A stretch of DNA of 64,000 nt from Terriglobus sp. RCC_193 (GTDB taxonomy: Bacteria; Acidobacteriota; Terriglobia; Terriglobales; Acidobacteriaceae). Position 1 is the first letter of the stretch. Each line of letters opens with the position of its first letter. The notes beneath the pieces are model-generated. The model did not search any database, was not told the DNA's origin, and was given only the letters and a program-made list of their open reading frames with translations. The stretch covers positions 1 through 64,000 of the forward strand of contig NZ_JBFUPK010000004.1 of NCBI RefSeq assembly GCF_041355105.1, given 5' to 3'. The position numbers were made by a program, and so were the translations under genes. Shown here piece by piece: positions 1 to 64,000 of the stretch.

Positions 1-252
1 TGCGGTCTTGGCGGGAGGAGAGTTCGTCGGGATTCTTCGCTTTGCTCAGAATGACGGTCTTTCGACCGTTGGAGCTTCGCTCGGCGGGACGGATTTTTGG
101 CCATTGGAGCTTCGCTCGGGGTCTTTCAACCGTTGAGCTTCGCTGGGTGATGGTCTTTGACTGTTTGAGCTTCACTGGTCGCGCTTTTAGCGCGATGGAG
201 CAGCTTTGCTGCTCGGCCCAGGTTAGCTTCGCGAACCTGGGGCACACGGTTC
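1..252. repeat. Dispersed intergenic repeat cluster, copy 1
   Basis: No gene is seen here. The stretch is a mosaic of short modules that recur at 52461-52520, 56721-56886, 58017-58465 and 63095-63316. Modules visible here are a small hairpin (ATTCT at 32-36 pairing with AGAAT at 48-52), several copies of a unit ending in GAGCTTCGCT, a perfect 7-bp hairpin GAGCAGC-ttt-GCTGCTC (198-214), and CCCAGGTT...AACCTGGG (217-240) followed by GGCAC. The arrangement closely matches 58116-58290. It lies directly downstream of hflX. Confidence 0.85.
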
Positions 253-310
253 TGCTTCCCGCGAATACGAGCTTCGCTGATGGCACCCGATTCTGTGGTT
301 CAGTTACCCC

Positions 311-1723
311 TTACCGAGTAGAACTTTTCACGCGCGTCCGGATCCGTGGCCGCGCCTCGACCGGAGCGTTTTCTGGCAACTCGCCATGTTCCTGCACTAT
401 GTAGCGGCGATACCGCTGCAGCAGTGACGAAGGTCCACTCGCGGTAAACGTCACCAGGTTGCCTTCGTACTTCTTCTTCTCCAGGAAACATCCAGCTTCC
501 AGCGCGGCCAGCGTTCGACCCTCGCGCTGCGGAATGCGGAAGGTCGCCGTCGCGGTTGGATCAACGGCTTCCGTGCCGCCAATGCGTTCCTCAATCGCCG
601 CAATCAACGCATCCAGACCGTCACCCGAATGCGCGGAGACGGCAATCGTATGGGCTGCCGGGAGCCGCTGCAGGTCAATTCGATCGTCCGCAGGCAACAG
701 GTCGATCTTGTTCAGTACCTGGATCGTCGGCGTGCGCGACACTTCCAGTTCCGCCAGTACCTTCTCCACCTGCATCTTCTGCTCATCCAGATTGGGTGAA
801 GCGGCATCGCGCACATGCAACAGCAACTCCGCGCGTTCCACCTCTTCCAGCGTGGCGCGGAAGCTGGTCACCAGTGCATGCGGCAGGTTGCGGATGAAGC
901 CTACGGTATCGCTCAGCAGCACCTTGCGCCGCGATGGCAGGTTCAGGTGCCGCAGCTTGGGGTCCAGCGTGGCAAACATCCTCGACGATTCCAGCACGTC
1001 TGCCTCTGTCAGCCGGTTGAACAGTGTGCTCTTACCCGCGTTGGTGTAACCGACCAGCGCAACCGTGGGAACAGGCACAGCCTCACGCCGCTGTCGCTGT
1101 TGCCGCCGGCTGCGGCGGACGTTCTCCAGCTGCTCCTTCAGCCGATCCACACGCGCGCGGATGCGGCGGCGGTCAGTCTCCAGCTTGGTCTCGCCCGGTC
1201 CGCGTGTACCGATACCGCCGCCAAGCTGGCTCATCGCCTTGCCTCGTCCCGCCAGTCGCGGCAACTGGTACTCCAACTGTGCCAGTTCTACCTGCAGATG
1301 GCCTTCGCGTGTACGTGCATGGCGGGCAAAGATATCCAGGATGAGTTGTGTCCGGTCGATCACGCGGCACGGAAGTGCTCGATCCAGGTTGCGGAGCTGT
1401 GATGGTGTCAGGTCATGGTCGAACAGCACCAGGTTGGCGCCGGAACTGGCTATGACCGCCTCCAGCTCCTCCACCTTGCCCGGCCCAATCAGCGTAGCTG
1501 GATCGGGCCTGGAGCGCCGCTGGATCACGGTGGCGGCAATCTCCGCGCCAGCAGAGGTTGCCAGCTCCTGAAACTCCGCCAGAGCGGCGTCGAAGTCCAT
1601 CTCCGCGACGGACTCCAGCGGCGAGTCTTCCTCGCCATCATGCAGAGAGGCTGCGGCACGGGCCTGCATGGCCGTCGAGGACAGCCGTCGCCGTTCGCCG
1701 GTAATCTCCACGGCCACCAGCAC
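311..1723 (-). CDS. hflX: HflX family ribosome-associated GTPase
   Basis: A cytoplasmic GTPase of the HflX family, which binds the large ribosomal subunit and splits stalled ribosomes. The HflX N-terminal domain covers about residues 40-215 and includes the glycine-rich segment [15 protein letters not shown] (168-182). The G domain follows with G1 GYTNAGKST (225-233), G3 DTVGF (272-276) and G4 NKID (338-341). It lies 137 bases downstream of hfq, the usual hfq-hflX order, so it is probably co-transcribed. The chosen start is a GTG with AGGA seven bases upstream. The frame stays open upstream of it into hfq, and the family motif ERAVLV straddles the GTG, so the real protein may begin slightly earlier, but no ATG, GTG or TTG is available there. 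Confidence 0.95.
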
Positions 1724-1860
1724 AGCGCGTTCCTGCTGTGTCTCGGTTGCATGGCCGGTACGGGGACGGGCGTGCGCCTCCGCGGCCTCTTCCAGCCGTG
1801 TGCGTCCGCCTGTGCCCGTCGTATGGGTATGTGCTTGGGTCAGCGAGTCCGTCCCGGCTC

Positions 1861-2178
1861 TCAGGAGCCTACGGTTCCGCCCATGGCGGCCGCGCCTTCC
1901 GCAGGGGCATGCTCACCCCTTGATACCGGGGTATGTGTTCCGTGAGGGCGTTCCGGATGACTACCCGTCCCCCGGGTAGACACTACGGTAGAAATCGCAT
2001 GTTTGAAAATCAACTGCTCCTGCGCGTTGTTTTCGAGCAGGACCGAGTATTTATCAAACGAACGAATCTTGCCCGTCAGCTTGACGCCGCTAACCAGATA
2101 AATGGTTACTGCGCTCTTGTCTTTGCGAACCGTGTTCAGGAAGGTGTCCTGAATATTCTGTGCCGGCTTGGAATCCAT
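1861..2178 (-). CDS. hfq: RNA chaperone Hfq
   Basis: Hfq is the hexameric Sm-like RNA chaperone that pairs small RNAs with mRNAs. The Sm1 and Sm2 motifs are visible in the first 67 residues, with the signature [10 protein letters not shown] around 42-51 and the Sm2 segment IFKHAIST (57-64), where Phe replaces the more usual Tyr of YKHA. The C-terminal 38 residues are a Gly/His/Pro-rich low-complexity tail of the kind that varies between phyla. The ATG is preceded by GAGGAGA at good distance. hflX follows on the same strand. The presence of Hfq makes Hfq-dependent small RNAs likely in this organism. Confidence 0.96.
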
Positions 2179-2507
2179 GCTTTGCCGATCTCCTCTTGCG
2201 CTTCCGAACAGCGCTGTTATGGAACTGCCTCAAACAAAAACCGCCAACGCTGGAAACCAGCACTTTCGGTTGAGTACCAGGGGCCTTCGTCCCTAAGACA
2301 AAAAACAATACGGGTGAACCCATGGTCGTGGCAAGTGAAAAGCGCACGGGCACACCAGCAACTGCTTTGCGGTCATTTTAGACCGTAGGGCTTCCCGGCG
2401 AAGCCGTCGAGAACTCCCTCGCATTTAGGACGCACGAGGATACGGAATTGTTCCTAACCCTGTTCGATTTTCGGCGCGAAAGGCATAATGCTGTCGCTTC
2501 GCCTAAC
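2179..2507. other. Divergent intergenic region hfq / aminotransferase
   Basis: About 330 bases separate the start of hfq (minus) from the aminotransferase (plus). It must contain the promoters of both. I see no repeat, stable hairpin or riboswitch-like structure. A nine-codon reading frame (ATG at 2488) preceded by GAAAGG runs in another frame through the aminotransferase start region and stops at 2515-2517, which could be a leader peptide or chance. Confidence 0.5.
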
Positions 2508-3668
2508 ATGGAACTGATGTCGCACCCTCTTTTGCCGCCCGTTCCGATTCTCGACCTCAGCCGTCAATACTCTGCTGTGGGGGCGGAAATCGGCGCGGCC
2601 GTGGCGGATGTCTGTTCCGCTGGCCGCTTCGTTCTTGGGAAAGAAGTCGTCGAGCTGGAACGTCAGATCGCAGCCGCAACCACTGCGACCGAGGCGGTGG
2701 GATGCGCCAGCGGGACAGACGCACTCTGGTTAGCCATGGCCGCGTTGGGGATCGGAAAAGGCGATGCTGTGGTGACCACGCCCTTCTCCTTCTTCGCAAC
2801 GGTCAGCAGCATTCTGCGTGTAGAGGCAAAGCCGATACTGGCAGACATTGACCCCGTGACGTTCAACCTGAACCCGGTGGCCGTTGCAGATGCAATTGCG
2901 CAACACGAAGATGTGCGCGCTGTGATGCCGGTACACCTCTACGGACAGTGCGCCGATTGGGAAAGCTTTGATCGCATGGCGGCAGAGAATGATCTGCTGC
3001 TGATCGAGGATGCGGCACAGGCCTTTGGAGCCGATTGGAATGGAACTCCTGCAGGCGCGCTTGGGCATGCGGCGGCGTTTTCGTTCTATCCGACAAAGAA
3101 CCTCAGTGCATGGGGCGATGCGGGACTGACCACGTTCCGTTCCTCGACAATCGCGGAACGCGCGAAGGCATTGCGAGCGCATGGGATGCGGCGGCGCTAC
3201 TACCACGATGAGGTGGGATGGAACTCGCGTCTGGATACGGTTCAGGCGGCTGTTCTGCTGGTGAAGATGAAGTACATTGCGCAGTGGAACGAGGATCGCA
3301 GGCAGGTAGCGGCGCGCTATCACGATCTGTTTCATGCGACGACTCTTTTAGGTGCGGTGGAAGATGGCGGCATCATATTGCCTGTGGTGGATGTGCGCGG
3401 CACGCACGTATGGCATCAGTATGTGATTCGCACGCCACGTCGTGATGAGCTGCGCGCGCATCTGTCTGCGCAGGGCATTGGCAGCGAGGTGTATTATCCC
3501 GTTCCGTTGCACATGCAGGATGCATTGAAGCATTTGGGATATCGCGAAGGCCAGTTTCCGGAAAGCGAGAAGGCCGCACGTGAAGTGCTTGCGCTGCCTA
3601 TGTATCCCGAGCTTCGTGAAGATGAACAGGAACGTGTTGTAGAGGCTGTACAAAGTTTCTTTGCCTAA
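2508..3668 (+). CDS. DegT/DnrJ/EryC1/StrS family PLP aminotransferase
   Basis: A cytoplasmic fold-type I PLP enzyme of the sugar aminotransferase family, which transfers an amino group to keto-sugar nucleotides for LPS, O-antigen or glycoconjugate synthesis. The protein has the family-typical N-terminal PILDL-x-RQ opening, the AVxPVHLYGQ segment, EDAAQAFGA, and the PLP-lysine region FSFYPTKNLSAWGDAG. Its 386 residues are the normal family length. The frame opens earlier at a TTG, but the ATG at 2508 (or 2517) fits the family N-terminus. The substrate cannot be read from sequence. It precedes the carrier-protein operon by 185 bases, and Kdo genes follow that operon, so an envelope-polysaccharide role is plausible. 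Confidence 0.88.
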   Translation: MELMSHPLLPPVPILDLSRQYSAVGAEIGAAVADVCSAGRFVLGKEVVELERQIAAATTATEAVGCASGTDALWLAMAALGIGKGDAVVTTPFSFFATVSSILRVEAKPILADIDPVTFNLNPVAVADAIAQHEDVRAVMPVHLYGQCADWESFDRMAAENDLLLIEDAAQAFGADWNGTPAGALGHAAAFSFYPTKNLSAWGDAGLTTFRSSTIAERAKALRAHGMRRRYYHDEVGWNSRLDTVQAAVLLVKMKYIAQWNEDRRQVAARYHDLFHATTLLGAVEDGGIILPVVDVRGTHVWHQYVIRTPRRDELRAHLSAQGIGSEVYYPVPLHMQDALKHLGYREGQFPESEKAAREVLALPMYPELREDEQERVVEAVQSFFA

Positions 3669-3853
3669 GTGGCCAATGCAACTCCCACGGAGTTACTGGA
3701 AGAAATTTGTGGCAACTACATGAATCAAGAGTTGTATCGCGCCAGAACGTGACAGGTAATGTCAAAATAAATAGAGCGTGCCGAGGGTATATCTTGCCAC
3801 GCGTGAGTACTGTCTTCCCTTGAACGCGTACTGAAGATTTTCGACTGCCTGGA

Positions 3854-4096
3854 GTGTATGTGGAGGAGCGTCTCTGTTCCATCTTGAATGAAGTGGGTGG
3901 CCTGACAGTGGATGCTGGAACCCTGGGACCTACTGACAATCTTTTTGCGAAGGGCCTTACTTCCTTCTCAACCGTCACCGTCATGCTGGCGTTGGAAGAG
4001 GAGTTCGAAGTCTCCTTTCCTGACACACTGCTAACGCGTGAGACCTTCACCAGCATTACCTCTCTCTCCAATGCGATCCGAGGTTTGCAAGGATGA
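3854..4096 (+). CDS. Acyl/aminoacyl carrier protein
   Basis: An 80-residue four-helix carrier protein carrying a 4'-phosphopantetheine arm. The attachment serine is Ser37 in KGLTSF, followed by the helix-II sequence TVMLALEEEFEVSFPD. The GLTS motif, instead of the fatty-acid ACP motif DSLD, fits stand-alone carrier proteins that partner amino acid:[carrier protein] ligases. The start is GTG. Its stop overlaps the ATG of the next gene by four bases, so the two are translationally coupled. The ligase two genes downstream makes it likely that this protein is loaded with an amino acid and not with a fatty acid. That assignment is inference from context. Confidence 0.85.
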   Translation: MYVEERLCSILNEVGGLTVDAGTLGPTDNLFAKGLTSFSTVTVMLALEEEFEVSFPDTLLTRETFTSITSLSNAIRGLQG

Positions 4097-5295
4097 ACCC
4101 TGCAAGCACGAGGGACACGACGTCTCTGTTTCAACATGCAGTGGAAGTCGCGGCAACGTATGCGGATGCAGTGGATCGCGAAGCACGTTTCCCGGCAGAG
4201 GCTATTGCTGCGCTACGTGATGCGGGTGCTCTGGGAGCACTGGTTCCGAAAGAACTGGGTGGCCTTGGTCTGTCGGTGAGCGAAGTGGCGTCGCAGTGCC
4301 AGCAGCTTGCCCAGGCGTGCGCGTCCACAGCGATGATTTATGCAATGCACCAGATCAAGGTGTCATGCCTGGTGAACCATGTGCTGGACCAGTCATGGCA
4401 TCGCGAGTTTGTGCGGCGGATCGCGCAGGAGCGTTTTCTGCTTGCTTCCATCACCTCTGAGGTCGGTACGGGTGGCGACCAGCGCTCCAGTGTCTGTGCG
4501 GTGAAGGTGGAAGATGGTGCATTCACTCTGACGAAGAAGGCGACAACCGTTTCGTATGGTGCGTATGCAGATGTGTTCCTGGTGACATCACGCTCGCATG
4601 AGGACGCGCCGCCCTCAGACCAGGTAATGGTGACATGTCTGCGAAGCGACAGCGCACTGGAGATGACCAGCGGATGGGATGCTTTGGGAATGCGTGGCAC
4701 CTGCAGCGCAGGATATGTGTTCCAAAGCAGCGGTATCGCAGACCAGGTGGCGCCTGTGCCGTTTGCCGATATTTCGGCGGATACCATGGTCCCGGTATCG
4801 CACCTGTTATGGAGTGCAGTGTGGACGGGGATTGCCGCAAACGCATTGACACGTGCGCGTGCCTTTCTGCGGGCGCAGGCAAGAAGACAGCCCGGTGGAA
4901 CAACACCGGGAGCAGCCCGGTTGGTACATGCCACGGGCATGCTGGAGATGATGCAGGCGCGCATCCGCACGATGTTGACCAGCTTCGATGCCTGTAACGC
5001 GATGGGCAGCAACCGAGACGTGGTGAGTGCCGAAGAGGCAGGCTGGCCTGTGGGCATGGCGAGGGCAACGGCGCTGAATACGCTGAAGTTTGATGTCTCT
5101 ACGATGTGTCATGAGGTGGTGCTTGAGGCGCTGCTGATCTGTGGCATGGCTGGTTATAAGAACGACACGGAATTCAGCGTGGGGCGGCACTTGCGCGATG
5201 TACTCTCCGCGCAACTGATGATCAGCAATGACCGCATTGCCGCTGGTGCGGGTGCGCTTCTGCTGGCACAACGAAATCAACTGGCAACGCTGTAA
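4093..5295 (+). CDS. Acyl-CoA dehydrogenase family flavoprotein
   Basis: A 400-residue protein with the acyl-CoA dehydrogenase fold: an N-terminal helical domain (LVPKELGGLGLS around residues 52-63), a middle beta domain (about 125-230) and a C-terminal FAD-binding helical bundle ending in GYKNDTEFSVGRHLRDVLSA. Classical members form an alpha,beta double bond in an acyl thioester using FAD. Here the usual catalytic Glu of the YEGT segment is replaced (the aligned stretch reads LMISNDRI), so another base, or another reaction, must be assumed. Four-base overlap with the carrier protein upstream and twelve bases to the ligase downstream suggest it acts on an aminoacyl or acyl group held on that carrier protein, as flavin dehydrogenases do in pyrrole-forming prolyl-carrier systems. 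Confidence 0.85.
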   Translation: MNPASTRDTTSLFQHAVEVAATYADAVDREARFPAEAIAALRDAGALGALVPKELGGLGLSVSEVASQCQQLAQACASTAMIYAMHQIKVSCLVNHVLDQSWHREFVRRIAQERFLLASITSEVGTGGDQRSSVCAVKVEDGAFTLTKKATTVSYGAYADVFLVTSRSHEDAPPSDQVMVTCLRSDSALEMTSGWDALGMRGTCSAGYVFQSSGIADQVAPVPFADISADTMVPVSHLLWSAVWTGIAANALTRARAFLRAQARRQPGGTTPGAARLVHATGMLEMMQARIRTMLTSFDACNAMGSNRDVVSAEEAGWPVGMARATALNTLKFDVSTMCHEVVLEALLICGMAGYKNDTEFSVGRHLRDVLSAQLMISNDRIAAGAGALLLAQRNQLATL

Positions 5296-5307
5296 GGACG
5301 GAGCATC

Positions 5308-6213
5308 ATGAGCGGCAAGGATTTTCGCACTCGCCTGGTGGAAGAAGGGATTCTGATTCCCGGTGGCGTGGACGGACTATGGGGACGGAGCGGTGTTTTC
5401 GAGCGCATATTTGACGGGCTGGATCGTGCCATTACGGACGCAGGTGCATTTGCACGTCCAGAGGTGATGCGCTTTCCTCCGGCCATGTCGCAGGCTGTGT
5501 TTGAAAAAAGCGGGTACATGAAAAACTTCCCGCACTTCGCCGGCACCATTCATTGTTTCTGCGGGGGCGATGCAGCGCATCATCAACTGTTGGGCAAGAT
5601 GCAGCGCGGAGAAGAATGGAGAGAGCAGCAGCAGCCGTCAGACCTGGTTCTGACACCAGCCGCGTGCTATGCGGTCTATCCTGTCCTGGCACGGCGTGGT
5701 CCCATTGCCACCGGCGGCCATCTGGTGGATGTGCAGTCCTTCTGCTTCCGGCATGAACCCTCGCCAGAACCCACGCGGTTCCAGTTTTTCCGGATGCGTG
5801 AGTTTGTCAGCATCGGAACGCACGATGAGGTCATGGCATTTCGCCAGGACTGGATTGAGCGAGGCTCGGCATTTGCAACGTCACTTGGTTTACCGTTTGA
5901 AGTGGATGTCGCGAACGATCCGTTTTTTGGACGGGCCGGGAAACTTATGGCTGATAGCCAGCGTTCACAGAACCTGAAGTTTGAGCTGCTGGTGCCGGTG
6001 AACGATGATGCTGGACCCACCGCCTGCATCAGCTTTAACTACCACACAACATACTTCGGCGATATATGGGAGATGCGCACACCGGACGGTGCTCCCGCGC
6101 ATACTGCCTGCTGCGCCTTTGGTATGGAACGTCTTGTATTGGCACTGCTGAAACATCACGGATTCGATATCGATTCGTGGCCATCCGCTGTACGCAATAT
6201 CCTGCACCTCTGA
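5308..6213 (+). CDS. Amino acid--[carrier protein] ligase (class II aaRS-like)
   Basis: A stand-alone class II aminoacyl-tRNA-synthetase-like catalytic core related to atypical seryl-tRNA synthetase. Such enzymes, characterised from Bradyrhizobium, activate a small amino acid (glycine or alanine) with ATP and transfer it to the phosphopantetheine of a carrier protein instead of tRNA. Motif 2 is visible as CFRHEPSPEPTRFQFFRMRE (146-165) and motif 3 as AFGMERL (270-276). Cys120, Glu165 and Cys268 stand at the spacing of the family's active-site zinc ligands. There is no tRNA-binding arm, and the length (301) is that of the family. The carrier protein lies two genes upstream in the same operon. 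Amino-acid specificity cannot be read by eye. Confidence 0.9.
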   Translation: MSGKDFRTRLVEEGILIPGGVDGLWGRSGVFERIFDGLDRAITDAGAFARPEVMRFPPAMSQAVFEKSGYMKNFPHFAGTIHCFCGGDAAHHQLLGKMQRGEEWREQQQPSDLVLTPAACYAVYPVLARRGPIATGGHLVDVQSFCFRHEPSPEPTRFQFFRMREFVSIGTHDEVMAFRQDWIERGSAFATSLGLPFEVDVANDPFFGRAGKLMADSQRSQNLKFELLVPVNDDAGPTACISFNYHTTYFGDIWEMRTPDGAPAHTACCAFGMERLVLALLKHHGFDIDSWPSAVRNILHL

Positions 6214-6260
6214 TTCACTTTTGTTGACTGCCATCTTCTCTTGATTGGAAACCCCCTGCT

Positions 6261-8030
6261 GTGAACCCGAACAGCCTGACAATAGCAACAACCCCTCTCT
6301 ATTTTGGTGGTCGCTTCGGCTGGCTGCATAGGCCAAAGTCGCAGGACCAGCCCCCCGCATTTTGTGCCGTGGTTTGCTCTGCCTATGGGCAGGAAGAAAT
6401 GTGCACCCACTATGGCGTAATGGGCCTTGCAGATGAGTTGGCGTTGGCTGGCGTGCCCACGCTTCGTTTTGACTATCTGGGCGCATGCAATAGCGACGAC
6501 GGCGACGTCTGCCTGAGGGGATTTGTAGAGGACACGGTGCGAGCGGTCGAGTGTCTGCGACAGCATTGTGGGCCGCTTCCCGTTGTACTGGCAGGTGTGC
6601 GCCTTGGAGCGATGGTGGCGTTGTCTTCGTCTGGACGCGTAGCTGGTGTGGCAGGCGTTGTGCTGATGGCGCCGGTTCTCAGCGGTAGGACGTATATGCG
6701 AGAGGTTCGTGCCGCCGCCGCTGTATCACGGTTGGCAAGCCTCGATCCGCCGCCGCAGGCCGGTAGCGGAGAGGTTCTGAACACGAACGGATTTCACTGG
6801 TCCGCCATGTTGCAGGATGAGGTGAGCACCGCAGACCTGACGCATCTAACGGCTCTCCATGCTCCTTTGCTGGTACTACCTTCGCCACAGGATAGGCAAT
6901 CTCCAAAAGTCGCGGAAAAGTGGGCTGCCACTGGAGCTCCCGTATCTGTTGTGCCGTTTGCGGAGTATGGCACATGGATGCAGGACCCTACGTTGCACAG
7001 CAATCCTGTGCAGGCATTTGCCGCCATTCGCAACTGGCTAAAGGAACTTCCCGCAGTGGAAGAAAAGGAACTGCATGGGACTCTGCCCGGCTCTACGCGG
7101 ACGCTGCGTGGCGAAGGATTTATGGAGGAGCCCGTACGGTTTGGCCCTGACCAAAGCCTGTTTGGCATTCTGTGCCTTCCTGCCGATGGTAAGGCCGCCG
7201 AGGTTGCAGCGCTTCTGCTGCATGAGGGGAGCAGCTACACCATTGGCAATGGACGCGCCTATGTGAAGCTGGCCAGGACATTGGCACGACAGGGCATTGC
7301 GTCGTTGCGCATCGATCTGTCTGCCACCGGAGACAGCCCGGCCAGGAATACACGACATCCACATTACGATCTGGAACGCATTCCAGAGAGCGTCGCCGCG
7401 CTGGATCTGCTACAGCAGCGTGGCTTTCCCGTGGCGGTCGCCTTCGGCCAGTGTGCCGGAGCCTATACGGCCTACCAGGTTGTCCTGGCGGATGAACGGA
7501 TCGTGGGTGGTGTGATCACAAACATCCAGAAGTTCACATGGCACTATGGGGATGACATTGCCGTTTCATTTCGTGACAACAAGCGTTCTCTGAAGGGCTA
7601 TTGGCGTGCAATGCGTAGCAAAGGGGAATGGAAACGCGTACTGCGTGGCGACGCGGACATGAGCGGTATTGTCCGTGTGTTGCTGAAACGTGGATTCATG
7701 CAGGTCACACATCAGGTGAAGAGCCTTTTGCCACCTGCACCGGACTCTGAGATGGCAATCGTGCATGCGCAGATGCGTCGTCTGGCGCAGCGTGGAGTGC
7801 AACTCCATCTCCTCTTCAGTGACGATGACCCCGGCCTATCAGAGATGTGGATGCAGTTTGGCCGCAAGGCTCGACGGCTGAAGAACTTTGCTCCCATTCG
7901 CATGACGCTAGTAAAGCATGCGGATCATCATTTCAACGGAAGCGATGCCCGCGAACGGTTTTACGAACTGGCGTCGGTATGGATGAAAGAGGCCGTTGCG
8001 TCGCGGGCGGCGTCTATCGTGGTGCGGTAG
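6261..8030 (+). CDS. Tandem two-domain alpha/beta hydrolase with altered nucleophiles
   Basis: A 589-residue protein made of two serine-aminopeptidase-like alpha/beta hydrolase domains (about 1-255 and 290-585). In the first domain the nucleophile elbow reads GVRLGA, with Arg where Ser is expected, so it is probably not a hydrolase. In the second the elbow is GQCAGA, with Cys as the candidate nucleophile, followed by an acid region LFSDDDPG and a His in VKHADHHFN. A Cys triad would suit a thioesterase or acyl transfer role. Two-domain or paired hydrolases of this kind are known from exosortase/PEP-CTERM polysaccharide loci. It starts at GTG, 47 bases after the ligase, and probably releases or transfers the group carried by the carrier protein (inference). 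Confidence 0.8.
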   Translation: MNPNSLTIATTPLYFGGRFGWLHRPKSQDQPPAFCAVVCSAYGQEEMCTHYGVMGLADELALAGVPTLRFDYLGACNSDDGDVCLRGFVEDTVRAVECLRQHCGPLPVVLAGVRLGAMVALSSSGRVAGVAGVVLMAPVLSGRTYMREVRAAAAVSRLASLDPPPQAGSGEVLNTNGFHWSAMLQDEVSTADLTHLTALHAPLLVLPSPQDRQSPKVAEKWAATGAPVSVVPFAEYGTWMQDPTLHSNPVQAFAAIRNWLKELPAVEEKELHGTLPGSTRTLRGEGFMEEPVRFGPDQSLFGILCLPADGKAAEVAALLLHEGSSYTIGNGRAYVKLARTLARQGIASLRIDLSATGDSPARNTRHPHYDLERIPESVAALDLLQQRGFPVAVAFGQCAGAYTAYQVVLADERIVGGVITNIQKFTWHYGDDIAVSFRDNKRSLKGYWRAMRSKGEWKRVLRGDADMSGIVRVLLKRGFMQVTHQVKSLLPPAPDSEMAIVHAQMRRLAQRGVQLHLLFSDDDPGLSEMWMQFGRKARRLKNFAPIRMTLVKHADHHFNGSDARERFYELASVWMKEAVASRAASIVVR

Positions 8031-8083
8031 CTGTTTCTGGTTGGGATGCGAGTCTCCCCGCACTGCTCTATTCTCATAGAGGA

Positions 8084-8917
8084 ATGTTGAATAGGGTTGC
8101 AGTCAGAGACGTTACATTTTCCAACGCTTTGCCGCTCGCGTTGATCGCCGGGCCGTGCCAGATGGAAAGCCGCGCGCATGCTCTGGAAGTTGCCTCTGCG
8201 CTGAAAGAGATGGCAACACGTCTGGGCATTGGGCTGGTATACAAGTCCAGCTTTGATAAGGCGAACCGCACCAGCGCGAACGCGGCTCGTGGCATTGGGT
8301 TGGAAGCATCGCTGCCGATTTTTGCAGAGATCCGCGAAAGCCTCGGATTACCAACGCTGACGGATGTCCATGAATCATGGCAGTGCGCGGAAGTGGCGCA
8401 GGCCGTGGATGTATTGCAGATTCCAGCGTTCCTTTGTAGACAGACGGATCTGTTGCTGGCTGCCGCTGCTACCGGTAGAACGGTCAATGTGAAGAAGGGA
8501 CAGTTTCTTTCCCCACAAGAGATGACACATGTGGTGGAGAAGTTGGCCGATGCAAAGGGCGGTGTACTGGTGACGGAGCGTGGCACCACATTTGGCTACA
8601 ACACGTTGGTGACGGATATGCGTTCGTTGCCGGTGTTGGCACAGACGAATGCTCCGGTGATCTTTGATGCCACGCATTCCGTGCAGCAGCCGGGTGGATT
8701 GAACGGAGCAAGTGGTGGACAACGTGAGTTTGTTCCGGTACTGGCGCGAGCTGCTGTCGCTGTGGGTGTTGCCGGCGTGTTTATTGAAACGCATCCTGAT
8801 CCTGACCATGCGCCCAGCGATGGGCCAAACATGATTGCTCTGAAAAATCTGCCGCAGTTGGTGGAAGACCTGATGGCGTTTGATCAGCTTGCAAAACAGC
8901 GTGTGCTGCGCGGATGA
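8084..8917 (+). CDS. kdsA: 3-deoxy-8-phosphooctulonate (Kdo-8-P) synthase
   Basis: Condenses phosphoenolpyruvate with arabinose 5-phosphate to Kdo-8-phosphate, the first committed step of Kdo for the LPS inner core. Family motifs are IAGPCQMES near the N-terminus, KSSFDKANRTS, TDVHE, IPAFLCRQTDLL, NVKKGQFL, FDATHSVQQPGG and ETHPDPDHAPSDGPNM. The Cys in AGPC places it in the metal-dependent class; the Escherichia coli type has Asn there. The frame is open from further upstream inside the hydrolase gene, but homology begins at this ATG. The AGAGGA motif directly abuts the ATG, so initiation at the TTG three bases later is also possible. kdsD overlaps its stop. Confidence 0.95.
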   Translation: MLNRVAVRDVTFSNALPLALIAGPCQMESRAHALEVASALKEMATRLGIGLVYKSSFDKANRTSANAARGIGLEASLPIFAEIRESLGLPTLTDVHESWQCAEVAQAVDVLQIPAFLCRQTDLLLAAAATGRTVNVKKGQFLSPQEMTHVVEKLADAKGGVLVTERGTTFGYNTLVTDMRSLPVLAQTNAPVIFDATHSVQQPGGLNGASGGQREFVPVLARAAVAVGVAGVFIETHPDPDHAPSDGPNMIALKNLPQLVEDLMAFDQLAKQRVLRG

Positions 8918-9879
8918 AGACTTCGCAACAAATTGCGATGGAGACAATAGCCTGCGAACTTCGCGGTCTTGAGTCGTTGCGTGAAGCGTTTGCCGGTCCG
9001 CTGGGTGATGCATTTGCGCATGCAGTGAATGTGATTGCCGATGCGCCCGGACGCGTGATTGTTACCGGCGTGGGGAAGAGTGGGCACATTGCGCGGAAGC
9101 TTGCGGCGACGCTTGCTTCCACAGGAAAGCCTGCGCACTTCGTTCATCCTTCGGATGCAAGTCACGGTGACCTGGGCATGATTCGCGAGAACGACGTGGT
9201 GTTTGCATTGTCATGGTCGGGTGAGTCGTCAGAATTATCGGATATCGTTTCGCATTCGCGAAGATTCAACGTGCCGTTGATCGTGAGCACGGGCAATGCT
9301 GAGAGCACGCTGGCGAAAGCGGCGGATGTGGTGTTGGCCTTGCCGCAATGCGAAGAAGCCTGTGTGGATTTGATGGCTCCCACGACGAGCACCACGATGC
9401 AACTGGCGTTGGGCGATGCGCTGGCCGCATCGTTAGTGAACAAAACGAACTTTTCCAGGGAAGACTTCCACGCATTGCATCCTGGTGGTCGTCTGGGGAC
9501 ACGGTTACTGCGTGTTCGTACGCTGATGCATGCCGGGGAGGAAGTCCCGTTGCTGCGGGAAGATGCTTCACTCTCCGATGCGATTGTGCGCATGACCAGC
9601 GGGCGCTTTGGCATTACCGGCGTGTTGAATGCGGAAGAAAAGCTGGTGGGTTCGATCACGGACGGCGATCTGCGCCGTGCGTTTTCGCACGGGTTTCATG
9701 ATCGCCCCGCAAAGGATGTGATGGGTCGAACGCCCCGCGTCATTGCGCCAGACGAGTTTGCACATCGTGCGTTGGCGCGTATGAATGCCGAGTCGATTAC
9801 AAGTCTGTTTGTCGTGGAAGAGGGAAGGGTCGTGGGCATTCTACATATCCACGATCTGCTGCGTGCCGGGCTCGTTTAG
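8914..9879 (+). CDS. kdsD: Arabinose 5-phosphate isomerase
   Basis: Isomerises ribulose 5-phosphate to arabinose 5-phosphate, the substrate of KdsA. An N-terminal SIS (sugar isomerase) domain spans about residues 30-180, with GVGKSGHIARKLAATLASTG, HPSDASHGDLGM and the SGESSE phosphate-binding segment. Two CBS domains follow (about 200-320), giving the usual 321 residues of the KpsF/KdsD/GutQ family. ATGA overlap with kdsA indicates coupled translation, and the pair provides two consecutive steps of Kdo synthesis. The stop overlaps that of the convergent adenosine-deaminase-family gene by four bases. Confidence 0.95.
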   Translation: MKTSQQIAMETIACELRGLESLREAFAGPLGDAFAHAVNVIADAPGRVIVTGVGKSGHIARKLAATLASTGKPAHFVHPSDASHGDLGMIRENDVVFALSWSGESSELSDIVSHSRRFNVPLIVSTGNAESTLAKAADVVLALPQCEEACVDLMAPTTSTTMQLALGDALAASLVNKTNFSREDFHALHPGGRLGTRLLRVRTLMHAGEEVPLLREDASLSDAIVRMTSGRFGITGVLNAEEKLVGSITDGDLRRAFSHGFHDRPAKDVMGRTPRVIAPDEFAHRALARMNAESITSLFVVEEGRVVGILHIHDLLRAGLV

Positions 9880-10895
9880 CGATAGCGTTCCACTTCGGCC
9901 AGTAGAGCGATCTTGCGTGCGGGCGGAAGGAAGCTGGCTTCCACAGAGTTTGCTGCCAGTTCGCGCATCTGCTCGTTGGTGAATTCGAACTCACGTTGCA
10001 CGGTTTCGTACTCATCGAGCAGATTTGCGCCGAACATCGGTGGATCGTCGGAGTTGAGCGTAATCATCAGGCCACGCTCAAAATAGTGGCGCACCGGATG
10101 CGTGTCGATCGATTTACAACAGCCTGTGCGCAGATTGCTGGTGACGTTCAGTTCAAGCGGAATCTGTTTCTCTGCAAGAACGTCGAGTAATTCAGGATCA
10201 TCCACTGCCGTCAACGCGTGGCCAATGCGTTCTGCGCCAATGTTGATCGCGCTCCAGATGCTTGTTGCAGGAACACTCTCACCCGCATGTACGGTCAGGT
10301 GTAGCCCGGTAGCCTTGGCTTCTGCGTAGAGATCTTTGAACTCTGCGGCAGGGCCACGTGCTTCGTCGCCGCCAATACCAATACCAATGATGCTGGGATA
10401 TTTCTGTTTCAACTCTGCGGCTTTTGCAAATACCACGGCAGCTTCCTGAACGCCGAAGTGGCGGACGGCATCGAAGATCCAAAAGACAGTGGTGCCGAAG
10501 TCCTGTTCGGCAAGTTCGCGTCCACGTTCCACGGCGGCCATCATGTCTTCCACGGTGATCTGCTGCTTGAATCGCAGAAGTATGCCAACGGAGATGTAGA
10601 CCTCGGCATGACGAACGCCCTGCTGGCTGAGGCGATGCACCATCTCGTAGGTGATCAGCTCGTAATCAGCCGGTGTTTGAATGCGTTCGCTTACGGCCTT
10701 GAAGGCCATCAGGAAGCCAACGAAATCTTCGTAGACATAGAGCTTTTCTGCGGCGCGAAGCGTTAGCGGTTCAGCATCATTGCGTTGCGACAAACGCACC
10801 AGGGTATCGGGCACGATGGTGCCTTCCAGATGTAGATGCAACTCGCATTTGGGGAGACCGCTTAGCCATTCGCGTTGAGAAAGAATTGCCATCAC
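9876..10895 (-). CDS. add: Adenosine deaminase family protein
   Basis: A zinc-dependent amidohydrolase of the adenosine deaminase family that converts adenosine to inosine or deaminates a related purine nucleoside. Metal and catalytic residues are in place: His20 and His22 in HLHLEG, HAGE (203-206), the RIGHA histidine (226), and SDDPPMF with Asp283/Asp284. Length (339) is normal. Subfamily members include 6-aminodeoxyfutalosine deaminase of the futalosine menaquinone route, and sequence inspection cannot exclude that. The gene follows the acyltransferase by nine bases, probably as the last gene of a three-gene minus-strand unit with the permease. Confidence 0.9.
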   Translation of the reverse strand: MMAILSQREWLSGLPKCELHLHLEGTIVPDTLVRLSQRNDAEPLTLRAAEKLYVYEDFVGFLMAFKAVSERIQTPADYELITYEMVHRLSQQGVRHAEVYISVGILLRFKQQITVEDMMAAVERGRELAEQDFGTTVFWIFDAVRHFGVQEAAVVFAKAAELKQKYPSIIGIGIGGDEARGPAAEFKDLYAEAKATGLHLTVHAGESVPATSIWSAINIGAERIGHALTAVDDPELLDVLAEKQIPLELNVTSNLRTGCCKSIDTHPVRHYFERGLMITLNSDDPPMFGANLLDEYETVQREFEFTNEQMRELAANSVEASFLPPARKIALLAEVERYR

Positions 10896-10904
10896 ATCAG
10901 TATT

Positions 10905-12053
10905 TCATTCTGGCGAGGGCGTGGCGATGGCCAAGGGTGGCTCTTTGACAGCAGGCACCCCAGCAGCGGAATCCACCAGGCGAGGGAAGAACTTGTCTCG
11001 GAGTGCCAATGTCGGGAATTCAATCAGCCGGGTCATAAGTATCCCGACCAATATGCCCGCAATGGGAGCAAGGATGCGGTTCGCTGCGGCTTCGTGCGCT
11101 GGCCAAAAACGATGTGTCAGCGAATAGATGGACGTTGAGGTGGAGACGTGCCAGAGATAAATACCGTACGAATAGACGCCGATCCAGGCGACCGCGCGAT
11201 AAAGCCAGGAGTGGCGATGGCCGGGGCGGTAGAGCAATAGAAAAAGCGCAACACCACTCAAATCAGCAAGAAGAGTCCATAGGGGTGGTGCCCATGCCTG
11301 ATGTATTGAAAGGCGGAAAAAGAGAAGCGTGAGACTGATGACCGCGATCCAGAGTGGACGCATATTCTGCACACGGGAGAAGGTTTTCGGTGCGAAGTGA
11401 AAAAGCATCGCAAGGAGAACACCGAAAAGAATGCCGTGAAGCCGGGTGAATGTGAATGTGTAGCTATCCACATGGTAGACGCAGGAAATCCAAAAACTAC
11501 GACCAATTGTGAATGCCGCCAATGCCGCCACGATGCAGAAGACAGTGCGCCACTGCAACTTGAATGATGCGGCAAGGAAGAGCAGAGTCATCAGCAGAAG
11601 ATAGGCGTGTTCCTCAACAGCGAGTGTCCATGTATGGGCGATGCCACCCATGTAGTTCTGAATGTTAAGGAAGTTACCCAAGAGAAACCGGAACGTATGA
11701 CGACCGGTTAGAAGACTTGCAATCAGAAAGATGTAGTACTGCGGCCAGATCTTCAGGCCACGGCGCACGAGGAAACGCTTGATATTGATGTTTCCGCGAA
11801 CCTTCCATTCTTTGAGCAGCAAACCGCCCACAAGAAATCCGCTGAGTACAAAAAATATATCGACGCCCGCTGTACCGAAGGCAGGCCACCCCAAGCGCAG
11901 AAAAGGCCAGAAGAGTATGTAGGACGAGTGGAAGTCAACCACCATGAGGATCGCGATTCCTCGAATGAAGTCCAATTCGATTTCACGCCGCTGTGGCTTT
12001 GTTTCTGGACGCAAAGAAACTGATTCTTCTGGAATCACTGGGCTGTGCTTCAT
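10905..12053 (-). CDS. Acyltransferase 3 family membrane protein
   Basis: An integral membrane O-acyltransferase of the acyltransferase-3 family (OafA/NodX type), which moves acyl groups, often acetyl, to sugars of the envelope. Seen are the family-opening segment ELDFIRGIAILMVVDFHSSY (residues 26-45), FVLSGFLVGGLLLKEW, and about ten hydrophobic helices across 382 residues. It has no C-terminal SGNH domain. It starts two bases after the permease stop and ends nine bases before the deaminase, suggesting one operon. The acceptor is unknown. Confidence 0.88.
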   Translation of the reverse strand: MKHSPVIPEESVSLRPETKPQRREIELDFIRGIAILMVVDFHSSYILFWPFLRLGWPAFGTAGVDIFFVLSGFLVGGLLLKEWKVRGNINIKRFLVRRGLKIWPQYYIFLIASLLTGRHTFRFLLGNFLNIQNYMGGIAHTWTLAVEEHAYLLLMTLLFLAASFKLQWRTVFCIVAALAAFTIGRSFWISCVYHVDSYTFTFTRLHGILFGVLLAMLFHFAPKTFSRVQNMRPLWIAVISLTLLFFRLSIHQAWAPPLWTLLADLSGVALFLLLYRPGHRHSWLYRAVAWIGVYSYGIYLWHVSTSTSIYSLTHRFWPAHEAAANRILAPIAGILVGILMTRLIEFPTLALRDKFFPRLVDSAAGVPAVKEPPLAIATPSPE

Positions 12054-12055
12054 GC

Positions 12056-13609
12056 TTATCCCTGCAAGCGCGCAAATTCGCTGCGCTTACGGCTGTAGAA
12101 GAAGTAGACAAACAGGCCGATGACGAGCCAGATGAAGAAGCGTTCCCAGGTGCGAATGGGAAGTCCGCTCATCAGTAGGATGCAGAAGAGCACGCTGAGT
12201 GTTGGAATCACGGGGCCGCCCGGGACGCGAAATCCGCGATAACGCTCCGGCTGACGACGACGCAGAACGATTACGCCAATACTGACCAGAACAAAGGCGA
12301 AGAGCGTGCCGATATTCGAGAGTTCAGCGAGTGTACCTACGTCAAACAATCCCGCAGGAATTGCGACGAGGATGCCTGCCACCCATGTTGCAAAGGCGGG
12401 TGTGCGGTAGCGAGGGTGCACCCTGGAGAAGATGTCCGGCAGCAGACGATCGCGGCTCATGGCGAACCATACGCGTGCCTGTCCTAACTGGAAGACCAGT
12501 ATGGACGAGATCATACCGACCAGTGCGCCGAGGAGAACGATCAGTCGCACGATGTGCAGTTTGGTGGAGTGCGTATCTGTGCTCAGACGCTTCAGCGCAT
12601 TCACTACCGGTGCAGCATCGCCCGCGACAGAGAACCACGGCACCATGCCGGTAAGAACAAGCGCGACGCCGATGTACAGAATTGTGCAGACGATAAGCGT
12701 GGCGATGATGCCGATGGGTACGTCGCGCTGTGGCTGTTTGCATTCTTCGCTGGCCGTGGAGACCGAATCAAAACCAATGTAGGTGAAGAAGATGATCGAT
12801 CCACCGGCAAGCACACCGGGCCAGCCGTTCGGCGAGAACGGATGATAGTTACCGGGATGGATGAAGCTGATACCCGCAAAGATGAAGATGAGGATGGCTG
12901 CAATCTTCACCAGCACCATGATGTTGTTGGTTTTGGCCGATTCACGGATGCCGCGTACCAGGATCATCGTGAGGATGATGACGATGAGGAACGCAGGGAT
13001 GTTGAAACCGAAGTGCCAGCCGGACTTGTAGATGTCGTGGCCCTGCAGGTCCTGCAGGCCGAGCGGAAGATAGGCGGGGGAAAGCCACTTCGGATGGAAG
13101 TGAAAGCCCATCCAGTCCATAAGATCAACCACGTGCGCTGCGAAGCCCACACTGACGCTCATGTTGGAGAAGGCGTATTCCAGGATGAGGTCCCAGCCGA
13201 TGATCCACGCAATCAATTCGCCCAGCGTGGCATAGGTATAGGTGTAGGCCGATCCGGCGATGGGGATCATGCTCGAAAGCTCGGCATAACAAAGGCCTGT
13301 GAAGGCGCAGACGATGGCCACCAGGATCATCGAAATGGCCAACGCCGGACCGGCACCGGGGCGCCCGGAAACTGCGCCGTGATGCAGTACGAAATCGATG
13401 ACAGGAGAATCCCAGAAGGTGGCCGTGGTGGCGGGATTCCCCGCGATAGCGGTGCCGATGACGGTGAAGATGCCGCTGCCGATGACGGCGCCAATGCCCA
13501 GCGCAGTGAGCGAAACGGGCCCCAGCGTTTTTTTCAGCGCTGTTTCCGGGCGCTCCGATTCGTCGATGAGTTTATCGATGGACTTCGTGGCAAAGATTTG
13601 TCGGGGCAG
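12056..13609 (-). CDS. APC family amino acid permease (non-canonical start)
   Basis: A cytoplasmic-membrane amino acid transporter of the APC superfamily, cationic-amino-acid-transporter type, with about 12 to 14 helices. The conserved N-terminus is fully encoded upstream of the first in-frame conventional start: IFATKSIDKL, then TALGIGAVIGSGIFTVIG (the helix-1 GIGxxIGxGIF signature), then helices such as SYxP-type ELSSMIPIAGSAYTYTYATLG. In the in-frame 289 bases before the TTG at 13342 there is no ATG, GTG or TTG; the stop lies at 13631-13633. The best initiator is CTG (13607-13609), seven bases after GAGAGA, giving a 517-residue protein. A sequencing error or an ATT start at 13630 are alternatives. 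Probably first gene of the unit with the acyltransferase and deaminase. Confidence 0.85.
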   Translation of the reverse strand: MPRQIFATKSIDKLIDESERPETALKKTLGPVSLTALGIGAVIGSGIFTVIGTAIAGNPATTATFWDSPVIDFVLHHGAVSGRPGAGPALAISMILVAIVCAFTGLCYAELSSMIPIAGSAYTYTYATLGELIAWIIGWDLILEYAFSNMSVSVGFAAHVVDLMDWMGFHFHPKWLSPAYLPLGLQDLQGHDIYKSGWHFGFNIPAFLIVIILTMILVRGIRESAKTNNIMVLVKIAAILIFIFAGISFIHPGNYHPFSPNGWPGVLAGGSIIFFTYIGFDSVSTASEECKQPQRDVPIGIIATLIVCTILYIGVALVLTGMVPWFSVAGDAAPVVNALKRLSTDTHSTKLHIVRLIVLLGALVGMISSILVFQLGQARVWFAMSRDRLLPDIFSRVHPRYRTPAFATWVAGILVAIPAGLFDVGTLAELSNIGTLFAFVLVSIGVIVLRRRQPERYRGFRVPGGPVIPTLSVLFCILLMSGLPIRTWERFFIWLVIGLFVYFFYSRKRSEFARLQG

Positions 13610-13679
13610 GGTGGTGTCTCTCGGCTGAATTTACGGTGGTTGCAGGTGTAGTTTAGCGTGTTGCTGGCGGAGATTCGCA

Positions 13680-14807
13680 ATGGGAATCCGCTGCGGAGGC
13701 AGTGTGCGTTTGGGGTTGGCGGCAGGTGTCGCGGTATTTTTCGGTTTGGGAGCGGCTGCGGTAGCACAGTCTCCGTTTGGAACATGGACGCGACCGGTGG
13801 ATCAGCCAGTGATTCGTCCGGTCAAGGACTCTACGTTTGCCGACCCAATTACCGGGAAAATGGTGCATTGGCAGGCCCTGCACACCTTCAACCCCGCGGC
13901 CATTGTGCGCAATGGCAAGGTATATGTCCTTTATCGTGCGGAAGATGACTCTGGATCGAGGATGATCGGCGGCCACGTTTCGCGGCTTGGTCTGGCGGTG
14001 AGCAATGACGGTATCCATTTTCAGCAGATGCCGGAGCCGGTGCTGTTTCCCGCGAAAGACACACAGGAAGATCGAGAGTCGCCCGGTGGCGTGGAGGACC
14101 CGCGCATCGTGGAATCACCCGACGGAACCTACGTGTTGACGTACACACAGTGGTCGCGGAAGCTCGACCGATATTCGGTCGGTATCGCCACGTCACGCGA
14201 TCTGACGCACTGGCAGAAGCAGGGGCCGGCGTTTCTGGGGGCGTATAGCGGGCGGTATGACACGTACAAATACAAGTCAGCCGCGATCCTGACCGAGCGC
14301 AAAGGCGACAAGCTGGTTGCCACCAAAGTAAAGGGCACGTACTGGATGTTCTGGGGTGATCTGGGCATACGGATGGCGACTTCCGATGATTTGATTCACT
14401 GGACGCCGGTGGAATCGTCTCCGGGCGAGGTAAAGGTCGTCCTGAAGCCGAGGCCGGGACTGCCGGACAGCGATTTTCCTGAAGCCGGACCGCCGCCGGT
14501 GCTGACGAAGCAAGGCATTGTGATGCTCTACAACGGCAAGAACAAGGATGGTGAAGGCCGCGATCCGAAACTGAAGGCCGGAACCTATGCCGTGCTGCAG
14601 GCGGTGCTGTCCGCGGACAATCCAGAGAAGATTCTGGAGCGGGGCGATGCACCGGTGTTTCAACCGCAATTACCGTTTGAACAGAGCGGCCAGTATGCCG
14701 CGGGAACCACGTTCTCTGAAGGGTTGGTGTTTTTCAAGGGCAAGTGGTGGATGTACTACGGCTGCGCGGACTCGTTTGTTGGCGTGGCGACGGCAGTCGT
14801 CAGGTAA
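13680..14807 (+). CDS. Exported GH130-like glycoside hydrolase/phosphorylase
   Basis: A 375-residue protein with an N-terminal signal peptide (hydrophobic core to about Ala29, AVAQ cleavage region) and a five-bladed propeller of the GH130/GH43-like type. GH130 enzymes hydrolyse or phosphorolyse beta-mannosides. The family signatures are HTFNPAAIVRNGKVYVLYRA (about 61-80), GGVEDPRIV with the catalytic acid, and repeated DLTHW/DLIHW blades. Export and lack of a nearby sugar-phosphate pathway favour hydrolysis over phosphorolysis, but this is inference. It is transcribed divergently from the permease with only a short spacer. Confidence 0.85.
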   Translation: MGIRCGGSVRLGLAAGVAVFFGLGAAAVAQSPFGTWTRPVDQPVIRPVKDSTFADPITGKMVHWQALHTFNPAAIVRNGKVYVLYRAEDDSGSRMIGGHVSRLGLAVSNDGIHFQQMPEPVLFPAKDTQEDRESPGGVEDPRIVESPDGTYVLTYTQWSRKLDRYSVGIATSRDLTHWQKQGPAFLGAYSGRYDTYKYKSAAILTERKGDKLVATKVKGTYWMFWGDLGIRMATSDDLIHWTPVESSPGEVKVVLKPRPGLPDSDFPEAGPPPVLTKQGIVMLYNGKNKDGEGRDPKLKAGTYAVLQAVLSADNPEKILERGDAPVFQPQLPFEQSGQYAAGTTFSEGLVFFKGKWWMYYGCADSFVGVATAVVR

Positions 14808-14810
14808 GAG

Positions 14811-15296
14811 CTATAGCAGCAATTGCCAATAACCTACGTCGATCCATCTATTTTGCTTCCACCCAACCTGATGAAAATGCGCGACCTTTTGAAAGCCGAA
14901 CTTTTCACTGAGGGCAATGCTTGCCGGGTTCGGAAGAGCGATGCCGCCCATGACGCAATGAACGCCTCTTGCGCGTAGTTCATCGAGTAATGCGGCATAC
15001 AGCCTGCTGCCAACCCCGGCTCCAATTCGTTGCGGATGAAGATAGATGCTGCTCTCCACGGAGAACCTGTACGCGGAGCGTTCCCGCCAGGGAGAGGCGT
15101 AAGCGTAACCAAGAACCTGATCGTTTACCTCGGCAACCAGCCAGGGGAGCCCTGCTTGCTGAATCTTTGCGATCCTTTGCCGGATGGTGGCAAAGTCCAC
15201 GGGACTTTCCTCGAAAGTGGTCATGGTCTCAAGGATGAAGTGGTTATAGACATCACAGATTGCCGAAATGTCACTCTCCTGAACGCTCCGGATCAT
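14811..15296 (-). CDS. GNAT family N-acetyltransferase (phosphinothricin-acetyltransferase-like)
   Basis: A cytoplasmic acetyl-CoA-dependent N-acetyltransferase of 161 residues. It shows the Pat/Bar type sequence: FEESPVDFATIRQRI, LGYAYASPWRERSAYRFSVE, the acetyl-CoA loop RIGAGVGSRLYAALL, and a C-terminal GFQKVAHFHQVGWK. Members acetylate phosphinothricin, methionine sulfoximine/sulfone or similar amino-acid analogues; the physiological substrate is unknown. The ATG is preceded by a strong AGGAGG. It converges on the GH130-like gene with three bases between stops. Confidence 0.88.
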   Translation of the reverse strand: MIRSVQESDISAICDVYNHFILETMTTFEESPVDFATIRQRIAKIQQAGLPWLVAEVNDQVLGYAYASPWRERSAYRFSVESSIYLHPQRIGAGVGSRLYAALLDELRARGVHCVMGGIALPNPASIALSEKFGFQKVAHFHQVGWKQNRWIDVGYWQLLL

Positions 15297-15395
15297 CGAA
15301 GCTGCCTCCTGTGAATTTCAGATCGCCCGGGCGGGCAATGCGATCCATATGAGGGGTGCTGCAGCAACTGTCTTCATGGAACGCTCCTGACAAAA

Positions 15396-15424
15396 GAAAG
15401 CCCTGCAGCTATCGCAGGGCTTTC
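15396..15424 (-). terminator. Rho-independent terminator of the 50-residue basic protein gene
   Basis: A perfect 11-bp inverted repeat (GAAAGCCCTGC at 15396-15406 with GCAGGGCTTTC at 15414-15424, seven-base loop). On the minus strand it is followed by TTTTG, and it lies just after the stop of the small basic protein gene. Confidence 0.75.
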
Positions 15425-15445
15425 TCGCAGGTTATGTGCTTCGAA

Positions 15446-15598
15446 CTAGCGCTTGGACTGGCCCTTGCTCAGCGACTTCATCTTTTTCTTGTTGCTGCCG
15501 CGGGGTTCGGTGCGAGCGACCTTGGGGGCTGCGTTCTTGCGTGCGGTGCGCTTTGCGGTCTTACGCTCGTCGTGGGACAGTGCCTTGGTATTTGCCAT
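15446..15598 (-). CDS. Small, highly basic protein of unknown function (50 aa)
   Basis: A short reading frame beginning MANTKALSHDERKTAKRTAR and ending MKSLSKGQSKR. About 18 of its 50 residues are Lys or Arg, with few hydrophobic residues, so it is probably disordered and could bind nucleic acid or the ribosome. The ATG has AGGAAG at a sensible distance, and a strong terminator follows the stop, so it looks like a complete monocistronic gene. I do not recognise the family. It sits in front of the UvrD/PcrA-like gene's 3' end on the same strand, 59 bases downstream of it. Confidence 0.75.
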   Translation of the reverse strand: MANTKALSHDERKTAKRTARKNAAPKVARTEPRGSNKKKMKSLSKGQSKR

Positions 15599-15657
15599 TG
15601 CTTTTGATTTCTTCCTGACTATTTAAAAATTTCGCCGGCGATGCGCCTGCGTGGCGC

Positions 15658-18585
15658 TTAGAGCTTTTCAAGCTGGGCGAACTTCTCCACCAGCTTCTTC
15701 ACGCCGTGCTGTCGAAATTCTACCGTAATCTTGGCGTCGGAACCCGAACCTTCTCGCGATACCACCCTGCCTTCGCCATATTTTGGGTGCCGGACGCCTG
15801 TGCCGCGGCTTAATTCGGTGGATCCGGTGGATTCCGGGATATCCATCTTCGGGCGCGATCCACCGCCAAACTTCCCAGATCCGCCGAAGAAACTGGCAAT
15901 GTTGTCGATGCTGTTGGGGTTTGCGGGCTTCTTGTGAGCACCAAATTGCAGGCCGTAGTTGCTTTTTGGCTTCTGAGGGGGCGTGGCGCCGGTCTGGTCC
16001 TCGTCCTCGTAACTGTAGTGGCGTTCGCCAGAGTCGTCGTCGCCACGTTTCTTGCCCCAGCGATTGCCACCGTAACGGTTGCCGCCGTATTCGCTGCGGA
16101 AGGCCGGGCGGTCCTCAGGCGAGCCGAGGTCTTCTACCAGGCGTGAAGGAATCTCTTCCAGGAACCGCGAGCCCACGCTGGCATCCGGCATATCCGAGCC
16201 GTAGCGCCGACGATACCGTGCACGGGTAAGAACCAGCGTGTCCATCGCTCGTGTCATGCCCACGTAGCAGAGACGGCGTTCTTCTTCCAGGCCATTCGGA
16301 TCCTGCAGCGTGCGCGAAGAAGGGAACAGACCTTCTTCCATGCCGCAGAGGAAGACCAGTGGGAATTCCAGGCCCTTGGATGCATGCAGCGTCATCAGCG
16401 TGACACGCGCGTCCATGTTGATGCTGTCGGCGTCGCTGACAAGCGCAGCGTGGTCCAGGAAGTCAGCAAGCGTTTCGCCACGTTCCTGCGCATCCTGCGC
16501 AGCGTTGGCAAGTTCCTTCAGGTTTTCAATGCGGCTGAAGGATTCTGGTGTGCCTTCGTTTTCAAGCTGTTTGATGTAGCCGCTGCGATCGTTCAGGAAT
16601 TTAATCAACTCTGGCAGCGTGGCCGGATCGCCGGGCGCACGGAAACCATCGATGCGAGTGCTGGTTTCAATCGGTGCAACAGGCGACGATTCAACGACCG
16701 GAGCAGCCTTCTCGCGAAGCTCCGCAAACATATCCTGGGTGGTCCGCTTGTTCTTCTTGGCGGCCTGTTGCTTGTTTGCCTCAAACGGATTGAATGAAAC
16801 CGACTGTTTCGGAGTATCGAAGAGTGACGGCGTGGCGTCGCTGCCATCGAACGAGAAGTTGAAACCGGTATCGCCACTTTCGCTGTCGGCACTCGCAGCC
16901 AGAGCGAGAGGCTCTTCTTCCGTGTAGCCGAAGTCGAAGCTGGCATCTTCGATGTGCGCATTCTCAGGCGCAATGGTACTGCGCTCTTCGCTGGGACCAA
17001 AGTCGAAGCCAAAATTGAAGCTGGTGTCGAACGATGTATCTTCGCTCGCATCACTTTCGGTGGATGCGTTTTCTTCTGCGCCGACGAACTCTGTTTCTGT
17101 TGCAAGGCCTGCATCGGCAGCGAGTACTTCTCCGAAGTTCTCACCGAGCATGGCGCGCGCATCTTTGATGAGTTGTTGAAAACCCTTCAGCGCGGTGAGT
17201 GCACGCGCGGGTAGAAGCTGCTGTTCGTGTGCGCGGTCAATCGCTTCCCACGTGCTCATACCCGTGGTCAACGCAATGCGCTCCAGCGTTTCCATCGTTG
17301 TTTTGCCGATGCCGCGTGGTGGTGAATTGACGACGCGGTTGAGTGCGATCGAATCGTTCGGGTTCTGCACCAGCTTCAGGTAGCTGAGCAGGTCCTTCAC
17401 TTCCGCACGATCGTAGAAGCTGAAGCCACCGACCATGTGGTACTGGATGTTGTAACGGCGCAGCGATTCTTCTACCAGTCGCGATTGCGAATTGGTGCGA
17501 TACAGCACCGCACACTTTGGTGTATCGCCTGCTTGCGTGGTTTCGCGGATGTAAGTGGCGATGCGATCCGCAATGAACAACGCTTCATTCTCGCCATCGG
17601 GTGCTTCGTAATAGCCGATAAGCGAGCCGCCTTCGCGCGTGGTGAATAGCTCTTTGCCCTTGCGCTGCGTGTTGTTGCGGACAACTGCTCCCGCGCCTTC
17701 GAGAATGATCTGCGTGGAGCGGTAGTTCTGTTCCAGGCGAATGATTTTCGTGTTTTCGAAGTCTTTCTCGAAGTCGAGAATGTTCTTGATGTCTGCGCCG
17801 CGCCAACTATAGATGGACTGATCTTCATCGCCCACCACGCAGACGTTGCCATGTTTGCCGCTGAGCAATCGCATCAACTCGTACTGAGGGCGATTGGTGT
17901 CCTGATACTCGTCAATGAGTAGATAGCGATATTTGCGCTGATAACGTTCGCGGACTTCCTGACTGGTCTTCAGCAGGCGCACAGTCTCCAGCAGGAGATC
18001 GTCGAAATCCATCGCGTTGTTCTTGTTCAACTCATCTTTGTAGATTTTGAAGATGTGTGCGATGCGCTCTTCCAGCGGGTTAGTCGATGCCAGGAAGTAT
18101 TCCTGTGGATCGATCATGTGGTTCTTCGCCCACGAAATGCGTCCCAGTGCGACGCGCGGCTTCAACTGTTTGTCATCCACCCCAAGGCGCTTCAGTGCCT
18201 GCTTCACAATGGCCTGCTGATCGGATTCGTCGTAGATGGCGAAGCTCTTCGTCAGCCCCACACCATTCACACGGAGTGCTTCGATGTCGCGACGCAGCGT
18301 GCGCACGCAAAGCGAGTGGAACGTGGAGATCAATGGCTTTGCCAGCGACGAGTGGCCAATAAGGCCGTCCACGCGCTCCGCCATCTCTTTCGCCGCCTTG
18401 TTCGTAAAGGTAACGGCAAGGATGGAGTCGGCAGGCACGCCTTTGTCTTCGATCAGGTGCGCAATACGATGCGTGATGACACGCGTCTTACCAGAGCCAG
18501 CACCGGCGAGCAGAAGGACAGGGCCGTCTATCGTCAGCACGCCTTCCTGCTGCTGCGGATTCATCTTTTCCAGGAAACGCGACAC
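15658..18585 (-). CDS. pcrA: UvrD/PcrA-type superfamily 1 DNA helicase
   Basis: A 3'-5' SF1A helicase acting in nucleotide excision repair and removal of replication roadblocks. Visible motifs: Q motif with NPQQQEGV, Walker A AGAGSGKT (27-34), TFTNKAAKEM, motif II LLIDEYQDTN (222-231), VGDEDQSIYSWRGA (251-264), LEQNYRST, LMTLHASKGLEFPLVFL (730-746) and VGMTRA. The C-terminal 50 residues form the Tudor-like domain that binds RNA polymerase (GTGVRHPKYGEGRVVS). Residues about 495-648 are an acidic low-complexity insertion with three F-D/N-x-F blocks (519-530, 550-558, 575-583), which explains the length of 975 against about 720 in typical members. It starts with MSRFLEKMNPQQ. Confidence 0.95.
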   Translation of the reverse strand: MSRFLEKMNPQQQEGVLTIDGPVLLLAGAGSGKTRVITHRIAHLIEDKGVPADSILAVTFTNKAAKEMAERVDGLIGHSSLAKPLISTFHSLCVRTLRRDIEALRVNGVGLTKSFAIYDESDQQAIVKQALKRLGVDDKQLKPRVALGRISWAKNHMIDPQEYFLASTNPLEERIAHIFKIYKDELNKNNAMDFDDLLLETVRLLKTSQEVRERYQRKYRYLLIDEYQDTNRPQYELMRLLSGKHGNVCVVGDEDQSIYSWRGADIKNILDFEKDFENTKIIRLEQNYRSTQIILEGAGAVVRNNTQRKGKELFTTREGGSLIGYYEAPDGENEALFIADRIATYIRETTQAGDTPKCAVLYRTNSQSRLVEESLRRYNIQYHMVGGFSFYDRAEVKDLLSYLKLVQNPNDSIALNRVVNSPPRGIGKTTMETLERIALTTGMSTWEAIDRAHEQQLLPARALTALKGFQQLIKDARAMLGENFGEVLAADAGLATETEFVGAEENASTESDASEDTSFDTSFNFGFDFGPSEERSTIAPENAHIEDASFDFGYTEEEPLALAASADSESGDTGFNFSFDGSDATPSLFDTPKQSVSFNPFEANKQQAAKKNKRTTQDMFAELREKAAPVVESSPVAPIETSTRIDGFRAPGDPATLPELIKFLNDRSGYIKQLENEGTPESFSRIENLKELANAAQDAQERGETLADFLDHAALVSDADSINMDARVTLMTLHASKGLEFPLVFLCGMEEGLFPSSRTLQDPNGLEEERRLCYVGMTRAMDTLVLTRARYRRRYGSDMPDASVGSRFLEEIPSRLVEDLGSPEDRPAFRSEYGGNRYGGNRWGKKRGDDDSGERHYSYEDEDQTGATPPQKPKSNYGLQFGAHKKPANPNSIDNIASFFGGSGKFGGGSRPKMDIPESTGSTELSRGTGVRHPKYGEGRVVSREGSGSDAKITVEFRQHGVKKLVEKFAQLEKL

Positions 18586-18646
18586 GATACGAGAGGACTC
18601 CAGACCTCTTCATTTTATCGTGTCTACCTGCTGTGGATGAAGAGCG

Positions 18647-19336
18647 CTACTGGACGATGCCACCGTTGTTCTGTGGAATGATTTTCACGCTGTTCGCGCG
18701 GCAGGCACGCAGGCTCTGGCAGGCAATGGCGTGGATGTCTTTGTCAAAGCACGCCTCGATGGCCGTGAGTTGGTTGTTGCCGCAGGAGAGGTTAAAGCTG
18801 CCCTGTGGGAATGTCGGGTTCGCTTTGTAGAACAGTGTGAGGATCTGCGCCGGCGTCATCTGCGCCTGGTGGTCCAGAGACTGGAAGAACTCTGGAATGG
18901 TAACCGATGTATAAGCCTGGCGAGCTGTGCCGAAGAAGCCTTCCGGTGACAAAGTGGTACAGGTGCCGTGCTTATTCCATTCATGCTTCAGCAGCGAGAG
19001 GTTCGGCGTCATGTCCAGATTGCGTTCGGGGTTCCGAGGGCCGGGGCGATATGCACAGGAGGAAGGATACGTTCCGTTAAAGTTCTGCGGCCACAATCCG
19101 TGAAGCACAAATGCATGTGGCGCGGAACACTCCATATCTTTTCCCGCGCTATCCCGCTCATTAGGACTTAGCGTCTTCATGTTGTCGCAGAAGGCAGGCG
19201 CCCACGACAAATTCAATACGTAGTAATCAAACTGGCCCGGCGCTGATTTGATCTCTTGTGCTGAAGCTCGTGGTGTTATGTGTCCAAGAACGGACGCTGC
19301 AATTACAAAAGCGGACAGTAAGTAGGAACGTCGCAT
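18647..19336 (-). CDS. Secreted ribonuclease T2
   Basis: An exported endoribonuclease of the T2 family, cleaving single-stranded RNA through a 2',3'-cyclic phosphate, probably periplasmic or extracellular and used for nutrient RNA. The signal peptide covers about residues 1-26 (RRSYLLSAFVIAAS core, ASAQ cleavage). Both active-site blocks are present: FVLHGLWPQ (His79) and KHEWNKHGTC (His118, Glu119, Lys122, His123). The frame opens earlier, but this ATG has GGAGAA five bases upstream and begins the signal peptide, so it is the better start. Length of 229 is normal for bacterial members. Confidence 0.93.
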   Translation of the reverse strand: MRRSYLLSAFVIAASVLGHITPRASAQEIKSAPGQFDYYVLNLSWAPAFCDNMKTLSPNERDSAGKDMECSAPHAFVLHGLWPQNFNGTYPSSCAYRPGPRNPERNLDMTPNLSLLKHEWNKHGTCTTLSPEGFFGTARQAYTSVTIPEFFQSLDHQAQMTPAQILTLFYKANPTFPQGSFNLSCGNNQLTAIEACFDKDIHAIACQSLRACRANSVKIIPQNNGGIVQ

Positions 19337-19518
19337 CGGCTTCTCCGTAAATTGAGAGTAAACGTATGCGTGTATGACGGTTCTGTAAATCTTCGAATCC
19401 TTAGGAATGGCGCGTGTTTTGTGGTGCGGTGGTTGCTGATCAAGAGACATCGAAGCATTGCTAAAACTTTTTTGAAAAAAGTATGGAACGGAAGCATTCG
19501 TGCCACGTATCAGTCAGT

Positions 19519-19556
19519 GCGCGAACGATGTTCAACTTGCAAGGGAACTTCGCCAG
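19519..19556 (+). promoter_or_regulatory. Conserved 5' leader of small exported protein, copy 1
   Basis: A stretch of about 38 bases upstream of the small exported protein gene is nearly repeated upstream of its paralogue (20244-20283): GCGCG-(A)-ACGATGTT, then TTGCA, then GGG-ACTTCGC-AGC. Since the two coding regions have diverged far more, the leader may be a shared regulatory or RNA element, lying 30 bases from the start codon. Confidence 0.55.
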
Positions 19557-19585
19557 CCTTAACGCATCATTCAGGAGAAGTCACC

Positions 19586-19897
19586 ATGATCCGTCGTACC
19601 GTTTCCGCAATCGTCCTCGCCGCCTGCACCTTTGCACCGGTTGCATCCCATGCATTTCCTCTCTTTGGCAAGAACGATAGCGCTCAGGCCAAGGTAAAGA
19701 TGGTGAAACTGACGCTGAAGAATAAGAGTGCTGCGCCGATGGAAGTGCTTATCGAAGACAAGAGCGTGACACTGGCCGCGAATGGCGGCGAGTATGCACT
19801 GAACGCTCCGGAAGGAACCAAGGTCTATGGAGCGGATAAGAGTGTGAAGGTTACCGTCACGCGTGACCTTGCAGGCACGGTCTGCTCTTTCCGCTAA
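19586..19897 (+). CDS. Small exported protein, paralogue of the next gene
   Basis: A 103-residue protein with a clear signal peptide (MIRRTVSAIVLAACTFAPVA, cleavage near SHA-F) and a mature part of about 80 residues predicted to be all-beta: KMVKLTLKNKS, a VTLAANGGEY segment and a Val/Thr-rich end finishing CSFR. It resembles the following gene in the same order (LKNxS, PVTLAANGE, GTxxxGxDxxVKxTV, ASFR/CSFR). The longer open frame upstream is ignored because AGGAGA precedes this ATG. I recognise no named family. Probably periplasmic; function unknown. Confidence 0.8.
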   Translation: MIRRTVSAIVLAACTFAPVASHAFPLFGKNDSAQAKVKMVKLTLKNKSAAPMEVLIEDKSVTLAANGGEYALNAPEGTKVYGADKSVKVTVTRDLAGTVCSFR

Positions 19898-19930
19898 AGC
19901 ATTCACAACACATTTTTCAAACAGGTTCGA

Positions 19931-19955
19931 TTCGAGGGCAGCGGCTGCCCTCGAA
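19931..19955 (+). terminator. GC-rich hairpin after small exported protein 1
   Basis: A perfect 11-bp stem (TTCGAGGGCAG with CTGCCCTCGAA, three-base loop) 33 bases after the stop. The T-tail is poor, so it may be an mRNA-stabilising hairpin and not a true terminator. Confidence 0.5.
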
Positions 19956-19990
19956 TTGCTCTCCCTTAGAAAACGCCGCGGTCGTGAGCT

Positions 19991-20026
19991 GGACGTGAGG
20001 AAATCCCTGCCTCACGTCCGTTTTTT
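19991..20026 (+). terminator. Rho-independent terminator
   Basis: GGACGTGAGG and CCTCACGTCC form a perfect 10-bp stem with a nine-base loop, followed by G and six T. It ends the transcript of the first small exported protein. Confidence 0.85.
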
Positions 20027-20311
20027 GTGTCGCAGTATTTCCGGGGAAAGGTTAGTTTGGCTAACCAAAAAATAGAAATAAATCCACGGCCAAATAACAC
20101 TTGTCAAGTTTTCAGGCAGTAAATGTCGGCTGCAGAATCAAAGGCACGCCGGTATTCGGAAACCATTCCAGAAAAAACCGTTAATACCTCATAAAAAACT
20201 ACTTTTCCGGGTAACTTTTCTTAGTTGAAGAGCGTATAACTTCATGCGCGACGATGTTTCAATTGCAGTGGGACTTCGCTAGCAACACAAGTAGTACTTG
20301 GAGAAGTCAAC
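20027..20311. other. Intergenic region between the paralogous small exported genes
   Basis: A short hairpin GGTTAG-tttgg-CTAACC (20050-20066), an A/T-rich stretch (20066-20230) that would suit a promoter, and the second copy of the conserved leader (20244-20283). No reading frame is supported. Confidence 0.5.
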
Positions 20312-20626
20312 ATGAATAAGTTCAACACTGCTCTCGTCCTTGCCGCCTGTACTCTCGCACCACTGGCATCGCACGCCGCCGATAAGAAGACCGAAGACAA
20401 CAATGCGAACATTGCACAGGCCAAGGGGCCCGTGGTGCATGTCACGCTGAAGAACCGCAGCGACGTATCCCAGGACCTAATGGTTCAGGGAAAGCCGGTG
20501 ACGCTGGCAGCAAACGGCGAAGTGAAAGTCAACGTGCCTGCAGGCACCCAGATTCTGGGTACGGATGGAACCGTGAAACTGACGATCGTGAAGGAATACG
20601 ATCACGCAACGGCTTCGTTCCGGTAA
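20312..20626 (+). CDS. Small exported protein, paralogue of the previous gene
   Basis: A 104-residue protein with a signal peptide (NKFNTALVLAACTLAPLA, cleavage near SHA-A), a short charged spacer (DKKTEDNNANIAQAKG) and a beta-rich region VVHVTLKNRSDVSQDLMVQG, KPVTLAANGEVKV, ending ASFR. GGAGA precedes the ATG. Together with the gene upstream it forms a tandem duplication that keeps the 5' leader, each copy with its own terminator. No known family is recognised; likely periplasmic. Confidence 0.8.
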   Translation: MNKFNTALVLAACTLAPLASHAADKKTEDNNANIAQAKGPVVHVTLKNRSDVSQDLMVQGKPVTLAANGEVKVNVPAGTQILGTDGTVKLTIVKEYDHATASFR

Positions 20627-20734
20627 GAAGAAAGCAAAGAGCACGGGCCTGCTCCTGAAGGTCCATGGAATACCAACCTTCCCGCGACCAGCCATCAGAG
20701 ACTGAGTTTGTGGGACTGACAATCACCAAAGGAT

Positions 20735-20780
20735 GGACGTGGCGCACGCTGCAATCGCGCGCCACGTCCTTTTCTTTTTT
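20735..20780 (+). terminator. Rho-independent terminator
   Basis: GGACGTGGCGC and GCGCCACGTCC form a perfect 11-bp stem with a 13-base loop, followed by TTTTCTTTTTT. It lies about 110 bases after the second small exported protein. Confidence 0.85.
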
Positions 20781-20819
20781 GCAGAACCCGTCCTTCGTGG
20801 ACGTTTATGCTCAGACAAG

Positions 20820-21377
20820 ATGCGATTGAAAACATTGTGTGTCTTTTGCGCTTCAGCAAGCGGAGCGCGAGTGGAGTACAGGCAGGATGCTGAGGCATTG
20901 GGTATTGAACTGGCACGTCGGGGTATTGGCCTGGTTTATGGCGGCGCCAGCGTTGGCCTGATGGGCGTCGTGGCGAATGCCACGTTGCAAAACGGCGGTC
21001 GCTGCATTGGTGTGATCCCGCATGTCCTGGTGGATAAGGAAGTATCCAATCTCGGCCTGACAGAGCTGCATGTCGTGGATACGATGCATACGCGCAAAGC
21101 CCTGATGGGCGAGAAGTCGGAAGCGTTTCTTATCCTGCCCGGCGGCTATGGAACGATGGAAGAGTTGTTTGAAGTGCTGACGTGGCAAACATTGCGCCTG
21201 CATGCCAAACCCACGATTCTTCTGAACACTGCAGGGTTTTACGACCGCTTGCTGCAATTTCTGGATCATTGCGTCGAGGAAGGTGTGTTGAAATCTGCAG
21301 CAAGGGCGAATCTGATGGTTGCTACCACGGTAGAGGATGCGCTGGCGCAGATTGAGGCGGCGCTCGCGGCGGAGTGA
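20820..21377 (+). CDS. LOG family protein (nucleoside 5'-monophosphate phosphoribohydrolase)
   Basis: A Rossmann-like protein of the TIGR00730/LOG family, members of which hydrolyse cytokinin riboside 5'-monophosphates or other nucleotides, releasing the base from ribose 5-phosphate. The active-site signature PGGYGTMEE is present near residue 98, preceded by VYGGASVGLMG and followed by EVLTWQTLRLH. Family members were earlier misnamed lysine decarboxylases. The open frame begins further upstream, across a terminator, so the ATG giving MRLKTLCVFCAS is chosen. The natural substrate in this organism is unknown. Confidence 0.9.
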   Translation: MRLKTLCVFCASASGARVEYRQDAEALGIELARRGIGLVYGGASVGLMGVVANATLQNGGRCIGVIPHVLVDKEVSNLGLTELHVVDTMHTRKALMGEKSEAFLILPGGYGTMEELFEVLTWQTLRLHAKPTILLNTAGFYDRLLQFLDHCVEEGVLKSAARANLMVATTVEDALAQIEAALAAE

Positions 21378-21447
21378 ATCCTGCAGGCGGTGAGTGCCAT
21401 CGAAAGAAACGCAATCTTCCAACTGGGAAGATGGGAGCGTTTCATCG

Positions 21448-22503
21448 ATGCCGACTCTATTTGATCCCATTCGCGTAGGCGATCTTGATCTGCCGAATCG
21501 TATTTTTATGGCGCCTTTGACGCGTCTGCGTGGGACGGTGAACCACGTTCCCCGTCCGGAACTGATGGCGGAGTATTATCGCCAGCGCGCTTCGGCCGGA
21601 TTGATCATCAGCGAAGGAACGCCGGTCGATCCAAAGGGTGTGGGGTATCCACAGGTGCCCGGCATCTGGTCATCGGAGCAGGTGGAAGCGTGGAAGCCTA
21701 TTGTGGAAGCGGTCCATCACGCAGGCGGTCGCATCTTTTCACAGATATGGCATGTGGGGCGTATTTCGCATTCTTCATACCTGGATGGCGAACCGCCAGT
21801 CGCGCCCAGCGCGATCGCGGCGGATGGCCATGTCAGTTTGGTGCGTCCCATCACTGCGTTTGAAACGCCTCGCGCATTAACGATTGGAGAAATCCACGAC
21901 GTGGTGGAGCAGTTTGGACGCGCCGCGGAGAATGCAAAGGCCGCCGGTTTCGATGGAGTCGAGCTGCACGGCGCAAATGGTTACCTGCTGGATCAGTTCC
22001 TGCAAAGCGGCAGCAATACACGCCAGGATGAATATGGTGGCTCGATTGAGAATCGCGCGCGGTTAATGTTGCAGGCAACCGACGCTGCGATCGGTGTATT
22101 TGGTGCGGGACGTGTCGGTATGCACCTGGCTCCGCGAAGCGACTCGCATGGCATCAGCGACGCGAATGGGACCGAGACGTTTTCGTACGTGGCAACGGAG
22201 CTGGGGAAGCGGAAGATCGCGTTTCTGATGGCGCGTGAGCACGAAGCTGCGGATAGCCGTGGGCCGCTGTTGAAGAAGTTGTTTGGCGGCGTTTATGTGG
22301 CGAATGAAGGATTCACTCTTGAAAGCGCAAATGCCATCATCGCGCGTGGTGATGCGGATGCGGTGGGATTTGGCAAGGAATTTATCGCGAATCCTGATCT
22401 GCCGCGGCGTTTGAAAGAAGGTGTAGCACTCAATGCTCCCAACCCGGCGTCGTTTTATTCGCACGGACCTGAGGGATACACGGACTACCCAGCGCTTCCG
22501 TAA
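21448..22503 (+). CDS. Old Yellow Enzyme family ene-reductase (NemA-like)
   Basis: An FMN-dependent NAD(P)H oxidoreductase of the Old Yellow Enzyme family, reducing activated C=C bonds or nitro compounds such as N-ethylmaleimide. Motifs: PNRIFMAPLTRLRG near the N-terminus, the active-site region QIWHVGRISHSSY, PVAPSAI, and the TIM-barrel FMN segment GVELHGANGYLLDQFLQSGS with YGGSIENRARL. Length of 351 is normal. The chosen ATG matches the family N-terminus (MPTLFDPIRVGDLDLPNR). It stands alone and converges on the TM-helix gene. Confidence 0.93.
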   Translation: MPTLFDPIRVGDLDLPNRIFMAPLTRLRGTVNHVPRPELMAEYYRQRASAGLIISEGTPVDPKGVGYPQVPGIWSSEQVEAWKPIVEAVHHAGGRIFSQIWHVGRISHSSYLDGEPPVAPSAIAADGHVSLVRPITAFETPRALTIGEIHDVVEQFGRAAENAKAAGFDGVELHGANGYLLDQFLQSGSNTRQDEYGGSIENRARLMLQATDAAIGVFGAGRVGMHLAPRSDSHGISDANGTETFSYVATELGKRKIAFLMAREHEAADSRGPLLKKLFGGVYVANEGFTLESANAIIARGDADAVGFGKEFIANPDLPRRLKEGVALNAPNPASFYSHGPEGYTDYPALP

Positions 22504-22534
22504 AGGGAGCGCAGGGTAGTCGTTGCCGGGGGCG

Positions 22535-23260
22535 TTAAAAGTGGCGCACGCTGCGGGGTGCGTCACTGTGCTCGTTGGCGCGGTCGATCGGAGTGGCTTT
22601 CTCCGCCGTGCGTTCCATGGAACGCGCCACAACGTCGCGAGAGCCAAGCCCGAAGGCCAGTGCCAGCGCCAGCACCATTCCGCCAAAGAGAATGCCGAAG
22701 CCGATTTCGACGATGCGGCCGCCAACATCAAGATGGTCCAGCACCATGGCTGCGGTGAAGATGAGCACCAGCCACTTCACGCCGAGAGACAGTGCGCGCG
22801 CGTAATTCAATCGCGCATTGACGGCGCTGATGAGGACGGAGCGAGAAAGATAACGGGCAAGAATGGTCCCCGCAATCAGGATGATCAGCGCTCCTACGGA
22901 GTGGGCAAGGTAAGGAAGGATGAACGGCGCAAGATCGCTCGTACCCGCGGCGTCATAGGCTGATACGCCGATGGCAAAGCCCAGCACAACGCACATCCAG
23001 AAGACAACGCGACTGATGAGCAACGAAGGGCTATGCGATGGCGCCCAGTCAGATACACCGGCGGAGTTGCGCTCTCCCACGCGGTCGTCAAAACGAAGAC
23101 GCGTGAGCAGGGCACGGATGCCCCATGCCAGTGCGGCACCGATCAGCGCCAGCAGTATCACCGCCAGCAGTAGGGCCAGTACGCCAGGCAGAAAGACAGC
23201 CAGCTTGGTCAGCACGCGGCTGAAGGAATCCATGAGAGCATCTTTGACTTGCGAAAACAT
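22535..23260 (-). CDS. TM-helix (CmpX/mechanosensitive-channel-like) membrane protein
   Basis: A 241-residue inner-membrane protein with about five hydrophobic segments (near 20-50, 82-102, 112-140, 155-178 and 183-212). The repeated pattern RLRFDDR / ARLNYARALSLGVKWLVLIF / DHLDVGGRIVEIGFGILFGGMVLALALAFGLGSRD is that of the conserved TM-helix family found in small-conductance mechanosensitive-channel-like proteins, without the MscS beta domain. It ends the minus-strand glucan gene series, 30 bases after the degenerate glycosyltransferase gene, so it may be co-transcribed and linked to osmotic response (inference). Confidence 0.75.
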   Translation of the reverse strand: MFSQVKDALMDSFSRVLTKLAVFLPGVLALLLAVILLALIGAALAWGIRALLTRLRFDDRVGERNSAGVSDWAPSHSPSLLISRVVFWMCVVLGFAIGVSAYDAAGTSDLAPFILPYLAHSVGALIILIAGTILARYLSRSVLISAVNARLNYARALSLGVKWLVLIFTAAMVLDHLDVGGRIVEIGFGILFGGMVLALALAFGLGSRDVVARSMERTAEKATPIDRANEHSDAPRSVRHF

Positions 23261-23290
23261 GATGGGAATCTCCTGTGTGTTCCTGACGTG

Positions 23291-24532
23291 CTATGGATTG
23301 AAACGATCTGGCCATCGCCAACGAGAAACCAGATAGGGCTTGTCTGCCTCGAAGGCGCGTACAAGAGTCTCTGGGGGATTTTCTGTGCTGGAGTTGGCTT
23401 GTATGTGTGATGCAACCCAGGCCAGATACAGCGGGGTGAGCGCACCCAAAAGGTGACCGCGGTTAATCGTACGCAGACGGTGCGCCAGCACAAAGTCATA
23501 GACGATGCGCACCCATAATGTATCTGGCATGGTGAAACTCTCCGCAGGCAGACGGGACAGATGTTTCAAGCCAAGAAGTGTTTGTGGCGGTAGCACAAGC
23601 GACCACAGCTCATGCAGGTTGCCGTAGCCGATGCGGAAACTTTCAATCAGCTCTGAAATCTCTTCTGGTGATACAGACGGAGCAGGAAGGTTGACATCGG
23701 GAACGCTGCCGATGGAATGCATGATGGTTGCTGGACGCGTACGTTGCCAATAGCTGGCCTTGGTTTCAATTTCTGTGAAAAGTGACGCGGTCAGCACACC
23801 CAGGATGGTGGCAAGATCAGCAGTGGATGGATGCGGTATTTCGCGAACACCTACGGAAACATCGGCAACAGAGTATCCTGCGGCTGCAGCTTCCACGGTT
23901 GGCCATAGCAGGGCATCCGGTTGTCCTGCCGCAGTTTGCTGTTGTGCGGCTGTGGCCATGCGTTCGGCTGCGCGCGTGGAAAGAGCAAGATCCAGCGCCA
24001 TGGGGAAGGCATTTCGCACGCCGAAGAGTGCGCGTGTCAGTGGATGAAGAATGGCTGCGTTAATCAAGCCATCATGCGGTCCAATGCTGTAGCGGGGAAG
24101 AGCCACATCCGCCTTTTCGGTAAGGACGGCTTCCAGCAAACCTCGCATGGCAGAGGGTGACATTGAGTGTGCTTCAGCGCCCAGCAGCATCCCGCACGAT
24201 GCGTTGTGCGCGCGCATAACTTCATGCAGGCTCAGGTATGCTGCAGCGGTTTGCACGACCAGCGTGTGCATGTTCGCGAGCGATGGATACGGTTGGAGCG
24301 ACAGACCATCCTGATGCCATGAGGCAGCTTCGGGATCGGAAACGGGATAAGCAATCAGCGTGGATGCAGCGCGATCGCCAAGAGCCTCACGTAACACTGT
24401 TAGAAGCGGCTGCAGATGATCGATGGGAGCGTCGGCGTACCATGACCCAAGGCAGATGACGGTTTCTGTGCCTACGTCATGGCTCGCAACCTGTGATTCC
24501 ATGCGCATCTCCATGGCTGCGGTGGTACTCAT
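23291..24532 (-). CDS. GT-A glycosyltransferase-like protein with lost DXD motif
   Basis: A 413-residue protein whose order of segments follows retaining GT-A glycosyltransferases of the mannosylglycerate/glucosylglycerate synthase sort: an N-terminal Rossmann-like half, [20 protein letters not shown] (146-165) then LTRALFGVR, and a helical C-terminal domain with [11 protein letters not shown] and [13 protein letters not shown]. At the place where a metal-binding D-x-D/D-x-D-L would stand it reads GAEAHSMSP (Ala119-Glu120-Ala121). Catalytic activity is therefore doubtful. Its ATG overlaps the treS-mak stop by four bases, so it is tied to trehalose/maltose-1-phosphate metabolism. Identity is inferred from pattern only; function unknown. 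Confidence 0.6.
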
Positions 24533-27500
24533 GCCCGGCCTCCTGTCATATCCAGCAGACCAAGTATGCCAGCGAGTGGAATAGCAATCCAGTCGGGCCG
24601 ATTATTTACCTCATAAATGATCTCGTAAAGCGCTTTTTCCAGCAGGTAGGCGCGCAGCAGGACCGCTTCCACTTCCGTGGAGGGATGTGACAACGAGCCA
24701 GTGGCCTGGTGATAACCCTCCAGGAATGCATTGGCTGCGTTGTGTTCCCACGCATCGCGCTGCGTCGAAGGCGGCGTTCCAAAGCCTGCGGCAGCCGCGT
24801 AAGAGAATGAACGCAGCATACCCGCCACGTCGCGCAGGGGCGATTGTTTCATCCTGCGTTCTTCGAGCGAACGGGCTGGCTCCCCTTCAAAATCGAGCAG
24901 GATGAAGTCATCTTTTGTACGAAGAACCTGACCGAGATGGTAATCGCCGTGGATGCGTATCCGGATCCCCGCTTCTGCTGCCGGAAGATGGCGAAGGCTT
25001 TCCGCAAGTGCCAGCATGTCGTCTCGCCGACTGATGAGCGTTGCCACTGCTGGCAGTAACGCATCCGACAGTTTCGCGAAACTGGTTTTAAATGCGTCGA
25101 TGGCAACGGTGATCTGCGATTCCAACCGTGTCGCGTCGCGGTCCAGCGTGGCAGCGTTGGTGGTTTCCACTGTGAATGCGGGATTGTCCGTGGGTGTGGC
25201 GAGTGCGCGATGCATCTCGCCGGTGCGCTGCCCCAGCAATCGGATGGCATCGGTGTATGCGGAACTATCGGATGATTGATGGATCTGCGACAACGTCCAT
25301 TCCCATCCATCACCCTCGTTCGCTACCAGACCCTGCAGTAGACCGAGTGTGGTTGGCACGCCATCCTTTGGGGTGTAAAGCAGCTCTCCGGCGAACGGAG
25401 CAATGTGCTGGAAATGTGCGTTTTCTGTAAGGAAGCGGCCGATTTCCGCGTCAGGGTTTTCACCAGGCTGCAGCCTGCGAAACAACTTCAGAATGAACGT
25501 GGCACCGTAAAGCAGCGACGAGTTACTCTGCTCCGCGGAAGCTCTGCGCGATGCGATTTCCGCATCCTTTGTGCGCAGCGATGCAAACGCGGAACTGCGT
25601 TTGCCCGTGAGGGTTCCTTTGCCCTCTGCAGCCAGTGTCTGCTCTGCTTCGATAATGCGGAGTAATTCCTGCCGAACTTCTTCAATGAAAAGGCCATCGA
25701 CCAGCGCTCCGCCTGCCGCTGCTCCCATTTGTGCTGCGGCAATGATGCTTTGTGGCGATTCTGCGCGAAGCACATCCACCCGCTCACCTGAGATATACGC
25801 AGCGGGAAGCGTGTAGAGATCGCTGTCACCTTCGACATAATCGATCCCAAGAATCAGGATTGCCGCGTCAAACCGCTGAAGCGGAACGCTTCCCTTAATA
25901 TGAACGGCTTTGATGGTGCGTGCTTTCGCGCCGAACCATCGTTGCGTCAGCAGAAACTTAGGCAGGAACGTTTCCTGCAGCAGTTCTGCTCCCGCTCCGG
26001 TGATAGCACTCTGCAGATTACCGGCGGGCAGAACAAGCTCGGCAATCTGGGCATCGATGGAGGATGGCACTTCTGACTCGTCCAGTGGAGCGGGCTGCAG
26101 TTCCAGCCACAGGAAGGCGTAGGGGCCAAGCGTCACGGGATAGGGTTCATCGGTGATCCTGGGAAACGAGACGTATCCCAGCATCTCTACGGGAATCATC
26201 CCTTTGAAACGCGATAGATCGAGCGTCACCGGCTGCGCAAAGCGGGAGAGATTGGCTACACACACCACACGTTCTGAATCGTATTCACGCAGGTAGGCCA
26301 GCACTTTGCGATTTTCCGGACGTAGAAACTCCTGTGTGCCGCGACCGAATACCTGGAATAGTTTGCGCAATGCAATCATGTTGCGCGTCCAGTGCAACAG
26401 AGAGGAAGTATCGCTCTCCTGTGCTTCCACGTTGATCGCCTCATAGCCCCAGATGGGGTCCATGATCACAGGGGAGTAGAGTTTCGCAGGAACGGCACGG
26501 CTGAAACCCGCATTGCGATCGCTATTCCATTGCATGGGTGTGCGCACACCGTTGCGATCGCCCAGGTAAATGTTGTCGCCCATGCCGATCTCGTCGCCGT
26601 AATAAAGAATCGGAGTGCCGGGGAAAGAGAGCAAGAGCGAATTCAGTAGTTCGATGCGACGGCGATTGTTATCCAGAAGCGGAGCAAGGCGGCGGCGAAT
26701 GCCCACATTGATACGCATACGTGGGTCTGCTGAATAGGCAAGGTACATGTAGTCGCGCTCGTCATCGGAGACCATCTCCAGCGTGAGCTCATCGTGATTG
26801 CGCAGGAAGATGCCCCATTGGCAATTCGATGGAATGTCCGGTGTGCGCGCCATGATTTCTGTGATGGGCAATCGGTCTTCCTGGCGCAGTGCCATATAAA
26901 TGCGGGGCATCAGCGGGAAGTGGAAAGCCATGTGACATTCATCCCCATCCCCAAAGTAAGGTCGCACATCTTCCGGCCACATGTTCGCTTCCGCAAGAAT
27001 CATGCGGTTTTCATATTCCGATTCCATGACTGCGCGAAGTTCCTTGATGACTAAGTGAGTCTCAGGAACGTTTTCGCAGGAGGTTCCATCACGCTCGATA
27101 AGGTAGGGGATTGCGTCCAGGCGGAGGCCATCAACGCCCATATCCAACCAGTAACGCATAATGTCGGCAACTGTTTCGCGCACCACGGGATTATCAAAAT
27201 TCAGGTCGGGCTGATGCGAAAAGAAGCGATGCCAGTAGTATTGGCCGGCAACGGGATCCCATGTCCAGTTGGATTTTTCTGTGTCGGTGAAGATGATGCG
27301 GACGCCCTCGTAAAGCTTGTCCGTATCGCTCCACACGTACATCTTGCGTTCGGGCGATCCGGCTGGTGCATTGCGTGCGGCCTGGAACCACGGATGCTGA
27401 TCGCTGGTGTGATTGATGACGAGCTCGATCATTACCTGCATACTGCGTGCATGTGCAGCAGCAAGAAATGCCTGAAAATCATTGACGGTACCGTAGGCAG

Positions 27501-27765
27501 GATTAACGCTCAGGTAGTCAGAGATGTCGTACCCATCATCCCGTTGCGGCGAGGGAAAGAAGGGCAGCAACCAGATGCATGTGACACCCAGCTCCTGCAG
27601 ATAATCCAGTTTTCCCATCAGGCCGGGAAAATCGCCGATGCCGTCGTTGTTACTGTCGGCAAAAGCCTTCACATGCAGTTCGTAGATGACCGCGTCTTTG
27701 AACCAGAGCGGATCAGTGGCGCTGCCGGATTTCTTTCTTTTCGGACGTACTATGGATGCGCTCAA
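24529..27765 (-). CDS. treS: Trehalose synthase/maltokinase fusion protein
   Basis: A bifunctional cytoplasmic enzyme. The N-terminal GH13 domain (about 18-560) isomerises trehalose and maltose; its catalytic residues are Asp217 in [13 protein letters not shown], Glu259 in [10 protein letters not shown] and Asp325 in FLRNHDELT. The C-terminal half (about 600-1078) is a maltokinase of the aminoglycoside-phosphotransferase fold, beginning [20 protein letters not shown], with the catalytic [10 protein letters not shown] and metal-binding DFEGEP segments, producing maltose 1-phosphate with ATP. The product feeds GlgE, encoded immediately upstream with a four-base overlap. TreS-Mak fusions are a known arrangement of the GlgE pathway. 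Confidence 0.95.
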
Positions 27766-29897
27766 TCTTCGGTACTCTCCGCGGCGGTATGTTCGGAAAG
27801 ATGCTTGGGATGCAGTAACAGGATGTGTGCCGGCATTTTCTCCGGACTCAGGCTGACGTAGTTATAAGACCCTTGCCACAGATACGTCTCGCCCGTGAGC
27901 AGGTCGTGCGCTTCGTACTCGCCCGCCAGCGGCATACCAAGTTCCGTCAACTGCAGATCTGTCCATCCAATCTGCGTCTGGTGCGGATCAAGGTTCACAA
28001 TGGTCAGCACCACGTCGTCGCCTACCCGTTTGCTGTAGGCAATGAGCGAATCATTGCTGATGCCGTGGAAGTGGAGTGAATCGTTGGTCTGTAATGCCGG
28101 ATGTGCGCTGCGCAGGCGGTTCAGCAGTGTGATCAGCGGTGCAATGGAAACTGGATCGCTGCGATCCCATGCGCGGAGCTGATACTTTTCGCTGTCCATA
28201 TACTCTTCGCTGCCAGGTTTCGCTGGCACGTGCTCGCACAATTCATAGGCCGGACCATAAATGCCGTAGCTGGCGCTGAGCGTGGCGGCAAGGATGACGC
28301 GCTGTTGAAACGCCGCACGACCTCCTTTTTGCAGGAACTCGACCAGAATGTCTGGTGTATTCGGCCACAGGTTAGGACGGAAGAATTCGCTGACAGGAGG
28401 CGTTGTGATCTCCTGCATGTATTGCGTCAGTTCCTGCTTCTCCGTCCGCCATGAGAAGTAGGTATAGCTCTGCGTATAGCCCGCCTTCGCCAGCCCATAC
28501 ATTACGTGTGGGCGTGTGAAGGCTTCGGCCAGAAAGATTACTTCGGGATGCGTCTGTCGAATTTCGGCAATGCACCACTCCCAGAAGGGAATCGCCTTGG
28601 TATGCGGATTATCCACTCGGAAGATTTGTACACCCTTCTCAATCCAGAACAGAAAGACGCTGCATAATTCCTTCCACAGAGCACGCCAGTCGTCTGACTC
28701 GAAGTTGATGGGATAGATATCCTGATATTTCTTCGGAGGATTTTCAGCATATTGAATAGTGTGGTCCGGACGGATTTTGAACCAGTTGGGATGTTCACGA
28801 ACCCACGGATGATCGGGCGCGCACTGGAACGCAATGTCGAGCGCAATTTCCAGATTCAATTTCTGCGCTGCACCAATGAGTTGTTCGAAGTCGGTGAAGG
28901 TCCCCAGTTCCTGCAGGATGGCTTTATGGCCTCCATCGCGATTGCCAATGGCCCATGGACTTCCCACATCATTCGGCGCTGCAAAGATGGAGTTATTCCG
29001 GCCCTTGCGAAAGGCCGTGCCGATGGGATGTATCGGCGGAAAGTACACGACGTCGAATCCCATTGCGGCTATGTCCGGCAACAGTGCTATTGCATCGCGC
29101 AGCGTGCCATGTTCACCGTTGTGGCCACACGAGCGCGGAAAAAATTCATACCACGTGGAGTAACGTGCGCGTTCACGATCGACCCACAACGGAAGTTCCT
29201 TCGAATAAGTAGCTGCGAAGTTTAAATCCGGATATTGAAGCGCCAGCAGAATGATGTCATTGCTGAGAGGGAACTCATAGAATTCCGCATTTTTTTCGGC
29301 CAGATAACGCAGAGAGCTTGCTGCACCTTTCAACGTCTGCGCGTTAGTGGCGCGTGCACGTGCCGAGGCCTGATCGAGCAGTATGGCGCCAGTGCGAAGT
29401 GCTAGTGCGATGTCAGTTACAGGACGCGGTGTGGCCGTTCCATTTGATGATCTTGCAGGTGCTTTCAGGTCTTCCAACGCAACCGTATTTTCATCAGAGG
29501 CAGTCCCGCCTTCGTTTTGCTCAGGGCCGCCGGGCAGTTCCGTGGGATGGGGTTCTGGTGTCTGCGCGTCGATTCGCTTGTGGAGGTCATGGACCCATGT
29601 GCCGAAGTGGTCGACCCATGCCTGAACGCTGTAGACCCAAGGGCCAATGGCATCCGCGATAAATTCTGCTTCCCACACATCATTGTCACGTTCCAGAAAT
29701 GGTGTGGTGCGCCAGGCATGTTCTGATGTGCGTCGGTAAAGAAGTTTTGCAGCGACGTGGTCGTGCCCGTCAGAGTAAATTGCGGCTGTGATACGAATTC
29801 GGTCGCCTACGATGCGCTTTACTGCATGGCGTCCGCAATCCACCTGCGGTTGCACATCTTCAATGATGACGCGGCTGCGGCCTTCCTTCGGCTTCAA
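27762..29897 (-). CDS. glgE: Maltose-1-phosphate maltosyltransferase GlgE
   Basis: A GH13_3 enzyme that extends alpha-1,4-glucan by two glucose units using maltose 1-phosphate. Visible: the N-terminal beta domain starting [20 protein letters not shown], a helical insertion near 160-220, [21 protein letters not shown], the nucleophile Asp429 in [15 protein letters not shown] and the acid/base Glu458 in [11 protein letters not shown]. Residues about 112-160 are a low-complexity Glu/Pro/Gly linker longer than I expect. Its start faces treY across a 430-base intergenic region, and it is the first gene of the minus-strand glgE-treS/mak-GT-like-TM-helix series. Confidence 0.95.
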
Positions 29898-30327
29898 GCA
29901 ACTCCTCCTTGCGGTTGTAATGCAGACATCTCCTGTAGAGCGCCGGTGGCATTCACAGGGAAGTTCTTTCCTCTCCTAAAGATGCGGACGAGGGAGTAGA
30001 TGTTTGCTTGTTTCGATCCGTATATCGCTTTCCACTGAGAGAGACTCGTAAACAAGGGAATGCACAAGATCCACTGCGCTCCATTCGCATTGAAGACTAC
30101 GCCCAAACGGGTGATTGCGAAACAGAAGGGTCTTCCTGGCAACGAAGTTTTGAGTATGTGGCGTGTTGAGAGTCGGCGCAGAGTGGCGGTGACTGCCGCC
30201 GACTGACGTTGCCACAAGTACGCCAAACAACTCATGCCCTGCAGGCAGCACCTAAAGGAGAGAACCAAAGGATCAAACAAAGAAGGCTGCCGCAGTGCGC
30301 GGCACGGAGCAGCCTGCATAGGAGACG
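29898..30327. promoter_or_regulatory. Divergent promoter region glgE / treY
   Basis: About 430 bases lie between the starts of glgE (minus) and treY (plus). It carries no supported gene; the frames running through it are antisense shadows or lack ribosome-binding sites. AGGAGA lies four bases before the treY ATG. Promoters for both directions must be here, but I could not assign -35/-10 boxes with confidence. Confidence 0.55.
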
Positions 30328-33048
30328 ATGCGCACACCGCTATCTACATATCGCCTGCAGTTGCATGCCGGATTTACATTTTCCCAGGCCATTGCAATTG
30401 CGGAGTATCTTCGTGATCTCGGCATTTCCCACGTGTACAGTTCACCCTACCTTCAGGCGGGCAGCGGCTCCACGCATGGTTATGACGTGGTGGACCATCA
30501 TCGTGTGAACGCGGAACTGGGGGGCGCAGAGGGGCATGAGGCGTTCTCGAAGAAGCTGGGAGAACTTGGCTTAGGCCAGGTGTTGGACATTGTGCCGAAC
30601 CATATGTCTGTGGACCGCACGAATCGCATGTGGTGGGACGTTCTGGAGAATGGACCCTCCAGTCGCTTTGCCACTTTTTTCGATATCGACTGGAACTCCG
30701 CAGAAGAGAAGCTGCGCGATAAAGTGCTGATGCCGGTACTTGGTGATCAGTATGGTCGCGTGCTGGAAAAGGGTGAAATCCATGTAGATCGCGATGGAGT
30801 GGAATTCACAGTGCGTTATGGTGAGCAGGAGTTTCCCGTGGCGCCGCAGTCCCTGTCGAGTCTTCTTGGACGTGCCGCAGAGCTTGCACCATCTGACACG
30901 CTGAATTTTCTGGCCGTTTCTTTCGCGCGTTTGCCTGCTCCTGATTCCACGGACCGCAGTGCGCAGCTTGCACGGCATCGCGATAAACAAGTGCTGCTTG
31001 GATTGCTGCAACGACTGTGTCGTGAAGAAGAAGCCATCTGTCGTTCGATTGATGAAGCGCTCGCAGAACTGAACGGGAATGTTGATGCATTGGACGAAAT
31101 CCTGAACGCGCAGAATTTTCGCCTTGCTTATTGGCGCACATCCGACCAGGAGCTTGGATATCGCCGCTTCTTCGATGTCAATTCGCTCATTGGTCTTCGC
31201 ATGGAGCGTGAGTATGTCTTTGAAGAGACGCATGAATTGATCCTGTACTGGTTGGACAAGGGCGTGCTGGACGGTGTGCGCATCGACCACCCAGACGGTT
31301 TGCGTGATCCCAAACAGTACCTGGAACGTTTGCGGGCGAGTTCTCCTCATGCATGGATCGTGGTGGAGAAAATCCTGGAGCCAGGTGAATGGCTGCGGCA
31401 GGACTGGCCTGTGCAGGGGACAAGCGGCTATGACTACATGAACCTCTGCAACGGTCTGCTAGTGGTTCCTGATGGATTGCGCAGAATCGATGCCATCTAT
31501 CGTGACTTCACGAACGAACATGAGAGCTACGCCGATGTCATGTTCGAGAAAAAGTCCAAGATCGCACAGGAAACATTGGCCAGCGATGTGAACCGGTTGG
31601 CGAACATTTTTGTGGCTATTTGTGAGAACAATCGCGACAGCCGCGACTATACACGCGCGCAGATTCGACGCGCGATTCGCAACGTTGCGGCATGTTTCGA
31701 TATCTATCGAACCTACGTGGTGTGGACGCCAGATCGACAAGAGATTGCAGACGAAGATCGCCAGCATATTGGTAAAGCGATAGAAGAAGCAAAGCGCCGG
31801 AAGCCAGATATCGACGCTGGTTTGTTCGATTTCATGCAAGACATTCTGACGCTGAAGGTGACGGGAAAGCTGGAAGGTGAATTCGTCGCACGTTTCCAGC
31901 AGTTCACGTCGCCCATTATGGCCAAGGGCGTGGAAGATACGGCCTTCTATACGTTCAATCGACTTACCTCGTTGAATGAAGTGGGTGGTGATCCCGGAGC
32001 AGATGGCAACAGCGTGGAGAAGTTTCACGCTTACAACACGCACATGCAGGCGACCTTTCCAACGACGATGTTGACATTGTCCACGCATGACACCAAACGA
32101 GCGGATGATGTGCGTGCAAGGATTGCCGTGCTGGCGGAGATGCCTGCGCGCTGGGCTGCGAAAGTGAAACGATGGTCACGCGTCAACGCGAAGTATCGTA
32201 CCGGTGCATACCCTGATGCGAACACGGAGTATTTTCTGTACCAGACGCTGATTGGTGCATGGCCTATTCCGGAAGACAGGCTGAAGCAGTATATGCAGAA
32301 GGCCATGCGGGAAGCGAAACGTGTTACGTCGTGGCTGGCGAATCATCAGGCCTATGAGGAGGCGCTGAACCGGTTCATTGAACAGATTCTGAACGACGCT
32401 TCATTTATTGCCGAAGTGGAATCGTTCGTACAGCGTATTCGCCGCGACGGATGTGTCAATTCGCTGGCCCAGACACTACTGAAATGCACGTCGCCGGGCG
32501 TTCCTGATCTGTATCAGGGGGCCGAGTTATGGGATTATTCGCTGGTTGATCCAGATAATCGCAGACCGGTCGATTACGATCTGCGCCGCAATATGCTTGC
32601 GGAACTTCGGGCGCTGTCGCGTGAAGATGCAGCCCGTTTTGCGCTGGAGCATTTTGAACAGGGATATCCCAAGTTGTGGGTCATTCTGGAGGCGCTGCAG
32701 GTTCGTTATGAGCGCCCGGCATCGTTCGATCAGTCGGCCACGTACGAACCGCTCCTGCCAGCGGGACAGAAGGCAGACCATGTGATTGCCTATATCCGCT
32801 CGGGCGATGTGATCACCGTGGTGGCGCGTTTTCCGCATCGGTTGGATAACAACTGGAGCGGGACGGTATTGCCATTGCCGCCGGGCAGGTGGACGGATCG
32901 TATGACGGGGCGTGTGCACAGCGGTGGAGCGCAGATTCGCATCAGCACACTCCTGGATGATTTTCCTGTTGCGTTGCTGGTGCGTGACAGTGAGACGACC
33001 GATGGCCGTGATGTGAGAAAGACATATGGCCGTGACCTGGCTGCCTGA
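30328..33048 (+). CDS. treY: Malto-oligosyltrehalose synthase
   Basis: A GH13_26 enzyme that turns the reducing end of alpha-1,4-glucan into a terminal trehalose unit by intramolecular transglycosylation. Visible: the opening RTPLSTYRLQLHAGFTFSQA, YSSPYLQAGSGSTHGYDVVD, LDIVPNHM, the nucleophile region LDGVRIDHPDGLRDP, the acid/base stretch IVVEKIL and TLSTHDTKRADDVRARI with the third catalytic Asp. The length of 906 residues is usual. treZ follows in the same direction after 57 bases and completes the pathway. Transcribed divergently from glgE. Confidence 0.96.
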   Translation: MRTPLSTYRLQLHAGFTFSQAIAIAEYLRDLGISHVYSSPYLQAGSGSTHGYDVVDHHRVNAELGGAEGHEAFSKKLGELGLGQVLDIVPNHMSVDRTNRMWWDVLENGPSSRFATFFDIDWNSAEEKLRDKVLMPVLGDQYGRVLEKGEIHVDRDGVEFTVRYGEQEFPVAPQSLSSLLGRAAELAPSDTLNFLAVSFARLPAPDSTDRSAQLARHRDKQVLLGLLQRLCREEEAICRSIDEALAELNGNVDALDEILNAQNFRLAYWRTSDQELGYRRFFDVNSLIGLRMEREYVFEETHELILYWLDKGVLDGVRIDHPDGLRDPKQYLERLRASSPHAWIVVEKILEPGEWLRQDWPVQGTSGYDYMNLCNGLLVVPDGLRRIDAIYRDFTNEHESYADVMFEKKSKIAQETLASDVNRLANIFVAICENNRDSRDYTRAQIRRAIRNVAACFDIYRTYVVWTPDRQEIADEDRQHIGKAIEEAKRRKPDIDAGLFDFMQDILTLKVTGKLEGEFVARFQQFTSPIMAKGVEDTAFYTFNRLTSLNEVGGDPGADGNSVEKFHAYNTHMQATFPTTMLTLSTHDTKRADDVRARIAVLAEMPARWAAKVKRWSRVNAKYRTGAYPDANTEYFLYQTLIGAWPIPEDRLKQYMQKAMREAKRVTSWLANHQAYEEALNRFIEQILNDASFIAEVESFVQRIRRDGCVNSLAQTLLKCTSPGVPDLYQGAELWDYSLVDPDNRRPVDYDLRRNMLAELRALSREDAARFALEHFEQGYPKLWVILEALQVRYERPASFDQSATYEPLLPAGQKADHVIAYIRSGDVITVVARFPHRLDNNWSGTVLPLPPGRWTDRMTGRVHSGGAQIRISTLLDDFPVALLVRDSETTDGRDVRKTYGRDLAA

Positions 33049-33105
33049 TAGCCGAGACATTTGGAAAACGGGAAGCGGCGCATGAAGAGCCGCGGGAAGG
33101 GATAG

Positions 33106-34872
33106 ATGATGCATCATTTTTCGGTTTGGGCGCCGCGACGTAACAAGGTATCTGTGCGCGTGGATGGCGTGGATTATCCAATGGGGGGACCGTCGCCGCG
33201 CGGTTTTTGGAAGACCGACGTGGAGGCAGCAGGTCATGGCAGTAACTATGCCTTCTTACTCGATGATGATCCACGCCCCTATCCTGATCCGCGTTCTCTC
33301 TGGCAGCCAAAGGATGTGCATTCTGAATCGCGTGTGCTGGACCATTCCCATTTTCCATGGACAGACGATAAGTTCCGCCCCATCCCTCTACCTTCTGCGG
33401 TGATCTATGAAATGCACGTAGGCACATTTACAAAGGAAGGAACGTTCGATGCGGCGATTGGAAAGCTCGACTATCTTTTCGAACTGGGTATTACCCATAT
33501 CGAACTACTTCCCATCTCATCGTTTGAGGGGAAATTTTCGTGGGGCTATGACGGTGTATCGCCTTATGCACCGGACGAAACATACGGCGGTCCTGATGGT
33601 GTGAAGCGTTTTGTAAACGCATGCCACGCGAAGGGACTTGGCGTAATTCTGGATGTGGTGATGAACCACTTCGGGCCTGCAGGCAACTACACGCAGATGT
33701 TTGGCCCGTATTACACAGATCGTCATCACACGCCGTGGGGTGCGGCGATCAATCTGGAAGCAGGCGGCAGCGACCAGGTGCGCCGTTTTTTCATCGACAA
33801 CGCGATCCTGTGGCTGCGGGATTACCACTTTGACGGTCTGCGGCTGGATGCCGTGCATGAATTGATTGACCGTTCCGCGATGCATTTTCTGGAGCAGCTC
33901 TCACGTGAGGTGGAGGACCTGTCAGCATCGCTGGGGCGCTGCCTGTTCCTGATTGGCGAAACCGATCTGAATGACCCACGTTTTGTCACGCCGCGAGAGG
34001 CGAATGGGTTTGGTCTGGATGCGCAGTGGAGTGACGATTTTCATCATTCGCTGTTCACACTGCTGCGCCACGAGCCGCATGGCTACTTCGAAGATTTCGG
34101 CACCATTGAAAATCTGGCGACCACGCTTCAGCAAGTCTTTCTGTACGACGGCCGCTACTCCCGCTTTCGCCAACACAATCATGGGCGGCAGATTCACAAA
34201 ATCAGCTTTCACCGCTTCCTGGGTTACATCCAGAACCATGACCAGATCGGCAATCGCGCGCACGGCGAACGGCTGGAACATCTGGTGGGTATGCGGAAGG
34301 CGAAGCTGGCTGCAGGCGTTGTCATGACAGCTCCGTTCCTCCCGATGGTGTTTATGGGGGAGGAATGGGCCGCTTCCACACCGTGGATGTATTTTGCGGA
34401 TTTCCAGGATGAACAACTGCGCGAGGCAGTGCGAGATGGCCGCAAGAAAGACTTCCAGGCCTTCGGATGGTCAGAGAATGTACCCGATCCGGGCGATGTG
34501 AAGACGTTTGAGGCTTCCGTGCTGAACTGGAACGAATTGCGGGAACCGAAGCATGCCGAGATGTATCGCTGGTATCGCGATCTGATCCATCTCCGCCGCA
34601 GGATGCTGGCTTTGAATCTCGGCGATTTTGGCCGCATGGCAGTGCATTGCAATGAAGATGAGCGCTGGATTTACACGGATCGTGGCAATGTGCGGACGAT
34701 GATCAACTTTGCCGAAACCGCGACCAGCTTCGCTGTGGAACCCGGATCGGAACTGCTGTTGTGCAGTGATATCGTTCCGGAGCGGAGGGAGGACTGTGTT
34801 CAGCTTCCACCGCTGAGCATGGCTGTGTACCACTGGCCGCCGCAGCCGCTGGACCAGGACCCGCCGGAATAA
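33106..34872 (+). CDS. treZ: Malto-oligosyltrehalose trehalohydrolase
   Basis: Releases free trehalose from the end made by TreY. It has the N-terminal CBM48-like domain (FSVWAPRRNKVSVRVDG), then a GH13_10 barrel with ELLPISSFEGKFSWGYDG, VVMNHFGP, the nucleophile region FDGLRLDAVHEL, the acid/base LIGETDLNDP and IQNHDQIGNRA. FMGEEWAASTP is typical for the family. The ATG pair at the start is preceded by GGGAAGGG. With treY it forms the glucan-to-trehalose arm, opposite in direction to the TreS-Mak-GlgE arm encoded on the other strand. Confidence 0.96.
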   Translation: MMHHFSVWAPRRNKVSVRVDGVDYPMGGPSPRGFWKTDVEAAGHGSNYAFLLDDDPRPYPDPRSLWQPKDVHSESRVLDHSHFPWTDDKFRPIPLPSAVIYEMHVGTFTKEGTFDAAIGKLDYLFELGITHIELLPISSFEGKFSWGYDGVSPYAPDETYGGPDGVKRFVNACHAKGLGVILDVVMNHFGPAGNYTQMFGPYYTDRHHTPWGAAINLEAGGSDQVRRFFIDNAILWLRDYHFDGLRLDAVHELIDRSAMHFLEQLSREVEDLSASLGRCLFLIGETDLNDPRFVTPREANGFGLDAQWSDDFHHSLFTLLRHEPHGYFEDFGTIENLATTLQQVFLYDGRYSRFRQHNHGRQIHKISFHRFLGYIQNHDQIGNRAHGERLEHLVGMRKAKLAAGVVMTAPFLPMVFMGEEWAASTPWMYFADFQDEQLREAVRDGRKKDFQAFGWSENVPDPGDVKTFEASVLNWNELREPKHAEMYRWYRDLIHLRRRMLALNLGDFGRMAVHCNEDERWIYTDRGNVRTMINFAETATSFAVEPGSELLLCSDIVPERREDCVQLPPLSMAVYHWPPQPLDQDPPE

Positions 34873-35025
34873 ATAGCGGGCCGGGATGTTGAGATGACAG
34901 GTTGCGCCGATTTTTGCCAGAAATAGCTTTTTCTAACGAAACTTTCACAAGACACGTCCGTATTTCTAAGTGAGTACAGGATTTCCTCATTCTGGGAAGA
35001 GCCTTTCATCATTGGGAGCAGGACG

Positions 35026-36252
35026 TTGAACCATCGCTGGATGCAGTCGGGAACGATACAAACGATTTCACGGAGACTGGCTCTGGCCGCCGTCATGGGC
35101 GCTGTGATCGCGCCCTTGGCATGGACTTCTATCGCCTCTGCGCAGACTGCACCCGCTGCAGGCCGCGTGTTGGGCACGGTAAAGAACATCTCCGGCAACA
35201 CTCTTACCGTGGCTCCGGATGGGGGCGCTGCTCCTATGACGGTAACGGTAGGAGACGGTGCGCGGATTCAGCAGAGCGCCGACATGAAGACCGTATCGGC
35301 TGCGACGCTGGATCAGCTTGCCATAGGTGACCGTATTCTGGCGACGGGAACGCCGGGTGACGGCGGAGCGCTCACGGCCACCCGTCTCATCATGATTAAG
35401 TCAGCGGCCATTGCGCAGCGCAATGCGGCTTCGCAGGCAGACTGGGCAAAACGGGGCTCGGGCGGCATCGTGAAGTCGGTGGATGCCGGCGCAAACACGA
35501 TTGCCATCAGCTCCGGCAAAAAGGATGTCACCGTTACGACGACCGGTAACACGATCTATCGCCGTTATGCTCCGGGGTCGGTGAAGTTTGAAGAAGCACA
35601 GCCGAGTGCGCTGGCCGCTATCCAGCCAGGAGATCAGCTCCGTGTACGTGGTGACAAATCTCCAGACGGTGCGAATATCACCGCTGATGAGATCGTGTCC
35701 GGTACTTTCAAGAATCTTTCAGGCACCATCGTTTCCATTAATGCTGTTGCGAATAGTTTTGTGATCAAGGATCTGGCTACCAAGAAGAACGAAACGGTCA
35801 TCATCAGCGATGCCAGCGATCTGCATGCGATGCCTCCGGAGATGGCGGCACGGTTTGGTGGCGGCGCGGCGGGTGCCCGACGCCCTGGCGCGGGCGGCGA
35901 AGCCCCTGCGGGTGGTGCGCAGGCTGGCGGTGAGCGTCCGGCGGGTGGTCCTCCCTCTGGTGGCCCCCCGGCTGGTGGTTTTGGCGGACGTCCGGGTGGC
36001 CCTGGCGGACGTGCTGCTGATTTAGCTACCATGATTCCGCGTCTTCCCAAGACAACCCTGGCTGCACTGAAGCCGGGAGAGGCCCTGATGATCGTGGCCT
36101 CGGGCAATGGCACTGCCGGTCCGTTTACGGCAATCACGCTGCTGAGTGGCGTGGAACCCCTGCTGACCGGACCTGCGGGCAGCGAGATGACAATTTCGCC
36201 CTGGAGCCTTGGCTCTGGCGGCGGCGAGGGTGGTGGTGGCGGACCGCAATAG
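35026..36252 (+). CDS. Exported DUF5666-like repeat protein with Gly/Pro-rich tract
   Basis: A 408-residue exported protein. After an arginine-containing signal sequence (residues 15-40, SIASAQ cleavage) there are three repeats of a beta domain of the DUF5666 kind: GTVKNISGNTLTVAPDGG, GIVKSVDAGANTIAISSG and GTIVSINAVANSFVIKD, each followed by an IxxGDxxxxxG strand. Residues about 282-330 form a Gly/Pro/Ala/Arg-rich linker, and the end is again Gly-rich. The start is TTG; an ATG five codons later is possible. It precedes a TonB-type receptor whose barrel carries a similar Gly/Pro-rich tract. Function unknown; cell-surface or periplasmic. Confidence 0.75.
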   Translation: MNHRWMQSGTIQTISRRLALAAVMGAVIAPLAWTSIASAQTAPAAGRVLGTVKNISGNTLTVAPDGGAAPMTVTVGDGARIQQSADMKTVSAATLDQLAIGDRILATGTPGDGGALTATRLIMIKSAAIAQRNAASQADWAKRGSGGIVKSVDAGANTIAISSGKKDVTVTTTGNTIYRRYAPGSVKFEEAQPSALAAIQPGDQLRVRGDKSPDGANITADEIVSGTFKNLSGTIVSINAVANSFVIKDLATKKNETVIISDASDLHAMPPEMAARFGGGAAGARRPGAGGEAPAGGAQAGGERPAGGPPSGGPPAGGFGGRPGGPGGRAADLATMIPRLPKTTLAALKPGEALMIVASGNGTAGPFTAITLLSGVEPLLTGPAGSEMTISPWSLGSGGGEGGGGGPQ

Positions 36253-36346
36253 CGTTGCGCCCCCCAACCGCGAGATAGAACAATCAACTCTTGTGCTGCG
36301 GCGGGAACTCCGAAGCATTCACACTTAACCTTCTTTGAGGGTCATG

Positions 36347-39343
36347 ATGAACTTTTGCCTTTCAAGCTCTCGACGCCTGTCGATTGCGATTCTTTCGGTA
36401 AGCCTCGCAGGCGCCGCCACTCTACATACACCCCTGATGTATGCGCAGACCGCTGCGTCCGCCACGGTCACCGGATTTGTGCTGGATCCGGATCAGGCTG
36501 CGATCCCCGGCGCTACCGTGACGCTGACGCCCGCGAAGGGCCAGGCGCTGGTTACCACCTCCGGTGCAGATGGTGCTTACACCTTCCGCAATGTTCCGGC
36601 TGGAACGTATTCGGTAACCGTCACCATGCAGGGTTTTGCTTCGTTTGTCCGCCAGGGTGTGCGGGTGGGAACGGCAACCGTCAATCTCAACACGGCCATG
36701 ACGGTTCAGGCGGAGTCCACGGAAATCAACGTGACCACGCAGAACACGCAGGTGTCCACGGATCCTGATTCCAATGGCAGCTCGGTTGTTATCAAGGACA
36801 AGGATCTGGAAGCGCTGTCGGACGATCCGGACGAGCTTTCGAGCGAGCTGTCGGCGCTGGCCGGTCCTTCTGCAGGCCCGAACGGCGGGCAGATTTACGT
36901 GGACGGCTTTACAGGCGGCACGCTTCCGCCGAAGTCCTCCATCCGCGAAATCCGTGTGAACCAGAACCCGTTCTCGGCGCAGTTTGATAAGCAGGGCTTT
37001 GGCCGCGTGGAAGTGTTCACGAAGCCGGGTACGGACAAGTATCACGGCAACTTCAGCCTGCAGGGCAACGACAAGTCGTTCAACACGTCCAGCCCGTTCC
37101 TTGGTTCCGCGAACCAGCAACCGGATTATCACCGCATCTTCTTCATTGGATCGTTGACTGGCCCGGCGACCAAGACCAGTTCATACTCCATCGCGGGCAG
37201 CTACCGCGATATTGAAGACAACAGCATCTTCGCCGGACAGGCCATTACCTCGAGTCCAACCTCCCCTGTGCTGTGCCAGCCGGGCGATCTTACCTGTGCT
37301 CTGAATCAGTACCCGGATGCGTCACGTGCCACGTTCCATCCGCAGAAGCGCTGGGACCTGACGCCGCGTTACGACGTGGCACTGGGCGAGAAGAACACGC
37401 TGACGATCCGCTATCAGTTTGAGCACAACTCCTCGAATAATGCTGGCCTTGGTTCCACATCGCTGAACACTACGGCGTATAACAGTGCAACCCACGAACA
37501 TCAGCTCACTATCAGCGATACACAGATCATCAGCAGCAAACTGATTAATGAAACGCGTCTGCAGCTGGTTCGCCAGATCACTTCGCAGGCACCGCTGAAC
37601 ACTTCGCCTACCCTGACCCTGACCGGCTATTTCAGCGGTGGCGGTTCCAGCGCAGGCACGCAAAACAGCACGAACGATCACCTGGAGCTGCAGAACTACA
37701 CTTCAATCGCCCTGCAGAAGAACTTTATCCGTGCGGGTATGCGTCTGCGTGTCTTCCGTGAAGCGCTCTTCTCCAATGCAGGCTCGAACGGTACGTTCAC
37801 CTACGGACCGACCTCTTCCTGCACAACCAGTACCATCGGCACGACCACCTGCACGCCCGTGACGTCGGACTACAACTACATCCACGGTCAGCCGTTCCAG
37901 TATCGCGTTACCACGATTAACAATCCGCGTGCGGAACAGTCTCTGGCAGATGTGGGCTTCTATGCCGAAGACGACTGGAAGATCAAGCCGAACATGACGC
38001 TGAGCTACGGCGCACGTTTGGAATCGCAGAGTGCCATTAACAGCAAGGCCGATATCGCTCCGCGTGTCGCACTTTCCTATGGCATTCCTTCGAAAAAGGG
38101 GAATCCTGTAACTGTGATTCGCGCCGGGTGGGGTATCTTCTATGACCGCTTTGATCTGAGTGATGTTATCCAGACACAGCGTCAGAACGGTATCAACCAG
38201 ATAACCAATATCTATGGTGCGGGTCGCAACCCGGACGGCAGTGTTGCCGCAATCACGACAGGATGCGGTCCTTCGAATACGACTGCTTGTGGCACTGGAA
38301 CGGTTGGTTCGAAGACGATTTATCAGCTTGGTCCAAATCTGCGTTCTTCCTACAACATGCAGATGGCCCTGGGCGTGGACCAGCAGATGGGCAAACGATC
38401 CACGATCTCGTTCAACTACCTGAACACGATCGGCGATCACATGTACATGTCGCGGTCGATTCCGACAGCATCCGGAAACTACGTGTACCAGTACCAGTCC
38501 GGTGGCGTGTATCGCCAGAACCAGATCATCGTGAACGTGCGCACACAGCTTAGCCCGCGTTTCTCGCTCTTCGGTTTCTACACCTACAGCAACGCGAAGG
38601 CGAATACAAATGGCGCGGATTCCTTCCCGACAGATAGCCTGAATCCAAGGACGGACTATGGTCGTGCACTGTTCAATGCAACGAACCGTGTCTTCCTCTT
38701 CGGTAACTGGAATGCGCCGTACGGAATCAACCTGAGCCCGTTCTTCAGCGTGAACTCTGGCAGCCCGTACAACATCACGACCGGAACGGACGTGAACGGC
38801 GATACCGTCATCAATGACCGCGCCGGTTTCGCCAACGGAGTTTCCGCAGGCTGCAAGACGGCTACGGACTTCATCTCTACCGGTATTACTTCCGCAAACC
38901 GCGTTCCCCAGGGCTATTGCACCGGGCCGTCGAACGTGCAGGGCAACCTGCGTATCGTGAAGGTCATCGGTCTTGGAGCCAAGACGGGCGCTGCGGCGCG
39001 TCGTGGTGGTGACCAGGCGGCCAGCAGTGGTCCGCAGGGGCCGCCGCCGGGCGGTGGTGGCGGATCGCGCGGTGGTGGTGGCGGTGGTCGTGGACCTGGT
39101 GGTCCAGGCGGCTTCGGTGGCGGTATGTCCTCGGGCCACAGGTACACACTCAGCGTAGGCGCTCAGATTCAGAACCTGTTCAACTACGTTCCGTACTCCA
39201 CGCCCAACGGTTCGCTGAGCTCATATAACGCGGACCCTTCGAAGAACCTCTTCGGCAAGTCCACTTCGTTGTCCAGCATGGGGCCGGGCGGAAGCTCTGC
39301 CGCAGTCCGTACCATCACCCTGCAGATGAGCTTCAACTTCTAA
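36347..39343 (+). CDS. TonB-dependent-receptor-like outer membrane protein with carboxypeptidase-regulatory domain
   Basis: About 1,000 residues. A signal peptide (to YAQ near residue 35) is followed by a carboxypeptidase-regulatory-like Ig domain (VTGFVLDPDQAAIPGATVTL to the VRVGTATVNLN strand), a plug-like region with GGQIYVDGFTGGTLPPKSSI and GRVEVFTKPGTDKYHG, and a long beta-barrel ending in the terminal Phe of MSFNF expected for BAM substrates. This architecture is the Oar/SusC-like type expanded in Acidobacteriota and takes up large carbohydrates or peptides. A stretch near 890-935 is Gly/Pro/Arg-rich. GAGG lies six bases before the chosen ATG; another ATG is three bases earlier. Confidence 0.9.
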   Translation: MNFCLSSSRRLSIAILSVSLAGAATLHTPLMYAQTAASATVTGFVLDPDQAAIPGATVTLTPAKGQALVTTSGADGAYTFRNVPAGTYSVTVTMQGFASFVRQGVRVGTATVNLNTAMTVQAESTEINVTTQNTQVSTDPDSNGSSVVIKDKDLEALSDDPDELSSELSALAGPSAGPNGGQIYVDGFTGGTLPPKSSIREIRVNQNPFSAQFDKQGFGRVEVFTKPGTDKYHGNFSLQGNDKSFNTSSPFLGSANQQPDYHRIFFIGSLTGPATKTSSYSIAGSYRDIEDNSIFAGQAITSSPTSPVLCQPGDLTCALNQYPDASRATFHPQKRWDLTPRYDVALGEKNTLTIRYQFEHNSSNNAGLGSTSLNTTAYNSATHEHQLTISDTQIISSKLINETRLQLVRQITSQAPLNTSPTLTLTGYFSGGGSSAGTQNSTNDHLELQNYTSIALQKNFIRAGMRLRVFREALFSNAGSNGTFTYGPTSSCTTSTIGTTTCTPVTSDYNYIHGQPFQYRVTTINNPRAEQSLADVGFYAEDDWKIKPNMTLSYGARLESQSAINSKADIAPRVALSYGIPSKKGNPVTVIRAGWGIFYDRFDLSDVIQTQRQNGINQITNIYGAGRNPDGSVAAITTGCGPSNTTACGTGTVGSKTIYQLGPNLRSSYNMQMALGVDQQMGKRSTISFNYLNTIGDHMYMSRSIPTASGNYVYQYQSGGVYRQNQIIVNVRTQLSPRFSLFGFYTYSNAKANTNGADSFPTDSLNPRTDYGRALFNATNRVFLFGNWNAPYGINLSPFFSVNSGSPYNITTGTDVNGDTVINDRAGFANGVSAGCKTATDFISTGITSANRVPQGYCTGPSNVQGNLRIVKVIGLGAKTGAAARRGGDQAASSGPQGPPPGGGGGSRGGGGGGRGPGGPGGFGGGMSSGHRYTLSVGAQIQNLFNYVPYSTPNGSLSSYNADPSKNLFGKSTSLSSMGPGGSSAAVRTITLQMSFNF

Positions 39344-39356
39344 TCTGCGAGGGAAT

Positions 39357-39395
39357 AGAAAGAGGCGCATCCCGAGGGGTGCGCCTCTTTTGTTT
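39357..39395 (+). terminator. Rho-independent terminator after TonB receptor gene
   Basis: AGAGGCGCA and TGCGCCTCT form a perfect 9-bp stem with a ten-base loop, followed by TTTGTTTG. It may also serve the convergent aldehyde-dehydrogenase-like gene. Confidence 0.85.
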
Positions 39396-39406
39396 GTTGA
39401 AACGGG

Positions 39407-40762
39407 CTATTTGCCCAGCAACACGGTCTTGGCGACCAGAAATTCCCGGATGCCCTGCGATCCCAGTTCGCGCCCATATCCGGATCGTTTCGCGCCGCCT
39501 ACCGGAAGTCTTGGATCATCCGCCGGAAGCGCATTCAGCGCCACAAATCCGGCGTCCACACCGTGGATGAGCTGTTGTTGTTCCGCAGGCTCTTTCGTCC
39601 AGACAGAAGCAGCTCGCCCCAGGGGGGTGTCATTTGCGATGGCGATCGCATCCTGCAGATCGTGCGCCCGGAACAAGAGGCAGACCGGGCCAGAGAACGC
39701 ATCGCGTGCCACAGCAGAGTTTCGTGGGACATCGGCGAGCAGTGTCGGTTCAAAGAAATTACCGCGACCCACCATACGTGTTCCGCCTGTCAGAACACGT
39801 CCACCAGCGGTCACCGCTGCCTTCACCTGTTCTTCCAGAAGCGTTACTGCGTCCGATGTCCCCAAAGGCCCCACACGTGTTTCTTCTCGCATAGGATCGC
39901 CTACGGACAGCGATTCCACGGCGCCGATGAGTCGCCCCATTACTGCGGTGTACATCTCAGAGTGCACGATCATGCGCCGAATGCTGTCGCCCTTACCAAT
40001 GGCGTCGATGACAGCGGCAATCGCAGCGTCCTGATCTGCTGAGGGCATTACGATCATCGGATCGTTGCCGGGAAGATGGAGAACGCTTTTCTTCAGTTGC
40101 CATCCGGCCTTTGCTGCCAGGGCGCGTCCGGTGGCTTCCGTCCCACATACAGATACCGCGGCAACGTAATCGTTTGCCAGTGCAGTCTCCACCAGGCTGT
40201 CTTCGATCAGCAGGGCCGTAAGCGCGCCGCGCGGAAATCCGGCGCGGCGTACCAGGGCTTCAATCTGCAGCGAGCATTGCGGAACGCTTGCTGCGTGTTT
40301 CAGCAACACCGCATTCCCCGCAATCAGCACCGGTACACAAAAGCGGAACGCATGCCAGAACGGCGACTGCCACGGCAGCACGGCCAGCACCACACCGATG
40401 GGACTCCACTGCACATAGGCGTGCTCGCCCTCTCCGGGCAGGAGTTCAGGAGCGAGCAACCGTACGGCGTGGTCTGCATAGTAGCGGCAGGTATCCGCGC
40501 ATCGGGCCACTTCCTTCGCAGATGCTGCGATGGTTTTCCCTGTCTCCTGCGTGATGGTGCGCGCCAGCTCCACGCCTTCCTCATCCAGAAGAGAAGCAAG
40601 TTTTCGCAGGCATAGCAGGCGGTGCTCTAGGGGGAGCGCGCGTTGGAGTGTGGCTGCTTCATGGGCCTGCGCAATGCGTGCCTGCAGCGCATCTTCGTCC
40701 CACGTCGCAAAGGTGCGGAGTGTATCTCCTGTTGCCGGATTAAGGGACTGCAGTGGCATCAA
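39407..40762 (-). CDS. Aldehyde-dehydrogenase-fold protein lacking catalytic residues
   Basis: A 451-residue member of the NAD(P)-aldehyde dehydrogenase superfamily, nearest in pattern to succinate-semialdehyde dehydrogenase (Sad/YneI): SPIGVVLAVLPWQSPFWHAF, VLIAGNAVLLKHA, VGDPMREETRVGPLGTSD and the C-terminal GGAKRSGYGRELG. The catalytic apparatus is gone. PWN is PWQ (Gln132), the general base Glu in LELGG is His229 (LHLPGNDP), and the nucleophile Cys region is shortened and has no Cys (GKGDSIRRM, 257-264). The cofactor Glu before FGP is also missing (RDAFSGP). The frame is otherwise intact, so it looks like a maintained pseudoenzyme and not a decayed gene. Confidence 0.9.
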   Translation of the reverse strand: MMPLQSLNPATGDTLRTFATWDEDALQARIAQAHEAATLQRALPLEHRLLCLRKLASLLDEEGVELARTITQETGKTIAASAKEVARCADTCRYYADHAVRLLAPELLPGEGEHAYVQWSPIGVVLAVLPWQSPFWHAFRFCVPVLIAGNAVLLKHAASVPQCSLQIEALVRRAGFPRGALTALLIEDSLVETALANDYVAAVSVCGTEATGRALAAKAGWQLKKSVLHLPGNDPMIVMPSADQDAAIAAVIDAIGKGDSIRRMIVHSEMYTAVMGRLIGAVESLSVGDPMREETRVGPLGTSDAVTLLEEQVKAAVTAGGRVLTGGTRMVGRGNFFEPTLLADVPRNSAVARDAFSGPVCLLFRAHDLQDAIAIANDTPLGRAASVWTKEPAEQQQLIHGVDAGFVALNALPADDPRLPVGGAKRSGYGRELGSQGIREFLVAKTVLLGK

Positions 40763-40967
40763 ACTCCTCGGCCGTTAAATCTGACGGTATACCGGTAACA
40801 GCGTGGCATACCTGTTCCCATCGCATCTACGGTAGCAAAGCCAGTCCACAGGCGGCTTTCTGTGGTGGCGGCAGGCTCAAAGGTCTATAGTAACGGGCCG
40901 CATGCGACATGGCCCTGAACTCGCCATTCTCATGGCGCCCTGCGATACTTAAGTGGAGGCATTACAG
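40763..40967. other. Divergent intergenic region
   Basis: About 205 bases separate the aldehyde-dehydrogenase-like gene (minus) from the guanine-deaminase gene (plus). It should hold both promoters; no repeat or strong hairpin is seen. Confidence 0.4.
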
Positions 40968-41453
40968 ATGAGCAATACCGTTTCTCCCGATCCGAAGTTC
41001 ATGCGCATGGCAATTGAGCTGGCCACAGACAATGTCATCTCGGGGAACGGTGGGCCGTTCGGTGCGGTGGTCGTACGCAATGGCGAAGTGATTGCTGCTG
41101 CCGCAAACACCGTAACATTTGCCAACGATCCTACGGCGCACGCCGAGGTAAACGCGATCCGGGCAGCGTGTGCGAAGCTGGAGACCTTCCAGCTTGAGGA
41201 TTGCGACGTCTACACCTCATGCGAACCCTGCCCCATGTGCATGGCGGCGCTCTACTGGTCGCGTTGCCGGGCGGTGTACTACGGAAATACCAAGGCTGAC
41301 GCTGCGGCGGTGGGGTTCGACGATCAGTTTCTGTACGAAGAGGTCAATCGGCCGCTGGAACAGCGCCGCATTCCGTTTCAACGCATGTTGCCGGGTGAAG
41401 CTATCCGCTCGTTCCAGGCATGGCAAAACAGCAATGAAAGGATCGATTACTAA
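40968..41453 (+). CDS. guaD: Guanine deaminase (cytidine-deaminase fold)
   Basis: A 161-residue zinc enzyme converting guanine to xanthine. The zinc site is HAEVNAI plus PCPMCMAALYW, and the segment NTKADAAAVGFDDQFLYEEV is typical of the GuaD subgroup and separates it from the tRNA adenosine deaminase TadA. AGTGGAGG precedes the ATG. The homoserine dehydrogenase gene starts five bases after the stop, so the two may share a transcript, although their functions are unrelated. Confidence 0.88.
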   Translation: MSNTVSPDPKFMRMAIELATDNVISGNGGPFGAVVVRNGEVIAAAANTVTFANDPTAHAEVNAIRAACAKLETFQLEDCDVYTSCEPCPMCMAALYWSRCRAVYYGNTKADAAAVGFDDQFLYEEVNRPLEQRRIPFQRMLPGEAIRSFQAWQNSNERIDY

Positions 41454-41458
41454 ACACT

Positions 41459-42751
41459 ATGGCGAAGCAGACTGCGGCAAGCGCGGCAACAAAGGTTGCA
41501 ATCCTCGGCTTCGGCACGGTGGGATCGTCGGTGGCGCAGTTATTGCGTGGCCAGAAGTTCCCGGGTATCGAACTGACACACATTTACAACCGTGGCGTGG
41601 AACGCAAACGCACCGGCGCAACGGCAAAGGGACTGCACAGCGGCATTGTGTGGACTGAAAATATCCAGGACATCCTGAAGTCAGATGTCGATGTCGTTAT
41701 TGAGACCATTGGTGGTATCGACCCCATTGAAGGGTGGTTGCGCAAGGCTCTCAGCAGCGGTAAGCACGTAGTGACTGCGAACAAACAACTGATTGCCTAC
41801 AAGGGCGCGGGCCTTGCCAAACTGGCGCGCGAGAACAACCGCGTGCTGGTTTATAACGCTGCGGTTGCCGGTGGTGTCCCGGTCATTCCTGCCACGCTGC
41901 ATGGCCTGCAGGGCGATCGCATTACGCGTCTCAGCGGCATTCTGAATGGCACCTGCAACTTCATGCTGTCGCATATGGAGCGGGGAGCTGAATATGCAGA
42001 TGTGCTGAAACAGGCACAGGCCGCCGGCTATGCAGAGGCCGATCCTACGGCAGACGTGGATGGTTACGATGCGCGCGCAAAGCTGTGCATCCTGGTGCGC
42101 GCTGCCATGCAGATTGGTATCAACCCCGATGACGTTCCAGCCCAGACCATTCGCAATGTCAGCGCAGTGGACTTTGCCTATGCGAAGGAGCTTGGCTGTA
42201 CCGTACGGCAGATTGCGCGTGCGGAGCTTCGCGGTGGCGTGCTGCGCGCTCGTGTTGCGCCCATGCTGGTGCCGAAGAGTTCGCCGATCGCGTGGTCGCA
42301 TGGCACGCAGAACATGGTGGTAACGTCCGGTGAGTTTGGCGGGGACGTAGTCTTTAGCGGGCATGGGGCAGGTGGTAATCCGACGGCTGTGGCCATCGTC
42401 AGCGATCTGCTGGCCGTGGTGCATGGATCGAATTCGGTTGCACTCCCAGTCAAGAAAAAGTCCGTCACCGGAGAGTTTCTGGCGCCGCATTATCTTCGTT
42501 TCATCGTGCGGGACAAGCCCGGTATCGTATCGGCAATCTCCGGTGCGCTGACGAAGGTCGGAGCGAACATTGACAGCATCCTGCAGCGGCCCGGATACCC
42601 GAAGGATGCACTACCTTTTGTTGTCACCACGGAACCAACGTTGACCTCTACAGTGGAAGCCGCCGTGAAAACTATTGCCAAAATGAATACGATGCTGGAG
42701 GCGCCACTGTGCCTGCAGATGCTGGTGGAAGACGATCGGGCCGAAGACTAG
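41459..42751 (+). CDS. hom: Homoserine dehydrogenase
   Basis: Reduces aspartate semialdehyde to homoserine on the way to threonine and methionine. The N-terminal Rossmann domain begins VAILGFGTVGSSVAQLL, the catalytic region holds VVTANKQLIAYKG, AAVAGGVPVI, LSGILNGTCNFMLSHM and AEADPTADVDGYDA, and an ACT domain closes the protein (FIVRDKPGIVSAISGALTKVGANID), which usually gives allosteric feedback by threonine. The 430 residues are normal for the monofunctional enzyme. Downstream of guaD in the same direction. Confidence 0.95.
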   Translation: MAKQTAASAATKVAILGFGTVGSSVAQLLRGQKFPGIELTHIYNRGVERKRTGATAKGLHSGIVWTENIQDILKSDVDVVIETIGGIDPIEGWLRKALSSGKHVVTANKQLIAYKGAGLAKLARENNRVLVYNAAVAGGVPVIPATLHGLQGDRITRLSGILNGTCNFMLSHMERGAEYADVLKQAQAAGYAEADPTADVDGYDARAKLCILVRAAMQIGINPDDVPAQTIRNVSAVDFAYAKELGCTVRQIARAELRGGVLRARVAPMLVPKSSPIAWSHGTQNMVVTSGEFGGDVVFSGHGAGGNPTAVAIVSDLLAVVHGSNSVALPVKKKSVTGEFLAPHYLRFIVRDKPGIVSAISGALTKVGANIDSILQRPGYPKDALPFVVTTEPTLTSTVEAAVKTIAKMNTMLEAPLCLQMLVEDDRAED

Positions 42752-42843
42752 CCGAGGCGTATTCTGACTCATGGAGCGGCGCGCATTGCCGTTGTGGCAT
42801 CTTTACCGTAGGATGCGCTGTGCACCTTTAGGATTGTGATCGG

Positions 42844-43740
42844 ATGGACTGGAAAAGCAGAAAAGTTGCAGCAATCGTGGAAGCCGCACTTGCGGAAGAC
42901 AAAGCCACCAGCGATGTCACAACAGCGTTGGCGATTGATCCGGATCTGCGCGCTTCTGCAGCGATCCTTGTACGACAGGACTGCATCATCTGCGGTCTGG
43001 GCGTGATCGGGACAGTCTTCGATGCATTTGCTGCCATGCAGGCGCGCAGTGGACAGAAGAGCAGTGGGCGCTATGAAGTCATCAGTCACTCGGAGATGTT
43101 CGACGGCGTACGTGTGCGGAAAGGTCAGACCGTGGCCGTCATCCGGCATTCCGCGGCGGCCATCTTTTCCTGCGAACGCGTCATCCTGAACCTGATGCAG
43201 CGCATGAGCGGTATTGCCACGTTGACCAGTGAATTTGTGCAGCTTACGCAGGGAACGCGTGCGAAGATCCTGGATACGCGTAAGACGGTGCCCGGTTTAC
43301 GTCTGCTGGACAAATACGCCGTGACTTGCGGTGGAGGCGCGAACCATCGTCTGGACCTGCAGGATGGCATCATGCTGAAGACCAGCCACGTGGTCATCGT
43401 GGGAAGTGTTACAAAAGCAGTTCAGAAAGTGGCGAACGCCCGCAAGCCGGGGCAGAAGATTGAAATTGAAGTCCGCAGTCTGCAGGATGCGGAAGATGCG
43501 GTTGCGGCGGGGGCCGACGCCCTCCTGCTGGTAGGTCTGTCACCAAAGCAGACGATCGAAGTGGTAGAAGTCATGCGGGCAAAAGCGCCGAAGGTGGTGC
43601 TGGAAGTGGCGGAACATATTTCGCTGGAAAACGCGCGCGAGTACGCAGAAACCGGTGTGGATTTCCTTTCGGTTGGTGCTCTCACGCGGTCGTCCGTTGG
43701 TGTGGATTTGAGCATGCGCATCACGGCGGATGTGTACTGA
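42844..43740 (+). CDS. nadC: Nicotinate-nucleotide diphosphorylase (carboxylating)
   Basis: Quinolinate phosphoribosyltransferase, making nicotinate mononucleotide from quinolinate and PRPP in de novo NAD synthesis. Motifs: ALAEDKATSDVTT, ERVILNLMQRMSGIAT, DTRKTVPGLRLLDKYAVTCG, GGGANHRLDLQDGIMLKTSH and the C-terminal EVRSLQDAEDAV and SVGALTRSS. Length 298. It opens a close-packed plus-strand series with birA, coaX, an unknown gene, an rRNA methyltransferase and comEC, a plausible cofactor operon. Confidence 0.96.
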   Translation: MDWKSRKVAAIVEAALAEDKATSDVTTALAIDPDLRASAAILVRQDCIICGLGVIGTVFDAFAAMQARSGQKSSGRYEVISHSEMFDGVRVRKGQTVAVIRHSAAAIFSCERVILNLMQRMSGIATLTSEFVQLTQGTRAKILDTRKTVPGLRLLDKYAVTCGGGANHRLDLQDGIMLKTSHVVIVGSVTKAVQKVANARKPGQKIEIEVRSLQDAEDAVAAGADALLLVGLSPKQTIEVVEVMRAKAPKVVLEVAEHISLENAREYAETGVDFLSVGALTRSSVGVDLSMRITADVY

Positions 43741-43744
43741 CGCA

Positions 43745-44548
43745 ATGGGCAGCTTCGATGTGGATGGTGTGAACGAAGCCTTGCAAGGCACCATTTTCCA
43801 CGGCAGACTGCAACACTTCGTCACCATCGGAAGCACCAACATACAGGCGCTTGCCGATGCACAGGCTGGTATAGAAACCGGCCAGGTTTACATTGCCGAC
43901 GAGCAGACCACAGGGCGTGGACGCGGCGGTCATACGTGGCATTCGGAGCCAGATCGTGGACTGTATCTGACCATGCTGGTGCGTCCCGCGCTGCGAAGCT
44001 CCGACGTATTGAAGCTTTCCATGGTTACAGCGCTGGTGGCGATTGAAGCCGTTGCGGAAGTCACGGCATCGCGCATCATGGACATTCGCTGGCCCAACGA
44101 TCTGGTGATTGGCGCGAATCCTGCGCGCAAAGTGGGCGGCATCCTTACGGAAGCTGTTTCCAAACCATCCGGTGAACTCCGCCATGCTGCCATTGGCATT
44201 GGAATCAACCTGAATCAGACGGAATTTCCTGTGGAGCTTGCTGATGTCGCAACATCGTTGCGTCGCGAACTAGGGACAAGTGTCAGCAGGGAAGAACTTG
44301 CCGTCTCTCTGCTTCTGCAAATGGATAAAGAGCTTGGGCGACTCGATTCGAATAGCAACGAGACAGAAGATGTCTTCCATCGCGTTGAACGCGAAAGCAC
44401 GTGGATACGCGGCAAGCGCGTTCGCGTTGCCGAGGAGGAAGGCTATACTGGCACAACCGCTGGACTCACGACCGAGGGCCTTCTGCGTATTCATTGCGAC
44501 AATGGCACGGAGCGCGTGGTGCGTCACGGCGGGGTCCGCGAGTTGTGA
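43745..44548 (+). CDS. birA: Biotin--[acetyl-CoA-carboxylase] ligase
   Basis: Activates biotin to biotinyl-AMP and attaches it to the biotin carboxyl carrier protein. Seen are the STNIQALADAQ entry, the biotinyl-AMP loop TTGRGRGGHTWHSEP, WPNDLVIGANPARKVGGIL and a C-terminal SH3-like domain (RGKRVRVAEEEGYTGTTAGL). There is no N-terminal helix-turn-helix, so it is the monofunctional class without repressor activity. The ATG lies four bases after the nadC stop; a GTG overlapping nadC is also in frame. coaX follows after 30 bases. Confidence 0.94.
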   Translation: MGSFDVDGVNEALQGTIFHGRLQHFVTIGSTNIQALADAQAGIETGQVYIADEQTTGRGRGGHTWHSEPDRGLYLTMLVRPALRSSDVLKLSMVTALVAIEAVAEVTASRIMDIRWPNDLVIGANPARKVGGILTEAVSKPSGELRHAAIGIGINLNQTEFPVELADVATSLRRELGTSVSREELAVSLLLQMDKELGRLDSNSNETEDVFHRVERESTWIRGKRVRVAEEEGYTGTTAGLTTEGLLRIHCDNGTERVVRHGGVREL

Positions 44549-44578
44549 ATCAACCGACGACAAGCAGGGAGTGAAGAA

Positions 44579-45403
44579 ATGCTGCTGGCGATCGACGTAG
44601 GCAATACGAATACAGTGCTGGGGCTCTACCGCCCGGCCACATCGGAAGCACCCGCAGCACAAATACACTGCTGGCGCATCGCAACCCCTGTACAGCGCAC
44701 TTTGGATGAACTGCGGATGGTACTTCGCGGTCTGTTCATCATGGATGGCGTAGATATTGCGACGGTCACTGGCGTTGCGATCTCGTCCGTCGTTCCGCCG
44801 ATCGATTCTCTCTTCCGCGAGGTGATTGAAAAGCTCTTCGGCATGAAGCCGCTGTTTGTGGAGCCTGGTGTGAAGACAGGGCTTCCGGTGCTCGTGGATA
44901 ATCCGGCTGAGGTTGGCGCAGACCGCATCGTGAATTGCGTTGCAGCCTTTGAACGCTACGGCGGGCCGACTATCGTTGTGGATCTTGGCACCGCGACAAC
45001 TTTTGATGTGATCTCGCAACGCGGCGAATATCTGGGCGGAGCAATTGCCCCGGGAATTGGCATTAGTGCAGATGCGTTGTTTGAGCGTGCGGCAAAACTC
45101 GGTCGTGTGAACATTCGCAAGCCAGGTAAGGTGATCGGTACCAACACGGTCGACCACATTCAGATCGGGTTGTATTACGGTTATATCGGCTTAGTCGATG
45201 GAATCTGCGAACGCATGATTGCAGAGTTGGCAACGGAGACGAAGGTCATTGCCACAGGCGGCTTTGCCAAGATGCTGGCGGAAACTTCAAGGACGATTCG
45301 CCACGTGGACGAGAACCTGACGCTGGATGGTGTTCGTCTGATTTACGAGCGCAATCAGGACCGTGTGCGCCGCCGTGCTATAGCTACACAGCGCCCGGAG
45401 TAG
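44579..45403 (+). CDS. coaX: Type III pantothenate kinase
   Basis: Phosphorylates pantothenate in the first step of coenzyme A synthesis. The type III (ASKHA fold) features are MLLAIDVGNTNTVLGLY at the start, NPAEVGADRIVNCVAAFERY, VVDLGTATTFDVIS and GGAIAPGIGISADALF. It is 274 residues long. AGGGAG lies nine bases before the ATG. A birA-coaX pair is a common arrangement. The CoA made here also supplies phosphopantetheine for carrier proteins. Confidence 0.96.
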   Translation: MLLAIDVGNTNTVLGLYRPATSEAPAAQIHCWRIATPVQRTLDELRMVLRGLFIMDGVDIATVTGVAISSVVPPIDSLFREVIEKLFGMKPLFVEPGVKTGLPVLVDNPAEVGADRIVNCVAAFERYGGPTIVVDLGTATTFDVISQRGEYLGGAIAPGIGISADALFERAAKLGRVNIRKPGKVIGTNTVDHIQIGLYYGYIGLVDGICERMIAELATETKVIATGGFAKMLAETSRTIRHVDENLTLDGVRLIYERNQDRVRRRAIATQRPE

Positions 45404-45410
45404 ATGCGCG

Positions 45411-46109
45411 TTGCTGAATTACTTCAATTACTTCACAGAGATTGAAACCCGTTTCCAACAGCGCAGAGGAACCCTTCTGTTGCTCAGTACGCTGGATTGG
45501 GCATTGATTGAAATGTGGAGAGAGGCGGGTGTGCCTCTGGAAGCCGTGTTGCAGGGCATCGACGATGCGTTTGATAAATACGACCAACGCACACAGAAAA
45601 CTGCTGGACGGCTTCGTAAGGTCAACGGTCTTGCGTGGTGTGCGCAGGCCGTTATGTCAGCGACCGAAGCCATGCGAGATGCTGCTGTGGGCGCGGCAAA
45701 GCCTGCTGTAACCGCGGCAGAAAGCGGCTTTCAGCCACAGCGCATTGCAGCCTACCTTCGACAGAATGCGGCAATGTTGGAATCTCAACCAGATGCTGCA
45801 TTCCTCTCGCTTGTGCAGCGACTGCGTACTCTGGCGGATGAGGTGGAGACAGAATCGCCGCCCTCCACTGAAGATTTGGAGATAACGCTCACAGCCCTGG
45901 AAGAGCGTATGTTTGCTGCGTTGATGCTTTCTGCTACGGAGGATGAGGTAGTGGCTCTGCGTGCGCAGGCAGCGCGGGAACTGGCTCCGTATCGCGGCAA
46001 AATGTCGGCAGTCCAGTTGAAGCAGGTGACTGAGCAATTCGTCCACAAGCGCCTGATGGAAGCGCGCGGCGTATCGCGCCTGAGCCTCTTTTACATGAGC
46101 GTTGAATAA
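45411..46109 (+). CDS. Unrecognised alpha-helical protein in the nadC-comEC operon
   Basis: A 232-residue soluble protein, mostly helical, starting LNYFNYFTEIETRFQQRRGT and containing LLSTLDWALIEMWREAGVPLEAVLQGIDDAFDKY and a C-terminal LKQVTEQFVHKRLMEARGVSRLSLFYMS. The start is TTG seven bases after the coaX stop; no ATG gives this N-terminus. It has no signal peptide, membrane segment or motif I know. Position between coaX and an rRNA methyltransferase gene, with almost no spacing on either side, argues for a real gene co-expressed with them. Confidence 0.75.
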   Translation: MLNYFNYFTEIETRFQQRRGTLLLLSTLDWALIEMWREAGVPLEAVLQGIDDAFDKYDQRTQKTAGRLRKVNGLAWCAQAVMSATEAMRDAAVGAAKPAVTAAESGFQPQRIAAYLRQNAAMLESQPDAAFLSLVQRLRTLADEVETESPPSTEDLEITLTALEERMFAALMLSATEDEVVALRAQAARELAPYRGKMSAVQLKQVTEQFVHKRLMEARGVSRLSLFYMSVE

Positions 46110-46112
46110 GCG

Positions 46113-47318
46113 ATGAGACACGCCACACAAGTCGCGCCAGAGCAGACGCTCCTCGCCATCACAGAGGCCATGCCGCAGCGAATCGCCGCGCGTTGTCAGC
46201 ATTTTGGTCAATGCGGCGGATGTCAGTTGCAGGATATTCCTTACGAAGATCAACTCATTGCAAAGCAGACCATGTTATTGGACGTGCTACATGCGGCGGG
46301 CATCGCTTCTGTTCCTGCAATCGAAGTCCACAGTGCCGAACCGTGGTCTTACCGCAATCGGATTCGCTTGCGCATTCATGATGAGAACATCGGTTACAGC
46401 CGTCGCGGTAGCAATGTTTTTCTTCCGATCGATGAATGTCCCATCGCTTCTCCGTTGCTGATCCGCATGGCATTACGGATGCGCGCTCTTGTCCATGAAG
46501 GAAAACTTCAATGGCCAGAAGGCGTTGTTGCAATGGAACTCTTCACTGACAGTGAAGAACGCGGCGTGCAATTATCTATGCATACCGATGCAGTGGTGAC
46601 AGAGGTAAGTCGCAATGCGCCCGCGCAACTTCGGCTCCTCTGCGATACAGTGCGTCATGAATTTCCTCAACTCCTTGGAGGCGGTCTCTCCGCAGCTGCA
46701 CCGGACAAGACACAATCCAAACGTGTGCAGACCACGCAGCGCATTGAAATTGCTCGCTGGGGAGAGTCGCAGCTGACCTACCACGTTGCGGGGAACGCCT
46801 ATCGCATTACGCGCAATGCCTTTTTTCAGGTGAATCGTTTTCTCACTTCCGAGATGGTGAATGTAGTCGTCGATCATCGTAGCGGGCGCCTTGTTTTCGA
46901 TCTATTCGCAGGCGCCGGGCTTTTCTCTGTCCCTTTGGCAATGCGTTTCGATCAGGGAACCTCGGTAGAGATTGGTGAGCCAGCGGTATCCGATCTGACG
47001 TTGCATCTCGCAGCATTTGAGCAGCAGCGTGTAGCACATGCCACGGTTCAGGATTTTCTTGCGCGTGCCTCTGTTACGCCTGACCTTGTTGTGATGGATC
47101 CTCCGCGTGCCGGTGTTTCCATGCCAGCATTGCGATCACTTCTGAAGATGCTGCCAGGCGAAATCGTGTATGTATCCTGTGATGTCGGCACCTTTGCACG
47201 TGACGCACAAACGCTACTGGAAGGTGGCTATACTTTCGCAGAGTTGCATCTTCTGGACTTGTTTCCGCAGACATTCCACACAGAAACCATAGCCGTGTTT
47301 CGGCGCGAGACCGTGTGA
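46113..47318 (+). CDS. 23S rRNA (uracil-5-)-methyltransferase, RlmD/RlmCD family
   Basis: An S-adenosylmethionine-dependent RNA m5U methyltransferase. An N-terminal iron-sulfur cluster motif is visible (CQHFGQCGGCQLQ with a fourth Cys near 110, DECPIAS). The catalytic domain has FDLFAGAGLFSVPLA (SAM binding), VVMDPPRAGVS and YVSCDVGTFARD with the nucleophile Cys, and ends with LLDLFPQTFHTETIAVF. The TRAM domain found at the N-terminus of many members is absent. It starts three bases after the unknown gene and overlaps comEC by four bases. Confidence 0.9.
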   Translation: MRHATQVAPEQTLLAITEAMPQRIAARCQHFGQCGGCQLQDIPYEDQLIAKQTMLLDVLHAAGIASVPAIEVHSAEPWSYRNRIRLRIHDENIGYSRRGSNVFLPIDECPIASPLLIRMALRMRALVHEGKLQWPEGVVAMELFTDSEERGVQLSMHTDAVVTEVSRNAPAQLRLLCDTVRHEFPQLLGGGLSAAAPDKTQSKRVQTTQRIEIARWGESQLTYHVAGNAYRITRNAFFQVNRFLTSEMVNVVVDHRSGRLVFDLFAGAGLFSVPLAMRFDQGTSVEIGEPAVSDLTLHLAAFEQQRVAHATVQDFLARASVTPDLVVMDPPRAGVSMPALRSLLKMLPGEIVYVSCDVGTFARDAQTLLEGGYTFAELHLLDLFPQTFHTETIAVFRRETV

Positions 47319-50104
47319 CAGTCCAGGGCAAAAAGCCAACGCACAATACGGCGATAGAGTACGTCAAAGGTGCGCGCAATATGCTCTTTGGCGAGGTCTA
47401 TGCGCACCCTGCAGACTTTAGTGGTGTGCAGCCGCTGCGCCTCCACAACAGTCCCGCATTAGTGATTGCTGGATGTTTCTCGCTTGGCATTCTCTTCCAC
47501 AATTGGTGGCAACCGCCAGGACATGTCATCCTCACTTGCGTTCTCCTTCTTATCGTTGCTGCATGGGCTGTGGTGAAGGCTCCACGCATAGCATGGCTTG
47601 CGACTGCGGTTGCCTTCATCGCGCTGGGATGGGCAACTGTGTTGTTACGGCCATCTTCGCAGGACGCATCGCTGATTCCATACGCTGATGCGCTACAGCG
47701 GAAGGTGGAAGCTGTGGTGACTGACTCCCGTATGCTTTCCAGTCCTGCTACGTCGAAGTCCAATGACAGCGAATGGGAGGAAGAAGACGCAGAGGGTAAT
47801 GTTCGTGAAGTTCTGCAGTTGAAGGCCTTGCGAGTAGAAGAGATCACACCTGATACGGCTGTGATGCGCCTCGTAAGTGGCGGCATTCAGGCAACGCTTG
47901 CATCGCGCAATGTTGCCCAGGATGTTCCCTATCTGCCTTGTGGCGCTCATGTGGAACTTACGCTTCGCATGCGGCCGCAGGATCGTTATCGTGATCCGGG
48001 CGTTTGGAACTACGCCGATCAGTTGCAGGATGCTGGTATCGCGGTGATGGCAACTGCGGATGTGAAACAGCTTCAGATACTGCCAGCATCTTCCATGCCG
48101 CTCTCATGCTGGTTTCAGCGTGCACAGCATTGGTCATCGAATCGCATTGCGGCACTCACGGCTTCACCATGGATGAAGTATCTTCCCCGCATCATGCAGT
48201 GGAATGCAACCGACGCCGCTATGCTGCGCGCCATGCTCTTCGGCGATCGTACAGCGCTGCGGCGTAATGTTCGCGTGGCCTTTGAGCGTACAGGGTCCTT
48301 TCATCTTTTCGTCGTTGCTGGTGTTCACATCGCGATCCTGATGGCAGTTCTATACCAGTTCTTCCTGCGACTTCGCATGGCGCCCTGGGGAGCTGCGCTC
48401 ATCACGCTCTTTCTGGTGAGTGGATATGCAGTGTTGACCGGCTTTGGGCAACCAGTACGGCGTGCACTGTTCATGTCCGCGATTTATCTGCTCGCAATGG
48501 TTCTCGACCGCGACCGCCAGGCAATGAATGCCCTGGGCGTGGCCATTCTCGGGATGCTGTTTCTCAATCCGAATGCGCTGTTTGAAGCAAGCCTGCAGAT
48601 GACAGCGCTTTCTGTTTTTGCTGTGGGCGGTATCGCGTTGCCACTTATATCCCGCACGATTGGTCCCAGCGCCGGCGCACTCAAACACATCGAAAGCATT
48701 CGGCTGGATATGCATTATGCGCCATATCTGGCGCAGCTTCGGATCAGTTGCCGGACCGCAGGCCGTGTATTTACGGGATGGTTGCCAAAGCGTTACGGCA
48801 TGCCCATGGCGCAGCGTGTACCTGCATGGACTTTGCTCATAGGATTGACTGTTCTCGAAGCGATTCTGGGCATATTCATGGCAGAACTGGTGATGACCTT
48901 GCCAATGATGGTGTATTTCCATCGTCTGACCCCATTCGCTGCACCTGCGAATCTACTTGCACTTCCGTTGATTGGATTTGTCATGGGATGTGCGATGGCG
49001 ACCTTTGTACTTTCGCTGTTGCACCCCTTGCTCGCGCTCATTCCCGCAGCTATGACGGCGCTTAGCTTGCACGGCATCGGTTATGTCGTCCGTATGCTCA
49101 ACGCATTTCATGGGGCAGACATGCGGGTTCCATCGCCGCTTCCTGCATGCATAGTCGCAACATGTTTGCTATGGCTAATCGCCATACTTCTGCTGCATGA
49201 GCATCGGCATAAACCTGCATGGATGGGATGTGTTCTGGCCATCGCCGCGTTTGTCATTCTCTTGTTGCCATCACGCCCGGTGTTTGCGCACGATGCGCTG
49301 TCCTTCACATCGATTGATGTGGGGCAGGGAGACTCTGAGTTTGTAACAACGCCCGAAGGGAAAATCATGGTCATCGACGCCGGTGGTCCCATGGGGTCTC
49401 GAACACAAAATACGGCGACTAATTTTGATATCGGTGACGAGGTAGTTTCGCCCATGTTGTGGCGACAGAACATCCGCAGAATTGACGTGCTTGCTATTAC
49501 TCATGCGCACAGCGATCACATTGGAGGAGCGCTGGCTGTCCTTCGCAACTTCCACCCAGGAGAGTTGTGGATCAGTGTGGATGCTGCAGCGCCTATGCTG
49601 CAAGAGCTGATCGAGGAAGCGAAGGAGGCCAACATCGTCGTTCGTCGCATGCACGCAGGAGACACGGCACAACTGGGAAACCTGAACATTATTGCGGAGA
49701 GTCCCGCCCCGGCATATCAAAACGGAAATGAACCGGCGAATGATGATTCATTGGTACTTCGCTTGCAGTATGGCAAAGCATCCGTGCTGGTGGCAGGCGA
49801 TGCCGAGCGCGCTTCCGAAGAAGCGATGTTACATCGTGGCTTGCCTTCTTCCACGTTATTGAAAGTGGGCCATCACGGCAGCAACACCTCCACCAGTGAA
49901 AATTTCCTCCAACAGCTTCGGCCACAGTGCGCGGTCATCTCATGCGGAAGAGGAAATGCATTTGGCCATCCACGTATGCCAGTTCTGCAGCGGCTGCAGA
50001 CAGCGCACGTGAAGACTGCACGGACGGACACCATGGGCGCAGTACGCTATCTTCTGCATGCAGATGGCAGCATCAGTATGTCGGCACTTATGTCAGAACG
50101 ATAG
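47315..50104 (+). CDS. comEC: ComEC/Rec2 competence DNA-channel protein
   Basis: An inner-membrane protein that transports single-stranded DNA during natural transformation. The 929 residues show an N-terminal pair of helices and OB-like region (DUF4131, about 45-270), the Competence domain with many helices (about 300-600; FHLFVVAGVHIAILMAVLYQ is typical), and a C-terminal metallo-beta-lactamase domain from about residue 660 with SIDVGQGDSEFV and THAHSDHIGGA (near 727). The start is GTG overlapping the methyltransferase stop. It indicates possible competence, but no other com genes are in the window. Confidence 0.93.
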   Translation: MTVQGKKPTHNTAIEYVKGARNMLFGEVYAHPADFSGVQPLRLHNSPALVIAGCFSLGILFHNWWQPPGHVILTCVLLLIVAAWAVVKAPRIAWLATAVAFIALGWATVLLRPSSQDASLIPYADALQRKVEAVVTDSRMLSSPATSKSNDSEWEEEDAEGNVREVLQLKALRVEEITPDTAVMRLVSGGIQATLASRNVAQDVPYLPCGAHVELTLRMRPQDRYRDPGVWNYADQLQDAGIAVMATADVKQLQILPASSMPLSCWFQRAQHWSSNRIAALTASPWMKYLPRIMQWNATDAAMLRAMLFGDRTALRRNVRVAFERTGSFHLFVVAGVHIAILMAVLYQFFLRLRMAPWGAALITLFLVSGYAVLTGFGQPVRRALFMSAIYLLAMVLDRDRQAMNALGVAILGMLFLNPNALFEASLQMTALSVFAVGGIALPLISRTIGPSAGALKHIESIRLDMHYAPYLAQLRISCRTAGRVFTGWLPKRYGMPMAQRVPAWTLLIGLTVLEAILGIFMAELVMTLPMMVYFHRLTPFAAPANLLALPLIGFVMGCAMATFVLSLLHPLLALIPAAMTALSLHGIGYVVRMLNAFHGADMRVPSPLPACIVATCLLWLIAILLLHEHRHKPAWMGCVLAIAAFVILLLPSRPVFAHDALSFTSIDVGQGDSEFVTTPEGKIMVIDAGGPMGSRTQNTATNFDIGDEVVSPMLWRQNIRRIDVLAITHAHSDHIGGALAVLRNFHPGELWISVDAAAPMLQELIEEAKEANIVVRRMHAGDTAQLGNLNIIAESPAPAYQNGNEPANDDSLVLRLQYGKASVLVAGDAERASEEAMLHRGLPSSTLLKVGHHGSNTSTSENFLQQLRPQCAVISCGRGNAFGHPRMPVLQRLQTAHVKTARTDTMGAVRYLLHADGSISMSALMSER

Positions 50105-50113
50105 TTAGGAAAC

Positions 50114-51595
50114 TTATGTGCCGCAGAAGGTTTGCAGCACACGTTCCTCTGGCTTCGCCGGCGTACTGTAGTGCTGCAATTCCTCACGCTCTTCGAATGG
50201 TGCGGATGTAACTTCCAATAGTCGTTCAAAGGGAGCAAAGTCGTCGCGCAGCACCCCGGCATCAATCACTTCCTGCACAAGATGATTGCGAGGAATATAG
50301 ATGGGACTTACCGCACGCATGGACGCGATGCGCTCTGCTCTTGTTCGGTTCTCCTGCGCGATACGAGATTGCCAGCGCTGCGACCATTCCGTGAACGCAG
50401 ACGGATCGCGAAAGTGGGAAGCGACCGGATAGTCTTCACGCTTCTCCAGAACATCTGCAAGACGACGGAAGGTGAGCGTGAAGTCGGCCTGATTCGCGGC
50501 CATGCGCTGCAGTAGGTCGGCTGCAAGGTCGAGGTCTTCAGCATGTTCTGTTGCCAGGCCTAACTTGCTCCGCAGACCGTTGATATGTGCTTTTTCGAAG
50601 GTGGCCTGGAAAGAGTTCAGCACCTCGTAGGCGGCGTCCAGCGCGCCTTGTTCGCTGCCTTCTTCTTCCTGCATCAGGGGCAACAGGCATTCTGCAAGAC
50701 GCGATAGATTCCACGTCATAATCGCAGGCTGGTTCTGGTAGGCATAACGGCCGTTGCGGTCAATCGATGAGAAGACTGTGGCGGGATGATACTGCTCCAT
50801 AAACGCGCATGGGCCATAGTCAATCGTTTCGCCGCTGATGGCCGTGTTATCCGTATTCATCACGCCATGAATGAAACCCAGGTCCATCCATTTGGCTATG
50901 AGCTTGGCTTGTCGATCAACGATGCCTTGCAGCATTGCCTTGTACTTCTTCGATGTTTCTTTTGCTTCGGGATAGTGGCGGTCGATCACATAATCCGCAA
51001 GGATGCGCACGGAATCGTTATCCTGACGTGCGGCGAAATACTGAAAGGTTCCCACGCGGATGTGGCTGGATGCAACGCGAGTAAAGACAGCTCCTGGGAG
51101 TATCTCTTCACGCATAACTTTTTCACCAGTAAGTACGGCAGCAAGAGCGCGTGTCGTGGGCACACCGAGTGCGTACATCGCTTCCGAGAGAATGTATTCG
51201 CGCAGCACTGGGCCGAGTGCGGCTTTACCATCGCCGCGCCGGGAGAACGGTGTGCGTCCTGAACCTTTCAGGTGGATGTCTTTGCCGTTGACTTCACCCA
51301 GGAGGTTGGCGCGGCCATCGCCAAGTGTTGGGACAAAAGTGGCGAACTGGTGACCTGCATAGGCGATGGCAAGCGGTTCGGAACCTTCGGCAATCCGATT
51401 GCCGGAGAAAATTTCCGCTAGATCATCACCCTGGACAATGTTGAGTTCTCTGGCCAGACCTTCGTTAAAACGGATGAGGCGCGGTGATGGCGCCTGTGCC
51501 GGATTGGCTCGACCGTAGAAATTCTCCGGCAGTCGCGCGTAGGTATTTCGGAAGGGGATTTGCGAACGGCTCATCATCACATTTGATGATCGCAA
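50114..51595 (-). CDS. selO: Protein adenylyltransferase SelO (YdiU)
   Basis: A pseudokinase-fold enzyme that transfers AMP from ATP to hydroxyl side chains of proteins, linked to redox stress. Family segments: the FYGRANPAQAPSPRLIRFNE opening, LGEVNGKDIHLKGSGRTPFS, RRGDGKAALGPVLREYILSE and HGVMNTDNTAISGETIDYGP. Length 493. The first in-frame start is TTG; two adjacent ATG codons at 51577 and 51574 are more likely. A CGT-type C-terminus (TFCGT) replaces the selenocysteine tail of eukaryotic proteins. Convergent with comEC. Confidence 0.95.
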   Translation of the reverse strand: MRSSNVMMSRSQIPFRNTYARLPENFYGRANPAQAPSPRLIRFNEGLARELNIVQGDDLAEIFSGNRIAEGSEPLAIAYAGHQFATFVPTLGDGRANLLGEVNGKDIHLKGSGRTPFSRRGDGKAALGPVLREYILSEAMYALGVPTTRALAAVLTGEKVMREEILPGAVFTRVASSHIRVGTFQYFAARQDNDSVRILADYVIDRHYPEAKETSKKYKAMLQGIVDRQAKLIAKWMDLGFIHGVMNTDNTAISGETIDYGPCAFMEQYHPATVFSSIDRNGRYAYQNQPAIMTWNLSRLAECLLPLMQEEEGSEQGALDAAYEVLNSFQATFEKAHINGLRSKLGLATEHAEDLDLAADLLQRMAANQADFTLTFRRLADVLEKREDYPVASHFRDPSAFTEWSQRWQSRIAQENRTRAERIASMRAVSPIYIPRNHLVQEVIDAGVLRDDFAPFERLLEVTSAPFEEREELQHYSTPAKPEERVLQTFCGT

Positions 51596-51748
51596 AGCGC
51601 GGACGAAGCTGCGAGATATGAGGGAAAGAAAAGTTTTGTATCGAAATGAATCCGCAAGATGAGCGGCGCATCTATTTCGATATAAAAGGATATTGTGGCA
51701 GCGGTTGAAGCTGCGCCACGGACTGAAATGAAAGAGGAATTAAGCTAA

Positions 51749-52327
51749 ATGATCCGTCGCACGACTTTTGCACTTGCCGCAGCCCTGCTGTTTGCTCCGT
51801 TTGCACCGGCTCAGATCTCGAACTGGAAGCCTGATACCGCGCACAGCGGTATTGACTTCTCCCTTCTGCACCTTGGCATCTCGAAGGTGCGTGGCCACTT
51901 TGCAGTCGCCGGTGGAGAGGTGACGTTTGATGAGAAAGACATCACCAAGTCCAAGGTGAACATCACCATCAATACCGCTTCCGTCGACACGCAGAACAGC
52001 ATGCGCGATGACGATCTGAAGAGCGAAAAGTTTTTTGACACGGCGAAGTTCCCTACGGGTACGTTCACCAGCACGTCCATCAAGAAAACGAAGGATGGCC
52101 TGGCCATTAACGGTAACCTGACGGTGCACGGCATTACCAAGCCTGTGGTGCTGACGGTCGACGGCCCGAACGGCCCTGTGACGGGTCTGGATAAGAAGCA
52201 GCACATCGGTTTCTCGGCGACAACGACGGTGGACCGCATCGCCTTCGGATTGGCCCCGAGCTATCCGGCTTCAGTGATTGGCAACGATGTGAAGCTGACG
52301 ATCGATCTGGATCTGGCGAAGCAGTAA
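51749..52327 (+). CDS. Exported YceI family protein
   Basis: A periplasmic lipocalin-like barrel protein of 192 residues, the family that binds polyisoprenoid-type lipids. The signal peptide is residues 1-22 (IRRTTFALAAALLFAPFAPA). The mature protein opens with WKPDTAHSGIDFSLLHLGIS and contains SVDTQNSMRDDDLKSEKFFD, FPTGTFTSTSI and NLTVHGITKPVVLTV, all typical. A strong terminator follows. It is a single-gene unit by appearance. Confidence 0.93.
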   Translation: MIRRTTFALAAALLFAPFAPAQISNWKPDTAHSGIDFSLLHLGISKVRGHFAVAGGEVTFDEKDITKSKVNITINTASVDTQNSMRDDDLKSEKFFDTAKFPTGTFTSTSIKKTKDGLAINGNLTVHGITKPVVLTVDGPNGPVTGLDKKQHIGFSATTTVDRIAFGLAPSYPASVIGNDVKLTIDLDLAKQ

Positions 52328-52344
52328 GTTCGGTTTGTATTGAT

Positions 52345-52373
52345 AACGGCGGCCCTTTGGGGCCGCCGTTTTT
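52345..52373 (+). terminator. Rho-independent terminator after yceI-like gene
   Basis: AACGGCGGCCC and GGGCCGCCGTT form a perfect 11-bp stem with a TTTG loop, followed by TTT. Confidence 0.9.
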
Positions 52374-52459
52374 GGTTCTGTGTAGCTCACTGGGTGATAG
52401 AAGTATCCGGAGAGGTTTGTCGGATGCTTTTCTTGTGGGGTGTAGGCGTGGATAGGAAA

Positions 52460-52520
52460 GCAGGTTCTTCGGCTTCGCTCAGGATGACGAACTTCGTTCA
52501 TTGGAGCTTCGCTGGTAGCT
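52460..52520. repeat. Dispersed intergenic repeat, copy 2 (short)
   Basis: A single unit of the repeat family: GTTCT-loop-AGGAT hairpin module ending in GACG, then one GAGCTTCGCTGG module. It lies between the yceI terminator and the 3' end of the membrane-protein gene. Confidence 0.75.
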
Positions 52521-52561
52521 CGGTACTTCTCACGTTCCAGAAGTCTGCTCGAATATCCATG

Positions 52562-53308
52562 TTAGCTTTGTGAATCCAGAGCAGATCGCTGCGACTCAGT
52601 TCGCCAAAGTCTGACAAGGTAGAACACAATGCAAAGCTCACCGGCAATGACCAGGAGTACGAAGACATAGGTAGGCCATTGGTGACGATATTGCCAGTAA
52701 AGCTTCCAGTAAGATTCGCTTCCTAACTGTGCTTCATCATTGGCCTTCGTCCACGCGTCAACACATGCGGGATCCTTGGAATCGCAAACCTGATCCTTGG
52801 TATCTGGGATGGCGTTTGTGACGAAGTTGTATGTTTTCGTATTGAATACGAACGCACGCACTTTGGATGTCTTGAAGTCAAATTGAGTGCCGCGGAACTC
52901 ATCGCCATTCCAATGCAGAGTGACCAATGCGCGTACATATCCGCGGCCCGCGACTGGCACATCAGTTTTAAATCCGGGAGCGACGATGTAGCCGTCATAT
53001 GTATTTCCGCTACCGAGCGTGTATCCATTTGGCAACCTTACAAATGGGTCAGGACTCATGCCCAAACCACAATCCTGATGAGCTATGTGATGGGAAATAG
53101 ATACATGTATTAGAAAGGCCGCAAGAATCCACAGAACAGCTACAAAGGGGGCAATTACAAACTGCCGACGTATCGAGGTTTGATGGGAATATTTCCCCGG
53201 AAATTTCCGTTTCACTGCCAGAAAGGCGAGGAGCGCCAGCACGCTGGCAGTAATAAAACCAAGAAAGCCAAATGTAATGAAGCTCATTACTACAGCAAAT
53301 CCAGCCAT
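52562..53308 (-). CDS. Membrane protein of unknown function
   Basis: A 248-residue protein with hydrophobic segments near residues 5-30, 50-70 and 212-234, and a soluble region of about 140 residues between the second and third. That region has NGYTLGSGNTYDGYIVAPGF and two nearby Cys pairs (CDSKDPAC). I do not recognise a family. It lies 33 bases downstream of the dihydrouridine synthase gene on the same strand. The ribosome-binding site is weak. The TA-rich codon choice around the middle differs somewhat from its neighbours, so it could be an acquired gene. Confidence 0.65.
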   Translation of the reverse strand: MAGFAVVMSFITFGFLGFITASVLALLAFLAVKRKFPGKYSHQTSIRRQFVIAPFVAVLWILAAFLIHVSISHHIAHQDCGLGMSPDPFVRLPNGYTLGSGNTYDGYIVAPGFKTDVPVAGRGYVRALVTLHWNGDEFRGTQFDFKTSKVRAFVFNTKTYNFVTNAIPDTKDQVCDSKDPACVDAWTKANDEAQLGSESYWKLYWQYRHQWPTYVFVLLVIAGELCIVFYLVRLWRTESQRSALDSQS

Positions 53309-53341
53309 ATCAGGCAGTCTAGACGAGCCGGAGGATGGTGC

Positions 53342-54649
53342 CTAGCTGTCTTGGAAGTCTGCGAAGGCGGCGGGTTGCAGGTCGGCGGTGCTTTGGATGC
53401 GCTGGGATGCGTCCATGGCAAAGAAGCGATCGACTGCGTCCATCACCTGTTCTGCCTGCTTGCCTTCGAAGATGCTGCGGCGCAGCGTGGCTCCGCCGGG
53501 GACGCCGTGCGTGAACCAGCTTGCGAATTGTTTCATCTTGCCGATGACGTCGCGACGGGCGCTTTCGCGATCGCGGACTTTGTTGCTCTCGTGGTTGTAG
53601 GCCGATAGTTCCGCGGGTGTCATGCCTTCGGTGGGCAGTGGCGTGAAGTCGATCTCAGGGTGCTCCTGCTCCAGCTCGTCGAAGAGCATGGTGAAGTAGG
53701 TGCGGATCATGCGGTAGCGATCCTGCTCGGTGGCCATGGTGTAGGTGCCGGTACCGGTCGCGGCCTTCGTCGCTGTGTACTGTGCGATCTGGCGGAAGAT
53801 CCACGGATTGGCAGGCGCGGCGCGACCGATCATGACAGCATCGCAGCCGGTTGCGGCGATCATGTTCGCAGCGTCTTCCGGTGTGCGCACGTCGCCGTTG
53901 CCGATGACGGGAATCTTTACGGCATCCTTTACCGCGGCGATGTATTCCCAGCGTGCGTTGCCGGTGTAGCCCTGCTCGCGTGTGCGGGCGTGGAGTGCTA
54001 CGGCGTTCAGGCCGCAGTCTTCCGCCATTTTTGCCAGCGGAACGCAGACAAGCTGGTGGTCGTTCCACCCCATGCGGAACTTGACGGTGAAGGGAATCGA
54101 TACGGCACTGCGGACGCGCTTGAAGATGGTTTCGATCAACGGCAGATCACGCAGGAGGCCGCTGCCACCGTTGCAGGCGACGACACGCTTTGCCGGGCAG
54201 CCGAGGTTGAGGTCAACGATGTCGAAGCCAGCATCCTGGCAGATGCGCGCGGAGTCGGCGAGCGTCTCAGGATTCGATCCGAATATCTGTGCGGAGATGG
54301 GATGTTCATCGTCGTAGTAGGTCAGGTAGCGTTTGCGCTTGACCTCGCGCATGCGCGACAGGCCGTCGGCGGAGGTGAACTCCGTCATGATGAGGCCGCA
54401 GCCCGACTGCTGGTTACTGAGTGCCTGATCGACGTTGGCGTTGCCGGTGGTTTCTTCGCTGAAGAGTGAGGCGTTCTTGATGAAGCGGCGGAAGACGGTG
54501 TCGGTAATGCCTGCCATCGGGGCGAGTACTGTCGCGGGCGCAATGCGCACGTTGCCGATGGTGAATTCGGCAGGCACGGGCAGCCCCGTTTCACGCGGTG
54601 CGTGATCGGCGACAGCGGCGGCGTAGTTGTACCAATCCTTCTTCATCAT
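53342..54649 (-). CDS. dus: tRNA-dihydrouridine synthase
   Basis: A flavin-dependent TIM-barrel enzyme that reduces uridine in tRNA to dihydrouridine. Visible motifs are LAPMAGITDTVFRRF, VDLNLGCPAKRVVACNGGSGLL with the catalytic Cys, VKFRMGW, LHARTREQGYTGNARWEY, PVIGNGDVRTPEDA and MIGRAAPANPWIF. The DusB type fits best. At 435 residues it has an N-terminal extension and a longer C-terminal helical domain. It lies after rpmE on the minus strand with a hairpin terminator between. Confidence 0.95.
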   Translation of the reverse strand: MMKKDWYNYAAAVADHAPRETGLPVPAEFTIGNVRIAPATVLAPMAGITDTVFRRFIKNASLFSEETTGNANVDQALSNQQSGCGLIMTEFTSADGLSRMREVKRKRYLTYYDDEHPISAQIFGSNPETLADSARICQDAGFDIVDLNLGCPAKRVVACNGGSGLLRDLPLIETIFKRVRSAVSIPFTVKFRMGWNDHQLVCVPLAKMAEDCGLNAVALHARTREQGYTGNARWEYIAAVKDAVKIPVIGNGDVRTPEDAANMIAATGCDAVMIGRAAPANPWIFRQIAQYTATKAATGTGTYTMATEQDRYRMIRTYFTMLFDELEQEHPEIDFTPLPTEGMTPAELSAYNHESNKVRDRESARRDVIGKMKQFASWFTHGVPGGATLRRSIFEGKQAEQVMDAVDRFFAMDASQRIQSTADLQPAAFADFQDS

Positions 54650-54664
54650 GTGTGCTCATGGAAA

Positions 54665-54688
54665 GAGCCTCCGGCGGACCGGAGGCTC
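54665..54688 (-). terminator. Rho-independent terminator of rpmE
   Basis: GAGCCTCCGG and CCGGAGGCTC form a perfect 10-bp stem with a four-base loop; on the minus strand TTTC follows. It lies 25 bases after the rpmE stop and just before the dus start. Confidence 0.8.
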
Positions 54689-54712
54689 CCCAGGTTGGTG
54701 CTTGTTCGCGGG

Positions 54713-54940
54713 TTACTTGGCTGCGGTAGCGGCGTCGCTCTTGGCGAACTTGCGCTTGAAGCGCTCGATACGACCGGCGGTGTCGATGACCTTGTTCTTA
54801 CCCGTGTAGAAGGGGTGGCAGACGTTGCAGATTTCGAGGAAGATGTCGCCCTTGTGGGTGGACTTCGTCTCAAAGGTGCTGCCGCAAGCGCACTTAACGG
54901 TGGTTGCGACGTAGTTCGGATGAATTCCCTGCTTCGGCAT
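54713..54940 (-). CDS. rpmE: 50S ribosomal protein L31
   Basis: A 75-residue large-subunit ribosomal protein, L31 type with zinc-binding Cys: [12 protein letters not shown] and [24 protein letters not shown]. The four-cysteine (C+) form is the one used when zinc is available. It is followed by its own terminator. Confidence 0.97.
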
Positions 54941-55206
54941 TGCGAATACTCAACTCTCTGAAGATGGTCGCCCGGTCGCGGTTCGCTTGCCTGCGGTGTG
55001 TTCACGCGGCATCGAGGTTCCATGCGCTGACCTGTTAAAACGGGCGCTTCAACTATTTTATCGTGGTTCCCCTGGTTGGGCAATGGTTGGGTTCCTTGGC
55101 AAATTGTTCCTGCCGAAGCGGTAGTTTCTTCCGTAGACAACCCGGTAAAGGCTGTTCGACTCTTCCTATACGGAGTTACAATCCGCGCCGTAAGGGGGAG
55201 CCACAA

Positions 55207-55764
55207 ATGAATGCAGTATCGTGCAGCATTGCTTTAGGGATGGCGTTATCCATGGGAGTGGTGGCAGGGGCGCAGACGAACCCTAACGGGATGGCAACCC
55301 CACCGGGGACCCAGAACAAGACGAGTGCGACCCATCCGTGCGCCAACATGGACGCCAGTGGGCAGCCGTCGACGCAGGCGCAGGTGGACGCGGGGTGTAC
55401 CGGGCTGGCACCGGGGTTCGTCTCGCCCAGCACCAATATGCCGGTGCCGGAGCACCATGACGTTACAGCCGTTATCCGTGTGAGCTCTGTCGTGGCCAAG
55501 CCGGACAAGTTCCCCTATCCGATGGACTTCCAGGTGGTGGGCGATGCCACCATGTTGACGGCCAAGCTGCCGCAGGTGCGTGCCTGCCTGAGCGTGGCCA
55601 AGAGCTGGACCAAGCGCGCCAATGCCGCCACCTCCACCACGTGTGTGAACCACAAGGGTGAGGTCCTGGCCTACCAGGAGTGCAAGCCCGCCGATGGTGG
55701 CGTGCCCATGGTGTGCACTGCCGCAGAACCTGGCAACGGCGCCACTGTTGCATCGGTGAAGTAA
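55207..55764 (+). CDS. Exported protein of unknown function
   Basis: A 185-residue protein with a signal peptide of about 22 residues (SIALGMALSMGVVAGAQ). A low-complexity Thr/Pro/Asn segment follows, then a compact part from about residue 85: VTAVIRVSSVVAKPDKFPYP, ACLSVAKSWTKRAN, TTCVNHKGEVLAYQECKPAD. Six or so Cys residues in the mature part could form disulphides in the periplasm. GGGGGAG stands seven bases before the ATG, which decides the start over the longer open frame. No known family is recognised. A terminator follows. Confidence 0.75.
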   Translation: MNAVSCSIALGMALSMGVVAGAQTNPNGMATPPGTQNKTSATHPCANMDASGQPSTQAQVDAGCTGLAPGFVSPSTNMPVPEHHDVTAVIRVSSVVAKPDKFPYPMDFQVVGDATMLTAKLPQVRACLSVAKSWTKRANAATSTTCVNHKGEVLAYQECKPADGGVPMVCTAAEPGNGATVASVK

Positions 55765-55776
55765 CGCCTTCCTACC

Positions 55777-55814
55777 GTGCGCCGCTGCTCTCACAGTAGC
55801 GGCGCACTTCTCCT
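55777..55814 (+). terminator. Hairpin terminator after exported unknown protein
   Basis: GTGCGCCGCT and AGCGGCGCAC form a perfect 10-bp stem with an 11-base loop, followed by the pyrimidine-rich TTCTCCTC. Confidence 0.7.
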
Positions 55815-55874
55815 CAGGCATCCACAGCTACCTCTTCGTAGCCGCATCGGTTACCGTTAGGGAAGAGCATTCCC

Positions 55875-56687
55875 ATGGCAACGGTAGATCAGGTCGGTTT
55901 CGGTACAGAGTCAGAGCCGGTTTGCGCCTACTGCGACGGGCAGGGTATGCGCATCGTGGAGGATGCGCAGGGGCGCCGGTCGGCGGTGCCGTGTGTGTGC
56001 CGTGCGCAACGGCGTACGCGGCGGGTGCTGAACCTGGCCCGTATTCCGCGCCGGTATGAACACTGCACGCTGGATTCCTACGAGCCTAACTTCGGCGATG
56101 GTGCTCACCGCTCCTTGCAGGCGGCGTTGCGCCGTGCACGGCAGTTTGTGGATGGCTATCCGCTGGTGAACGATGGCAGTGGTCTGTTGCTGACCGGGGC
56201 AATCGGTGTGGGGAAGACGCACCTTGCTGTGGGTGTGTTGCAGGCACTGGTGGAAGAACGTGGTGCAACTGGCCTGTTCTACGACTACCGAGAGTTGCTG
56301 AAGCAGGTGCAGAACAGCTACAACCCGCGTGTGGCGTCGACGGAGCTGGAAGTGCTGGCGCCCGTGTTTGAGGCGGAGGTGCTGGTGCTGGATGAGATTG
56401 GCGCGTCCAAGCCGACCGACTGGGTCTGGGATACGGTCGCGCACATCCTGAATACTCGCTACAACGACAAGCGGACCACGATCATCACCACGAACTACCC
56501 GAACCTGCCGCCGCGTGGCGTGGCTTCGGAGGAGATTGCTCCTTCGGCGCGTTACGTAACGCGTGAGGAGACGTTGGGCGACCGCATTGGCGAACGCATG
56601 CGATCCCGGCTGATGGAGATGTGTACGACGGTCGAGATGCAGGGCGAGGACTTCCGGCAGAAGGTCAAGCGCGCTTCGTACGTGTAG
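55875..56687 (+). CDS. DnaC/IstB-like AAA+ ATPase
   Basis: A 270-residue AAA+ protein of the DnaC/DnaI helicase-loader type. The N-terminal part has a four-cysteine zinc-finger-like pattern (CAYC with CVC), followed by the ATPase domain with Walker A GAIGVGKTH (about 108-116), Walker B VLVLDEIG and sensor TIITTNYP. Such proteins load the replicative helicase; IstB relatives assist transposases, but no insertion-sequence transposase is near, which favours a helicase-loader or general role. It stands alone between a terminator and a repeat cluster. Confidence 0.85.
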   Translation: MATVDQVGFGTESEPVCAYCDGQGMRIVEDAQGRRSAVPCVCRAQRRTRRVLNLARIPRRYEHCTLDSYEPNFGDGAHRSLQAALRRARQFVDGYPLVNDGSGLLLTGAIGVGKTHLAVGVLQALVEERGATGLFYDYRELLKQVQNSYNPRVASTELEVLAPVFEAEVLVLDEIGASKPTDWVWDTVAHILNTRYNDKRTTIITTNYPNLPPRGVASEEIAPSARYVTREETLGDRIGERMRSRLMEMCTTVEMQGEDFRQKVKRASYV

Positions 56688-56720
56688 GTCATTCGGCTTT
56701 CCTGACGCATCGTAGAGCCG

Positions 56721-56886
56721 GGAGAGGAATGCAGGTCCTTCAGCTCCGCTTCGCTTCGTTCAGGATGACGGTCTTTGACCGTACGAGCTTCGCTGGCCGA
56801 CGTGCTTTGCGCGTATGAGCTTTACTGGATGATGTAGTTCGTGCTTTGCTGGCTGACGAGCTTCGGACGTTGGAGCTTTGCGTTAA
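56721..56886. repeat. Dispersed intergenic repeat cluster, copy 3
   Basis: Begins with the GCAGGTCCTT...CAGGATGAC hairpin module, here with a slightly longer loop, then GGTCTTTGACCGTACGAG and several GAGCTT(C/T)GCT units in tandem. It lies directly after the stop of the DnaC-like gene. Confidence 0.8.
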
Positions 56887-56892
56887 GGCAGG

Positions 56893-56982
56893 TTAGAAGA
56901 ACAGTGTCAACAGGAACAGCAGGCCGCAGCCGCAGGCTCCTATGCGGTAAGTCCAGTCGTGGGTGGCAGTCACGGTGTGCAT
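56893..56982 (-). CDS. Possible 29-residue membrane peptide
   Basis: A short reading frame MHTVTATHDWTYRIGACGCG ending in LLFLLTLFF. The last 14 residues are a hydrophobic segment and CGSG-type cysteines precede it. CGGAG lies eight bases before the ATG. It could be a small single-pass membrane protein, or chance. There is no terminator and it abuts the repeat cluster. Confidence 0.35.
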   Translation of the reverse strand: MHTVTATHDWTYRIGACGCGLLFLLTLFF

Positions 56983-57134
56983 GGCCGTTTCTCCGGGGGA
57001 GGTCGGTACTGCTTGGTAGCGGTACAGACACGGAATCAATCGGACAGTTCTGCTTGCTTATGGTTACTTTGCCATAAGTGGTGTTACGTAGTGATAAATC
57101 CCCATAGAGGAATCTGCGTAGTAGACTCCAAGCG

Positions 57135-57662
57135 ATGGCAGATGAGCAGAAGCATACGCCTTTCCTGACGAGTGCGGAACCGGAGCGCACCGTTTCTACC
57201 AAGACCTGGTTGATTGCGGCTGGCGCTGTCGCGCTTCTGATCGTGATTGCTGTGTTGGCGACACTGCACCGGACGCCGGTGAATCCCGGTGCGGCGCTGC
57301 CCGTGGATGCCAATGCCGCTTCGCTGCCCATCAGCGATCGCTCCATGTCCGAGGCGACCAACGGTGCGGGCGGCAAGTCCACCTATCTGGATGGGACGAT
57401 CACCAACAACACGGGCAAGACGCTGACCGCGGCAACGGTGCAGGTGACCTTTGCCACGACCGATGGGACACAGCCGCATCGCGAAACCACACCGCTGATG
57501 CTGGTGCGGACGCGTGTGCCTTATGTGGATCTGCAGATGGTTTCCGCCGATCCCATCAAGCCGGGCGACCATCGGGATTTCCGGCTGATCTTCGAGTCGG
57601 TTCCGGCGAACTGGGACGTTCAGCCGCCAGAGATTTCGATTACCCATGCGGAGTTGCGGTAG
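57135..57662 (+). CDS. Membrane-anchored DUF2393-like protein
   Basis: A 175-residue protein with a short cytoplasmic start, one membrane segment (residues 24-44, WLIAAGAVALLIVIAVLATL) and an extracytoplasmic Ig-like beta domain: TYLDGTITNNTGKTLTAATV, then LRTRVPYVDLQMV and HRDFRLIFESVPANWDVQPP. This is the pattern of the DUF2393/FxLYD-type domains common in Acidobacteriota. Function unknown. It stands alone. Confidence 0.75.
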   Translation: MADEQKHTPFLTSAEPERTVSTKTWLIAAGAVALLIVIAVLATLHRTPVNPGAALPVDANAASLPISDRSMSEATNGAGGKSTYLDGTITNNTGKTLTAATVQVTFATTDGTQPHRETTPLMLVRTRVPYVDLQMVSADPIKPGDHRDFRLIFESVPANWDVQPPEISITHAELR

Positions 57663-57687
57663 GGGTACCCCCTCCCCCCTGTTTTTC

Positions 57688-57780
57688 TAAAATCTTCTTT
57701 TAATTGTGGTTACGGTTTTGGTGGCTGTAAAATCGTCTTTCTGTTGGGGTTAGGGGCAAAATAGTCTTTCTAAATGGGTT
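57688..57780. repeat. Three-unit imperfect tandem repeat
   Basis: Three units share the pattern AAAAT-x-(C/G/A)TCTTT...GGTTA(C/G)GG, beginning near 57688, 57728 and 57757. The second and third are most alike (AAAATCGTCTTTC and AAAATAGTCTTTC, each ending GGGTTAGGG). They lie between the DUF2393-like gene and its terminator. Confidence 0.65.
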
Positions 57781-57781
57781 A

Positions 57782-57806
57782 GGGTCGCGCTTTGCGCGGC
57801 CCTTTT
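57782..57806 (+). terminator. Rho-independent terminator
   Basis: GGGTCGCGC and GCGCGGCCC form a 9-bp stem with one G-T pair and a TTT loop, followed by TTTTCTG. Confidence 0.75.
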
Positions 57807-58016
57807 CTGTCCTGTTTCTATTTTAGTGGTTTGGGGGAAATAACCTGCCAACTCTAATTTCTTTTGTTTTGTTGGAGTTGAGTGGTTTGGGGCTTGACAG
57901 GGTTGTTGATGCCTTCGGCTTGGTGCCAGCCATGGTCTTCTGTGGGCGCGCGGGATTTGCTTCATGCTCCTGTTTGTCTTTTTGGCCGCGCGGTTTTCTT
58001 GGTTTGGGTTTCTTAT

Positions 58017-58465
58017 GGCACGGCTGAAGCCGTGCCCCTTCAAAGAAGACGCTCTTTGCGCGTTGGAGCTTCGCTTTTGCGAAGCTGGTTATGGGTTTGG
58101 TGGCTGGAAGCTTGTTGCGGTCTTGGCGGGATAAGAGTTCGTCGGGATTCTTCGCTTCGCTCAGAATGACGGTCTTCGATCGTATGAGCTTTGCTCGGGA
58201 TCTTTCAACCGTTGAGCTTCGCTGGTCGCGCTTTCGCACGAATGGAGCAGCTTTGCTGCTCGGCCCAGGTTAGCTTCGCGAACCTGGGGCACCCGGTTTT
58301 GGCTGGTGGTTGGTTTGGGTTTCCTGGTGCGTTGTAGAGGGTTTGAGGGAATGCAGGTCCTTCGGCTTCACTTCGTTTCGCTCAGGATGACGGTCTACGA
58401 CCGTAAGAGCTTTGCTGCTCGGCCCAGGTTAGCTTTGCGAACCTGGGGCACCTGGTTTTTTGGCT
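58017..58465. repeat. Dispersed intergenic repeat cluster, copy 4 (longest)
   Basis: Contains a GGCACGGC-tgaa-GCCGTGCC hairpin, AGCTTCGC-tttt-GCGAAGCT, the ATTCT...AGAAT module at 58149-58170, GAGCAGC-ttt-GCTGCTC at 58244-58260, CCCAGGTT...AACCTGGG at 58263-58287, then a second round with the TCCTT...AGGATGAC module (58349-58392) and the CCCAGGTT...AACCTGGG module (58422-58447). The block from 58116 repeats copy 1 almost base for base. Confidence 0.85.
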
Positions 58466-58702
58466 GCTGGTGCGGGGTGGGCAGAATTTGGTGACATTAC
58501 TTCTTTTCGTAGGGAAGAAAATTCCTGGAATTGTGGCACCTTCGGGCTTGGTGGTAATTCAGTAAATAAAACAAAATACAGTGTTTATTTGATTATTTTG
58601 GGTTTGGCATGGTGCCTGCTCTTGTATCCGGCGTAAAGCGTTGCAGTGGTCTTTCGGTTGAAAGACTTTCTGTGGCGCTCCCCCGGAAGGAGCAACACTT
58701 TT

Positions 58703-59623
58703 ATGACGAACCGGAATGATCTGATGAAGATTGCGACACTGTCGGTTTCAGCTTTGATGCTGACTGGTGTTCTTGCTGCGCCCGCTTATGCGCAGAGTGC
58801 AAACGACCAGACGGCTGCTCAAGCACAGCAGGCTCCTGCTCCTGCCGCGAAGCAGGATGCGGCGGATAGCTCGAGCTACTCGACGGGCCAGCCGCTCCAG
58901 ATGCAGTCGAAGGAAGGTTTCTGGGGCCACATGAACCCGCTGGCTCGTAAGAAGTGGGTAAAACGCCAGATGGACCCGGTTCGTGATCGTGTCAACGAAC
59001 TGGATCAGTTGCAGGCGAAGAACGCCAACGACATCCGCGATGTGGATACGCGTGCGACCGCAGGCATAAAGAAGGCAAGCGACGCGGCTGCTCTGGCCGA
59101 TCAGCACGCCACGGATGCCGGCAACCGCGCCGATCAGGCGAACACGACGGCAACCACGGCTTCTACCAAGACCGATGCGCTGCACGGAACGGTACAGAAC
59201 CTGGACCAGTACCAGACAGTGGAATCGACCCCGGTGGCGTTTGCCAAGGGCCGCACCACGCTGGGACCGAAGGGCAAGGCTGATCTGGATGAGATGGCCG
59301 ACAAACTGGCCAGCGAGAAGGGTTACATCATCGAAGTGCAGGGCTACAGCCGCGGTGGTGTTCAGACCTCGACTGCGATGGCCGACTCGGTGGTTCGTTA
59401 CCTGGTGACGGAGAAGCAGGTGCCGGTCTATCGCATCTACCGCTCGGGCATGGGCCGCGCGAAGGCGGCTTCCAGCGCTGACGGTGAGCAGACTGTATCC
59501 AACGGTGTGCGTGTCACGCTGCTGCACAACAGCCTGGCGAGCATGGACCACTCGACGGTTTCGTCCACTGCGGCTCCGAGCAATAACGTGACCGGCGCCA
59601 GCGGGAGCGGATCGCTCCAGTAA
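58703..59623 (+). CDS. Exported OmpA-like protein
   Basis: A 306-residue outer-membrane or periplasmic protein. The signal peptide ends near residue 30 (PAYA-Q). A Gln/Ala/Pro-rich linker follows, then a coiled-coil region of about 75 residues (95-170, heptad-like Ala-rich NELDQLQAKNANDIRD) and a C-terminal OmpA-like domain (178-275). The residues that hold peptidoglycan diaminopimelate in OmpA are missing: GYTD reads GYSR (214-217) and the RRAxxV helix reads MADSVV. GGAAGGAG precedes the ATG. Cell-wall anchoring is thus doubtful. Confidence 0.85.
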   Translation: MTNRNDLMKIATLSVSALMLTGVLAAPAYAQSANDQTAAQAQQAPAPAAKQDAADSSSYSTGQPLQMQSKEGFWGHMNPLARKKWVKRQMDPVRDRVNELDQLQAKNANDIRDVDTRATAGIKKASDAAALADQHATDAGNRADQANTTATTASTKTDALHGTVQNLDQYQTVESTPVAFAKGRTTLGPKGKADLDEMADKLASEKGYIIEVQGYSRGGVQTSTAMADSVVRYLVTEKQVPVYRIYRSGMGRAKAASSADGEQTVSNGVRVTLLHNSLASMDHSTVSSTAAPSNNVTGASGSGSLQ

Positions 59624-59714
59624 CTTTCCCTCCTCCGGGGAAAACCGGGCGTCGTATTCGCAGCCACGCATACGGCGCCCCGAGTAACCCCACGGAGCAG
59701 ACAACCAAGGATTC

Positions 59715-59734
59715 GCGAAAGAAATTTCTTTCGC
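59715..59734. repeat. Perfect 20-base palindrome
   Basis: GCGAAAGAAATTTCTTTCGC equals its own reverse complement. It has no loop, which makes an RNA hairpin less favourable at its centre; a dimeric protein-binding site is an alternative. Confidence 0.7.
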
Positions 59735-59857
59735 CGATAAAGATCAGCAGCCGGAGCATCGCAATCCATCTCCGGTGGCTGCATGGGATTGGCCGGGTGG
59801 TTTGAAAGAACCGCCCGCCAAACAACCTCTCCAAAGCAGAGAGAACCAAGGCAGATT

Positions 59858-59886
59858 GGCCCTCCTCCCGGAGGGCCGTTTTTTTG
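59858..59886 (+). terminator. Rho-independent terminator
   Basis: GGCCCTCC and GGAGGGCC form a perfect 8-bp stem with a TCCC loop, followed by G and seven T. It closes the hairpin run after the OmpA-like gene. Confidence 0.9.
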
Positions 59887-60079
59887 CTTTGAGTGCCTGC
59901 CCTTAGTGATGTGGTATCGTCACTTCTGGTCCGGCTTTCCGGATTGATGTGACGCCCAATGAGAATCTCCACCCAAACCGTGAAGTAGTCGCACACCGCG
60001 TTTCTGACGCGTAGTTTGTGCCATGCTGCCGCTGATTGCGGCAATCACGTTGTTGCAGTGCATGTGGAGTTTCTCATTT

Positions 60080-61279
60080 ATGGCGCGAGCCCGCCTTCTT
60101 ATTTTCTTTGTCGTTCTTCTGGATGCCATGGGCATCGGGATTGTCTTTCCTACGTTGCCGGGACTGCTGCGTGTGCTGATGCACGACGGCGGTGGTGATC
60201 CTGCGCGGGCGTATGGCTACCTGTTGTCTGCTTATGCATTGAGTATGTTTTTTGCTTCGCCCGTTCTGGGTGCGTTGAGCGACCGCTTTGGACGGAGACC
60301 GGTGTTGCTGCTTTCGCTGCTGGGCACTGCGTTTGATGATCTGATGATGGGACTGGCACCGACGCTGTGGATTCTGTATGCGGCGCGCACGCTGGCGGGT
60401 TTTTCTGGCGCGAACCTGACGGTGGCGAACGCTTATCTGGCGGACATTACGCCGGAAGAAGAACGTTCCGGGGCGTTCGGGAAGATGAATGCCTGCTTTG
60501 GTGTGGGGTTCATTGCGGGGCCGGTGCTGGGCGGGATTGCGGGCATGTATTCGCTGCGTGCGCCGTTTTATCTGGCGGCTGTGTTGAACATTGTGGGTGC
60601 AGTGCTGGCGGTGTTTGTGCTGCCGGAGTCGCGGAAGGTGACGGAGACGAAGCGGATCACGCTGGCGCAGTTGAATCCGTTTGCGTCGTTGCGCAATGTG
60701 TTTCGCCTGCGCGGCATTGGGCCGATGCTGTATGTGTTCTGCACCATGGATATGGTGGGGCAGGTGCCGTCGGTGTTGTGGGTGATTTATGGCAACAGCC
60801 GCTTTGGATGGACGCCGTTCATGGTGGGTGTGTCGTTTGCCCTGTTCGGGCTGCTGCATGCGGTTTTTCAATCGATATTGCCGGAGCGGTTTCAACGCTG
60901 GGTGGGAGAACGAGGCAGTGTGCTGGCAGGCATTGCTGCGGATACGACGGGGTATGTGCTGTATTCGATCGCGTCGACGACTGTGGCGGCGTTGTCGATT
61001 CTGCCGTTGCTGTGCCTGGGCGGGATTGCGCTGCCATCGGTGCAGTCGATGCTGTCGCGCAGCGTGGATGAGTCACGCCAGGGTGAGTTGCAGGGTGTGC
61101 TGACGAGTCTGAATAGTTTGATTGCAGTGGGCGGGCCGGTGGTGGCTTCCAGCTTGTACTCCGTGGCGCGGACACGGATTCCGCAGTATCCGGGGGCTAT
61201 CTGGCTGGCGCCGGTCTTGTTGTATGTGCCATGCGTGGCGATGCTGTTGTGGCGCAATAGAAAATCGGCTGCGGTTTAG
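60080..61279 (+). CDS. MFS transporter (TetA-like drug/H+ antiporter type)
   Basis: A 12-helix inner-membrane transporter of the major facilitator superfamily, about 399 residues. The order FFVVLLDAMGIGIVFPTLPG in helix 1, GALSDRFGRRPVLLLSLLG between helices 2 and 3, ARTLAGFSGANLTVANAYLADI and the motif-C-like segment GPVLGGIAGMYS is that of the TetA/TCR1 multidrug group. Substrate unknown; similarity alone does not show tetracycline resistance. An ATG with GGAG nine bases upstream is chosen; earlier ATG codons are in frame. Confidence 0.9.
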   Translation: MARARLLIFFVVLLDAMGIGIVFPTLPGLLRVLMHDGGGDPARAYGYLLSAYALSMFFASPVLGALSDRFGRRPVLLLSLLGTAFDDLMMGLAPTLWILYAARTLAGFSGANLTVANAYLADITPEEERSGAFGKMNACFGVGFIAGPVLGGIAGMYSLRAPFYLAAVLNIVGAVLAVFVLPESRKVTETKRITLAQLNPFASLRNVFRLRGIGPMLYVFCTMDMVGQVPSVLWVIYGNSRFGWTPFMVGVSFALFGLLHAVFQSILPERFQRWVGERGSVLAGIAADTTGYVLYSIASTTVAALSILPLLCLGGIALPSVQSMLSRSVDESRQGELQGVLTSLNSLIAVGGPVVASSLYSVARTRIPQYPGAIWLAPVLLYVPCVAMLLWRNRKSAAV

Positions 61280-61323
61280 GGTGTTCAGGCAGCGCAGTTT
61301 TGCGCCGCGCATCGTACATAACT

Positions 61324-62037
61324 ATGGCGAACGAACCTGTGGTGGATGAAGAACGGTGGCGTCAGTATCAGGCGGCGCGCGAACAGCGGATTGCGTACAA
61401 GGAGAAGCCGCGGAGCCGCGTGGGTGCGGTGCTGCTGGGCTTGCTGATCTTCTTTGTGCTGGGCGGCGTGGGCGCGGTGTGGCTGCTGCGCCATGCGGGC
61501 AACCATGATGTCGAAGGGAAGCTGGCGAGCTTTCTGCTGGGTGGGCGTGACACATTCAACACCAACGCGCCGGATGTGGTGAGCCAGATTCAGCGGCTGA
61601 ATCGGCTGGAGACGGTGAGCTATTCCGTGGATACGGTTGTGGAAGGCAAGCATCAGAATGCGGTGTTGCCGGATCTGTTGTTTGGCGACCGGCTGATCCT
61701 GGTGGTTCATGGGCAGGTGATTGCGGGGGTGGATCTGTCGCAGTTGAAGCCGGAACAGGTGAAGGTGGATGGGCGGTCGGTGACGGTGGACTTGCCGCCT
61801 TCACAGATATTCACCACGAAGATTGATACGGCGAAGACGAAGGTGTTTGCGCGGACGACGGGTCTGCTGGTGCAGGCGGACCCGAGCCTGGAGATGGATA
61901 CGCAGAAGCTGGCAGAGACACAGATTCTGCAGGCGGCGTCGGGGGACGGCATACTGGATACGGCTCGCGCCAACGCACGGCTTGGGATGGAGAGTTTGTT
62001 GCGCGGGCTGGGGTTTCAACAAGTGACCGTGAAGTAG
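61324..62037 (+). CDS. Membrane-anchored DUF4230-like protein
   Basis: A 237-residue protein with a cytoplasmic basic N-terminus, one membrane helix (residues 32-55, VGAVLLGLLIFFVLGGVGAV) and an extracytoplasmic domain of the DUF4230 pattern: QRLNRLETVSYSVDTVVEGK, GDRLILVVHGQVIAGVDLSQ, LPPSQIFTTKID and a C-terminal helix ending LLRGLGFQQVTV. Function unknown. The L,D-transpeptidase gene follows after 19 bases, so the two may be co-transcribed and both act at the envelope. Confidence 0.8.
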   Translation: MANEPVVDEERWRQYQAAREQRIAYKEKPRSRVGAVLLGLLIFFVLGGVGAVWLLRHAGNHDVEGKLASFLLGGRDTFNTNAPDVVSQIQRLNRLETVSYSVDTVVEGKHQNAVLPDLLFGDRLILVVHGQVIAGVDLSQLKPEQVKVDGRSVTVDLPPSQIFTTKIDTAKTKVFARTTGLLVQADPSLEMDTQKLAETQILQAASGDGILDTARANARLGMESLLRGLGFQQVTVK

Positions 62038-62056
62038 TTTCGGAGGCTTTGGATCT

Positions 62057-63058
62057 ATGGGTTGGACGCGGCGTGACGTGGTGGCTGGTCTTGCGGCTTC
62101 GATGGTGTGTGTGGCCGTTGCACAAAAGAAGAAGCCCGCTCCGCCTCCTCCTGCTGAACCTCCTCTGACCGGGCCAGATGCTGCGGATACGATTCAGGGG
62201 TTGAAGCCGGGGCAGTATTTATGGGCTCCGTCGCTGGCTCCGGAAGGACCGGTGCTGGCGGTGGTGAGCCTGTCGCTGCAGCGTGTGTATGTGTATCGCA
62301 ATGGTGTGTTGATTGCGGTGTCGACGCTGTCGTCGGGCAAGAAGGGACACCGGACGCCGACAGGTGTGTTCACGGTTTTGCAGAAGCAGGTGATGCATCA
62401 CTCGAATCTTTATAACAACGCACCGATGCCCTACATGGAACGGCTGACATGGGGTGGTGTGGCGATGCACGCGGGGCATTTGCCGGGATATGCGGCCTCG
62501 CATGGGTGTGTTCGCCTGCCGTATGAGTTTTCCAGGAAGCTGTATACCGTGACGAAGCTGGGTATGACGGTGGTGGTGACGGATAGCGATGCGGTGCCGC
62601 GTGTGGCTCCTGCGCCGGATCTGCTGGAGGCTGCGCAGAGTGTGGAGCAGGCGCAGCAGGAACCGGTGATGTGGCAGCCGGAGAAGAGTCCGACGGGGCC
62701 GATGTCGCTGGTGCTGAGCGGGGCGGATCGCAGGCTGATGGTGCTGCGCAACGGTGTGCTGATCGGGTCGGCGACGGTGACGGTGAATGGGCCGATCACG
62801 GAGACGATGGGATTCACGCTGACGTCGATGGAGGGCGGGAATTTTCATTGGCTGCAGTTGCCGCTGTCAGGGCAATCACCGGAGCCGGGGCATGAGATGA
62901 CCGCGGAGGAACGCTCGCGTGTACGGCTGCCACAGGATTTTCGTGTGGCGCTGGATAAGGAGATTGTGCCAGGTACGACGCTGCTGGTGACCGGGGATTC
63001 GATGCGGGCTTCGAGTGCTGGGGAGAAGGTTGTGGTGTTTGCGAGCGGTGGTTCTTAG
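62057..63058 (+). CDS. L,D-transpeptidase (YkuD family)
   Basis: A periplasmic cysteine transpeptidase that cross-links peptidoglycan or attaches proteins to it. An N-terminal Tat-like or Sec signal (WTRRDVVAGLAASMVCVAVA) is followed by a Pro-rich linker and a YkuD domain with QRVYVYRNGVLIAVSTLSSG, HRTPTGVFTVL and the active site HAGHLPGYAASHGCVRLP (His138, His149, Cys151). Residues about 218-275 repeat the first strands of that domain without an active site (RRLMVLRNGVLIGSATVTVN). 333 residues. Confidence 0.93.
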   Translation: MGWTRRDVVAGLAASMVCVAVAQKKKPAPPPPAEPPLTGPDAADTIQGLKPGQYLWAPSLAPEGPVLAVVSLSLQRVYVYRNGVLIAVSTLSSGKKGHRTPTGVFTVLQKQVMHHSNLYNNAPMPYMERLTWGGVAMHAGHLPGYAASHGCVRLPYEFSRKLYTVTKLGMTVVVTDSDAVPRVAPAPDLLEAAQSVEQAQQEPVMWQPEKSPTGPMSLVLSGADRRLMVLRNGVLIGSATVTVNGPITETMGFTLTSMEGGNFHWLQLPLSGQSPEPGHEMTAEERSRVRLPQDFRVALDKEIVPGTTLLVTGDSMRASSAGEKVVVFASGGS

Positions 63059-63094
63059 GCCGCTGCTCTTCTGGGGAAATTGTAGTGGGCAGAG

Positions 63095-63316
63095 AAGAAT
63101 GCAGGTCCTTCGACTTCGCTCAGGATGACGTTCTTTGAACGTATGAGCTTCGCTTTCGCGAAGCTGGTTTTTGGTTGTGGCTGGAAGGGATCGGCGGCCT
63201 TGGCGCGATGAAGTGTGTCGGGATTCTTCGCTTTGCTCAGAATGACGACCTTCGGTCGTTGATCGCGCTAAAACGCGCGATGCCCAGGAGAGCTTTCGCG
63301 CACCTGGGGCACCCGG
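63095..63316. repeat. Dispersed intergenic repeat cluster, copy 5
   Basis: Contains both forms of the hairpin module: GTCCT...AGGAT at 63105-63126 and ATTCT...AGAAT at 63223-63243. It also has AGCTTCGC-tttc-GCGAAGCT (63146-63165) and a variant CCCAGG...CCTGGG (63281-63308) followed by GGCAC. It lies between convergent genes. Confidence 0.85.
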
Positions 63317-63323
63317 TTTGTTG

Positions 63324-64000
63324 CTACTTCAGTCCGTAGATAACGATGGAGGATGAGCCGGAGGCCATGGGCCACGTGTTCGACTTCATGCCCGAGGTTA
63401 CGGCGATGCGTTGTTTGCCTGCGATGGCGTAGCTGATGACGCCACCTCCGATTGCGCCTCCCGTGGCGGTCTTCCATGCGATGTCGCCGGTCTTTGCGTT
63501 GAAGGCGTAGAGGGTACCGCCGAGATCGCCTGCGAAGAGGAGATTGCCTGCGGTGGGTGTTACGCCTCCTACGACGGGTGCGGGTGTGTGGAAGCTCCAT
63601 GCTTCTTTACCAGTGGCTGGATGGAATGCTTTGATCCAGCCGGTGGCTTGCGTGGGTGCGTCAAACGCGATTTTGGGTTTGGGTGTGGCGGTGCTGGAGA
63701 GGGTGGCGCACCAGTCGACGGCTCCGTTGTAGATGAGTTTGGTTGCGGGGGAGTAAGCGGGGTTGCTCCATTCGTTGCCGCCGAGTGTGCCGGGGCAGAC
63801 GTGGATGCCTTCTTTGGTGAGTGGTGCGGTTTCGTTGCTGACCGTGGTAGCGTTTGCTGTCCATGCAGGTTTGCCGGTCTTGATGTCGCCTGCGTAGATG
63901 CGTCCGTCTTTGGTGGCGGAGGCGAGCATGGCTTTGCCGTTGATGGAATAGAGCAGCGGTGCGGCGGAGACTTCCCAGTCATGGAAGTCGTGCGCGACGG
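63324..64000 (-). CDS. PQQ-type quinoprotein dehydrogenase, C-terminal part (partial)
   Basis: The frame runs off the right edge, so the start is missing. The last 225 or so residues show W-motif beta-propeller blades typical of PQQ-dependent alcohol/glucose dehydrogenases: VAHDFHDWEVSAAPLLY, ASATKDGRIYAGDIKTGKPAW, GNEWSNPAYSPATKLIYNGA, ATGWIKAFHPATGKEAW, GVTPTAGNLLFAGDLGGTLYAFNAKTGDIAW and a closing GGGVISYAIAGKQRIAV. Such enzymes are periplasmic and pass electrons to the respiratory chain. The substrate is not readable. An internal ATG at 63929 is not the true start, since homology continues upstream of it. Confidence 0.85.
   Translation of the reverse strand, partial: VAHDFHDWEVSAAPLLYSINGKAMLASATKDGRIYAGDIKTGKPAWTANATTVSNETAPLTKEGIHVCPGTLGGNEWSNPAYSPATKLIYNGAVDWCATLSSTATPKPKIAFDAPTQATGWIKAFHPATGKEAWSFHTPAPVVGGVTPTAGNLLFAGDLGGTLYAFNAKTGDIAWKTATGGAIGGGVISYAIAGKQRIAVTSGMKSNTWPMASGSSSIVIYGLK

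Follow-up and report, generated by a model that had tools for sequence, protein, structure and literature searches.

A horizontally acquired amino acid:[carrier protein] ligase operon in Terriglobus with a possible role in extracellular glycan synthesis

Four open reading frames encoding proteins of 80, 400, 301, and 589 aa lie on the forward strand of the window, the 64,000-nucleotide stretch of Terriglobus sp. RCC_193 DNA analyzed here. The first two genes overlap by 4 bp and are followed by spacers of 12 and 47 bp. These coordinates confirm the initial annotation, which had described four co-directional genes with this spacing. The features of the locus are listed below.

2508..3668, forward strand: DegT-family sugar aminotransferase, outside the operon (PF01041, 355 bits)
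3669..8060, no strand assigned: inserted segment of ~4.4 kb between degT and kdsA, delimited by BLASTN against congener loci
3854..4096, forward strand: stand-alone carrier protein, 80 aa (PF00550, NF005480)
4093..5295, forward strand: oxygenase-like flavoprotein of the acyl-CoA dehydrogenase (ACAD) fold without the catalytic Glu, 400 aa (PF02771/PF00441)
5308..6213, forward strand: predicted amino acid:[carrier protein] ligase with a class II aminoacyl-tRNA synthetase (aaRS) core, 301 aa (NF005479)
6261..8030, forward strand: two-domain alpha/beta hydrolase, 589 aa (PF12146 and PF00561)
8084..8917, forward strand: kdsA, Kdo-8-phosphate synthase, outside the operon (NF003543, 414 bits)

The carrier protein matches PF00550 (34.5 bits) and the NF005480/PRK07081 model (82.3 bits, cut-off 72), and its phosphopantetheine attachment residue, Ser37 in the motif LTSF, is present in 81 of 81 homologues. 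The ligase matches the NF005479/PRK07080 model, 'amino acid--[acyl-carrier-protein] ligase', over residues 4–300 with 469 bits (cut-off 357). Both scores exceed their cut-offs and bear out the earlier reading, an operon in which such a ligase is accompanied by a dedicated carrier protein. The PDB relatives of the ligase are the B. japonicum enzyme (3mey and 4h2w, E 1e-88 to 1e-90). Its Zn-ligand residues C120, E165, and C268 and the class II motif 3 arginine R275 are kept in all 85 of 85 sequences; the first three align with C131, E176, and C279 of 3mey, which we take to be the zinc ligands of that structure. Furthermore, the protein consists of a 301-aa core without a tRNA-binding domain, and its cognate carrier-protein gene lies in the same operon. 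Score, residues, and domain make-up thus place the predicted enzyme in the amino acid--[acyl-carrier-protein] ligase family. An Rfam search for an upstream riboswitch, as a clue to the amino acid, gave none in the window or at three homologous loci (L018, L165, and L042). Stand-alone ligases of this kind were reportedly described from Bradyrhizobium by Mocibob in 2010 and 2013, and glycine is the substrate of the best-studied relatives.

The flavoprotein carries the Pfam domains Acyl-CoA_dh_N and Acyl-CoA_dh_1 (PF02771/PF00441), and its structural model (pLDDT 84.8) superposes on ACADs with a TM-score of ~0.8, so the ACAD fold is present. However, the catalytic glutamate of a dehydrogenase is not. 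Position 377, equivalent to the catalytic Glu of MCAD (E376), is Ile or Val in 80 of 81 family members, and position 239, equivalent to the alternative Glu of IVD (E254), is L, V, M, F, I, or T in 80 of 80, mostly L. In a Foldseek search with the model, ranks 1–9 were taken by the flavin monooxygenases DszC, TdsC, and MsuC, and sequence-profile matches include KijD3, DnmZ, and 3mxl. The closest folds and the lack of the catalytic Glu suggest an ACAD-fold flavin monooxygenase of the DszC/KijD3 type. Such enzymes use reduced FMN or FAD with O2 and a reductase partner; no reductase gene is found among the four genes of the operon.

These results speak against the dehydrogenation proposed in the initial annotation, in which a true dehydrogenase would oxidize the aminoacyl thioester with a loss of 2 Da, in the manner of pyrrole formation from prolyl-PCP, and the hydrolase would then release or transfer the resulting dehydroamino-acyl or imino thioester. 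The fold and Pfam domains are compatible with such an enzyme, and the true acyl-CoA dehydrogenases 7p98 and 8i4p are also among the sequence-profile matches. Nevertheless, we regard it as unlikely given the family-wide absence of Glu at both known positions, the monooxygenases at the top of the Foldseek ranking, and a score of only 24.5 bits for the prolyl-PCP dehydrogenase model RedW, below those for SfnB, DszC, and FadE16. Moreover, glycine, if it is the substrate here, has no beta carbon to desaturate.

The hydrolase was expected to be of the Cys type, and its second domain indeed contains a Cys398-Asp523-His556 triad that is invariant among homologues (C398 in 40 of 40, D523 and H556 in 39 of 39). 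The first domain has Arg at the nucleophile position, and position 114 is Arg in 32 of 42. Both domains match the exosortase-A-associated hydrolases 1 and 2 (TIGR03100/03101), families of exopolysaccharide loci, but at 98.7 and 51 bits they fall under the curated cut-offs of 168.45 and 202.75, and in the window they are fused in one protein. Foldseek matches to the hydrolase model (pLDDT 84.5) are generic lipases and esterases of the alpha/beta-hydrolase class and are uninformative as to substrate. We propose that this protein is an aminoacyl transferase or thioesterase.

The gene set is a real operon and not a chance neighborhood, because among the 80 homologous loci with room upstream the carrier-protein gene is present in 80 and the flavoprotein gene in 79. 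This core trio of carrier protein, flavoprotein, and ligase extends over Alpha- and Betaproteobacteria and Acidobacteriota. The expectation that the genes stay together in related genomes therefore holds for the trio; the complete four-gene form, on the other hand, occurs only in the window and in Sphingomonas aquatilis. Most relatives add a DUF1839 protein, which is papain-like (PMC10318531), and a GH2-like protein (GH2L) downstream. DUF1839 is found at 71 of 75 loci, the GH2-like gene at 70 of 75, and either DUF1839 or the hydrolase at 73 of 75. Neither DUF1839 nor GH2L is encoded at the window locus, and a DUF1839 search of the window's genome returned no match, as did its control, anywhere. 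Across the homologous loci, the core is not consistently accompanied by a condensation enzyme, an exporter, or a transporter.

Acidobacteriota are not the home of the operon: the ligase occurs in only 10 of 396 genomes of the phylum (only five of them with close homologues) and in 1 of 150 of the window's family. In Sphingomonadaceae, a search for further four-gene copies found the ligase in only 2 of 401 genomes, and the second of these copies, 43% identical, has no partners within 1.5 kb. Distant Acidobacteriota homologues of the ligase (L006–L010, 28–34% identity) were set aside as members of other subfamilies, and the three read at length have no ACAD-like partner.

In BLASTN comparisons, congener loci (L099 and L100) match the window up to positions 3665–3667 and resume from 8061 or 8079. 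Ten congeners have degT and kdsA as immediate neighbors with no operon between them, and the congener copies are 69–94% (DegT) and 76–97% (kdsA) identical to those of the window. In separate trees each of the four genes is sister to the Sphingomonas copy, with support of 0.99–1.0. The operon is thus horizontally acquired; it entered as one block, and its four genes were co-inherited. No repeats were found at the edges of the insertion. Given their adjacency in ten operon-free congeners and the 4.4-kb insertion that the operon represents, degT and kdsA are ancestral flanks and only mark the landing site. Therefore, a polysaccharide target is not given by the position of the operon in the window, and the envelope role that had been read from the neighboring aminotransferase and Kdo genes loses its basis. 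It could still be argued that the operon acts on LPS or on a Kdo- or amino-sugar-containing envelope glycan, being now co-transcribed with degT and kdsA: it sits between them on the same strand, and no promoter-like site above chance was detected in front of the insert. We consider this improbable, since the ten congeners keep the degT-kdsA pair without the operon and the relatives of the operon are located at exopolysaccharide rather than Kdo loci.

These contexts retain one part of the earlier proposal, that of a glycan target in general, while the flanking-gene argument for it falls. Exopolysaccharide genes, defined by a reference set of sugar transferase, Wzc/Wzz, GT4, and ManC, are present at 42 of 65 homologous loci versus 1 of 40 control windows (Fisher p = 2e-11), and at 35 of 58 when the loci that supplied reference proteins are left out. 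Eleven of 26 genera gave no match to the set. The same four genes in S. aquatilis (L018), the closest relative, are flanked by Wzz, Wza, Wzx, WecG, and a Bac_transf gene. At the B. cenocepacia locus (L082) the order is sugar transferase-Crp-Crp-ACP-ACAD-ligase-DUF1839-GH2L-sigma54-ManC, which fits the part of the Bep biofilm locus (PMC5552954, PMC5507470) that runs from berA (Bcam1349) to berB (Bcam1342). The counterpart in the B. pseudomallei bec cluster, becG, is an ACAD-domain gene whose transposon mutant is biofilm-deficient (PMC5507470). The primary biofilm screen of this cluster missed only becF, becM, and becO; becF, by position the carrier-protein gene, was present in the transposon library and was not picked (PMC5507470). 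Polar effects of transposon insertions are possible.

On balance, we lean toward the view that a widespread aminoacyl-carrier-protein pathway serves the synthesis of exopolysaccharide or another extracellular glycan, and that the operon represents a compact form of it gained by horizontal transfer. The amino acid, flavin reaction, transfer, and acceptor are those that we infer as follows. By analogy with solved and assayed relatives, the ligase would use ATP to activate a small amino acid, for which homology suggests glycine or alanine, and load it onto the phosphopantetheine of the carrier protein. The ACAD-fold flavoprotein would then alter the aminoacyl thioester. Its fold match and the lack of the Glu make alpha,beta-dehydrogenation less probable than oxygenation or some other non-classical flavin chemistry. 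Finally, the Cys-Asp-His hydrolase may accept the group from the carrier protein and pass it to a glycan intermediate in the cytoplasm, at a hydroxyl or amine of a sugar. Where the system has its common form, the papain-like DUF1839 and the GH2-like protein would replace the hydrolase or act beside it.

A free-standing carrier protein combined with a ligase, a flavoprotein, and a thioesterase-like hydrolase is typical of tailoring sets, and the operon could accordingly produce a diffusible small molecule. This might be a signal derived from an amino acid or a compound resembling a siderophore, with no more than shared regulation linking it to biofilm genes. The Burkholderia copy is flanked by c-di-GMP regulators (PMC5552954), which would suit such a product. 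However, the core lacks a conserved condensation enzyme, exporter, or transporter, and GH2L, which is conserved alongside it, suggests that the substrate is a sugar, so we think a small-molecule product rather improbable as well.

Returning to the glycan pathway, a broader and more tentative possibility, which we hold to be less probable than its alternatives combined, is that orphan amino acid:[carrier protein] ligases carry out the loading in a widespread but so far undescribed system for exopolysaccharide decoration. In such a system, a flavin oxygenase would modify the amino acid on its carrier, and a transferase of the Cys or papain-like type would esterify a lipid-linked sugar with it through a base-labile bond. 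The repeat unit of Bep is reported as a plain Gal-Glc-Gal-Man polymer with no amino acid (PMC7084887). For that work the polysaccharide was obtained by extraction with 0.3 M NaOH and analyzed in NaOD (PMC7084887), so esters would be stripped; if the proposal is true, ester decoration has been overlooked in polymers such as Bep because of alkali extraction. A ligase family without an assigned role would gain a testable job, with relatives in the biofilm-slime clusters of many bacteria, and context is gained for DUF1839 and for the unassigned genes between berA and berB. The conserved ACAD-like partner, the strong exopolysaccharide association, and the becG mutant open the way to direct experiments in genetically tractable bacteria.

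Several known systems resemble the operon in part. In its logic it recalls teichoic acid D-alanylation by the Dlt system, where an amino acid is activated, carrier-bound, and passed to an envelope polymer. However, the window ligase is related to class II aaRSs rather than ANL-type, an ANL ligase, the MBOAT protein DltB, and DltD are absent from the operon, and a flavoprotein and Cys hydrolase are additional. The butirosin side-chain pathway (BtrJ/BtrI/BtrH) likewise combines an aminoacyl carrier protein, oxidative tailoring, and a papain-like acyltransferase to sugar, a type of protein to which DUF1839 is related as well; its ligase and flavoprotein belong to other families, and the window encodes no papain-like protein. 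Among the Burkholderia bec and bep biofilm exopolysaccharide clusters (PMC5507470, PMC5552954), the B. cenocepacia locus L082 has homologues of carrier protein, flavoprotein, and ligase between berA and berB, but there DUF1839 and GH2L follow the ligase, and the window has no polysaccharide polymerization genes alongside. The crystallized Bradyrhizobium ligases belong to the same family, with the same Zn ligands and catalytic residues. Unlike the window, where the Cys hydrolase lies directly downstream, Bradyrhizobium-type loci have no DUF1839, GH2L, or hydrolase, and the carrier-protein gene is divergent. Nevertheless, in ligase relatives 95–97% identical to the crystallized enzyme, an ACAD-like gene adjoins the ligase and a carrier-protein gene lies close by.

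The four ORFs of the operon (3854-8030, + strand) lie where the initial annotation placed them, and the spacing it gave (an overlap of 4 bp, then gaps of 12 and 47 bp) was confirmed. By Pfam and NCBIfam, they encode a phosphopantetheine carrier protein (PRK07081, score above cut-off), an acyl-CoA-dehydrogenase (ACAD)-fold flavoprotein, an amino acid--[acyl-carrier-protein] ligase (PRK07080, 469 bits against a cut-off of 357) and a double alpha/beta hydrolase. Among solved structures, the ligase comes closest to 3mey, the Bradyrhizobium enzyme, and its relative 4h2w. The ligase residues C120, E165 and C268, which align with the Zn ligands, are invariant along with the motif 3 Arg across 85 homologues. 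The role of such ligases has been described as unknown (PMC9437257).

We examined together 80 homologous loci from one scan of GTDB contigs, four Acidobacteriota loci and the window. The best match in the scan was Sphingomonas aquatilis, with 74% identity. Where enough sequence was available, the carrier protein was upstream of the ligase in 80/80 loci and the ACAD-like gene present in 79/80, usually with overlaps or gaps of no more than about 50 bp. Downstream, most loci carry DUF1839 (71/75) and an 820-residue GH2/beta-mannosidase-like protein, GH2L (70/75). The expectation that all four genes stay together held for the first three; the hydrolase is found within 10 kb in 40 of 75 loci. The compact carrier-flavoprotein-ligase-hydrolase order lacking DUF1839 and GH2L occurs only in the window and S. 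aquatilis. Ligases 95–97% identical to the crystallised Bradyrhizobium enzyme adjoin the same ACAD-like gene and a divergent carrier protein, in loci without DUF1839, GH2L or hydrolase. Because the trio is kept while DUF1839, GH2L and the hydrolase vary among loci and are absent from the Bradyrhizobium-type ones, the trio is the conserved unit and its downstream partner is exchangeable.

The DUF1839-GH2L pair (L042, 10882-14334; Burkholderia cenocepacia locus L082, 10882-14432; about 70 more loci) is almost always linked to the trio. DUF1839 is papain-like with a TNCY.D motif, and was earlier noted as papain-like and perhaps glycan-processing (PMC10318531); GH2L has conserved putative catalytic Glu residues in GGSE and SECL. 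Of the ten Bradyrhizobium-type loci (L165-L174), nine have a weakly GNAT-like ORF near the ligase, and five have a second small carrier-protein-like ORF (without Pfam confirmation), an AMP-binding ligase and an SDR-like ORF.

The ligase was found in 90/398 genomes from the order of Bosea, in 10/396 genomes of the phylum sample (five of the ten distant) and in 1/150 family genomes, that of the window. Ten congeners have degT immediately upstream of kdsA, and by BLASTN the insert spans about 3669-8060. In the tree of each of the four proteins, the window groups with S. aquatilis (support 0.99–1.0). Because degT and kdsA adjoin in congeners, the ligase is rare and the four trees agree, the operon was gained as one block. 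The flanking pair, previously taken to suggest an envelope glycan, is merely the landing site and unusable for that argument.

A link to polysaccharide appears instead in other genera, where conserved neighbours include an initiating sugar transferase, Wzc/Wzz, glycosyltransferases, ManC and Crp-type and VpsR/sigma54 regulators, with Wza, Wzx and WecG also in S. aquatilis. Exopolysaccharide genes occurred in 42/65 loci versus 1/40 control windows (p = 2e-11, fixed reference set), a value that overstates the case because the controls come from only seven of the same genomes and loci inside a genus are not independent. Leaving out reference-supplying loci gave 35/58, and matches were uneven (15/26 genera).

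Gene order in L082 agrees with the Bcam1350-1340 region of the Bep exopolysaccharide, in which berA is Bcam1349, berB Bcam1342 (PMC5552954) and manC Bcam1340 (PMC5507470). Exactly six genes, assigned by position, fill Bcam1348-1343: Crp, carrier protein, ACAD, ligase, DUF1839 and GH2L. Five of these, at 8482-14432 between berA and berB and BCAM1343-1347 by position, are the ligase cluster. In the B. pseudomallei bec cluster, a mutant of becG (ACAD-domain) is biofilm-deficient, and the primary screen picked all genes except becF, becM and becO (PMC5507470); becF is the carrier protein by position, and its absence counts against the exopolysaccharide model. To solve the repeat unit of Bep, the polymer was extracted in 0.3 M NaOH and analysed in NaOD (PMC7084887), conditions that would strip esters. 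Among papers open without subscription, we found none naming BCAM1343-1347, joining DUF1839 with the ligase or tying the ligase to exopolysaccharide.

We infer that, most likely, the ligase would load Gly or Ala (by homology) on the carrier protein, the flavoprotein would alter the bound amino acid in a flavin-dependent step, and the Cys hydrolase (DUF1839 in other loci) would transfer the group to a cytoplasmic glycan intermediate. What the analysis shows directly is gene content, conservation, insertion and context; all of the chemical steps are predictions. The initial annotation proposed that the flavoprotein oxidises or otherwise alters the amino acid, and suggested looking for a 2-Da loss. 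In alignment with PDB acyl-CoA dehydrogenases, anchored on the conserved RD motif with the helix G Gly placed by eye, the MCAD catalytic Glu E376 falls on Ile377 (I/V in 80/81 family members), and at the alternative position (IVD E254) every member has L or a different non-acidic residue. Profile matches in the PDB include both acyl-CoA dehydrogenases and the amino-sugar N-oxygenases KijD3, DnmZ and 3mxl. The AlphaFold model (pLDDT 84.8) ranks closest to the monooxygenases DszC, TdsC and MsuC, with true dehydrogenases just behind. Given the missing Glu and this ranking, a 2-Da loss is therefore not the first expectation; oxygenation is predicted as somewhat likelier than dehydrogenation, itself also a prediction. 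Three invariant residues (His237, Trp240, Trp244) and two near-invariant ones (Asn379, Arg381) mark a distinct subfamily.

Cys398, Asp523 and His556 of hydrolase domain 2 are kept in every homologue with sequence there. A Cys nucleophile and a thioester donor fit acyl transfer or hydrolysis, which a structure search with the hydrolase model did not tell apart. At the nucleophile-elbow position of domain 1 (residue 114, window 6600-6602), 32/42 homologues have Arg and 10 Gly, so this domain may bind rather than cleave.

Two further features were recorded in the window:
10905-12053, - strand, ORF lying 2.9 kb downstream of the operon that by eye resembles an acyltransferase-3/OafA-type membrane protein
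60023-61279, + strand, MFS transporter near the Tet(A)/Tet(B)/Tet(C) family of tetracycline efflux proteins, its 412 bits falling short of the 475-bit cut-off

Follow-up and report, generated by a model that had tools for sequence, protein, structure and literature searches.

An aldehyde dehydrogenase homolog without catalytic residues is under purifying selection in Terriglobus and persists where its urate-degradation operon has been deleted

Introduction

The solved aldehyde dehydrogenases (ALDHs) nearest by sequence to the protein described here are cyanobacterial succinate-semialdehyde dehydrogenases. In PMC7510979, mutants of Cys262 and Glu228 of the cyanobacterial enzyme are reported, Ser157 and Lys154, both located by the 2'-phosphate of NADP, are found to determine cofactor preference, and Trp135, Arg139, and Ser419 are placed next to the substrate carboxylate. 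Enzyme residue numbers below follow that source, whose E360 and S419 correspond to residues 354 and 414 of our protein.

Dead members of the superfamily are known. Mammalian ALDH16A1 has an ALDH fold without the catalytic triad and is judged, in the cited part of PMC10650815, to be a pseudoenzyme that works via protein contacts; it is linked there to purine/urate metabolism, by a gout variant, and to gout through HPRT1. The second AldDH of GRM1 microcompartment loci, in which the Cys is replaced by Ser or Pro, is presumed in PMC4207490 to be an inefficient catalyst, and a scaffolding or regulatory role is suggested for it. A search of the open-licence PMC literature returned no paper listed as describing a dead acidobacterial ALDH or a urate operon that includes an ALDH. 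Here, we describe an ALDH homolog from Terriglobus sp. RCC_193 that is encoded within a stretch of 64,000 nucleotides (contig NZ_JBFUPK010000004.1, positions 1 to 64,000), hereafter the window, and compare its locus with those of its relatives.

Results

Gene, family assignment, and predicted fold

An open reading frame without interruption is present at positions 39407-40762 of the reverse strand, as had been reported from inspection of the sequence (hereafter the original prediction). The location and the open frame therefore stand, while the start is revised: the ATG one codon downstream of the reported TTG, at 40759, is favored and is backed by every dead ortholog. The features of the locus are collected in Table 1.

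Table 1. Positions of the dead ALDH gene, its altered residues, and neighboring features in the window.
Feature	Position	Strand	Basis
Dead aldehyde dehydrogenase gene, 450 aa, ATG start at 40759	39407..40759	-	ORF, ortholog starts, family match, model
Residue 131: Gln replaces catalytic Asn (Glu in other four dead copies)	40367..40369	-	alignment
Residue 228: His replaces general-base Glu (Gln in G008)	40076..40078	-	alignment
Nucleophile loop, about residues 250-263: 5 residues shorter, no Cys (C262 stretch)	39972..40012	-	alignment
Residue 354 (E360 of Synechococcus enzyme): Ala replaces cofactor-ribose Glu	39698..39700	-	alignment
Residue 414 (S419 of Synechococcus enzyme): Asp, invariant across dead clade	39518..39520	-	alignment
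Scar, 3'-end remnant of deleted M20 amidohydrolase gene; holds TTTGCTACCGTAG block (40827-40839)	40819..40842	-	comparison with operon loci
Block common to guaD/allB divergent intergenic region of operon-bearing species (AAGTATCGCAGGGC...AATGGCGAG)	40920..40950	-	sequence comparison
Divergent neighbor, guanine-deaminase-like	40968..41453	+	best solved match 1wkq, E 5e-54

The encoded protein matches Aldedh (PF00171) over residues 4-446 with 354.5 bits (cut-off 23), which places it in the ALDH superfamily by sequence. Its nearest solved relative by sequence is the Synechococcus succinate-semialdehyde dehydrogenase 4it9 (E 8.5e-111), with 3vz1-3 also matched, and the alignment with this family runs the whole length of the protein, as originally predicted. 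The score against the succinate-semialdehyde dehydrogenase family NF006915 was 450.4 bits, below the cut-off of 730; the intact sister ortholog L011 likewise remained below it, at 621.8 bits. Since the best NCBIfam and PDB matches are of the Sad/SSADH types, the protein does not belong to the ALDH16 family. An AlphaFold2 model (pLDDT 89.9) has the ALDH fold, matching 3vz3 with a TM score of 0.96, a Z score of 53.6, and an rmsd of 1.6. For L011, modeled from the same 33 sequences, the pLDDT was 93.5, and the dead model was weaker than that of L011 near residues 250-260 and 420-440.

Catalytic residues and cleft

Comparison with the Synechococcus enzyme reproduced each of the replacements named in the original prediction, namely those at N131, E228, the C262 stretch, and E360. 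The accompanying statement that all catalytic positions are replaced holds for these four and has to be narrowed for the remainder, because the functional residues W130, W135, R139, K154, and G206 remain, and are retained in all five dead copies now known (see below). The protein thus lacks the catalytic Asn, Glu, and Cys and the cofactor Glu of an active aldehyde dehydrogenase, reading Q, H, deleted, and A, and the alignment and the census below identify it as an enzyme homolog that has lost its catalytic residues. S157 was not retained in the dead clade and is variable also among intact orthologs.

The changes extend beyond these positions. At 27 sites, the residue held by at least 90% of 47 intact orthologs is missing from all five dead copies, and at 12 of the 27 one common new residue is found in all five. 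Several of the changes fall in cleft-lining motifs, as placed by motif rather than from coordinates: F132 to S, Q136 to H, G230 to P, E354 to A, F407 to A, and S414 to D.

Distribution and phylogeny of the dead form

The genus search covered 19 Terriglobus genomes, 16 of which gave a match at E ≤ 1e-60. The dead form was present in five of the 19, namely the genome of the window (G000), Terriglobus roseus DSM 18391 (G004, NC_018014.1), G005, G006, and G008. Identity to the window protein was 89% for G008 and G005, 66% for G004, and 64% for G006. The homolog census was drawn from the genus and 300 genomes of the family and comprised 123 sequences (L004 was omitted as a copy of L006, and L002, L003, L005, and L149 were without a usable match). 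In this census, 117 homologs read N/E/C/E, five were dead, and one (L028) was cut off. All four positions were changed together in five sequences, all of one clade, and by this sequence count their co-occurring loss is more than chance.

A maximum-likelihood tree of 121 homologs (L021 and L028 excluded as partial; quick search, no bootstrap) united the dead five as one clade with an SH-aLRT of 100, which corresponds to one change on the tree. Orthologs with the same changes, which the original prediction had proposed to look for, therefore exist in five Terriglobus species. The sister group, L011-L013, is intact; its members are 71 to 76% identical among themselves and 55 to 61% identical to the dead clade. 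The stem of the dead clade is long (0.36), and together with the low identity to the sister group this makes a period of relaxed constraint on the stem possible. A scan of GTDB genome contigs for a wider spread returned T. roseus alone, and a scan with a single protein returned nothing. When a five-sequence profile was run on 298 genomes of the order, no additional protein scored high: the lowest dead copy among the matches listed, G004 lying outside that list, had 890 bits and the next protein 671. The dead form is accordingly known from five species of a single genus.

A different ALDH gene of G005 (C1:3734560-3735861) carries one in-frame TGA and perhaps shows how a decaying ALDH looks in the same genus.

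The urate operon and its deletion

The ALDH of G006 is preceded by genes for allantoinase, OHCU decarboxylase, urate oxidase, allantoate amidohydrolase, (S)-ureidoglycine aminohydrolase, and a second M20 amidase. All but the last scored above their NCBIfam cut-offs. The second M20 gene is putatively a ureidoglycolate amidohydrolase; it clears the general TIGR01879 cut-off alone, falling 0.4 bits short of NF006771. This six-gene set corresponds to the route from urate to glyoxylate. The gene order in T. roseus is the same, as judged from ORFs and sequence. A uricase gene is present no more than 5 kb from the ALDH in eight Terriglobus genomes (G001, G002, G004, G006, G007, G014, G015, and G018), so the ALDH belongs to the urate operon. 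In six of the eight the ALDH is intact, and in G004 and G006 a dead ALDH sits in a complete operon. In the relatives, the intact ALDH thus stands at the end of a urate-degradation operon, and its candidate substrate may be glyoxylate or a related aldehyde acid. An ALDH that closes a urate-to-glyoxylate operon is seemingly common in Acidobacteriaceae (L051-L054, L057-L060, L062, and L065).

The three other dead copies are orphans. In G000, G005, and G008, the six upstream operon genes are gone from the locus, the dead ALDH is retained, and no uricase is present anywhere in the genome; across the genus, uricase is missing in seven of 19 genomes. The G000 genome also yielded no allantoinase over the cut-off and no molybdenum-hydroxylase (MoCoBD_2) match, hence no sign of xanthine dehydrogenase. 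The deletion left a scar of 24 bases about 60-83 bases before the window ATG. In the three orphan species, the scar is identical to G004/G006 at 20-21 of 24 positions, as against 16-17 for the best of 30 shuffles. The guanine deaminase gene still adjoins the dead ALDH in divergent orientation in the orphan locus. A separate loss of the same six-gene operon was observed in G003 (L055, about 9538-11060), a member of the intact sister group, where an intact ALDH was also spared and the locus has its own remnant (21-22/24).

A palindrome-like block, TTTGCTAC(N)GTAG, precedes the ALDH start (window 40827-40839, reverse strand) and is exact in all eight dead and sister loci (L006-L013). It falls within coding sequence where the operon is present and within the scar where the operon is lost, and it possibly serves the ALDH gene as promoter or operator. 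A regulon based on the TTTGCTACNGTAG block was rejected, as the block occurs in a single copy in the G000 genome. The sequence CCGTTACTATA (window 40882-40897, reverse strand) precedes the orphan gene in all of G000, G005, and G008 and looks like a -10 element gained after the deletion. In G004, four equal-score match pairs, all about 460,520 bases apart, were observed at C1 about 2308738-2588806 and 2769257-3049325; they point to a large duplication, which may account for the 10% "contamination" value of this genome.

Selection on the dead gene

Selection was assessed from dN/dS (NG86). Among the three orphan copies, dN/dS was 0.055, 0.065, and 0.067 (codon-bootstrap limits 0.037-0.094) at a dS of 0.86-0.94, and the G004/G006 pair gave 0.096 (0.068-0.130). 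Between the halves of the dead clade the ratio was 0.076-0.159, with dS saturated. For comparison, eleven intact ALDH pairs gave 0.018-0.172, and seven neighboring genes of the window, set against their counterparts in G008 or G005 (14 comparisons, some of part of a gene), gave 0.014-0.117 with a dS similar to that of the dead ALDH. The dead gene is therefore under purifying selection at the rate of its neighbors.

None of the five dead copies contains a stop or frameshift, in line with the intact frame originally predicted. In simulations of unselected decay at 0.2 changes per site, a mean of 5.9-6.3 stops accumulated, and for each gene no more than 1 run in 300 was stop-free; at 0.43 per site, none of 300 runs was. 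Of the 161 columns that are at least 95% conserved in the 47 intact orthologs, 103 are retained in all five dead copies. In the nucleophile-loop segment (residues 250-274), only two of ten conserved columns are retained. Judged from these columns, constraint is lifted at the former Cys site and retained elsewhere. Taken together, dN/dS, the decay simulation, and the comparison with neighbors describe a gene that stayed intact and under purifying selection once its catalytic residues were gone.

Discussion

We consider it likely that the window protein is a selected non-catalytic protein, a true ALDH pseudoenzyme that was kept after its operon was deleted. Because catalytic residues were lost, purifying selection continued, and the operon was deleted, we infer from the sequences that the lasting role must be non-catalytic, at least with respect to aldehyde dehydrogenase activity.

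A slowly decaying pseudogene left behind by the loss of the urate operon might be suspected, as both the catalytic residues and the operon are missing in the species of the window and the long stem is compatible with relaxed constraint. The order of events speaks against it, however: catalytic loss preceded operon loss, with T. roseus and G006 holding the dead gene in a complete operon. Five lineages without stops or frameshifts and a dN/dS far below 1 after both events argue the same way, and an inflation of dS at this locus only does not fit the similar dS of the neighbors. The original prediction had favored selection over simple decay and had held that intact residues in close relatives would mark a decaying copy. 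Intact sister orthologs do exist, yet the dead form is common to five species, and its survival of the operon deletion supports selection; decay was rejected and seems to us very improbable. An error of sequencing or assembly in the window can hardly be credited, as the deletion and substitutions recur in five separate assemblies, including that of T. roseus DSM 18391.

Two other roles would also keep the gene under selection. The dead ALDH might form mixed oligomers with an active ALDH and tune or stabilize that enzyme, a role that the fold retained in the model would permit. ALDHs function as oligomers, the cyanobacterial relative being judged a dimer in excerpts of PMC7510979, and all five genomes encode other ALDHs. 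We nonetheless regard this role as unlikely. The natural partner, a Sad-like paralog, is present in G005, G006, and G008 and not in G000 or G004. The other ALDHs of G000 are remote, the closest one found being 32% identical (L001) and three others failing the 1e-40 cut, and no active ALDH gene is adjacent. The partner ALDH that the original prediction suggested looking for was thus not found, in that no close paralog is common to the five genomes and no second ALDH lies within the 64-kb window. Alternatively, the remodeled pocket (Glu/Gln131, His136, His/Gln228, Pro230, and Asp414) could carry out another, non-dehydrogenase reaction or bind a metal. The pocket changes are indeed non-random, with His136, Pro230, Ala354, Asp414, Ala407, and Ser132 the same in all five copies. 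However, the possible acid/base residues are both unfixed (Q, E, E, E, E at 131 and H, Q, H, H, H at 228), and a catalytic dyad should not tolerate such variation. A new acid-base dyad of residues 131 and 228 was rejected on this ground, and we hold a repurposed site to be quite improbable.

Returning to a selected non-catalytic protein, its course can be read from the sequences, the tree, and the census. An ALDH that closed a urate-to-glyoxylate operon in Acidobacteriaceae was stripped of nucleophile loop, base, oxyanion Asn, and cofactor Glu a single time, in an ancestor of the five Terriglobus species. Purifying selection has retained it since, also in the species that deleted the six remaining genes of the operon. 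As to mechanism, we propose that the ALDH fold is kept, and presumably the oligomer too. Retention of Lys154 and Trp135/Arg139 suggests that the nucleotide and carboxylate sites persist in part, and Ser419 to Asp, Gly230 to Pro, and the missing loop would block the old reaction. With Gln136 to His as a further change, the old cleft may bind a small acid or nucleotide, and the loaded protein may then act through contact with another protein. Such a contact partner is likely, because binding has to produce an effect of some kind; by its position only, the divergently transcribed guanine deaminase is the nearest candidate. This ligand-plus-partner mechanism, taken by itself, is put forward tentatively, with more doubt than confidence.

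On a broader and, in our estimation, rather unlikely view, an ALDH fold became a stand-alone ligand-sensing or regulatory protein. It would first have stood, already dead, at the end of a seemingly complete urate operon and later have taken on an independent job important enough for the operon to be deleted around it. Its remodeled cleft would bind NADP(H) or an acid derived from purines or glyoxylate, and the protein would signal via a protein partner.

Bacterial pseudoenzymes are rarely found with their history preserved. Here, intact, dead-in-operon, and dead-orphan stages occur together in one genus, including the deposited strain T. roseus DSM 18391, and the step from enzyme to non-enzyme is thus directly testable. 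In addition, annotations as "aldehyde dehydrogenase" in Acidobacteriota may mislead on chemistry.

Comparison with known systems

The Sad/YneI-type and cyanobacterial succinate-semialdehyde dehydrogenases (4it9, 4itb, 3vz3; NF006915, NF010575) resemble the window protein in whole-length homology, fold, and Trp135/Arg139/Lys154. Unlike them, the window protein is without nucleophile, base, oxyanion Asn, and cofactor Glu, and its loop is five residues shorter. ALDH pseudoenzymes are already known, and by sequence the window protein belongs to neither of the described kinds. With ALDH16A1 it shares an ALDH fold without the catalytic triad and a purine/urate connection, although the urate connection, striking as it is, is most likely a coincidence; the window protein is of another ALDH family and origin, bacterial, and single-domain, and has the loop itself deleted. 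Similarly, the second AldDH of GRM1 loci is a bacterial ALDH presumed to be an inefficient catalyst, but there the Cys is substituted and another AldDH is present in the locus, whereas the window protein has lost four positions together with the loop and has no second ALDH in positions 1-64000 of the window.
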